A DNA stretch of 35,896 nucleotides from a virus. The translations under genes and the position numbers were made by a program. The DNA is taken from positions 1 through 35,896 of IMG/VR virus record IMGVR_UViG_3300047550_001363; one strand, given 5' to 3'. The notes below the pieces were generated by a model, which worked only from the letters and a program-made list of their open reading frames with translations, ran no database searches and had not been told where the DNA came from. Below, piece by piece: positions 1-35,896 of the stretch (position 1 is the stretch's first letter; every line of letters begins with the position of its first letter).

Positions 1-176
1 TCAAGGGTTTTTACTGTCCCCCTGATAAGACAGGTGCGCTTGGACTCTCTAACCCAACCACCAACGGTTGAGATAGAGTTAGATTCAAGCACTATGTATC
101 CAAACTCTGCGTTAGAGGAATACACATTAACGAACACTCCTTTGTTGTTCGCTTTGATAGCAACTGAATGTGCCAT
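1..176 (-). CDS. Hypothetical small protein, C-terminus cut by window edge
   Basis: Reading leftward from the ATG at 176, the frame stays open to base 1, giving at least 58 residues (MAHSVAIKANNKG at the N-terminus, LIRGTVKTL at the edge). The composition is protein-like: alternating hydrophobic and polar residues suggest a small beta-rich domain with a GGWVRESKRT segment. I do not recognise the family. It follows the other leftward genes, so it probably belongs to the same leftward unit. A TAG lies in frame 18 bases upstream of the ATG. No clear Shine-Dalgarno is present, which is normal in Bacteroidota phages. That it is a real gene is fairly likely; its function is unknown. Confidence 0.6.
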   Translation of the reverse strand, partial: MAHSVAIKANNKGVFVNVYSSNAEFGYIVLESNSISTVGGWVRESKRTCLIRGTVKTL

Positions 177-180
177 AACT

Positions 181-386
181 GTGGGATGGTTGACCTAAGC
201 ACCAAAAGGTTCTAATTTAAAATTGTGCACTATAATTCTCAAGGCCATAGTGCTTATGCCTGTATGATTTGGGGGTTGACGTAACCCCTTCAAAGCAATG
301 TGATTAGGACAGCAGGTTAATAGAAACACAGAGAGAGATGATACACTCCCTCTGTGCTCTGCGCTGCGAGGCGCCAGGCATCCCAC
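181..386. ncRNA. Candidate structured RNA or DNA element with 8-bp closing helix
   Basis: This gene-free stretch is bounded by a perfect inverted repeat, GTGGGATG at 181-188 and CATCCCAC at 379-386. Inside are three further perfect or near-perfect hairpins: 227-233 with 247-253 (7 bp), 272-277 with 283-288 (GGGGTT/AACCCC, 5-nt loop), and 327-337 with 346-356 (11 bp, one G-T pair). A smaller GCGC stem sits at 361-374. Nested helices inside a closing helix suggest a folded RNA, probably transcribed leftward with its neighbours, but the strand is not settled. The leftward frame across it is open between two TAGs, yet its translation (rich in Pro, Ser, Cys, Arg, His) does not look like protein. 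The 327-356 hairpin could alternatively be a weak leftward terminator. Confidence 0.4.
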
Positions 387-488
387 CTAGCCATTTGCAT
401 TCATGCTGTACTCTCTGTAGATAGCGTATGCCTCTAGCAAAGAGTAAGCACGAATGACCATTCCTCCAATGATGTACGTTTGTTTCAT
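387..488 (-). CDS. Very small hypothetical protein (33 aa)
   Basis: The leftward ORF from ATG at 488 to TAG at 387 encodes 33 residues. The pattern (TYIIGGMVIRAYSLLEAYAIY) is like small phage proteins with a beta-strand, an Ala-Tyr-Ser turn and a helix. The frame extends upstream without a stop to a GTG at 566, which would give 59 residues and a plausible extension containing RYVTPHDVQDTN, so the start is uncertain. I chose the ATG because the core begins there. It lies between the 165-residue gene and the hairpin-rich region. Function unknown. The alternative is that the whole 177-600 stretch is noncoding RNA. Confidence 0.4.
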   Translation of the reverse strand: MKQTYIIGGMVIRAYSLLEAYAIYREYSMNANG

Positions 489-621
489 TGTGCGAACGTT
501 TGTGTCCTGAACGTCATGGGGGGTGACGTACCTGCGCCACGCTGGGGGGCGGTGCTGTATAGACACTCCCTATATGCACATCCTCAGAGCATTTTCAAAA
601 TACCAAAAATTTTTTTTTGAT
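489..621. other. Gap between leftward genes with a G-tract hairpin
   Basis: No separate gene is convincing here. It contains a perfect 6-bp hairpin, ACGTCA at 511-516 with TGACGT at 524-529, enclosing a run of six G, and a second G-run at 544-549. The 605-618 segment is A5T9 just after the stop of the 165-residue gene. It may be a leader of the small gene (its alternative GTG start is at 566) or part of a longer structured RNA running into 181-386. Confidence 0.3.
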
Positions 622-1119
622 TTATTTTGACCAGTGGTTATTAGGTTTCTCCCAGTAAAACTCTAGTTCGTGTAGCTTCTCAGAATAGTATCTTCCTACT
701 ATGTCAGATTTGTATATGCTGTCTATGTTTTCAAAGAGTGCAGCGGTGTAGTATTTTATGGCTGCACTATCTAAGCATTCTGTTATCCAAGTGTAGTTTT
801 TGCCAGTGATCACGCCAGCTTCTAAAAGTAGTACATTCTCATAGTTCTGATAGATTCTTATACCATATGGGTTGAGCTGGTTTAGGAACTCTGCTCTGTA
901 GTCTGATACAGTTTCATCTGGATATGGTACTTCTAGATATGTTAGGTCAAGCATCTCCCCATCTTTACTCAAATGGTGAGCAACATGCATTCCTACTGTT
1001 GCACTGTAGTCAGGACTTACCACTACTATTAGTGTTTTATCTGGGTGGGTATCTAATACTTCTAATTTTTTACAGAATTCTTGAAGTACTGCCCATTCTA
1101 AATCTCGTGATACATACAT
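622..1119 (-). CDS. Phosphoribosyltransferase-fold-like protein, degenerate active loop
   Basis: A 165-residue soluble protein on the leftward strand. Residues 29-35 (TLIVVVS) and 96-110 (NVLLLEAGVITGKNY) match the strand-loop pattern of type I phosphoribosyltransferases, where the second motif is normally hydrophobics followed by two acidic residues and TGxT, and binds PRPP. Here one acid is retained (E100), the second is replaced by A101, and the loop is TGKNY, so catalysis is doubtful. PRTase folds are used in purine/pyrimidine salvage and as regulatory sensors; which applies here cannot be read from sequence. It is the first gene of the leftward unit, 87 bp from the divergent rightward gene, behind a TAnnTTTG box. 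The gene is secure; the fold is a moderate inference. Confidence 0.5.
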   Translation of the reverse strand: MYVSRDLEWAVLQEFCKKLEVLDTHPDKTLIVVVSPDYSATVGMHVAHHLSKDGEMLDLTYLEVPYPDETVSDYRAEFLNQLNPYGIRIYQNYENVLLLEAGVITGKNYTWITECLDSAAIKYYTAALFENIDSIYKSDIVGRYYSEKLHELEFYWEKPNNHWSK

Positions 1120-1133
1120 GATACTACTTTTGA

Positions 1134-1165
1134 CAAATTTAATAATAAATGATTTTAATTTAAAC
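1134..1165 (-). promoter_or_regulatory. Leftward Bacteroidota-type promoter candidate
   Basis: On the minus strand, TAAATTTG (bases 1141-1134) is an exact match to the Bacteroidota -7 consensus TAnnTTTG. Twenty bases upstream is GTTT (1165-1162), a one-base-shifted version of the -33 TTTG. The start codon of the leftward gene is 15 bases downstream, implying a very short leader. The box match is seen directly; promoter function is inferred. Confidence 0.4.
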
Positions 1166-1182
1166 TTTTAAATATATATTTG
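1153..1182 (+). promoter_or_regulatory. Rightward Bacteroidota-type promoter candidate
   Basis: TATATTTG at 1175-1182 fits TAnnTTTG exactly, with TTTT at 1153-1156 as a weak -33 element 18 bases upstream. The first rightward gene starts at 1207. This would drive the small-gene and packaging block. Host-type promoters suggest that host RNA polymerase could read this operon. Confidence 0.4.
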
Positions 1183-1206
1183 TAATGAACTTTAAAATAT
1201 ATAATT

Positions 1207-1431
1207 ATGGAAGCAGAAAAAGAAGTAACTAGAGAAGATGCAGTTGCATGGTACAAAGATCAAATTGAGCTTGCAACGCTTCGTGCAGACTTAGCAGAGC
1301 AACAAGCACGTGCTCTTCGTTTTGAGTCTGAGAGACTACAACATGTTGTCATGATTGCCAACATTAAGTCAGCAGGAAATGAAATCATGAAGAATGAAGA
1401 AGATGAAGAAGAAACAAACACTAACTCTTAA
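1207..1431 (+). CDS. Small coiled-coil protein (74 aa)
   Basis: First gene of the rightward block, 25 bases after the promoter-like box. Residues 15-50 are predicted to form a continuous, heptad-like helix rich in Ala, Leu, Glu and Arg (for example LRADLAEQQARALRF). The last 15 residues are an acidic, disordered tail (NEEDEEETNTNS). No known domain is recognised. A short coiled coil at the head of the packaging operon could be a small scaffold-like or oligomerisation factor, but this is only position-based. Confidence 0.65.
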   Translation: MEAEKEVTREDAVAWYKDQIELATLRADLAEQQARALRFESERLQHVVMIANIKSAGNEIMKNEEDEEETNTNS

Positions 1432-1442
1432 AAGTTTAAATC

Positions 1443-1805
1443 ATGAAATTATTAGGAAAACGAGTATTGCTCACAGTACCAAGAAAAAAAGAATCTTTTA
1501 TTGAATTGACACCTGAAACAGAAAAACAACTTGAGTTAGATATGATTCAAGAGTGGACAGCACTTGAGGTTTATGCCATAGGGTCAGATGCTACTATTGT
1601 AAAACCAGGTGATAAAGTGTATGTACCAGTTGGGGCATTATCATCAGCAGAAAGAATTATGATTGCTGATGAAGCTAAATTGATGATTAATGAATTTGAA
1701 ATTTCTATTATTTGGGATAATGCACAAAATGTAGAAAAACGCAAAGGAATTGACGCTATTAAACGTGATCGCCAATATGGTGGAAAAGAAAAAGAAGTTA
1801 AATAA
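1443..1805 (+). CDS. GroES-like co-chaperonin fold protein
   Basis: A 120-residue protein whose ends match the GroES barrel. It starts MKLLGKRVLLTVP (compare GroES 'PLxDRVLV'), has AIGSDATIVKPGDKVYVP at 45-62 (the conserved glycine turn and 'VKxGDxV' strand), and closes with RIMIADEAKLMINEFEISIIW at 71-91 (the terminal 'EYLIvxExDIla' strand). Residues 14-40 replace the mobile loop that contacts GroEL. The last 25 residues are basic and probably disordered. By analogy with T4 gp31 it may cap host GroEL to fold the phage capsid protein. Homology was judged by eye, and GroES-like barrels also occur in unrelated phage proteins. Confidence 0.55.
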   Translation: MKLLGKRVLLTVPRKKESFIELTPETEKQLELDMIQEWTALEVYAIGSDATIVKPGDKVYVPVGALSSAERIMIADEAKLMINEFEISIIWDNAQNVEKRKGIDAIKRDRQYGGKEKEVK

Positions 1806-1816
1806 ATTGAAAAAAA

Positions 1817-2152
1817 ATGGAAAACAAAACTAAACTGACTGCTGAAGAAAAAGCAGAACTTTTAAAAGAACCAACAATTGTCAATGAAGATATTATTGAT
1901 ATGACAAAAGTATCAGATGTTAGTCGTGGCGAAAGTTTGATTGGTATTAATTTTAACCCTTCAGCTGATACTGAAGTTGATACTGTTAAACGTGCATGTG
2001 CATATCTGATTGATGTAATTGAAAAGCATCGTGAAGAACATGGTCAACATGGAACACTTACAGCTGATAGAGAGTTTTTAATGAATCATGCACTTGGTGA
2101 AATTATTAATGCTCAAATGAATGTTGTTAAAGTAATAACTTTTAGACAGTAG
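1817..2152 (+). CDS. Acb2/Tad1 hairpin-domain-like protein; candidate anti-defence factor
   Basis: A 111-residue protein. After a disordered acidic N-terminus (1-40) comes IGINFNPSADTEVDTVKRAC at 42-61, then helices ending MNHALGEIINAQMNVVKVIT. The order FNPS, Asp-Val, 'LID' helix, short loop, then an Ala-rich helix with a terminal 'mxxVKaiT' fits small phage proteins of the helical-hairpin family that includes Acb2 and Tad1. Known members bind cyclic nucleotides or cyclic ADP-ribose signals and block CBASS or Thoeris defence; most homologues are untested. The stop is TAG, one base before the next ATG. Family assignment is from memory of the pattern; ligand binding is inference. Confidence 0.5.
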   Translation: MENKTKLTAEEKAELLKEPTIVNEDIIDMTKVSDVSRGESLIGINFNPSADTEVDTVKRACAYLIDVIEKHREEHGQHGTLTADREFLMNHALGEIINAQMNVVKVITFRQ

Positions 2153-2153
2153 T

Positions 2154-2543
2154 ATGGAAGTAAATAAGGTAGAAAAGAAATACAGATTGACTCATTATGA
2201 CCTGGTTAAATATCAGGTCATAACTGAGTTTGTATTCTTTAAGAAAGAGAACCTTATTGATACTGATTTAGAATTGCTTACACTTCTTGCTTTAGAAGGG
2301 CCTGTTGAACTTACAAAATTTTGCAACAATGCTGTAAAGAAAACATATCCTGATATTGCACCAGAAGAGTTTGGAGTAAGATCGCAGAATATTCGTAACA
2401 AGTTAACCAAACTTGAAAAACGTGGATTGATAAGGAAATCAGATAGTTATAAAAAGACTATTGAGATTGCAATGTCAGTTCCAGTTTTAAAGTCTGGTAA
2501 TGTGTTGTTGGACTATAAATTTTTAGCACTTGCGACCAATTAA
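2154..2543 (+). CDS. Winged-helix protein, regulator or small-terminase candidate
   Basis: A 129-residue protein. Residues 42-107 read as a winged helix: LLTLLALEGPVELTKFC, a Pro-rich turn, then VRSQNIRNKLTKLEKRGLI as the recognition helix and start of the wing, and basic residues KSDSYKKT. This is the shape of MarR-like or replication-type DNA-binding domains. The location between an anti-defence-like gene and an HU-like gene, upstream of TerL, makes a DNA-recognition role in packaging or late transcription possible. It overlaps the next gene by 14 bases. Confidence 0.6.
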   Translation: MEVNKVEKKYRLTHYDLVKYQVITEFVFFKKENLIDTDLELLTLLALEGPVELTKFCNNAVKKTYPDIAPEEFGVRSQNIRNKLTKLEKRGLIRKSDSYKKTIEIAMSVPVLKSGNVLLDYKFLALATN

Positions 2544-2958
2544 ACGTAAACAACTTTCTGAAAAGGTTGCACAAAGGTTAAACTTATCTGCAGAGACTGT
2601 TGATGAAATAGTTTTATGTTATTTCAATGCAGTGCAGAAAAAATTAAGTGGACTGGTTCATCATCAAATAACTGTAGATGGTCTTGGAACTTTTTATATT
2701 AAAAGATCAAAGCTTGAGGAAAAACTTAGAATCTACCAGCAAGCGTTGAATAAGTATGAAAGTATTGAACAACCTACATTAAGTGAATATGCGTCATTAG
2801 TATCTTTAAAGAATGATGTAGAAAAATTTCAAAAAACATTAGATGATTTGAACAGTCTAAACGAAAAAAAGAAAAAGAAAGAAGAAGAAAAACAAATCTA
2901 TAAAACTAATAAACATGAGTCTGATAAAACTTTGGAAGGAAAAAGGAAAGATACTTGA
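2530..2958 (+). CDS. HU/IHF-like DNA-binding protein with helical tail
   Basis: Translation probably begins at TTG 2530, because no ATG occurs in the frame before the conserved core. Residues 8-35 (KQLSEKVAQRLNLSAETVDE) form the helical base of HU, and QITVDGLGTFYIKR at 47-60 is the HU/IHF 'VxLxGfGxFxvr' strand pair. The arm and the canonical C-terminus are absent; instead there are about 60 residues of predicted helix and a very basic, Lys-rich end. HU/IHF-like subunits are a recurrent component of crAss-like genomes and bend DNA. The N-terminal half is convincing; the tail is unusual. It overlaps the next gene by 44 bases. Confidence 0.6.
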   Translation: MRPIKRKQLSEKVAQRLNLSAETVDEIVLCYFNAVQKKLSGLVHHQITVDGLGTFYIKRSKLEEKLRIYQQALNKYESIEQPTLSEYASLVSLKNDVEKFQKTLDDLNSLNEKKKKKEEEKQIYKTNKHESDKTLEGKRKDT

Positions 2959-3220
2959 AGGTGTAAAAAATAGTATCTTTAAACAAGAACACATTGAAGA
3001 GGTTGCTGCTTCAAGAATGGCAATATGTGAGGAATGTGAATTGATAGATAGGATTGGTACTAAATGTTATATGGCAGGTACTCAACCATGTTGTGGAGAT
3101 TGTGGATGCAAATTATCATTTAAAACAAGATCACTATCTTCATCATGTCCAAAAGGAAAATGGAATGCTCTCACGTCTGAAGATGAAGAAGATGCAATTA
3201 TTAACAGCATAAAAGATTAA
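2915..3220 (+). CDS. Zinc-ribbon protein (101 aa)
   Basis: Residues 38-41 (CEEC) and C51 are followed by CCGDCGC at 59-65 and a final Cys-Pro at 79-80, a spacing typical of a small zinc ribbon with a duplicated knuckle. The N-terminal 30 residues are a basic helix that might contact DNA or protein; the end is acidic. Similar small zinc-ribbon proteins sit beside packaging genes in Bacteroidota phages. No enzymatic role is visible. Its start lies inside the preceding gene, suggesting coupled translation. Confidence 0.65.
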   Translation: MSLIKLWKEKGKILEGVKNSIFKQEHIEEVAASRMAICEECELIDRIGTKCYMAGTQPCCGDCGCKLSFKTRSLSSSCPKGKWNALTSEDEEDAIINSIKD

Positions 3221-3222
3221 TC

Positions 3223-4074
3223 ATGTTATCATTTGAGCCAGAAAATCACAAGTACAAATCAATTGATCCTAATGACACAATTGATTGGGTGAGTGTGACA
3301 ACTTTGATAAGTTTTTTTAAGCAGCCATTTGATGCAAAGGCTATATCAAAGAAAAGTTCTAAGAGCAGTAAAAAGTGGCAAGGACTTACTCCAGAGAAAA
3401 TACAAGAGATTTGGAAAGCTGAAGCCAAACGTGCAACTGATTTGGGTACATGGTATCATGACCAAAGAGAACATGACATCACAAGTTGTGATACTATAAA
3501 TCGTCACGAGGCAACATTACAAGTTATCAAGCCTATTGTTAATGAAAAAGGATACAAGGTTGCATCTTCTCAAAAACTTTTAGCTGGCATCTATCCTGAG
3601 CATCTTGTTTATTTAAGATCTGTTGGAATTTGCGGTCAATCTGATTTAGTTGAGGTTGCTCATGGTTTAATCCATATTACAGATTACAAAACAAATAAAG
3701 AAATAAAGACACAATCTTATGTTAATTGGGAAGGTGTTTCTCAAAAGATGACAGGGCCTGTTTCGCATTTGGATGATTGTAATTATTATCACTACGCATT
3801 ACAGTTGTCTGCGTATATGTACATGATACAGAAACATAATCCTAAATTAAAACCTGGAGATTTGATTTTGCATCATATTATATTTGAGACAGATGGTGAA
3901 GATGAGTATGGATATCCTATAGTAAGTCGCACAGAACAAGGTGATCCTATAGTAAAAGAAGTAATACCATACAACTTGCCATACTTAAAAGAAGAGGTGA
4001 TGGCAATTTTTCAATGGGTAAAAGAAAATAAAGATGAGATGTTAAAGTTCTCAAAAAACAAAAACAATGATTAA
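3223..4074 (+). CDS. PD-(D/E)XK nuclease, RecB/Cas4-like
   Basis: A 283-residue enzyme with all motifs of the RecB-type nuclease core: H79 in GTWYHDQRE, then GICGQSDLVE with D141, then ITDYKTNK with D154 and K156, and finally YHYALQLSAYMYMI (the Q-x3-Y helix of Cas4/RecB-like exonucleases). These residues coordinate divalent metal and cut DNA. PD-(D/E)XK nucleases of this kind are common in crAss-like phages, where they are thought to act in recombination or DNA processing. Proximity to TerL suggests a role in maturing DNA before packaging. The 3' end overlaps the next ATG by 8 bases. Confidence 0.8.
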   Translation: MLSFEPENHKYKSIDPNDTIDWVSVTTLISFFKQPFDAKAISKKSSKSSKKWQGLTPEKIQEIWKAEAKRATDLGTWYHDQREHDITSCDTINRHEATLQVIKPIVNEKGYKVASSQKLLAGIYPEHLVYLRSVGICGQSDLVEVAHGLIHITDYKTNKEIKTQSYVNWEGVSQKMTGPVSHLDDCNYYHYALQLSAYMYMIQKHNPKLKPGDLILHHIIFETDGEDEYGYPIVSRTEQGDPIVKEVIPYNLPYLKEEVMAIFQWVKENKDEMLKFSKNKNND

Positions 4075-4582
4075 GTTATTTGACATACAAAATGGAGTAC
4101 TTGTTCCTACAGAACATTGCTATGCATTAAAAGCTCTTAAAGATATTATGGACAATTATCCTGATGATTATATGAAAGTATATCAGTACTTGTTTTATAT
4201 GTCATGCCCTAATCCAGATATTAATCCATTTTTTGATGTTAGAGAACATGAGAAAGAAGAACTTATACTTGCGCAGTTGGAAGCTGAGTTTTCAACTGAG
4301 GATGATGATGTTGTTGTCGCACTTGCATTTTGTCAAAAGCTTTATGAGACACCTACGTACAGGGCTTACATGGGTATCAAATCTATGTTGGATCGTCTTG
4401 CTACTTATATGGAACATACCTCAATTCAGCATGGTCGTGATGGGAACATCACAGCGTTGGTCAATGCTGCAGCAAAATTTGAGCAAATACGTGGATCATT
4501 TAAAGGAGCGTATAAAGACCTTATGGAAGAGCAGAAAAGCCAAGTCAGAGGTGGACAAAATCTTGCATATGACCAATTCTAA
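4067..4582 (+). CDS. Conserved packaging-region protein, possible small terminase
   Basis: A 171-residue, mainly helical acidic protein. It has a compact N-terminal part (MIKLFDIQNGVLVP) and a long helical C-terminal half with GIKSMLDRLATYMEH and a final Gln-rich, basic stretch. No catalytic motif or DNA-binding motif is obvious. It is the second gene upstream of TerL and is translationally coupled to the nuclease gene. A small terminase subunit would be expected in this neighbourhood, and this protein and the winged-helix protein at 2154 are the two candidates; sequence alone does not decide. Confidence 0.6.
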   Translation: MIKLFDIQNGVLVPTEHCYALKALKDIMDNYPDDYMKVYQYLFYMSCPNPDINPFFDVREHEKEELILAQLEAEFSTEDDDVVVALAFCQKLYETPTYRAYMGIKSMLDRLATYMEHTSIQHGRDGNITALVNAAAKFEQIRGSFKGAYKDLMEEQKSQVRGGQNLAYDQF

Positions 4583-4586
4583 ACAT

Positions 4587-4781
4587 ATGGAGCAGTTCAT
4601 GTTTATAGTGAAAGTAGAACACATATCAGAAGGAAAACTGATACAAAGAGAACTGCCATGTGTACCATCAAGAGGAGATTGGATTGAAATAGGCCAAGAA
4701 AATTTTGTAGTTAAAAATGTTTCTTGGAACTTATCTGATAGAAGAACAGTAACTTTACTAGTTGACAGACCAAAGTTTTAA
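4587..4781 (+). CDS. Small beta-rich protein upstream of TerL (64 aa)
   Basis: Starts at ATG 4587, five bases after the upstream stop; an in-frame ATG at 4569 would add six residues and overlap the upstream gene. The body reads as an all-beta domain: FIVKVEHISEGKLIQ, CVPSRGDWIEI, FVVKNVSWNL, TVTLLV. Alternating strands with a Gly-Asp turn resemble small SH3-like or barrel proteins. Unknown function. The stop is one base from the TerL ATG, so it is probably co-translated with TerL. Confidence 0.6.
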   Translation: MEQFMFIVKVEHISEGKLIQRELPCVPSRGDWIEIGQENFVVKNVSWNLSDRRTVTLLVDRPKF

Positions 4782-4782
4782 A

Positions 4783-6987
4783 ATGTTTAGAGATATACCA
4801 ACATATGATTATGAACTTGAACAGTGGGGATACACTGCATTTGAGACTAAAGATGACTTTATTGAGTTTCTTGAAAGTATATTCAAACAACCAGGAAAGT
4901 ATAACTTTGATGAGTGTTCATTTATGTTCAATGCAGAAGCTAGAAAGTTCAATAAGAACAGAGTATACTGTTTAGCACCTGAGCGTTCCAAAGACTTTAT
5001 ATACTATTGGGATACAGAAAAAGAAAAATGTAGAAAAGGAGTTATATTTAAGAACAAAGGTAAAACGTGGTACTTGCCACGCGATTACTATATGTGGTTA
5101 AACTTCTTACCAATCTATAACAAAGAAGTAAACAGATTTACATTTGCTGACGTACGTGATGCTCAGTATCACATGGCTCTTTATGAAGAGTTAGCACAGT
5201 TAAAAAATAAACATGCAGCAATTTTAAAGAAACGTCAGATAGCATCTTCTTATTACCATTCTGGTAAAATCATTAACTTGTTTTATTTTGAGGAAGGTTC
5301 TGTATCTAAGATGGCTGGATCACTTAAAGATTATATTAATGAGAAAGGCACATGGCGTTTTCTTGAAGAGTATCGCAACTTCTTAAATAAACACACTGCA
5401 TGGTATCGTCCTTGTAATCCAGATAAAGTATTAAACTGGGAACAAAAAGCTGAGGTTACGCAAGGAGGTAGAAAAGTAGATATTGGACTTAAGTCAGTTA
5501 TATTTGGATTGGTACTTGAAAAAGACCCAACAAATGGTGTAGGGGGACCATGTACTTTATTCTTTCATGAGGAGGCAGGAATTGCTCCCAAAATGAGTAC
5601 AACACTTGAGTATTTATTACCTGCAATGAAATCAGGTATGATGTATACAGGTATGTTTGTGGTTGCAGGATCTGTGGGTGATTTGGATCAATGTGAACCA
5701 TTGAAAGAATTAATCTTAAATCCAGACTCAAAAGATATATTTGCTGTTGAAACAGATTTATTAGATGAGAATGGTACAAAAGGATTATGTGGTTTGTTTA
5801 TACCAGAGCAATGGTCAATGCTTCCATGTATAGATGATTATGGTAATTCTCAAGTGGAAAAAGCTCTTGAGATGATTATGTTAGAACGTGAAGACTGGAA
5901 AAAGAAACTTAAACCAGAAGATTACAGATTACGTATTTCTCAGAAACCTATTAACATTAAAGAAGCTTTTGATTATAGAAAAGACGCAAGATTTCCTGAG
6001 CATTTAGTATCACAACAAATTAGACGCATAGAGGATAAAGAATATCCAATGGAATTTGTAGACTTGATGTGGGAAGATGATAAAATTGTACAAAAGTTTA
6101 CACGCAAGTTACCAATCATGGAGTTTCCAATATCACCTAAAACAGAAAATAAAGAAGGTGCTATTATCATCTATGAGAAACCAATTGAAAATCCAAAGTT
6201 TGGAACTTATTATGCGTCTATTGACCCTGTATCAGAAGGTAAGACAACAACATCAGAATCTCTTTGTTCTATCTTTGTTTATAAAACTGCACAAGAAGTA
6301 ACAGTTCATAAGAAAGATGGATCAGTTGATTCTTATATTGAGGGTGATAAAATTGTTGCTGCATGGTGTGGACGATTTGATGACTTAAAAAAGACGCATG
6401 AAAGACTAGAGTTAATTATTGAGTATTACAATGCATGGACAATTGTAGAGAACAACGTACACTTGTTTATACAGTACATGATATCAAGACGTAAGCAAAA
6501 GTATCTTGTGCCAAAAAATCAAATCATGTTCTTAAAAGAACTAGGTAGTAATAATAACGTCTTCCAGGAGTATGGTTGGCGTAACACAGGTACACTTTTT
6601 AAATCAAACTTGGTATCATACGCAATACAGTTTTTAGAAGAAGAGATAGATGTTGAGACCAAACCAGATGGCACTATTACCAAAGTCACATATGGTGTAG
6701 AACGCATACCTGATTTAATGCTATTAAAAGAAATGCAAGCATACAGAGATGGATTAAACGTTGACCGCTTGGTTGCGTTTTGTGCATTAGTTGCTTTTGC
6801 AAAAGTTCAAGAGTCAAACAGAGGTTTTTCTAAACGTACTGATCACGAAAATCCTGATAGTTTGCAAAATACAAATAAAAATACTAACTTATTTATGAGT
6901 CCTTTTCGTCATATTGGTAATAGTGAGCAAAGCTCAGCTAGCAGTCTTATGCGAAAACCAAGGAACCCATTTAAAAACATGAGATAA
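4783..6987 (+). CDS. terL: Terminase large subunit (packaging ATPase and nuclease)
   Basis: A 734-residue protein from ATG 4783; a TTG at 4762 would add seven residues within the upstream gene. The ATPase half shows the Walker A position KKRQIASSYYHSGK (149-162) and Walker B CTLFFHEEAG (257-266) with E263/E264. The nuclease half shows three acids: D481 in YASIDPVSEG, E556 in IVENNV and D661 in NVDRLVAF. TerL pumps DNA into the prohead through the portal and cuts the concatemer. The Walker A lacks the usual glycine after RQ, which may be a lineage trait. The 734-residue length fits crAss-like TerL, longer than most. Confidence 0.9.
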   Translation: MFRDIPTYDYELEQWGYTAFETKDDFIEFLESIFKQPGKYNFDECSFMFNAEARKFNKNRVYCLAPERSKDFIYYWDTEKEKCRKGVIFKNKGKTWYLPRDYYMWLNFLPIYNKEVNRFTFADVRDAQYHMALYEELAQLKNKHAAILKKRQIASSYYHSGKIINLFYFEEGSVSKMAGSLKDYINEKGTWRFLEEYRNFLNKHTAWYRPCNPDKVLNWEQKAEVTQGGRKVDIGLKSVIFGLVLEKDPTNGVGGPCTLFFHEEAGIAPKMSTTLEYLLPAMKSGMMYTGMFVVAGSVGDLDQCEPLKELILNPDSKDIFAVETDLLDENGTKGLCGLFIPEQWSMLPCIDDYGNSQVEKALEMIMLEREDWKKKLKPEDYRLRISQKPINIKEAFDYRKDARFPEHLVSQQIRRIEDKEYPMEFVDLMWEDDKIVQKFTRKLPIMEFPISPKTENKEGAIIIYEKPIENPKFGTYYASIDPVSEGKTTTSESLCSIFVYKTAQEVTVHKKDGSVDSYIEGDKIVAAWCGRFDDLKKTHERLELIIEYYNAWTIVENNVHLFIQYMISRRKQKYLVPKNQIMFLKELGSNNNVFQEYGWRNTGTLFKSNLVSYAIQFLEEEIDVETKPDGTITKVTYGVERIPDLMLLKEMQAYRDGLNVDRLVAFCALVAFAKVQESNRGFSKRTDHENPDSLQNTNKNTNLFMSPFRHIGNSEQSSASSLMRKPRNPFKNMR

Positions 6988-6988
6988 T

Positions 6989-9718
6989 ATGCAAGTATTC
7001 AATGCACTGCAGCTAAAGAATGGCGCAAAAGCTGATTATAACAAGATGGGTACATTTACCCAACCTGTGCAATTCTTACAATCAAAAGATAAAGATGAAG
7101 CATGGGCTGCTTGGAATATGGATTGGTATGAAATGCAAGGTCTTAAACAGATACGCAGAAATGCAAGACGCCTTCTTAAAAACTACAAATTAGCAACTGG
7201 TATTATTGATAAGACAGACTACATTGTAGAGGAAGATAATGATATGGCAGAACTTGTTGATATTCTGACTAAAGAAGATACTTCAGCTTTTGAGTTAAAA
7301 TTCTTTCCAATTATTCCAAATGTTGTAAATGTCATGGTTGGAGAATTTGCAAAACGCAATGACAAAATCATGTACAGATCAGTTGATGATACTTCATACA
7401 ATGAAATGCTTGAGCAAAAACGCCAGATGGTAGAGCAAACATTGTTATCAAGTGCTGAAATAAAAATGAAAATGAAAGTTGAGGCAATGGGCGCAGATCC
7501 TAATAATCAAGAGCAGCAACAACAGATTCAACAAATGATGTCACCTGAGTCATTAAAGACTTTGCCAGAAATTGAAGAGTTCTTTAAAAAGAATTATAAA
7601 TCAATGATAGAAGAATGGGCATCACATCAACATAATGTTGATACTGAACGTTTTAACATGAAAGAACTTGAAACTCTTGCATTTAGAGACAGTCTTATTG
7701 CTGATAGAGAGTTTTGGCATTTTAATATGCTTGAAGATGATTATGAAGTTGAAGTATGGAACCCTGTAATAACATTCTACCACAAGTCTCCAGGAGCTAG
7801 ATATATTTCACAATCCAATTGGGCTGGTAAAATTGACTTAATGACACCTGCAGATGTACTTGATAAGTATGGTTACATGATGACAGGTGAACAGTTAAAA
7901 AGTCTTGAAGCAATATATCCTGTAAAATCAGCAGGTTATATTCTACCAGGTGTACAGAATGATGGCTCTTTTTATGATGCAACACGTTCACATGAGTGGA
8001 ATGTTGATGGACCTTCATTAGGAATGCGTCAGTTTACGTCATATCGTGATACAACAAATGCATATGGTGATGATATCATTCTTAAGATTCTTACTGAATC
8101 AGAAGACTTACTAGATTTTGATAATACTGGTCTTCTTCGTGTAACAACATGTTATTGGAAGTCTCAGAGAATGGTTGGACATTTAACACGTATTGATGAG
8201 CAAGGTATGCTTATAGACATGATTGTTGATGAAAACTATAAGGTCACAGAAAAACCAATATATGATACAACTGTAATTAAAAAGAAATCTAGAGACACTT
8301 TGATTATGGGTGAGCATATTGATTGGATATGGATTAATCAAACATGGGGTGGCGTTAAGATTGGACCAAATAGACCAACATTTTATGGTAATACAGACAA
8401 TCTTAATTTTTCCCCTCTGTACTTAAATGTAGCACCCATTAAATTCCAATTTAAAGGTGATTTTACAATGTATGGATGTAAACTACCAGTAGAAGGTGCT
8501 GTGTTTTCAGATAGAAACACTAAGTCACGTTCTCTTGTAGATAAGATGAAGCCTTACCAGATTGGATATAATCTTGTAAATAATCAAATTGCAGACATTC
8601 TTATTGATGAATTAGGTACTGTAATCTTGTTAGATCAAAATGCATTACCACGTCATTCAGCTGGTGAAGATTGGGGACATGGTAATTTTGGAAAAGCATA
8701 TGTTGCAATGAAGAACTTTGGTATTTTACCATTGGATACTTCCATTACAAATACAGAAAATGCACTTAACTTTCAGCATTATCAAGTATTAAATCTTGAG
8801 CAGACAAATAGATTAATGTCTAGAATCCAATTAGCAAATCATTTTAAACAACAATGCTTTGAAACAATTGGCATATCACCTCAGCGTATGGGCGCTGTAA
8901 ATGCTCAAGAAACAGCTCAAGGTATTGAGCAAGCTATTAATCAGAGTTATTCTCAAACAGAGATGTATTTTGTACAACACTCAGAATATCTCATGCCACG
9001 TGTGCATCAAATGCGTACTGACTTGGCACAATACTATCATTCAAATAAACCAAGTTTAAGGTTGCAATATATGACAACTTTAGACGAGAAGGTAAATTTT
9101 GAAATGAATGGTACAGAGTTATTAGCTAGAGAGTTAAACATATTCATTTCTACTAAAGTTAATCAGCGTCAAATTATGGAGCAGATTCGTCAATTGGCTC
9201 TCAACAATAACACATCAGGTGCTTCTATTTATGACTTAGGTAACTTAATCAAAGCTGATTCACTTGCAGAAATTACTCACACTCTTAAAGCGGTTGAAGA
9301 AAAAGTACAAGCTCAGCAACAACAACAAGCTCAATCACAACAAGAGTCTGAGAAAATGCGTCAAGAAGGTGAAAACAAACGTCAAGAGGCAGAACTTAAA
9401 TACAAAGCAGAGCAAGCACAACTTGACAGACAAACTGATATTCAAATTGCTGAAATACGTGCAGCTGGTTATACAGGTATGAAGGATCAAAATTTAAATC
9501 AGCAAACTGATTATATAGATACACTAGAATACCTTGATAAGCGAAGAGCTAAAGAACGCGATCAGCAAATGTCAGAATCTCGTGAAACCAATAGAATGAT
9601 TGAAAATCAAACTAAGAATGATTTGCAACGTCAAGAAATGCAAACACGTGAGAATATTGCAGATAAACAATTGCAAATTGCAATGGTTAACAAAAATAAA
9701 TATGACAAGAAAAAATAG
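6989..9718 (+). CDS. Portal protein with long Gln-rich helical C-terminus
   Basis: A 909-residue protein one base after TerL. Residues 1-760 carry the portal core, including REFWHFNMLEDDYEVEVWNP and the segment FYHKSPGARYISQSNWAG (about 249-275), which I recognise as typical of crAss-like portals. It forms the dodecameric DNA channel at one capsid vertex and docks TerL. From about residue 768 to the end it is a highly charged Gln/Glu/Lys/Arg helix (VQAQQQQQAQSQQ, then many KRQEAE-like repeats), a likely coiled-coil barrel or tail inside the head. The stop is TAG. Very long for a portal but normal for this group. Confidence 0.85.
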   Translation: MQVFNALQLKNGAKADYNKMGTFTQPVQFLQSKDKDEAWAAWNMDWYEMQGLKQIRRNARRLLKNYKLATGIIDKTDYIVEEDNDMAELVDILTKEDTSAFELKFFPIIPNVVNVMVGEFAKRNDKIMYRSVDDTSYNEMLEQKRQMVEQTLLSSAEIKMKMKVEAMGADPNNQEQQQQIQQMMSPESLKTLPEIEEFFKKNYKSMIEEWASHQHNVDTERFNMKELETLAFRDSLIADREFWHFNMLEDDYEVEVWNPVITFYHKSPGARYISQSNWAGKIDLMTPADVLDKYGYMMTGEQLKSLEAIYPVKSAGYILPGVQNDGSFYDATRSHEWNVDGPSLGMRQFTSYRDTTNAYGDDIILKILTESEDLLDFDNTGLLRVTTCYWKSQRMVGHLTRIDEQGMLIDMIVDENYKVTEKPIYDTTVIKKKSRDTLIMGEHIDWIWINQTWGGVKIGPNRPTFYGNTDNLNFSPLYLNVAPIKFQFKGDFTMYGCKLPVEGAVFSDRNTKSRSLVDKMKPYQIGYNLVNNQIADILIDELGTVILLDQNALPRHSAGEDWGHGNFGKAYVAMKNFGILPLDTSITNTENALNFQHYQVLNLEQTNRLMSRIQLANHFKQQCFETIGISPQRMGAVNAQETAQGIEQAINQSYSQTEMYFVQHSEYLMPRVHQMRTDLAQYYHSNKPSLRLQYMTTLDEKVNFEMNGTELLARELNIFISTKVNQRQIMEQIRQLALNNNTSGASIYDLGNLIKADSLAEITHTLKAVEEKVQAQQQQQAQSQQESEKMRQEGENKRQEAELKYKAEQAQLDRQTDIQIAEIRAAGYTGMKDQNLNQQTDYIDTLEYLDKRRAKERDQQMSESRETNRMIENQTKNDLQRQEMQTRENIADKQLQIAMVNKNKYDKKK

Positions 9719-9729
9719 TATAGCCATAT

Positions 9730-9764
9730 ACTGACAAAAACTTTTATTATGAGTCATTGTCAGT
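9730..9764 (+). repeat. Inverted repeat downstream of portal, possible terminator or regulatory hairpin
   Basis: ACTGACAA at 9730-9737 is perfectly complementary to TTGTCAGT at 9757-9764, with a 19-base loop. The right arm is followed by TTAAATTTTTG. The stem is AT-rich and the loop long, so an efficient intrinsic terminator is unlikely; a partial terminator or a protein-binding palindrome in the 116-base gap before the scaffold candidate is possible. Confidence 0.35.
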
Positions 9765-9834
9765 TTAAATTTTTGAAGTTTATTTGCTAACTTAATATTG
9801 AAGAAAGAAGAGAAATCACATAAAACAAAAAAGC

Positions 9835-11061
9835 ATGGAAGAAACAAATAAAACAAATACTGAAACTCAAGACGTGAGTTCAGTTACACTTGAAAACATT
9901 GATGATTTTTTGCCTTTACCAGGGGCAGACAGCGTGGTAACATCAGATGAAGAGGAAATTAAAACAGTTTTCTCAAAACCTGAACCAACTGATTTAGGAT
10001 TTTTGGATAATGATGATAATTCAGATAAACCAAAACTAACTAAAGAAGATGTAGATGCAACGTTATCAGAACTTGATGGTGAGTTTGATGACAATGATGA
10101 TACAGTTAAACCTGGTCGCAAAAAAATTGATAAAAGTGGAATGGTAGAAACATTCTCAAAACTTATGGAAGAAGGAGTTCTTTTAGGTTTTGAAGATGAC
10201 AAACCACTTGAAGATTATTCTATAAAAGATTGGAAAGAATTAATCCAAGCTAATATAGAAGAAAGGGAGCGAGCATTACGTGAGCAAACTCCAAAAGAGT
10301 TCTTTGAAGCTTTGCCTGAAGAATTGCAGTATGCTGCTGAGTATGTTGCTAAGGGTGGTAAGGACATGAAAGGTTTGTTTAGAGCATTAGCTCAAGTAGA
10401 AGAACAACGTTCATTAGATCCTTCAAATGATGAACATCAAGAAATGATTGTACGTCAATATCTTTATGCAACCAATTTTGGAAGTGGTGATCAATCTCTA
10501 ATTGAAGACCAAATTGAAGAGTGGGTAAATAATGGAACAATTTCCAAACGTGCTAATCAATTTAAACCAAAGTTAGATGAAATGCAAGCACAAGTGTTGC
10601 AAGCTAAACTACAACAACAAGAACAGTTTAGATTACAACAACAGCAGCAAAAAGAAATGTATATGGAAAACATATACAATGCTTTAAAACCAGGAGATTT
10701 GAATGGTGTAAAAGTTGATAACAAGCGTCAGAAGTTTTTATGGGAAGAACTTACAACGTTAAAGTATCAAAGTTTACAAGGTAAACCAACAAATCTTTTA
10801 GGAAGATTACTTGAAGAATATCAGTTTAGTAATAATCCAAGATATGACCTTATTGCAGAAACATTGTGGTTATTGTCAGATCCAGAAGATTACAAACAAC
10901 AAATAAGACAGCAAGGAAAAAATCAAGCAACACAAGAAACTGTAAAGAAACTTAAAACTGAAGAAGCAAGAAGATTGTCGTCAACAGTTGCAGAAGAAAG
11001 GGAACCAACAAGCTCAAGAGGATCTTTGAAAAAACCACGTAATATTTTTAGTAACAGATAA
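9835..11061 (+). CDS. Acidic scaffolding-protein candidate
   Basis: A 408-residue, strongly acidic protein between portal and capsid protein, the usual place of a scaffold gene. Residues 1-100 are low-complexity Asp/Glu/Thr/Ser; about 100-230 is helical (LLGFEDDKPLEDYSIKDW, KEFFEALPEELQYAAEYVA); 235-280 is Gln-rich; the C-terminus is basic (RGSLKKPRNIFSNR). Scaffolds are typically acidic, helical and end in a basic helix that touches the capsid protein, which fits. I see no protease motif. The role is inferred from position and composition; it could instead be an internal head protein. Confidence 0.6.
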   Translation: MEETNKTNTETQDVSSVTLENIDDFLPLPGADSVVTSDEEEIKTVFSKPEPTDLGFLDNDDNSDKPKLTKEDVDATLSELDGEFDDNDDTVKPGRKKIDKSGMVETFSKLMEEGVLLGFEDDKPLEDYSIKDWKELIQANIEERERALREQTPKEFFEALPEELQYAAEYVAKGGKDMKGLFRALAQVEEQRSLDPSNDEHQEMIVRQYLYATNFGSGDQSLIEDQIEEWVNNGTISKRANQFKPKLDEMQAQVLQAKLQQQEQFRLQQQQQKEMYMENIYNALKPGDLNGVKVDNKRQKFLWEELTTLKYQSLQGKPTNLLGRLLEEYQFSNNPRYDLIAETLWLLSDPEDYKQQIRQQGKNQATQETVKKLKTEEARRLSSTVAEEREPTSSRGSLKKPRNIFSNR

Positions 11062-11100
11062 AAACGTATTTTAATTATTAACTCTAAATAACAATCAAAA

Positions 11101-12729
11101 ATGGCAACACCAGTTTTAAACAATGGTCTGTTTTTGCGAGATACAAACTACAAAGTTTCTTCTCACATTGACTCATACCACCTAGTAAACATGCTGAAGT
11201 CTGCTGAACCTATGGATTTGGGTCCAGTTGATCTTTGGGCAATGTCTCAAAAAGTAGAAATGCCTCTTTACCAAATGTCTTCGTTTGGAGGTAAAAACAC
11301 AATCATGGTAGATACACCACGTGGCGAGTACAAGTGGCAAACTCCAATTGTGCAAGATTTACCTTACATCACTGAAGATATTGAACCAGCTGCTGCTGTT
11401 CTTGGTTTGGATGGTACTACATTCAAAATCAAATTGAACAAACGAGTATTTGGTCATGGTGATATCATCACTTATGATAAATACAAAGGTTTGGAGATGT
11501 ACATTACTGCTGATGATATTCTTCCTTCTGCTGATGGATATATCTACACTGTTCAACTTGTAAACAATAACAACTCTGCATCGTTAGATCATAAATACTT
11601 GAAGCCAGGAACTAAATTCTTTAGAAAAGGTTCTGCACGTGGTGAGTATGGTGAGCGTTTTTCTGACATTGGAGAATTGTCAAATGGTTTCCGTGAGTAC
11701 TACAACTTTGTTGGTGGTGCTGAAGCTCACGTTCACTATTCAGTTTCTTCTCGCGCAGAGATGATGATGAAAGGTGGTTTGAATGCAGATGGTTCTGTTC
11801 CTGTAACTGAAATCTGGCGTTCATTTGATAAAAACTTGGATCCTTCAATTGCAAACATTGACCAAATGTTGGCAGTTATGGGTAAAGAATATATCAAAAA
11901 AGCATATGATAATGGTTCATTGACTCGTTCATTCTTGACTAAAATGGAAGCTGCACACTTAACTAAGATTGCAACTGACATTGAGACTTACTTAATGTGG
12001 GGACAAGGAGGACGCATCAAACAAGATGGTCCAGATGATATGCGTTTATCAGTAGGACTTTGGTCTCAGTTGGATAACTCTTACAAGCGTATCTATAACA
12101 AATCAGGATTTACTCTTGACTTGTTCCGCTCTGAGATTTTCAACTTCTTCAATGGTAAAGTTGAATTTAAAGGACCAGATCCACAACGTAACTTGATTGT
12201 ACAAACTGGTATGGCAGGTATGAAAATGATTAACCAAGCTATCAAAAAAGAAGCATTTGGTACTGGTCTTACTGTCAACATGGATCAATCAGGTGTTGGT
12301 GCAATTTCAGGTAACAATGCAATGGACTTGAACTTTGGATTTGCATTTACAAGTTACACAATTCCATTCTTGGCAAATGTGAAATTTGTTCTTAACCCTG
12401 CATTTGACAATGTACATACTAACGATATTGAAAACCCAATCATTGATGGTTTCCCATTATCTTCTTACAACTTTATCATTTTTGATATCACTGACAATAC
12501 AAATGACAACATCTTCTTGTTGAAATTGAAATGGGATAGTGAATTGAAATGGTTCTACCAAAATGGTACTATGGACTACATGGGACGTTCACAAGGATTC
12601 CAGTCTTCTGGAAACTTTAATGGATATCGCGTGATGATGTCTCAAACAATGCCATCAATTTGGGTTAAAGATCCAACTAAAGTGTTGAAGATTGTTATGA
12701 GAAATCCAGTGACTGGAGGATCATTCTAA
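11101..12729 (+). CDS. Major capsid protein
   Basis: A 542-residue protein with Bacteroidota-phage major capsid features: a short N-terminal arm, a central long alpha/beta region and a C-terminal beta portion (FAFTSYTIPFLANVKFVLNP, GFQSSGNFNGYRVMMSQ, KIVMRNPVTGGSF). Its position after the scaffold candidate and its regular, highly expressed-looking codon use fit. HK97 fold is expected for Caudoviricetes capsid proteins but cannot be shown here. The leader is 39 bases of almost pure A/T, as is usual for strong translation in these hosts. No cleavage site was identified. Confidence 0.75.
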   Translation: MATPVLNNGLFLRDTNYKVSSHIDSYHLVNMLKSAEPMDLGPVDLWAMSQKVEMPLYQMSSFGGKNTIMVDTPRGEYKWQTPIVQDLPYITEDIEPAAAVLGLDGTTFKIKLNKRVFGHGDIITYDKYKGLEMYITADDILPSADGYIYTVQLVNNNNSASLDHKYLKPGTKFFRKGSARGEYGERFSDIGELSNGFREYYNFVGGAEAHVHYSVSSRAEMMMKGGLNADGSVPVTEIWRSFDKNLDPSIANIDQMLAVMGKEYIKKAYDNGSLTRSFLTKMEAAHLTKIATDIETYLMWGQGGRIKQDGPDDMRLSVGLWSQLDNSYKRIYNKSGFTLDLFRSEIFNFFNGKVEFKGPDPQRNLIVQTGMAGMKMINQAIKKEAFGTGLTVNMDQSGVGAISGNNAMDLNFGFAFTSYTIPFLANVKFVLNPAFDNVHTNDIENPIIDGFPLSSYNFIIFDITDNTNDNIFLLKLKWDSELKWFYQNGTMDYMGRSQGFQSSGNFNGYRVMMSQTMPSIWVKDPTKVLKIVMRNPVTGGSF

Positions 12730-12753
12730 TTGTAATTTTTAATATAATATACA

Positions 12754-12963
12754 ATGGCAAAGCAATTAAAACGTATGAACGCTGGCGGTAGTAGTACAGG
12801 CTTTAATGCAAAGACTGGTAGTAAAATGACACCACGAATTGGTAGTGGTGTAGATAATTCAACTACTAATACTACACAAGATCAGATGCGTAGTTTCAAA
12901 AAAGGTGGTACAGCTAAAGCTAGTATGACTAAAAGTGTAACTACTCTTAAAAGACGTAAATAA
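12754..12963 (+). CDS. Small basic Ser/Thr/Gly/Lys-rich protein (69 aa)
   Basis: A 69-residue protein with many Lys and Arg and almost no acidic residues. It is low in hydrophobics and probably disordered (NAGGSSTGFNAKTGSK, SVTTLKRRK). Such a composition suits DNA binding inside the capsid or filling gaps on a lattice. It lies 24 bases after the capsid gene and directly before the structured island at 12964. No family is recognised. Confidence 0.6.
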   Translation: MAKQLKRMNAGGSSTGFNAKTGSKMTPRIGSGVDNSTTNTTQDQMRSFKKGGTAKASMTKSVTTLKRRK

Positions 12964-13102
12964 GACGCTCCACCTCCTCAGTATCAGATGTGAATCTGAT
13001 GGAAGCAAACGCCAAGAAGGTACTCTCCTGCCTTCTTGGTTCTCCTGAGAGCAACACCTTGGCGTGGTTCAGGAGCTTAGGCAGAAATGCTGACTAACGT
13101 TG
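12964..13102 (+). ncRNA. Compact GC-rich structured RNA candidate
   Basis: This gap is about 51% G+C by hand count, in an otherwise AT-rich operon. Helices seen directly: 12983-12989/12994-13000 (7 bp capped by a GTGA, i.e. GNRA, tetraloop); 13012-13020/13031-13039 (CCAAGAAGG/CCTTCTTGG, perfect 9 bp); 13042-13048/13069-13075 (CTCCTGA/TCAGGAG); 13077-13084/13090-13097 (one G-A mismatch). CTCTC at 13023-13027 can pair with GAGAG at 13047-13051 as a pseudoknot. CGCCAAG 13010-13016 can instead pair with CTTGGCG 13058-13064, mutually exclusive with the 9-bp stem. It matches no ribozyme core, tRNA or riboswitch I know. It could be a leader regulating the gene at 13144, a processed small RNA or a packaging RNA. 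A 32-codon ORF (12999-13097) overlaps it. Confidence 0.55.
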
Positions 13103-13143
13103 CAAAAAAGAAGAAAGAAAAACCTATTTAAAACAAAGTAAAA

Positions 13144-14160
13144 ATGGAAAACGTCACAGTAGTTGAAAAAGACAGGGTACAGAAGCGAACAAGCACTGTA
13201 TCAATTAAGCCTTACATTAATAGTTCAATTTCAAATATGGGATTGGAGAAATATGAAATGGCAGTATTTGAAGGAGTAGTACATGAAGAAGTTATCGCAT
13301 GTCTTGAGTACAATGGTATTAAAAGATATGTAACAGGTCTTAATGAATTTGCTCCAGAAATTAAAAGTTTACCTGAAGAGCAACGTGAGGCTGCAATCAA
13401 AGATATCAGAACAACAGTTGCTCAATTAGAAAAAGAATTGGCATCTAACGTAATTGATCCAAAAGATGAAGAATTTTGGAATAAGGTAAAATTACTTAGA
13501 CCAGACAATGATGAGTTTTGGGAAAAGATTGTTTTGAGAATGGGCAATGATCCTGTGTTTCTTGATCCTACAATTGATCCATATGACCTAATTAAATTGC
13601 GTGCTATTGAAGCTGGTGGCTTTTCGCTTATTGCAAAGTCTTTAGAACAAGCAAGACACAGTGCAAACCATAAGTTTTACTTAGACAGATATGAAGAGAC
13701 AGTATCTATCAAAACTGAAGTTAAGAAATTGCGTAATAAAGCTCTTGCTGAACTTCAAAAACTTTATGACAAAAATGCTAACAAGTTATTCTTGGTTTGC
13801 AAAGTGATTGATGCTAACTCTACACAATACAGAAAATCTACACCAAATGATGTTCTTTATGACAATATGGATAAATATATTAATGGTGAGTCTGTAGATA
13901 AAGACAAAAAGAAAACAGCATCTAAGTTCTTGGAAACAAGTGTATTAGATATGGAAACATTGAAATTAAGAGCTATTGTTAAAGATGCTAATTTCTATAA
14001 AGTAATTGCAACTCGTGGTGATGGTAACATTTATCACATGAAGAGTGGAGCAATGCTTGGAAAAACTCCATCTGAGATTGTTGAGTATTTGAAAAATCCA
14101 CTCAATGAGGAAATTCTTATGGATGTAATACGTAATGTTGAACAACACTGGAATAACTAA
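13144..14160 (+). CDS. Conserved virion-region protein (338 aa), function unknown
   Basis: A 338-residue soluble protein after the structured island and a purine-rich leader. It is largely helical, with charged segments such as LPEEQREAAIKDIRTTVAQL (about 78-97), a middle domain around DEFWEKIVLRMG, and a basic section with KVIDANSTQYRKST and a C-terminal helix (ILMDVIRNVEQHW). No motifs or signal peptide are visible. The neighbours are capsid and adaptor genes, so an auxiliary capsid or head-completion role is likely but not shown. It overlaps the next ATG by one base. Confidence 0.6.
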   Translation: MENVTVVEKDRVQKRTSTVSIKPYINSSISNMGLEKYEMAVFEGVVHEEVIACLEYNGIKRYVTGLNEFAPEIKSLPEEQREAAIKDIRTTVAQLEKELASNVIDPKDEEFWNKVKLLRPDNDEFWEKIVLRMGNDPVFLDPTIDPYDLIKLRAIEAGGFSLIAKSLEQARHSANHKFYLDRYEETVSIKTEVKKLRNKALAELQKLYDKNANKLFLVCKVIDANSTQYRKSTPNDVLYDNMDKYINGESVDKDKKKTASKFLETSVLDMETLKLRAIVKDANFYKVIATRGDGNIYHMKSGAMLGKTPSEIVEYLKNPLNEEILMDVIRNVEQHWNN

Positions 14161-14861
14161 TGGATAACAATCTTCTCAGAATAAAGATTTATGAGCGTTT
14201 AAATAAACTCGCTTCATTTGACTATGACAATATTGAATGTTGGCAAATAGTTGAAGCATTTAATAAAGCTCAACTTGAGTGGGTACGTAGACAAATACAC
14301 GTAACACCTACTCATCCTGAATATGATGAATCTTCAAAAATGCAGATTGATGATGTTCAGAATATCTTATTATCTGATAAGGTGTCAATAGTTAAACGTG
14401 ATTTATTCTATGAAACAGAATTAATACCTAACGACTATTTATATTTTAAAAGAATGTCAATAAAAGGTACTAAAGAATGTTGTCCTCCACGTGCTTTAAC
14501 AATATATCTTGATGAAACAGCTGACGTAGATAACTTATTATCAGATGAGTTTAAAAAACCAAGTTGGGAATGGGGTGAGTCATTTTGCACAATGCAGAGT
14601 AATAGAATTCGTATTTATACAAATAATGAATTTGAATTGGATGATGCAGAATTGACATATTATAGAAAACCACGTCCTATCCAATTTTTAGGATGTACTG
14701 ATATTAGCACTGGATTACCAGCAACAGCTGACATTACATGTGAATTCAAAGATGATGTAACTGAACTTATGATAGATGGTGCAGTTGCTATATTAGCAGG
14801 AGATATAGAATCATTTAACCAAATGCAAAGAGCGCAACAAAGCCAACTTACAAACGAATAA
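14160..14861 (+). CDS. Head-tail adaptor / ring protein candidate
   Basis: A 233-residue protein. It begins with a helix bundle (LRIKIYERLNKLASFDYDN, then EAFNKAQLEWVRRQI), followed by a beta domain with DLFYETELIPNDYLYFKRMS and AELTYYRKPRPIQF, and ends in helices (VTELMIDGAVAILAGDIESFNQ). The alternation helical / beta / helical is that of podovirus adaptor proteins that sit below the portal (P22 gp4, T7 gp11-like). The crAss-like tail stacks several such rings. Assignment is by layout and position; no diagnostic motif exists. Confidence 0.5.
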   Translation: MDNNLLRIKIYERLNKLASFDYDNIECWQIVEAFNKAQLEWVRRQIHVTPTHPEYDESSKMQIDDVQNILLSDKVSIVKRDLFYETELIPNDYLYFKRMSIKGTKECCPPRALTIYLDETADVDNLLSDEFKKPSWEWGESFCTMQSNRIRIYTNNEFELDDAELTYYRKPRPIQFLGCTDISTGLPATADITCEFKDDVTELMIDGAVAILAGDIESFNQMQRAQQSQLTNE

Positions 14862-14872
14862 AATAAAATATT

Positions 14873-15349
14873 ATGGATTTTACTAATGGATACTCATTAA
14901 AAAGACGCCCTTTAATTTCAGTTGTTGGAGATAAAGAAAGTTATCACACATCTGAATACCCTCTTGATGAGGAAGTTGCTGAATTAGGTTATAAACTTAT
15001 GGATGCTGCAGTTACATTTCATAAACTACATTTGAAAGTAAAAGATCTTGGTTCTTATGCTGCTCATAAAGCATTAAATGATTTGTATGATGCGCTGCCT
15101 GGACATGCTGATTCCCTTATTGAAGGTTATCAAGGTGCAGTAGAAAGAATTATTGAATGTTCTAAAGAAAAAGAATATTCAACAAAAGTTTGCAATTCTG
15201 TAGAAGATGCATTATCTTATATACGAGAGATATCTTCTGAGATTAATGAACTACAAGCTGTAATGCCTTATAGTGAAATAGTTAATGATCTTGACACAGT
15301 CAAATCAACATTAAACTCAGCTAAATATAAACTCAAATTTTTAAAATAA
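14873..15349 (+). CDS. Helical protein of the virion block (158 aa)
   Basis: A 158-residue, mostly helical protein: GYKLMDAAVTFHKLHLKVK, a second helix around YDALPGHADSLIEGYQGAV, then coiled-coil-like LNSAKYKLKFLK at the end. No signal peptide or membrane segment is visible. It sits between the adaptor candidate and an abundant structural protein, so a structural or chaperone role is likely. I do not recognise the family. Confidence 0.6.
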   Translation: MDFTNGYSLKRRPLISVVGDKESYHTSEYPLDEEVAELGYKLMDAAVTFHKLHLKVKDLGSYAAHKALNDLYDALPGHADSLIEGYQGAVERIIECSKEKEYSTKVCNSVEDALSYIREISSEINELQAVMPYSEIVNDLDTVKSTLNSAKYKLKFLK

Positions 15350-15392
15350 ATTGTTAATTGTTTTTTTTGTTTAATTTCTAAATTTAATTGTT

Positions 15393-16913
15393 ATGTCTTA
15401 TTTTCCACATGCGTTTCAGAAAATGTTAGCTGCAACGCACCCTGCTGGTGGGGTTACTCCAATTCCATTTCCTAATGGTGGTTCTACTCCTGCTACAACT
15501 TCAGCAATTTCTGCTGGTCAAGTTGCAATTGTTAATGCTTTAACAAATTTGCCTATTGACCCTGCTATTGCTCCAACTTATGGACCATCTACAGTTGCGA
15601 ATGCATATTCTCAAGTGTACTTGGCTCAAGGTAGTTTCCATTTAAATGACAAGATTGGTCCTTTCCATGGAGGTTACAAAGAGTCTGTAAAATCAAAAGG
15701 AATCAATGCTAAGTTTGTAAGTTCATTCTATAGAACTGACCCATCAAACCCAGTAAATGATGTAATTGAGATTTGTCAGACAAACTGTGGTCTTACTTGT
15801 GATACAATGTATGATTTACGTTTGGACATTAAAGGTTCTCCAGCTTTACGTTTCTTAAACCACAATTTGTATCAAACACTTAGTGCATACTCTGGATGTT
15901 GTACAAATCTTGTATCTCCAACAACTCCTGATTTAGTTGACCCTACAGTTGTATTGTTACAATGGGCTGATCAAATTAATAGTGTATCTTCTGGTAACAA
16001 CTCTACTCCATTCTTGAGTCAATTTGTTCAAGCTTTTGTTTGGGTTAAAACTGCATTATCTACTACTTGTTCTGGTACAATTGGAACTTCACAAATTACT
16101 GTTGTTTCTGCTGGTGCTGGTGCTACTGCAATTCAAGCTGGTAATAAAGTTAAATTTAATGGATACTCTGCATATGTAGGCTCTACTTATGTTGCTGGTT
16201 CTACTACAGTTCCTTTGGTTAATCAAAGCCAAACTCCATTTGTATTGCCTGCTACTGTTGCTGCTGGTACTGCAATCTCTGTATATCGTACAACTACTAC
16301 TGCTACTTATACTCCTGCAACTGGAGCATCAGCTAACACTGTAAGTTCTTGTATTGATATCATTGGTGCATATGTTGACACAGTATTTGGTGATTGTTCA
16401 TTTGATCCAAAAGATTATTTTGAAGTTGAGCCAATTCAACTTTATGCTTCATTAGCTGCTTATGCTAATAATGCAAATGATCTTGGTGGTGATACATGTG
16501 CTGTATCTTGTTTTACAATTACTGAGATTCAAAATGCAGTACAAGGAAAAGGATTTGGTGAAACTTTAGTACGTGAGTTAATTCTTGCTAAACGTTACCA
16601 ACAAGAGCCTTGGTATGGTGATCCACGTCTACGTGAAGTATTGAATGATACTGTTCTTGGTACAAGTAATGCTGGCGGTCCAGAAATTACACGTGGTACT
16701 AAGTATAGTGTTTACTACTTGTTACATAGCATTCCTCGTAAGAATAACCCAACTGGTGTATTTGATAATGACCAATACTTAGTTAAGATTGTTGTTCCTA
16801 GTTATACTGGATCTCCTGCAGCTTCTATAACAAACATGACAACATTCCAAACTTGGTGGAATACTTGGTTAACTTCTGCTGGTACAGGTGTTGTCCTACA
16901 GGTTGTTGCGTAA
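15393..16913 (+). CDS. Abundant virion structural protein with inserted beta domain
   Basis: A 506-residue, Ala/Thr/Gly-rich beta protein with its own AT-rich leader and a strong terminator just after it, both signs of high expression. The core is at about 60-215 and 320-506. Between them lies an inserted domain (217-316: TSQITVVSAGAGATAI, AGNKVKFNGYSAYVGS, TYVAGSTTVPLV) that looks like a small immunoglobulin-like or fibre module. Several Cys are clustered (CQTNCGLTCD, CC at 168-169). It could be an auxiliary capsid, head-fibre or tail protein; short-tailed crAss-like virions have no tail tube, which argues against that. Role unresolved. Confidence 0.6.
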   Translation: MSYFPHAFQKMLAATHPAGGVTPIPFPNGGSTPATTSAISAGQVAIVNALTNLPIDPAIAPTYGPSTVANAYSQVYLAQGSFHLNDKIGPFHGGYKESVKSKGINAKFVSSFYRTDPSNPVNDVIEICQTNCGLTCDTMYDLRLDIKGSPALRFLNHNLYQTLSAYSGCCTNLVSPTTPDLVDPTVVLLQWADQINSVSSGNNSTPFLSQFVQAFVWVKTALSTTCSGTIGTSQITVVSAGAGATAIQAGNKVKFNGYSAYVGSTYVAGSTTVPLVNQSQTPFVLPATVAAGTAISVYRTTTTATYTPATGASANTVSSCIDIIGAYVDTVFGDCSFDPKDYFEVEPIQLYASLAAYANNANDLGGDTCAVSCFTITEIQNAVQGKGFGETLVRELILAKRYQQEPWYGDPRLREVLNDTVLGTSNAGGPEITRGTKYSVYYLLHSIPRKNNPTGVFDNDQYLVKIVVPSYTGSPAASITNMTTFQTWWNTWLTSAGTGVVLQVVA

Positions 16914-16939
16914 TAGCATACCTGACTATTATAAAGAGG

Positions 16940-16975
16940 AAAAGAAGGGCATTGCGCTCTTCTTTTCTTTTTTTA
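16940..16975 (+). terminator. Strong intrinsic terminator after the structural protein
   Basis: A stem of 11 bp (16940-16950 with 16956-16966, one G-T) around a 5-base loop ATTGC is followed by a T-rich tract to 16974. It is the clearest terminator in the window and separates the head block from the adhesin block. A weak TATCTTTC (-7-like) follows, before the next gene. Confidence 0.85.
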
Positions 16976-17034
16976 TTGTATCTTTCAGAAAATTTTCTTA
17001 AATTTTATTGAAGCGGTATTTAAAACTCGCAACT

Positions 17035-17592
17035 ATGGCAATTACACACATATTACAATTAGATGTACCTGAAACAGCTTGTGAGAATATCATTAGAGTT
17101 GTTGATACATCAATATATGCTGATCCTGCTATTTTACCAATAGAATGTCAGCAATTAGATATAACAATACCAGGAACAAATCAACCTGTATATATTACAT
17201 TAGGTCTAACACCTAATTTCTGCGCAGTATTTGATGCTACAGATTTAGGTATTGATTGTCCTCCAGGTTCACCATTGCATGATGGTCTTTATACTATTAA
17301 ATATAGTATATCACCTAATGATCAGTCGTATGTTCAATATTTTCATTTGAGAACAACTGCAATAACAAATAGATATTTAGGTGAAATTTGTAAACTTCAC
17401 TTGCAAGAATGTGAACCAAGTTCAGAAGAAAAACAAAAACTTGATGATCTAAGATATATTAAAATGCTTATTGATGCTGCAAAAGCAAAAGCAGAATATT
17501 GCCATGCACCAGAACAAGGTGTGCAAATGTTGGCATATGCAAATAAGCTTTTAGATAAATATATCATGGGTTGTTGTATTATGTGTAGATAA
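17035..17592 (+). CDS. Beta-rich virion protein with Cys-rich C-terminus
   Basis: A 185-residue protein from ATG 17035 (TTG 17008 would add nine residues without conserved-looking content). Residues 1-115 are beta-rich (LQLDVPET, CQQLDITIPGTNQPVYITLG, DGLYTIKYSISPND) with paired Cys; 120-185 are helical and end in CCIMC. No catalytic motif is visible. It is the first gene after the terminator and leads the adhesin block, so it is probably a virion component, perhaps a fibre base or tail accessory protein. Unknown family. Confidence 0.6.
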   Translation: MAITHILQLDVPETACENIIRVVDTSIYADPAILPIECQQLDITIPGTNQPVYITLGLTPNFCAVFDATDLGIDCPPGSPLHDGLYTIKYSISPNDQSYVQYFHLRTTAITNRYLGEICKLHLQECEPSSEEKQKLDDLRYIKMLIDAAKAKAEYCHAPEQGVQMLAYANKLLDKYIMGCCIMCR

Positions 17593-17611
17593 CCAATAAA
17601 AACAGAAGAAT

Positions 17612-17797
17612 ATGAAATGCGCAAATTGTGGAAATAAATTATCATGCAGTTGTCAACAAAGAACTGCATCTAATGGTAAGTCTTGTTGCTCTCAATGTAT
17701 AACAGCATATGAAGCATCATTAAAACCAAATTTAACACAGGAAAATCAAGGACCATTTGTATGGGACGTACCACATAATTATTATCCAAAAAAATAA
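17612..17797 (+). CDS. Tiny zinc-binding Cys-rich protein (61 aa)
   Basis: Starts MKCANCGNKLSCSCQQ, with CxxC, CSC and a second CCxxC (residues 25-29) in the first 30 residues, a knuckle-type zinc or disulfide module. The C-terminal half is Pro/Asn/Tyr-rich (FVWDVPHNYYPKK). It is short but AT-codon-rich like its neighbours and overlaps the next ATG by one base, so it is likely translated. Possibly a chaperone or minor virion part of the adhesin unit. Confidence 0.55.
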   Translation: MKCANCGNKLSCSCQQRTASNGKSCCSQCITAYEASLKPNLTQENQGPFVWDVPHNYYPKK

Positions 17798-18024
17798 TGG
17801 ATACACAAGTATACATAAATGAATTATTTGCTGACTCTTTATTTCAAGAGTTTAATAAAAGTCGTTTTGGAATAGACAGTTGTAAAAAACGTTTAGATCC
17901 AGATCTTGCATATGAGATGAAGCAGATATATGAAAGGGGATTAGAAAGACAAAATTGTAATCTTCTTGCAGTTAATAGTTGTTGTGGATACACTGCTGTA
18001 GAAGAATATATTAATACATTATAA
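17797..18024 (+). CDS. Small helical protein of the adhesin block (75 aa)
   Basis: A 75-residue, helical protein (INELFADSLFQEFNKS, DPDLAYEMKQIYERGLE) with a Cys cluster near the end (C62, C63). It ends directly before the large adhesin gene at 18025. It may be a fibre chaperone or linker; no family is recognised. Start and stop are tightly coupled to both neighbours, which supports expression. Confidence 0.55.
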   Translation: MDTQVYINELFADSLFQEFNKSRFGIDSCKKRLDPDLAYEMKQIYERGLERQNCNLLAVNSCCGYTAVEEYINTL

Positions 18025-19614
18025 ATGAAAGCATTACCATCAAATATTGATAAATACAGAAAGGGTGGATGCATGCCTGTATCTGCTACGTGTGTAACAT
18101 GGGATGGACCAAACATTCCTTGTATTAACTTGTGCAAAGGTGATACTATTGATGTTGTTATTTTTGAATTGGCAAAAATTCTTTGCGATATTACTGAAAA
18201 TGTTTTAGACATATCAACTCTTGATTTTGATTGTTTATTGGAAAGTGGCGAATGCCCACCTGACACATTACTGGAAACTATTCAATTAATTATTACTAAG
18301 ATTTGTTTACCACCTGATCCAGTTCCTCCTACACCTTTTCCAATGCCTAATGCAGATTTACCTGAATGTTTACAGTATATTGATCCATCTACAGGTGATT
18401 TAATTACAGCATTACCATTAGATCAGTATGTAGAATATTTAGCTCAACAAATTTGTGATATCATTATTAAGATAGAAAGTTTTGAGGCAACACTCACAGC
18501 TATTAATACACAAGTACAAATAATTCAGAATATTATTAATAATGGTGGTGGTGGAAGTACTACGCCTCCAGTTATTAATATCACTACACAATGTTTAAGT
18601 GGTACAGCCCCAGATCAAGTACTACCAATTGAGGTGGCATTCCATAACATGGAACAAGCACTTTGTAGTTATTTGCAAATACTTGGCACTTTAACAGAAT
18701 GGCAACAAATGATTAATACAATATGTATTGATGAAGTAACGCCATTACCTTGTGGAACAGGAACGTATGGTGATATTCCAGGTTGGATAATAAATCCAAC
18801 TACTGCAGCTCAATCAATGACCAATCTTTGGTTAGTTGTATGTCAATTAAATGATTGCATGTCAACTTCAGCAGCATTGCCTTGTGTAACAATCCCACCA
18901 GTATCAGTATCAATTGAATCAATTACTACAACATCTGGTACAATTACATGGGTTCCACCTGTCACTACAGGTTCACAATCACCATTGGGGTATAAAGTTG
19001 AAGTATATTATGTGGGAGGTACTGTTCCATTAATAACCAATACTATAGGACCAACACCATTATCATATAATATTGTAAGTCCAGGAATTGACGCAGGATT
19101 TGAGTATGTTGTACGTATATATGCAATATATGATTGTGGCATATCTGGCTACGTTGAGACAACTGGTATTCTTAAAGATTTACCATATATTGGTAAATTG
19201 TTTTATCTTAATACAACAATTCCTACTTTACCAGAAATTTGTACAGATCCAATTGGTCCAGTAGATACAGCATATACTCCAATTAGAAAACTTGTAAGAA
19301 TTGATTTAAAAGATGGATCTGGTAATCCATTAATTAATACAGGTGCAGATATTGAAGTTACAATAAGATTAGAATACATTGCTTGTAGTACTGATCCAAT
19401 TGTGGAAACTGATTTAGTTATAACAATACCTAATGGTCAATCATATGGTTCAAGTGTGTATATAGCAAGTGAAATGATCTATTGTGTAGGAGAAGGTTGT
19501 GTAACTGTAACTCGTAATGTTATATGTTTTGTTGGGGCACAATTAACTGGCGGTGCACCTCTACCTGCTACTATAGGTATAGATATGTCATTAACAAGTT
19601 TAGGAACATGTTAA
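18025..19614 (+). CDS. Tail adhesin with anchor domain and FnIII-like module
   Basis: A 529-residue protein. Residues 14-90 hold an anchor-like motif (CVTWDGPNIPCINLCKGDTI) that recurs in the gene at 19625 and in weaker form in the one at 21732. A middle region (about 100-290) has repeated Cys/Pro/Thr segments. Residues 290-385 read as a fibronectin type III domain (ESITTTSGTITWVPP, GYKVEVYYVGG, FEYVVRIYAIYDCG). The C-terminal 140 residues are beta-rich. FnIII domains in phage fibres support weak sugar or surface contacts. Most likely a tail-fibre or head-fibre subunit; the receptor is unknown. Confidence 0.6.
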   Translation: MKALPSNIDKYRKGGCMPVSATCVTWDGPNIPCINLCKGDTIDVVIFELAKILCDITENVLDISTLDFDCLLESGECPPDTLLETIQLIITKICLPPDPVPPTPFPMPNADLPECLQYIDPSTGDLITALPLDQYVEYLAQQICDIIIKIESFEATLTAINTQVQIIQNIINNGGGGSTTPPVINITTQCLSGTAPDQVLPIEVAFHNMEQALCSYLQILGTLTEWQQMINTICIDEVTPLPCGTGTYGDIPGWIINPTTAAQSMTNLWLVVCQLNDCMSTSAALPCVTIPPVSVSIESITTTSGTITWVPPVTTGSQSPLGYKVEVYYVGGTVPLITNTIGPTPLSYNIVSPGIDAGFEYVVRIYAIYDCGISGYVETTGILKDLPYIGKLFYLNTTIPTLPEICTDPIGPVDTAYTPIRKLVRIDLKDGSGNPLINTGADIEVTIRLEYIACSTDPIVETDLVITIPNGQSYGSSVYIASEMIYCVGEGCVTVTRNVICFVGAQLTGGAPLPATIGIDMSLTSLGTC

Positions 19615-19624
19615 AAAATAAGTT

Positions 19625-20326
19625 ATGAGAACAAAAGATGGATGTATAAAAACTTCTTCAAACTGTGTAATCTGGGAAGGTCCAGATATTCCATGTCTAA
19701 AACTTTGCAAAGGTGATACAATTACCGATGTACTATATAAACTTGCAACTCAATTTTGTGATACACTTGTATTATTAGATCCTACAAAGTATGATATTTC
19801 ATGTTTTAACGACATAAGTTGTCCACCAACAGATTTCTCAGAACTGTTTCAACTTGTTATTGATCAGATATGTAATATACAATTAATACCTGGACCTCAA
19901 GGACTACCAGGTTTAGATGGTTCAGCAGGCGCTGATGGCAACTACATTGAAGTTATAACATTATTAGCAGGAGATGTTCATTGTCCATGTTCTGGTTTAC
20001 AAATTAACTATATCAATGGCACATCTCATAGTTTAATTAGCACATCATATATATGTACAGGTTGCAATGGTGCTAATGGTGCAACTGGTGCAACTGGAAG
20101 TTCTGGTCCTATAGGTCCTGCTGGACCACAAGGTTTACCAGGTAATTCAGGAACTGATGGAAAATCAGGAAGAGGCGTGGCTGTATTTGTTCAAACAACA
20201 GAACCAACACAATCTGATTTTGATAGTATATATGGGTCTATTGAAGGATATGGTATAAATTATATTGGAACTAACAATACAATAAGACCAGGTGATGTTT
20301 GGATAGAACCTTGCACATTGATATAA
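19625..20326 (+). CDS. Adhesin with shared anchor domain and collagen-like repeats
   Basis: A 233-residue protein. The N-terminus (CVIWEGPDIPCLKLCKGDTI) matches the preceding gene almost residue for residue, followed by the same 'Cys-Pro-Pro, helix, Ile-Cys' layout. Residues 94-108 and 148-183 are Gly-X-Y collagen-like repeats (GPQGLPGLDGSAGADG and a longer run), interrupted by a short CPCSG segment. Collagen-like segments trimerise and act as stiff stalks in phage fibres. The C-terminal 50 residues (TEPTQSDFDSIYGSIEGYG) form a small cap. It overlaps the next ATG by one base. Confidence 0.65.
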   Translation: MRTKDGCIKTSSNCVIWEGPDIPCLKLCKGDTITDVLYKLATQFCDTLVLLDPTKYDISCFNDISCPPTDFSELFQLVIDQICNIQLIPGPQGLPGLDGSAGADGNYIEVITLLAGDVHCPCSGLQINYINGTSHSLISTSYICTGCNGANGATGATGSSGPIGPAGPQGLPGNSGTDGKSGRGVAVFVQTTEPTQSDFDSIYGSIEGYGINYIGTNNTIRPGDVWIEPCTLI

Positions 20327-21708
20327 TGAGTAATAAGTATAAAATATTTGATGGTATAAATTGGGTCAATATTTGCGATTGTAATGTGACTATTAAAACA
20401 CCAACAGAATGGCGTACACTTGACCCATGGAATTGTGTTACTAAATATTGGGATGGTTTAAGTTGGTGTGATGTGATATGTTGCAAATGTCCTGATGGAT
20501 ATATTGTTGATCCAGTAACAAAAAAATGTTACAAATTAGATATTATAGCAGCAACACCTGAAGGTGGCACAACAGTTCCAATTGTAGAAGGTAGTAAAAG
20601 TCCATCATATGGAAGCGGTGGAACACGTTTATATGAAGATATTTCTGCAAAAATATACCCATTAAATGGATGGCATGATGGATCGTTATGTCCATCTCCA
20701 CCACCATCAAATAATCCATATTGTGCTGCTGGTTTTCAAGTTTATGATAACTCAGGTATAGGGTCATTAATAAATATACAATCTACAGCAATTACAGCTA
20801 ATCAAGTTTTTAATAATCCAACTGGATTACTTACACAAGGTAGATTAAATTTGGCAGGTCTATGGGCAACTGGATATGGTATTGAAGAATGGTTAACTGT
20901 TGAATTTTGTATTGATATTACAGAAACAAAAACTTATATTTTTGCAATTGCAGGCGATAATCAAATTAAAGCAAATATAACCTCTACTACATTTATGGGT
21001 GGTGTTACTAATCTTAATTTAGTAAATCTTTGGGGTTCAAATAGTCCTACTGGTAGTCCAGTAAGTGGATATGCAGTTAGAACATTTTCTATTTGGCATA
21101 TGTTTCCAATTACACTACCAGCTGGCAATCATAAGTTTGAATTGTCTGGTTATGATTTTTCAGCACCTGCTGCTTTTGCTGCAGAAATTTATGATATACC
21201 TGTTGGTACTGCAAGTGATGTATGGCCATCTAATCAGACAATGTATGCTTTTTTAAATAGTTCAAGTGTTACAGTTGCAGATTTAGAACCATTTATTTTA
21301 TTTTCCACAAAAAGTTTAATACAATCTCCACCATTAATTATTGCAGCTCCTGGTCAAACAATCACATGGACTTGTCCAGATGGATATACATTGACTAGTT
21401 GTTATGGTGTACTATCTTGTGTTTTAGAAGAATATATACCTTGTAATTGCGATGTTTATTCTAATTATATAACATTTCCAATTAATCATTTTATGATAAG
21501 ATGTCAGGATACTGTTTTATATGATTTTATAATACCATCTTTATCAACAATGACTGATTTAATAATATATCTTAATTTAAATTATCCTGAATTTGGATCA
21601 TATTATGATAGTGGTGATGATCGTGTTATACTTAATGTTTCAATTGATGGCAAGATTACTTGTCCTTGCGAAGACATTACTCTTGAATTATTTTTAACTA
21701 TGATTTAA
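20326..21708 (+). CDS. Adhesin with PA14-like sugar-binding-type module
   Basis: A 460-residue protein from ATG 20326, coupled to the previous stop; a TTG at 20299 would overlap. After an N-terminal beta domain (W- and C-rich, 1-55) comes a Cys pair (CPDGYIVDPVTKKC), then about 75-340 a module read as PA14-like: RLYEDISAKIYPL, FCIDITETKTYIFAIAGDN, WHMFPITLPAGNHKFEL, AAFAAEIYDI, DLEPFILFST. The same module occurs inside the tail hub at 25934. PA14 domains bind sugars or act in surface recognition. A second CPDGYTLTSC segment follows, then a short beta C-terminus. Confidence 0.6.
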   Translation: MSNKYKIFDGINWVNICDCNVTIKTPTEWRTLDPWNCVTKYWDGLSWCDVICCKCPDGYIVDPVTKKCYKLDIIAATPEGGTTVPIVEGSKSPSYGSGGTRLYEDISAKIYPLNGWHDGSLCPSPPPSNNPYCAAGFQVYDNSGIGSLINIQSTAITANQVFNNPTGLLTQGRLNLAGLWATGYGIEEWLTVEFCIDITETKTYIFAIAGDNQIKANITSTTFMGGVTNLNLVNLWGSNSPTGSPVSGYAVRTFSIWHMFPITLPAGNHKFELSGYDFSAPAAFAAEIYDIPVGTASDVWPSNQTMYAFLNSSSVTVADLEPFILFSTKSLIQSPPLIIAAPGQTITWTCPDGYTLTSCYGVLSCVLEEYIPCNCDVYSNYITFPINHFMIRCQDTVLYDFIIPSLSTMTDLIIYLNLNYPEFGSYYDSGDDRVILNVSIDGKITCPCEDITLELFLTMI

Positions 21709-21731
21709 ATAAAACTTATAAATAAATAGAT

Positions 21732-23381
21732 ATGACAACTTATAATAATAATTGCGTAGGATGTGGATGTGGACCAGCAATACCTGAACCATGTATTACT
21801 CCACCTCCTGTATGTTCTAATCCACAACCATGTACTGAAATAATTAATGCAGAATGTGTTGTGTATACTGGTCCAGGAATAACATGTCAGGATAATCCAA
21901 TTATTCCAGAAAACTCGTCATTGACAGAAGCTTTAGAAGCAATTGTTGATTATATATGTCTTGGTTCATGTTGCGCAATCCCAGCAGTAACACAAATAGA
22001 TAATCCTGATTATTTACTAGTTTGTACAGATTCTATAGCAACATGTTCATATGTTGGTAAATTATATAACTGGTACACTTTGAATTTAGGAACATCAGGA
22101 AATGGTCGAGTTTCTGGTGGAATTGTTAACATTGATGTTTTAGATAATCCAATTAATACATGGCGTGTTCCAAATCAAAATGATTGGTTTGCATTAGCAT
22201 TAGCATTAGACACTTCAGCAACATTATCACCATGGAATAATATAGCAGGAGGACCAATGAAATCAGTAACATGTTGGAGTAATCCAAATAGTGCTGCCAC
22301 AAATTCTAGTTCTTTAAATGTTTTACCATCTGTTTATAGACTTAATTCAGGTTTATTCAGTACAAATAATGGTCAAATTGGTGCATATTGGGGATATGAT
22401 GAAACTAATGCAACAACAGCTCCATATTATAGTTTAGCATATAATGACGATACATTACTTACTGCTGTATTTAATAAAAATTATGGTTTACGTATACGTT
22501 TAGTAAGACCTATTGATTGTAATGAAACTGATGGTGACTTTATAGCAAATGCGTATAAAGATAATAATGGTAACTTGTATAATGCAAAAGTTATTGGAAA
22601 TCTAGTATGGTTAACTTCAGATTTAATTGATATAAAATATAACGATGACAGTTTGATATCAAATTTAGTATTTGATGCTCCATGGACTGCTGCTACAACT
22701 GGTGCATGGTGTTATCCTAATAATAATATAGCATATACAATTAGCTATGTCAATGGTTGCGAACAAGTAAAAATTGCATTTGAAGATTTCTTAGATTACA
22801 TTCCAACAAGTACACAAGCATTTGTTGTTACAGCTGGTACAGGTATTCAAGTTAATTCTGTAACAGTAGGATCTCAAACAACTTTTACTGTAACAAATAC
22901 TGACCCAGGATCTGCTGTTACTTTAGCTTCTGCAGGTGGTACAGAAACATTAGTTAACGATGGCACAGGTCCTGCATTGGCAACAAAAGGCTTAACAGCT
23001 GGCACTGGGGTCTCCCTATCATCTACAGCTACTCAAGTCACTATAACCAATTCAGCTCCCGATCAGACAGTAGTCCTAACTGCAGGTGCTGGCATAACGG
23101 TAACAGGTACTTATCCCAACTTTACTATTATTAATACTGGTGGTGGTAGTGGAAGTTTTAGATATGCTCAATCTCTTCCTCCACTTGGTGTTGCACCTGT
23201 TGCAATAACGCATAACTTAAATACACCATTTATCATTGTGTCATTTCATGTAAATACTTCAGGATTACTACTTCAAGGTGTTGATTATACATATAATATT
23301 GTAAATAACAATACAATTTCAGTAATTCCACTTTCAGTTAGCATGCAAACATTACCTGTACTAATAACAGTACTAGCTTAA
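21732..23381 (+). CDS. Adhesin with FISUMP-like domain and fibre-tip repeats
   Basis: A 549-residue protein. It has a Cys-rich N-terminus with CVVYTGPGITCQ, a weak copy of the anchor motif. Residues 103-262 resemble the C-terminal half of a FISUMP domain (GKLYNWYTL, TWRVPNQNDWFAL, YGLRIRLVRP) and 270-335 resemble the N-terminal half (DNNGNLYNAKVIGN, WLTSDLIDIKYNDDS, AWCYPNN), so the order is swapped. Residues 360-480 are repeats of the 'TAGTGI' fibre type, and 485-549 a terminal module with ITHNLNTPFIIV. FISUMP domains are abundant on Bacteroidota cell surfaces. A likely receptor-binding protein. Confidence 0.6.
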   Translation: MTTYNNNCVGCGCGPAIPEPCITPPPVCSNPQPCTEIINAECVVYTGPGITCQDNPIIPENSSLTEALEAIVDYICLGSCCAIPAVTQIDNPDYLLVCTDSIATCSYVGKLYNWYTLNLGTSGNGRVSGGIVNIDVLDNPINTWRVPNQNDWFALALALDTSATLSPWNNIAGGPMKSVTCWSNPNSAATNSSSLNVLPSVYRLNSGLFSTNNGQIGAYWGYDETNATTAPYYSLAYNDDTLLTAVFNKNYGLRIRLVRPIDCNETDGDFIANAYKDNNGNLYNAKVIGNLVWLTSDLIDIKYNDDSLISNLVFDAPWTAATTGAWCYPNNNIAYTISYVNGCEQVKIAFEDFLDYIPTSTQAFVVTAGTGIQVNSVTVGSQTTFTVTNTDPGSAVTLASAGGTETLVNDGTGPALATKGLTAGTGVSLSSTATQVTITNSAPDQTVVLTAGAGITVTGTYPNFTIINTGGGSGSFRYAQSLPPLGVAPVAITHNLNTPFIIVSFHVNTSGLLLQGVDYTYNIVNNNTISVIPLSVSMQTLPVLITVLA

Positions 23382-23421
23382 AAAGTTGTAGGTTTGTGAG
23401 TTTTTGTAACAACAACGCATT

Positions 23422-23452
23422 ACCCTCACACTTGTGGGGGTTTTGTTTTTTT
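23422..23452 (+). terminator. Strong intrinsic terminator after the adhesin block
   Basis: ACCCTCAC at 23422-23429 pairs with GTGGGGGT at 23434-23441 (8 bp, one T-G), with loop ACTT, and is followed by TTTTGTTTTTTT. It cleanly ends the adhesin block. Confidence 0.85.
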
Positions 23453-23481
23453 GATTACATTTGTTAAAACCAATTATTTTG
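23450..23481 (+). promoter_or_regulatory. Promoter candidate following the terminator
   Basis: TTTG at 23450-23453, in the terminator's T-tail, lies 21 bases from TATTTTG at 23475-23481, one base short of the Bacteroidota -7 consensus TAnnTTTG. The next gene starts at 23507. A promoter is expected after the terminator, and this is the best match. Confidence 0.3.
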
Positions 23482-23506
23482 CCTATATTTTTAATGAGGA
23501 TCTGTT

Positions 23507-24085
23507 ATGAAAAATTGTATGCCAGATGTAAAAGCGCCAAGATTTAGAAAGACAACTAAAAAAACTGTTGTCAAAGATATGGTAGACCATATACAATCTG
23601 AAGTTTTTGCAGCTAAGTATCTAACAGAGAAACAAATAAAAAGTATTCTACTTGAGTTTAACAAAGAAGTATGGAATACAGTAATAGACAAAAGGGATGG
23701 TGTAGAAATACCAAGCCAATTAGGTCACTTATTTATTGGTTCTTGTCCACGTAAAAAAAGTAAAAATGTAGACTTTAAAACCTCAGCTGATTATGGTAAA
23801 GTCATACAGCATAAGAACTATGAAAGTGATGACTATTTGGCAAAAATATTTTTTACAACATTTGCAAGTAGATATAAATTTAAAAATAATGAATTGTGGG
23901 GTTTTTCTGCAATAAGAGAATTTAAAAGAAATGTTGCAAAAGAATATCCAAAAAAATGGAATGTTTATATACAGGTAGATCCTCGTATGAAAATTAGTAG
24001 TCTTTATAGAAGTAGATTGTATAATATTGAAAGAACTGAAGACACTAAAGAAGGTTTGAAAACATATAACGAATTTGAATTTTAA
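23507..24085 (+). CDS. HU/IHF-like basic protein (192 aa)
   Basis: A 192-residue basic protein. Residues 14-70 resemble an HU core: TVVKDMVDHIQSEVFAAKYL, a helix, then GVEIPSQLGHLFIGSCPRKK in the position of the strand turn. The remainder (SADYGKVIQHKNYESDD, FFTTFASRYKF) is not HU-like. A possible role is DNA or nucleoid binding in the virion or transcription, but this is a weak match. A 'GAGGAT' lies about 10 bases before the ATG, one of the few Shine-Dalgarno-like sites here. It heads the ring/muzzle block. Confidence 0.4.
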   Translation: MKNCMPDVKAPRFRKTTKKTVVKDMVDHIQSEVFAAKYLTEKQIKSILLEFNKEVWNTVIDKRDGVEIPSQLGHLFIGSCPRKKSKNVDFKTSADYGKVIQHKNYESDDYLAKIFFTTFASRYKFKNNELWGFSAIREFKRNVAKEYPKKWNVYIQVDPRMKISSLYRSRLYNIERTEDTKEGLKTYNEFEF

Positions 24086-24086
24086 G

Positions 24087-24755
24087 ATGACAATTGGAGA
24101 AGCAATATCAAGAGTGCGTAATCAGATTAAATCTGTAAAGCAAGATGCCAATATCACAAATAGATATTTGTATTCTATGATTATGAAACATGCACGTTTT
24201 TTCATGCATCGTCAGGATAATCTAAATCGTATAATGAAATTTAATAGTGTATTTCAAACATTAAATTTTATTGAACTTATTACTGTAGATAAAGCTGAAG
24301 CACAATGTTTTGGTGTTGACACAGGTTGTTATTTTAAAAGAACAAAGGATAAATTACCAAGAATGATTGAAGGATATTATGGACCTTTACTAAGAGCTGT
24401 AACATCATTAGATTTATCACAACAACTTTTAGCTACATTCCCTTCTACATTTCAACAAATATCTAAACAGAGTACATTTAAGTATAATACTAAAAAATAC
24501 TATTGGTATTTGAATGGTTATTTATATTTCCCAAACTTAGATTGGGATGCAATAAGAATTGAAGGTGTATTTGAAGATGACATTTCAAAACTTACTTGTG
24601 ACACAAAAGATGATTGTCTTTTTATTACAGATCAAAAGATAAATGTACCAGAATTTTTATTCTCAGAAATTGAACAACTAGTTATGCGTGATCTTGGTGT
24701 GATGATTCAAATTCCATCTGATCCTGGTCAATCAGCAACAAGTGCAACATCATAA
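24087..24755 (+). CDS. Tail ring / adaptor protein candidate (222 aa)
   Basis: Starts at ATG 24087, just after the upstream stop; TTG 24075 would overlap. The protein is a helical N-terminus (ISRVRNQIKSVKQDANITNRY), a beta middle (FKRTKDKLPRMIEGYYG; YYWYLNGYLYFPNLDWDAIRIEG) and a C-terminal helix (FSEIEQLVMRDLGVMIQI). This is the layout of tail-ring proteins between the portal-side adaptor and the hub. The YLNGYLYFPN strand pair is also reminiscent of tail-tubular proteins. Position next to the muzzle gene supports the role. Confidence 0.5.
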   Translation: MTIGEAISRVRNQIKSVKQDANITNRYLYSMIMKHARFFMHRQDNLNRIMKFNSVFQTLNFIELITVDKAEAQCFGVDTGCYFKRTKDKLPRMIEGYYGPLLRAVTSLDLSQQLLATFPSTFQQISKQSTFKYNTKKYYWYLNGYLYFPNLDWDAIRIEGVFEDDISKLTCDTKDDCLFITDQKINVPEFLFSEIEQLVMRDLGVMIQIPSDPGQSATSATS

Positions 24756-24758
24756 TAA

Positions 24759-25928
24759 ATGAAAACAGAATTAAAATATAGAACATTTGATGAGCTTCTT
24801 GATAGTGTCAAGATTGATATAAGAACATATGATCTTGAAGGCATGATTGATGACCAAACACTTATTAAGGTAGTTCAACGTGTTAATTATGATTTAGGAT
24901 TAAAGATTAATCCAAATCGCACAAAGATGTTAGAAGTATCTAATTATCGTGCAAAGTTACCATCTGATTTTTATGTTTTGAATCATGCACTTTTATGTAC
25001 AGGTTCTATTGAAACAGAAACACCACCACTTTGGTCTTATAAGACATATCAACAAGGTGTGGCTGATGGCATTTATCAAGCAGAATTTGAAATTTATAGA
25101 AATATGGTAGAGCAATGCACACAAGTTATGACAATTGCACCAGGCATAAATACAGTTACACATAACTTAGGTACTAACTATGTTATTGTACAGGCTCTTG
25201 CTGCAAATCATACTTTATTAAATTTGGAAATAATTGTTGTTGATCAGGATACAATTCAGCTGGTATCAAACTATTCAACAACTTATACAGGAGTAGTAGT
25301 AACAATAATGGGTTCAAAAGCATCTTGTGATGCAACATGTCCACCAGATCCATGTCCAATACCACCAAATCCTTGTATAATTGATACCAATCCATGTCAC
25401 GAAAGTTCATTAACAAGTGAGAATGGATGCCCAGTAGTTATTGATAGATGTAATGGTAGAACTAGAAAGTTTAAAAATCTATTCAGACTTGGTATTGTAA
25501 AAAACAATTCTGTATCAGCAGATTGTGTTGATGTTAATTCGCGTAATTATTACAATGTCTTTTTGAAAAATGGATTCTTAGAAACAAATTTTAAAGAAGG
25601 TGAAGTGCTTATAATGTATGAAAGTGTTATGGAAACAGACAAAGGAGAACTAATGGTTCTAAGTCATCCATATGCTGACGAATATTATGAATATGCATTG
25701 AAAGAAAGAATTTATGAAAACCTTGCTCAGGCAGGTGAGAACACAGTTCAATTGATGCAATTAATGTCTGCTAAACTTAGAGAAGCAAGAAACAAAGCGC
25801 TTGGCTTTATTAATACTCCTGACTTTGGCGAAATGAAACAAATTTGGGAAACAAATAGAAAAGCGCAATATCATAGATATTATGATATGTTTAAGAATTA
25901 TATGCCTTACCATCCTTATTATAGTTAA
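24759..25928 (+). CDS. Tail ring / tubular protein with adhesin-like insert
   Basis: A 389-residue protein. Residues 1-120 (ELLDSVKIDIRTYDLEG, VVQRVNYDLGLKINPNRT, ANYRAKLPSDFYVLNHA-type strand) and 230-389 form an adaptor-like core with a helical end (LREARNKALGFINTPDF). Between them, about 123-188, is a module with TVTHNLGTNYVIVQ and IIVVDQDTIQLV, typical of fibre-tip proteins, and then a Cys/Pro linker (CPPDPCPIPPNPC). The insert would display on the outside of the tail. A similar module is at the end of the gene at 21732. The core role is inferred from position and layout. Confidence 0.5.
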   Translation: MKTELKYRTFDELLDSVKIDIRTYDLEGMIDDQTLIKVVQRVNYDLGLKINPNRTKMLEVSNYRAKLPSDFYVLNHALLCTGSIETETPPLWSYKTYQQGVADGIYQAEFEIYRNMVEQCTQVMTIAPGINTVTHNLGTNYVIVQALAANHTLLNLEIIVVDQDTIQLVSNYSTTYTGVVVTIMGSKASCDATCPPDPCPIPPNPCIIDTNPCHESSLTSENGCPVVIDRCNGRTRKFKNLFRLGIVKNNSVSADCVDVNSRNYYNVFLKNGFLETNFKEGEVLIMYESVMETDKGELMVLSHPYADEYYEYALKERIYENLAQAGENTVQLMQLMSAKLREARNKALGFINTPDFGEMKQIWETNRKAQYHRYYDMFKNYMPYHPYYS

Positions 25929-25933
25929 AAACA

Positions 25934-28900
25934 ATGGCTGAAGGAATTCAAAATACATCAGGAGCTGAAACAAATTCCTTTAATAAAGGAATGAATAAAG
26001 ACAATACTGACATTTACATGGCAGATGGTCTTTGGTACAACGCTATAAATGCTATTAATAATTCACATTATGGTGAGTCAGGTTCAATTGGAAATGAGCC
26101 TTCAAACAGATATTGCACTGAAGCTCCTTATACAATAATAGGTTATGCGTTTATTAGAGAAACTGAATGGCTATTGTTTTCTACAAATAATATTAATTCT
26201 GAAATTGGAATTTTTGATGAGTCAACATGCACATATAGCAAAGTCATTAATGATGATTGTTTAAATTTTAAAACAACACATCTTATTACAGCTTTCGTAA
26301 AAGAAAACTATGATTGTACATTTTCAGCATACTGGCAGGATAACTTAAATCCTGACAGAACAATGAATATAAATAATGTTCCTTATATCTGCGAACCAGC
26401 AAGTGATAATCCATGCGATGGTGAGGTGTGTACAGATAGACTGGATTGTGACAAAATTCGTTTGCATCCTTTAATTCAACAACCATGTGTGACAATTAAA
26501 AAAGCATTAGGTGCTGGCCAATTGAATAATGGCAGTTACATGGCGGTTATTGCATATTCAGAAAATGGAATACGTCTTACTGAATATTCAATGCCAAGTG
26601 TTCCTCAAGGATTATGGCAAGACAGCGGTCAAGGAGGCAGTATACAAATTGATTTATCTGATTTGGATGAGCAATATGATGAGTATGAACTTGTAATAAT
26701 TTCAGTTGTCACACAACAAGCTATTGCTAAAAAAATAGGATATTATAATATCAATCAAAAAACTGTTGTTCTTGATATAATTCAAGGAAGTTTAGAAACA
26801 GTACCACTTTCTTATATACCACTTAGAAATGTTGTATATGAGCGTAGTGAAAAAATGGCTGCAGTAAATGGATATCTTATAAGAAGTGGTGTAAGTACTC
26901 AACCATATATTAATTATCAAATCCAAGCTAATAAAATACTTACAAATTGGGTAGCAGTTGAATATGATGCAAATTTTTATTGGAATGGTGGCAATCATGT
27001 AGGATACATGCGTGATGAAGTTTATTCATTTTTTATTAGATGGATATATAACACAGGTAATAGAACCGCTTCATATCATATTCCAGGAAGAGCTGCAATT
27101 CCATCTGATTTAGTAAATATAACAAGTAATGATATTGTTGATCCAACAGAAACAAAAGCTTGGCAAGTATATGATACTGCAACATATGCACCTGCATCTG
27201 GTATAGAAAAAGATGGTGGTATCGTTGTAGCAAGAGGTAACATGGCATACTGGGAATCAATAGAGAAATATCCAACTAATCCTGAAGTATGGGGTGATTT
27301 GTGTTATCAACCAATACGTCATCACAAAATGCCATCAAATGAAACAATACATATACATAATCAAGGAAGTAGCAAAATTGTTGTGCTTGGTGTAGAGTTT
27401 TCAAATATTGAACCACCAGTAGATGCTAATGGTAATCCTATTTCTGAGATTGTTGGTTATGAGATTTTAAGAGGTTCAAGAGAAAATAATAAATCTATTA
27501 TAACAAAAGGATTATTTTCTAATATGGTAGAGTTTGAAGTAGATGGTTCTATTGGCAATAGAAAAGGTTTATTTGAAAACTATCCATATAATGATTTAAG
27601 ACCAGATCCATTTTTATCTGATGATTATACAATATTAGACAACAATGAGAACGAAGAGCCATGGGAAGATGCATCTAAACTTAACAAATACAAAAAGAAT
27701 TATTTAGCGTTTCACTCACCAGAAATCCATTTTGAAAGACCTGCATTTGGTACAAATTATATTAAAATTTATACTGAAGAAAAAGGGACATCTACAGGTA
27801 AATATGAAATACCATATAAACATCCAAGATTTAAATTATTAACTGATAATGCATTTACATTAGCTGTAGGTGTTGGTTTAGGTATTGCTTTAATTGATGC
27901 ATTGGGAAAATCAACAATCAAAGGTGGTAACTTTCCATTAGCAGCAGGAACAGGTGCTCCATATGCAGATGCATCACGTGATGCTGCTCCTGCTACAACT
28001 ATTGCAGATTTAGTAAGTGGTGGAATAGTGGCCGCATTCTCTGCAGGTGGTCAAGGAAACTTGTTAGGTACTATTGCAGGTATCATTCAGTTTACATTGC
28101 AACTTAGTTTTTGGGTTCCAAAAGGAATGAGTGTGGTATTAGATTTAATACGCAATATGGCTAATTATAGAGACTATGCACTTCAATATAATAGTCATGG
28201 TTTTTATTCTAACTATGCCAATGTAATTAATTCTAATGTTCCATCTGGTTATCCTAAATGTTTTAGAAGAAAAGTGCAAAACAATATGATTAAGTACATT
28301 GGAATGCACGTTCAAGATTTTGATAATTATTACAGGATAAATAATCTTAATAGAACAAAATTTGTTTGTTTAAAATTGACAGAAGACTTGCCAAATCCAG
28401 CATCAATTGATAATTCTAAAAAAAGAGTTAAAGATTTAGTAGGTAATAATATAACTGGCATCACATACAAAAATCCATTTGGTGAATTTACATCTGATAT
28501 ATGTCAATATTATGGTGCTATTAAAGTTGATTATCAAAATCAATATGGTCAACTGTATAGTATTGTTCAAATACCAACTGATTCATGTGTATATGAAATA
28601 ACACCTGCTGTAGGATTAACATATTCTACAACTGCTATTTTTGGTGGTGATGTGTATATTAATAGATATACAGAAAAAATGCCATACTATTTTTTCAATA
28701 CATGGATGCTTGGAGAATTAGATGGAACTGAATATGATTATAGAAATTATGTAAATGGGCCTGCACCAAGATATTGGGCAAATTATGCAAATTTTGATTC
28801 ATCAGACTTTCAAATGACATTTGATTGGAACTTTCCAACAGATATACTTCCTGATTTAGATATAACAACACCATCTGATAATTACAGACTAGATGCTCCT

Positions 28901-31792
28901 GGTAACAATGGATTTACATTAAGATTAGTAAGAAAACATAACTGGTTTTATTTATTCTATAATGGTGTGCGTGATTATTACACAGAGTCTGAATTAAACA
29001 TGGCATATAGAGATTACGGACTTGAAGATTTTCAAAAATTCTTTGATGTTTATGGTTTCTCATTTAATGATTTAAGCACAATGTTTAGGTCAGATATTAT
29101 TAAAAAACCAACATATTATAAATATGACTTATCACTTAGTAGCTCCAAATTGTTCAACAATCTCGCAAATTGGGGAAACATCTTACCACGTGACTATGAC
29201 CCACAACTCTATTCATCATGTTTTGAATACTACCCACGAAGAAGTGTGTATTCATTACAACAAAAATCAGGACTTAGAAGAGATAACTGGAGAAATTACT
29301 TACCTCTTAACTATAAAGACTTTAATGGAAGAATAAACATTATTAAACCATTAAATGCTACAGGTTGCATTATTTTATTTGAAAATGCTGAGCCAACAAC
29401 ATTTGTGGGACAGGACCAACTTCAAACACAAGCTGGTACAAAAGTATCTATTGGTGATAGTGGATTATTTCAACAGAATTTTCAGAGTCTTGTTAATGCA
29501 GATGATGCTCTTTCATATGGATCTTCAATATCTTCAAGAGCTGCTATAAATACTCCATACGGTTTATTCTTTGTTTCTCAAGACATAGGTAAGATATTTA
29601 CATCCAATGGTTCTGGTTTAGAAGAAATTTCACGTACAGGATTAAAGTTTTGGTTTGCAGAAAATCTACCATCTAAGATGTTAGAGATATATCCAAACTA
29701 TCCATTATATGATAATCCTGTTGCAGGTATTGGCGTCCAAGCAATTTATGACTCAACATATGAGTTAATATATTTCTCAAAAAAGGATTATAACCCATTG
29801 AGAAATGATTTACTTTTTGATGATCCTAATGGTGTACCATATTATATATGTGGAACAATAGATCCTCCAGATATTCCATATGATCCACCTATTGTACAAG
29901 AATGTGAGGGATGTCCTCCAGGAACTATAATAATTAATGGTGAGTGTGCAGAGGAAATTACAGTTCCTGCAGAATTTACTGGTTCAATGTTAGATATTGA
30001 TGCTGCTCAAAATTTAAGTGCTTATAACAGATATGGAATTAGATTGTATCCTGACATTACATCAGACTTAAAACCATTAAAAGGTGTTGTTTCAATTAGT
30101 GGAGATAACTCTACATATAAAGTAAAAGCATCAAATGGATTAGGTACTGTTATCACACCATTGGTTAATGTTCAAAATCAATTATGGAACTCATCAAGTG
30201 CATGCGGTGGTTCAACTCGTGGAAGATTAAATATTGCAGGTGTATGGCCAAATGGTGGAACTACTCCATTTAATACTGATATTTGTTTTTCTTTTTGCAT
30301 TGATGTTCCTGAAACAAGACAATATCTTATTGGCATTGCAGGTGATAATGAAGTCAAAATATATGTTGATGGTATTCTTTGGGTATATCTTGCTGCACGT
30401 ACTACGTCTGGTTCTACTGATAGCAGTATAACAGTACCATTTACATCATGGCATGTGTTTCCTGTCACATTACCAGCAGGATCAAGAACTATAAAACTTT
30501 GTGGTCGTAATCATGGTAATAGTGCAGCATTTGCTGGTGAAATATATGATATTACATTGGCAGATTTTCAAACAAGTGGTTTACTTACTCCATTTACAAC
30601 TTCACCTTTAGACTGTGGTCCTACTGAATTAGATTTAGAACCATATATCTTATTTTCTACAAGAGATTATATAGGTGAACAAATACCTGATCCTGAAAGT
30701 TTTGGAAATTATGTATGTCCAGATGGAAGTACACCTTTGAATACAGGATGTGATATTCCATTATGTCAAATTACAGAAATTCTACCTGGAGTAGCTTGTC
30801 CTGAATGTCAACTTGGTGCATCAGCAATTGAAATAGAATATGGTCAATCAGTTACATTAACTTGGTCTACATCAAATGCTGTATCAGTTGAAATGAATAA
30901 TGGCATTGGCACTTTACCATTAAATGGAAGTTTGACAGTTACTCCTGCAGGAAATACAACATATGCAATTCTTGTAACAAATGATAATGGTGATGAAAAA
31001 CTGTGCGAGGTTACAATAAAACTTAATCCAATTATTCAAAAATGTCCATGTGCATTTGATGATCCTACATGTTTTGAACCATGCAACTGGACAGTTAGTT
31101 ATGATCCAAAATCTAAAATGTGGATTAGTTTTCATGATTGGTTACCAAGTTTGATGATGCCATCATATCAAAATTTCTATACAATAAATAATAATCAAAT
31201 TTGGAAACACAATAATAGATGGGATAGTTTTTGTAATTATTATGGAACTGATTATCCATGGGAAATAGAATATCCTATTGTAACACCAAATAAAATTACA
31301 ACTCTGAGAAGTTTTGAATACTATCTTGATGTCTATAAATTTTATAATGATGGCAAGGATTATTTTCATGTTTTAGATCAAAACTTTGACAGAGCAATCA
31401 TTTATAACTCAGAACAAATATCTGGAATACTAAGGATGCGTATTAAACAAAAAAGTAATCCATTAGATATTCTAGCTAATCCAGTAATAGGACCAGATTA
31501 TATTGAAATACTTTTCTCTAAAGAAGAAAATAAATATAGATTTAATCAATTCTGGGATATTACAAATGATAGAGGCGAATTTTCAGGAACTAAACTTCCT
31601 ATGTGGAATACTGAATGTTCTGGATATAAAAAAGTCATCAATCCAGATTATGTAGATTATGACAAATCTCCACTTCAACATAAAAAATTCAGACACTATG
31701 GTAACAAAGTAATTCTGAGAAAAAATATAAGTGGTGATAATAAGATGATTCTTAAACTTACAAATGTTAAAAATTTAAATAGCCCAAGATAA
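25934..31792 (+). CDS. Giant tail hub / muzzle protein
   Basis: A 1952-residue protein, the largest in the window, coupled to the next ATG by one base. The N-terminus (GAETNSFNKGMNKDNTDIYM, then WYNAINAINNSHYGES) resembles crAss-like muzzle (gp44-like) proteins that close the short tail. Residues 639-740 are Gly/Ala-rich and hydrophobic (FTLAVGVGLGIALIDALG; LLGTIAGIIQFTLQLSFW), a candidate membrane-contacting segment. Residues 1324-1580 hold a PA14-like module flanked by Cys pairs (CPPGTIIINGEC, CPDGSTPLNTGC), and 1628-1697 an Ig-like strand set. The C-terminus returns to hub-like sequence. It probably gates DNA exit and contacts the outer membrane. Confidence 0.65.
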   Translation: MAEGIQNTSGAETNSFNKGMNKDNTDIYMADGLWYNAINAINNSHYGESGSIGNEPSNRYCTEAPYTIIGYAFIRETEWLLFSTNNINSEIGIFDESTCTYSKVINDDCLNFKTTHLITAFVKENYDCTFSAYWQDNLNPDRTMNINNVPYICEPASDNPCDGEVCTDRLDCDKIRLHPLIQQPCVTIKKALGAGQLNNGSYMAVIAYSENGIRLTEYSMPSVPQGLWQDSGQGGSIQIDLSDLDEQYDEYELVIISVVTQQAIAKKIGYYNINQKTVVLDIIQGSLETVPLSYIPLRNVVYERSEKMAAVNGYLIRSGVSTQPYINYQIQANKILTNWVAVEYDANFYWNGGNHVGYMRDEVYSFFIRWIYNTGNRTASYHIPGRAAIPSDLVNITSNDIVDPTETKAWQVYDTATYAPASGIEKDGGIVVARGNMAYWESIEKYPTNPEVWGDLCYQPIRHHKMPSNETIHIHNQGSSKIVVLGVEFSNIEPPVDANGNPISEIVGYEILRGSRENNKSIITKGLFSNMVEFEVDGSIGNRKGLFENYPYNDLRPDPFLSDDYTILDNNENEEPWEDASKLNKYKKNYLAFHSPEIHFERPAFGTNYIKIYTEEKGTSTGKYEIPYKHPRFKLLTDNAFTLAVGVGLGIALIDALGKSTIKGGNFPLAAGTGAPYADASRDAAPATTIADLVSGGIVAAFSAGGQGNLLGTIAGIIQFTLQLSFWVPKGMSVVLDLIRNMANYRDYALQYNSHGFYSNYANVINSNVPSGYPKCFRRKVQNNMIKYIGMHVQDFDNYYRINNLNRTKFVCLKLTEDLPNPASIDNSKKRVKDLVGNNITGITYKNPFGEFTSDICQYYGAIKVDYQNQYGQLYSIVQIPTDSCVYEITPAVGLTYSTTAIFGGDVYINRYTEKMPYYFFNTWMLGELDGTEYDYRNYVNGPAPRYWANYANFDSSDFQMTFDWNFPTDILPDLDITTPSDNYRLDAPGNNGFTLRLVRKHNWFYLFYNGVRDYYTESELNMAYRDYGLEDFQKFFDVYGFSFNDLSTMFRSDIIKKPTYYKYDLSLSSSKLFNNLANWGNILPRDYDPQLYSSCFEYYPRRSVYSLQQKSGLRRDNWRNYLPLNYKDFNGRINIIKPLNATGCIILFENAEPTTFVGQDQLQTQAGTKVSIGDSGLFQQNFQSLVNADDALSYGSSISSRAAINTPYGLFFVSQDIGKIFTSNGSGLEEISRTGLKFWFAENLPSKMLEIYPNYPLYDNPVAGIGVQAIYDSTYELIYFSKKDYNPLRNDLLFDDPNGVPYYICGTIDPPDIPYDPPIVQECEGCPPGTIIINGECAEEITVPAEFTGSMLDIDAAQNLSAYNRYGIRLYPDITSDLKPLKGVVSISGDNSTYKVKASNGLGTVITPLVNVQNQLWNSSSACGGSTRGRLNIAGVWPNGGTTPFNTDICFSFCIDVPETRQYLIGIAGDNEVKIYVDGILWVYLAARTTSGSTDSSITVPFTSWHVFPVTLPAGSRTIKLCGRNHGNSAAFAGEIYDITLADFQTSGLLTPFTTSPLDCGPTELDLEPYILFSTRDYIGEQIPDPESFGNYVCPDGSTPLNTGCDIPLCQITEILPGVACPECQLGASAIEIEYGQSVTLTWSTSNAVSVEMNNGIGTLPLNGSLTVTPAGNTTYAILVTNDNGDEKLCEVTIKLNPIIQKCPCAFDDPTCFEPCNWTVSYDPKSKMWISFHDWLPSLMMPSYQNFYTINNNQIWKHNNRWDSFCNYYGTDYPWEIEYPIVTPNKITTLRSFEYYLDVYKFYNDGKDYFHVLDQNFDRAIIYNSEQISGILRMRIKQKSNPLDILANPVIGPDYIEILFSKEENKYRFNQFWDITNDRGEFSGTKLPMWNTECSGYKKVINPDYVDYDKSPLQHKKFRHYGNKVILRKNISGDNKMILKLTNVKNLNSPR

Positions 31793-33807
31793 TGAACTCA
31801 AGTAACCCTAACAAGTGGACTATAGCAGACGTGCTAACCAATTTTGGTAAAAGACAAGCAGAAGTTCAGCAAGAAAAAATGCTTAAGGAACAATTAAAAC
31901 AAGCATTGATGCAAAATCAAGCACAAGCACTTGGTCAGTTTGTTCCTGGTATGCAACAACAAGTGTCACCTCAAGAACAAGAGATGTCATTAGATCAAGC
32001 ATATCAACAAGCTAAAGCTGGTGGAATACATTTAGACCCTGCTAAAAAAGGTACATTTAAAGCACAAGCAACACGCATGAAAATGTCTGTACAAGAGGCT
32101 GCTGCACATATCTTGGCTAATAAAGAAAACTATTCACCTGCTATGGTGAAGAAAGCAAACTTTGCTAGAAACTTTGCAAAAGAAGAAGGTGGTACTATTA
32201 ATAATCCAGGATTTAATGCATTGCCAGACTATGTACAACATAAGATACTTAGTCATATGGCTTATGGTGGAGAATCTAGTATGGATGAGTATAAGAATGG
32301 TGGATATACTGTTAGAAGAACAGATGAGCGCAAAGGAAAAACTCATGTTGTAACTGGACCAGATGGAACTAAAAAGTATTTTGGTGACCCAAGCATGGGA
32401 GAACGTAGTAAATCAAAACATGGTAAAGATGCTTTTTATGCACGTCATGCACAAAACTTAAAAAACAATCCATACTTTAGAGCATATGCAAAAGCTACTT
32501 GGGCTGATGGTGGTACATTTCTAACAGCAGGAGATGAGTATCATAGAATATATAAGAATGCTGAAGGAGATATTATGGTTAACCATCCTAAAGAAGATAA
32601 GGGTAAATGGGATACTATAAATCTTACAGATAAGGCTGGTGCTAATACTATAGCTCAAGGTGTTGCTGCTACTAAGAAATGGCATAGGGAAAATCCTGAA
32701 TATGCTTATGGTGGTATGACAGATATGTATGCTATGGGTGGGGAAATGATTAAGCGTGCAGATGGTTCTTATTCTCAAAGAGGATTATGGGATAATATCA
32801 GAGCAAATGCTGGATCTGGCAAAAAGCCAACACGTGAAATGATAGAGCAAGAACGTAAGATACGTAAAAAAGCAATGGGTGGAATGATGGGTCCTAATGA
32901 TTGTCCAGAAGGATATGAGTGGAATGATCTATATCAAACATGCTTACCTATAAATACAATAGTACCTAATCCATCAGAAACTGAAAGCTATATGAATAAT
33001 TGGTATCAGGAACGTCCAAAAATTTATAATGATCCAAACTATATGTCTGCAATTACTGATCCTGAATTTCCAAATGATGCAAAAAAACATGTTCAGTTGA
33101 TGAATCAAGTTATTCCACAAATGCAAGGGCAATTTACAAATGGTACTCTCACTCCTATACAACTTAAAGATGCACTTTCAGATCCTAATGCTGTTGGTGA
33201 ATATATTCCAGAATCTGAAAGTCCAAATGGTGCACAAGTATATATAAGAAAAGATCAATTACAAAATCCTTTAAATTTTAAATCAACATTAGCACATGAA
33301 TGGACTACGCATTTAAATGATCCTTTCTTTTATGATAATCCTAAATATAAAACTTTTTATACAAATACAATTACAGAAAATGTATTGCCATGGGATGATT
33401 TTTTAGATAGAGCAATAAAAGAAGGAAAAATTAATCCAAAAGATAAAGCTGCAATAAAAGTATTACAAGAAGGTTATGACTATTCAACTGCACCTGGTGA
33501 AGATAATATTCACTCAAATATTAATGTGGCAAGACAATTATTTAATCTTCAACCAACAGATGTTATTACTGAAGATAAAGTAAAAGAAATGATGCAAGAA
33601 GCAGAGCAAAAAGGATATATTGATAAGAATAGTCCAAATTATATTGATGATATTTATAGATTATATAGATTATCAAAAGATAATAAATCTTTGGCAAACT
33701 TGTTTAATCTTTTGGCAGATGCTGGTAATAAAAACAATGTGCTAGGATCAGATATTCAAATGGGTAAATATGGTGGGAATATAGGAAAATTACGTAAGTT
33801 TTTTTAA
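31792..33807 (+). CDS. Large HExxH protein, cargo or ejection protein candidate
   Basis: A 671-residue protein. The N-terminus is Gln-rich coiled coil (1-75), then comes GIHLDPAKKGTFKAQATRM with an Ala-rich helix and KKANFARNFAK, a short conserved-looking domain also seen in related phage virion proteins. Several Gly-Gly motifs (AYGGESS, YGGMTDM, MGGMMG) follow. A Cys-pair box (CPEGYEWNDLYQTC) lies near 371, then the HExxH motif HEWTTH at 502-506. HExxH is the zinc site of metallopeptidases, but the third ligand is not identified and activity is uncertain. Position after the muzzle fits ejected cargo. It is followed nine bases later by a similar gene. Confidence 0.6.
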   Translation: MNSSNPNKWTIADVLTNFGKRQAEVQQEKMLKEQLKQALMQNQAQALGQFVPGMQQQVSPQEQEMSLDQAYQQAKAGGIHLDPAKKGTFKAQATRMKMSVQEAAAHILANKENYSPAMVKKANFARNFAKEEGGTINNPGFNALPDYVQHKILSHMAYGGESSMDEYKNGGYTVRRTDERKGKTHVVTGPDGTKKYFGDPSMGERSKSKHGKDAFYARHAQNLKNNPYFRAYAKATWADGGTFLTAGDEYHRIYKNAEGDIMVNHPKEDKGKWDTINLTDKAGANTIAQGVAATKKWHRENPEYAYGGMTDMYAMGGEMIKRADGSYSQRGLWDNIRANAGSGKKPTREMIEQERKIRKKAMGGMMGPNDCPEGYEWNDLYQTCLPINTIVPNPSETESYMNNWYQERPKIYNDPNYMSAITDPEFPNDAKKHVQLMNQVIPQMQGQFTNGTLTPIQLKDALSDPNAVGEYIPESESPNGAQVYIRKDQLQNPLNFKSTLAHEWTTHLNDPFFYDNPKYKTFYTNTITENVLPWDDFLDRAIKEGKINPKDKAAIKVLQEGYDYSTAPGEDNIHSNINVARQLFNLQPTDVITEDKVKEMMQEAEQKGYIDKNSPNYIDDIYRLYRLSKDNKSLANLFNLLADAGNKNNVLGSDIQMGKYGGNIGKLRKFF

Positions 33808-33816
33808 CTTTAATTG

Positions 33817-35896
33817 ATGGCGAAGTATACACAACAAGGAATGTTTGACAAACTTTCTGAATTTTCAAATTCAAGAAAGAATAAAACTACTTTAAAAAAA
33901 TACAATGGTGGTGGAGAAAATTCATGTGAGCCTTTTTATAAATGGGATAGTACTTTAAATAAATGCGTGCCATTTACAGAAGAAGAAAAGGCAAATTACT
34001 CATTGCAATACATGAGAGATTGGACAAACTCACCTATGCATAAAGAAATGCTAACAGCATCAGTTATAAAAGATGCGCCATTAGGTGATATAAATAAATA
34101 TGTAGATAATATTACTAATTTAAGATTAAAAGCATTAAATTCCAATATAAGAATAGAAGATGTAGATCCTAAACAAAAAGGAGTAATAGGTGAAGCTGCT
34201 CCTCTTGGATCTGATCCATATATTAATAATGTTCCTGTTATTATTAGAAATGGTAATAAGCAAACTATAAATCCAAAAGTTTCTACAGAAGATGATATTA
34301 AGAACTATAATACTTTTCGTAGTCCTTTGTATTATAGCCAATTAAATAATGCTAAATTTAAAGATGCAACTTTTGAGAATTTTGCAAAAGATTTTAAAAG
34401 TGATGCTACTTTTTATACTAGAAATAGACCAGGAGAACATGCATATGTATATCCGCATGAGTTTAGTCATTTAAGTGATCTTGGTGGTGATCTTATACCT
34501 ATATCAGATAGAAATCTAATTAAACAATGGCAATCGCATTATCCAGACTATCCAGCTGCATATGATAAATATGTATTAGGAGATGCAAGATCTTTAGGCG
34601 ATCAGTATACAAATAAGATAATAACTAAAGATGAATATGATAAAAGAACTAAAGATTTAAAAACTGATTGGTATCTGAATAATAAAGATAAACGTTATTA
34701 TTCAGATAAAGAAATGTATGAAACTAATTTTAATAAATTTAAAAAACAAGGAGACTATAATGATGACACACTTACTAATGATTTGCCATATGATGATTTT
34801 ATAAGAAAAAATAAAATAAATTTTGATCCTGTTGATTATAAAAGATATGTTGGTACTAACAGTGAAACAAGAGCAAGAGTTAATGCAATAAGAATGTATG
34901 GAAAAGCTGCAGGAATTTATGATCCTTTTACAGAAAAACTTACTCCTGAAAAATATAAAGAATTAAATAAATTATTTGAAAATCAAAATCTTAATGAAAA
35001 AGATGCTAATCAATTGCGTCAGTTGCAACATCTTTACAATGATGATGAAATATTAAATTTAATAAACACTTTATCAAAAAATAATTCTGAAGTAGAAAAT
35101 GATATTCAGTATGGTAAAACTGGAGGTTCTTCAAAACAAAAAATAATATTCTCACCGATGGAAGGTGGTTGTCCAGATGGTCAGTATTGGACAGGATCAG
35201 AATGTAAACCGATTCCTTCAGGAACAAAAATAGTATATAGTCAAGAAGAATTAGATAAATTAAACATATCTAAAAAAGAACAACAAAGATTATATAATGA
35301 TTATTTATTAAGAAAAAGAAATCAGGCTACAATAGAAGCTGCTAGAAGAAAGAAATATGGACCTATGCCATCTGGAGAAAAATTTTATAAAACTTTTGAA
35401 GATATTCCAACACATGGATTTATACCTATAATGTCATATGGACCATCATCATTAACTCCAGATGGTTTAGGGCCAGGAATTCCATCAATAAAGGAAAATA
35501 TGGTTGATTTTAAAACATATAAAAAGATGTTGGATAAATCTTCTGTTAAACCTATTGGATATAAAGGACATCCTGGCGGTGGTCACTTTTATCCAATTTA
35601 TGAAAAACCATCAAATTATATATTAGGTTATAATAGAGAAGAAGAAGAAATAGAAAAGATACCTGAAGAAATTGAAATTCCCCCAATTTCTAAATTAGAA
35701 CATGGACCGTTACCAGAACTACAACCAGGTAATTATTTTTCTGAACCTCTTCCTGAAGCTCCACAATATGAATTAGAACCTTATACAGATGAAAGATTAC
35801 GTTTGTCAATAGAACCTGGTAAAACAAAATCTAAAAAACATACTAAAAGATTATTTGGTCATGGTCAAAAATATTCATGGCATACATATAAACCAA
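33817..35896 (+). CDS. Second large HExxH protein, cut by window end
   Basis: From ATG 33817 the frame is open without a stop to the window end, 693 complete codons. It starts MAKYTQQGMF, has a Cys-pair box (CEPFYKWDSTLNKC, 37-50) and a second one (CPDGQYWTGSEC) further on, and HEFSH at 214-218 (HExxH), followed by LSDLGGD. The rest is Asn/Lys/Tyr-rich, helical, with a Pro/Glu-rich C-terminal section (PEEIEIPPIS, PLPELQPGNYF). Sharing HExxH and the Cys-pair box with the preceding gene suggests paralogy or module exchange. Metallopeptidase function is possible but unproven; a virion protein is likely. The true C-terminus is outside the window. Confidence 0.6.
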   Translation, partial: MAKYTQQGMFDKLSEFSNSRKNKTTLKKYNGGGENSCEPFYKWDSTLNKCVPFTEEEKANYSLQYMRDWTNSPMHKEMLTASVIKDAPLGDINKYVDNITNLRLKALNSNIRIEDVDPKQKGVIGEAAPLGSDPYINNVPVIIRNGNKQTINPKVSTEDDIKNYNTFRSPLYYSQLNNAKFKDATFENFAKDFKSDATFYTRNRPGEHAYVYPHEFSHLSDLGGDLIPISDRNLIKQWQSHYPDYPAAYDKYVLGDARSLGDQYTNKIITKDEYDKRTKDLKTDWYLNNKDKRYYSDKEMYETNFNKFKKQGDYNDDTLTNDLPYDDFIRKNKINFDPVDYKRYVGTNSETRARVNAIRMYGKAAGIYDPFTEKLTPEKYKELNKLFENQNLNEKDANQLRQLQHLYNDDEILNLINTLSKNNSEVENDIQYGKTGGSSKQKIIFSPMEGGCPDGQYWTGSECKPIPSGTKIVYSQEELDKLNISKKEQQRLYNDYLLRKRNQATIEAARRKKYGPMPSGEKFYKTFEDIPTHGFIPIMSYGPSSLTPDGLGPGIPSIKENMVDFKTYKKMLDKSSVKPIGYKGHPGGGHFYPIYEKPSNYILGYNREEEEIEKIPEEIEIPPISKLEHGPLPELQPGNYFSEPLPEAPQYELEPYTDERLRLSIEPGKTKSKKHTKRLFGHGQKYSWHTYKP

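Follow-up and report, generated by a model that had tools for sequence, protein, structure and literature searches.

In HDV-like ribozymes, the cut is made at the nucleotide with which P1 begins (PMC4908430). A U and a G in loop L3, together forming a trans U-G pair, are a signature of the HDV family (PMC3386971), and invariant positions in L3 and J4/2 similarly are a signature of HDV-like ribozymes (PMC10879173). In phages, theta ribozymes are found in Caudoviricetes, mostly with Bacteroidota hosts; they start with G1, are defined via their adjacency to tRNA 3' ends, and cut directly after the tRNA (PMC10879173). Hundreds of non-tRNA HDV-like phage ribozymes have been published as well, with ‘unknown biological functions’ (PMC10879173). 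The HDV-like ribozymes of R2 and L1Tc retrotransposons form the 5' end of an RNA that is released from a longer co-transcript, and some of these lack P4 (PMC3774820, PMC8256844).

The RNA considered here is probably an HDV-like (delta) ribozyme, found in the sense direction after a phage capsid gene (13042-13103) and predicted from its sequence to be self-cleaving. The HDV-like fold itself is, on comparison of sequences, nearly certain, and that the RNA would cleave itself is very likely. Positions are those of the window, i.e., the whole 35,896-nucleotide stretch that was analysed (IMG/VR virus record IMGVR_UViG_3300047550_001363), and the capsid-region genes and RNA elements described are all on the + strand.

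From its gene content, this 35.9-kb record comes from a crAss-like phage. Genes for terminase large subunit (phrog_6681), portal (phrog_6547), and an unassigned 408-aa protein are followed by that for the major capsid protein (11101-12729; phrog_11589, major head protein, E 2.5e-34), by a gene for a basic, small 69-aa protein (12754-12963), which is missing from most relatives, and then by the gap which is our subject. Next come a 338-aa gene (13144-14160) and a gene for a ring-type virion protein. Matching gene order is seen in the annotated crAss-like phages csAssE-Sib, Cellulophaga phi4:1, and cr106_1, with the 338-aa gene thereby a structural-cluster gene, between those for capsid and ring-type proteins. 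Searches against PHROG returned no match for either the 69-aa or the 338-aa protein. Phage records, too, gave no tblastn match for the 338-aa protein, and with the gap as BLASTN query gave chance matches alone. No intrinsic terminator, that is, a G+C-rich stem followed by a U-run, was found on the + strand over 12600-13250, and no sigma-70-type promoter was found on that strand near the ribozyme. Elsewhere in the window, among tail/fibre genes, 19625-20326 encodes a protein of 233 aa in which Gly-X-Y repeats resembling those of collagen occur (GPQGLPGLDG..., GPIGPAGPQGLPG).

What lies between these capsid-operon genes is a compact structured RNA, conserved and pseudoknotted. A first-pass annotation had placed such an RNA in the gap between the 69-aa and 338-aa open reading frames, and had described it as G+C-rich and as folded. 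The location is as claimed; G+C is 51.1% in the gap versus 33.1% in the window, with just 0.3% of 139-nt stretches equally rich; and the gap as a whole folds better than do its own shuffles (z -2.2). That folding signal resides within the 5' half (12964-13041, z -4.7), with the 3' half, 13042-13110, displaying no such signal (z +0.2) because it is pseudoknotted. Also recovered were a hairpin with a GTGA loop (12983-13000), a perfect 9-bp stem, which is found inside of a 12-bp hairpin (13011-13040), and a proposed five-base pairing of a loop with downstream sequence. The latter is GCAAC (13051-13055) with GUUGC (13099-13103), which shows covariation among relatives and constitutes the ribozyme's P2, the 3' strand extending one base beyond where the element had been thought to end. 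Curated-model matches are absent, in keeping with the annotation's having seen neither riboswitch nor tRNA core. It had seen no known ribozyme core either, but in this it was mistaken, as P1, P2, P3, P1.1, and J4/2 correspond, element by element, to the HDV-like ribozyme layout. Packaging RNA and small RNA, which it had suggested as roles, are not the best reading of the gap.

The order of elements is P1-J1/2-P2-P3-L3-P3'-P1'-P1.1/L4-J4/2-P2', which is the HDV-like ribozyme layout, and the window can be read out in that manner as CUCCUGA, GA, GCAAC, ACC UUGGCGU GGU, UCAGGAG, C, UUAGGCAGAAAUGCUGA, CUAAC, and GUUGC. P1 is of 7 bp, pairing CUCCUGA (13042-13048) with UCAGGAG (13069-13075). With P1 set by covariation, the predicted cleavage site, by analogy with HDV-like ribozymes, would be on the 5' side of P1, between U13041 and C13042. 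P2, the pseudoknot (13051-13103), encloses a 3-bp P3, which is ACC (13056-13058) with GGU (13066-13068), and P3 is closed by L3, UUGGCGU (13059-13065), within which U13060 and G13064 are the counterparts of the conserved HDV trans U-G pair. P1.1, by which the second pseudoknot is closed, is a single pair, G13061 of L3 with C13076 just after P1'. A P4 hairpin of 4 bp, GGCA-GAAA-UGCU (13080-13083 with 13088-13091), is missing from about half of relatives, which have a 6-9 nt linker there, as does drz-Mtgn-1; in relatives this region reads GCAGAAAUGC, GCGAAAGC, GGCAGCAAUGCC, or P4 is absent. J4/2 is CUAAC (13094-13098), with C13094 the catalytic-type cytosine. That cytosine is C in 37 of the 37 relatives examined, in the context CYRR, with CUAA, CCAA, CUAG, and CUGA as variants.

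The case for this structure is comparative. IMG/VR was searched with the 338-aa protein, giving 80 loci, and with the capsid protein, giving 80 more. Other than for a few loci with extra genes or a contig end, the gap between the capsid and 338-aa genes in L001-L059 holds a recognisable 3' block. This begins with a 7-nt strand, a GCAAC-like strand, and [A/G]CC-NUGNYGU-GG[U/C], and continues with the complementary 7-nt strand, C, a linker, CYRR, and a GUUGC-like strand. Scanning of the collection for the motif gave 107 matches, about half with the complete structure, and there are about 38 distinct ribozyme versions among relatives. One of the loci (L057, IMGVR_UViG_3300020044_010822) carries at its contig end the capsid-338-aa region a second time, inverted, and probably is an assembly chimera.

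Covariation was counted over 30 distinct sequences, with variable-length linkers removed. As the first MAFFT alignment (A1) misplaced P2' where P4 is missing, counts were made on a later alignment, A3. Standard pairs occupy 99.6% of pair cells, and the compensatory changes that the first-pass annotation had proposed looking for among relatives are present, with two-sided changes at 12 of 16 pairs (P1 5/7, P2 5/5, P3 1/3, P1.1 1/1). The P3 change is in its outer pair, A-U to G-C. P1.1 is G-C in 29 of the 30 and U-A in one type (L201/L202), a double change in which L3 becomes UUUAAGU and an A follows P1'. The covariation score is 0.548 versus 0.170 +/- 0.016 for shuffled alignments, with 0 of 500 shuffles reaching it, and only 23-49% of cells are paired should the structure be slid by 1-3 columns. 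Because the P2 register in A3 was picked for its pairing, P2 is favoured there, and a shuffle given equal freedom is the fairer control: Mean P2 helix length is 5.84 bp versus 4.66 when P2' strands are exchanged between sequences (at most 5.03 over 500 trials).

Used alone, a loose HDV descriptor makes about two chance matches per window-sized (36 kb) random sequence, and it is due to this lack of specificity that the ribozyme case rests on the comparative evidence. A covariance model built solely from members with a 9-nt J1/2, and with the window sequence left out, by contrast finds the window copy as the sole match in 35.9 kb (E 3.5e-9). Rfam searches at gathering score gave no match in the window or in 15 relatives, and at permissive thresholds (E up to 10) gave chance matches only, with no HDV-type family among them; the ribozyme motif, that is, is lacking from Rfam 15. 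Scanning bacterial genomes for the core motif gave at least 119 matches, with a complete ribozyme in none of the matches listed.

Of the 23 large crAss-like records searched (81-136 kb), 16 have the ribozyme, each as a single copy located after the capsid gene and before the structural genes that come next; the one exception to the single copy is a weak second match far from the capsid gene (G012:C1:74975-75023, 19.3 bits, E 0.004). In the window it is the 69-aa gene that intervenes between capsid gene and ribozyme, while in G002 the ribozyme directly follows the capsid gene despite several genes having been inserted before the 338-aa homologue. Even with extra genes inserted, the ribozyme is still found downstream of the capsid gene and upstream of the structural gene that follows. 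The cassette inserted between ribozyme and 338-aa homologue in that record (L402, G002:C1:44500-51500, reverse strand, 4662-7000) includes two genes with similar C-terminal ends. A complete C1-type ribozyme occurs also in a different, non-crAss-looking phage, on a 37.8-kb contig (L111, 4736-4800), just 3' of a gene matching phrog_421 (unknown function), and there, too, a hairpin ends one base before the cut.

Upstream of the ribozyme is a leader for which the plan is kept but the sequence is variable, consisting of a CUCCACCUCC-like strand, a hairpin, and then a second hairpin near the cut. The pyrimidine-rich CUCCACCUCC (12968-12977) recurs upstream of the ribozyme in most of the relatives that have one, and includes CACCUCC, which is the sequence of the anti-Shine-Dalgarno 3' end of 16S rRNA. 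It does not co-vary with P1 and therefore may act in trans or bind protein. The first hairpin, of 7 bp with a GUGA loop (12983-13000, from the fold of 12964-13041), has a counterpart of unrelated sequence in most relatives. The second, of 12 bp (13011-13040; z -5.45 alone), stops one base short of the predicted cut, and over all 38 of 38 distinct leaders the spacing from stem end to C1 is 0-3 nt, with a mode of 1.

Cleavage might have been lost or might never have been present, in which case the HDV-like fold would be a stable pseudoknot serving as a protein-binding site, as a control on translation of the 338-aa gene, or as a packaging/assembly RNA. Consistent with this are that the first pair of P1 is C1-G37 in 37 of the 37 examined, rather than the typical G1 and G-U wobble at the cleavage-site pair, and so is unusual for the HDV-like class; that the extra conserved leader elements (CUCCACCUCC and the two hairpins) suggest further binding functions; and that a location beside capsid genes would suit assembly. 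The C1-G37 pair, being beside the scissile bond, could indeed slow or abolish cleavage. Nevertheless, the J4/2 cytosine (37/37) and the U and G at L3 positions 2 and 6 (30/30) are invariant while helices vary, which catalysis fits better than does protein binding, and the leader hairpin always ends just ahead of the cut site. A fold that does not cut we therefore consider to be unlikely.

A self-cleaving ribozyme in this location would be expected to act as follows. RNA polymerase would read through the gap as it transcribes the late structural operon, with the RNA then adopting the nested double pseudoknot of P1, P2, P3, and P1.1, a fold that covariation supports. Going by homology, C13094, aided by Mg2+, would cut between U13041 and C13042. 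The capsid message would thereby be freed, the 12-bp hairpin one base from a 3' end that carries a 2',3'-cyclic phosphate, an arrangement that should protect the message from 3'-to-5' decay. The message downstream of the cut would begin with a 5'-OH and the folded ribozyme, followed by a 40-nt A-rich leader (13104-13143) that ends at the ATG at 13144. As both of the new ends are expected to slow decay, the two messages could have separate lifetimes, and the outcome would be an independent stability, hence dosage, of capsid protein versus downstream head-tail proteins. An effect of the ribozyme on mRNA stability is something that we purely infer, but separation of capsid mRNA from downstream late genes seems a reasonably probable role. 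Its fixed, single-copy place after the most highly needed structural gene, along with the abutting hairpin, in any case points to one concrete, testable function.

Alternatively, the ribozyme might serve mainly to yield a separate small RNA or a trimmed leader, and not a pair of messages that have different fates, in support of which the leader is compact and strongly folded. A second cleavage element 5' of the leader was not seen, however, and the upstream product would be the 3' end of the capsid mRNA, making this quite improbable. Less credible still is a riboswitch-like or attenuation switch. The first-pass annotation had proposed an alternative helix, CGCCAAG with CTTGGCG, and that complement does exist in the window (13010-13016 with 13058-13064), where its seven bases, in pairing, would break P3/L3. 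What did not survive is its role as a switch, with the complement limited to the closest relatives and 8 exact complementary bases found in only 2 of 38 versions; mean complementarity over the family is 4.21 versus 4.06 +/- 0.15 for shuffled leaders, and the switch helix was rejected. Conservation owing to a short protein, i.e., the 32-codon open reading frame that the annotation had set against its structured RNA, can be dismissed as scarcely believable, for although an open frame spans the region in the window and in some relatives, changes occur as paired substitutions and no coding frame is kept, linker lengths shifting all three frames (total length modulo 3 of 19/11/8; J1/2 of 7, 8, 9, or 10 nt).

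A sister clade without the ribozyme (the group of L060-L076 and L253-L272) often holds instead, in this same gap, a tRNA-like element. Its parts are an outer stem of 7 bp, a hairpin whose loop includes UGAUCA, and a hairpin of 5 bp and 7-nt loop that abuts the 3' strand of the outer stem, an abutment resembling that of a tRNA's acceptor and T arm. Two-sided changes are found at 8 of 12 predicted pairs over 12 sequences. The element's carriers are L060, L062, L063, L068, L076, L253, L255-L257, L259, L265, and L269-L271, where it is located after the capsid gene or before the 338-aa homologue. ARAGORN called no tRNA on these elements, its relaxed modes giving noise. On a capsid-protein tree, 31 ribozyme-bearing rows and ten tRNA-like rows are split by a fully supported branch, where outgroups are very distant and ‘tRNA-like’ is a label for a rough pattern. 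In this slot the element may serve as another kind of processing signal, which we offer as a lead only.

Other structures too are seen here. In L247, 57-130 nt after the capsid stop, an acceptor-like stem is joined by one short hairpin and by a T arm whose UUCGAAU loop looks canonical, the whole resembling a degenerate tRNA, and L245 has a related-looking GGACAGUCGGUGUC stretch. L067 has in the same slot (about 2880-2960) a CCGCAC/GUGCGG hairpin, the CCCCC loop of which is complementary to a downstream GGGGG, a possible pseudoknot.

It is tempting, though this we hold only tentatively, to view the ribozymes and tRNA-like elements jointly. The HDV-like subclass with C1-G37, a reversed P1.1, and an optional P4 may be a distinct one and a fixed mRNA-processing element of a crAss-like clade, cutting the late operon right behind the capsid gene and beside a protective hairpin. 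The tRNA-like RNA of the sister clade, which is unrelated, could be cut by host RNase P/Z, and capsid mRNA would then be separated in both clades, though by two different RNA-processing devices.

How, then, does the phage RNA compare with known ribozymes? It is best regarded as a conserved variant among HDV-like ribozymes, and its place in the capsid operon is fixed. The published, active, minimal ribozyme drz-Mtgn-1 can be read out as GGUAGC, AC, ACCUAU, GCG UUCCCGU CGC, GCUACU, G, AUUUAGA, CUAA, and AUAGGU. Shared by drz-Mtgn-1/theta and phage RNA are the nested double pseudoknot, a P1 of 6-7 bp, a P2 of about 6 bp, a 3-bp P3, a 7-nt L3 of UUNNCGU, a one-pair P1.1, and a J4/2 of CUAA. The differences between drz-Mtgn-1 and the window are coordinated: P1 starts with G-U versus C-G, and P1.1 is C-G versus G-C.

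As with theta ribozymes, the cleavage site is next to a stable structured RNA, but here it is a plain hairpin rather than a tRNA. That is, for the tRNA-associated theta trait of a tRNA 3' end within 5 nt of the cut, no tRNA was found in the window or in the relatives scanned. The phage RNA differs from theta ribozymes also in its invariant C1-G37, in its reversed P1.1 (G-C or U-A versus C-G), in its fixed place after the capsid gene, and in the presence of P4 in many members. The theta minimal form is without P4; the window has one of 4 bp, and about half of relatives have none. Theta-ribozyme phages are enriched in the RNA ligase PF09414; none of all 24 records has it, so re-ligation by a PF09414 ligase is not supported. 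Some of these phage sequences may be included among the non-tRNA matches of the published theta set.

With the HDV genomic and antigenomic ribozymes and that of CPEB3 the phage RNA has in common its topology, the L3 U/G pair, and the catalytic cytosine of J4/2. The L3 of the CPEB3 ribozyme is UUCACGU, which is close to the UUGACGU of the phage family. Sequence homology with HDV and CPEB3 nonetheless is not detectable, genomic roles differ, and so too does the first pair of P1, with HDV having beside the scissile bond a G1-U37 wobble versus the C1-G37 of the phage RNA. The C1 and reversed P1.1 in combination represent a natural variant for mechanistic study of HDV-type catalysis. Lastly, while R2 and L1Tc ribozymes sit at the end of a retroelement, that of the phage is found within the operon of a DNA phage.
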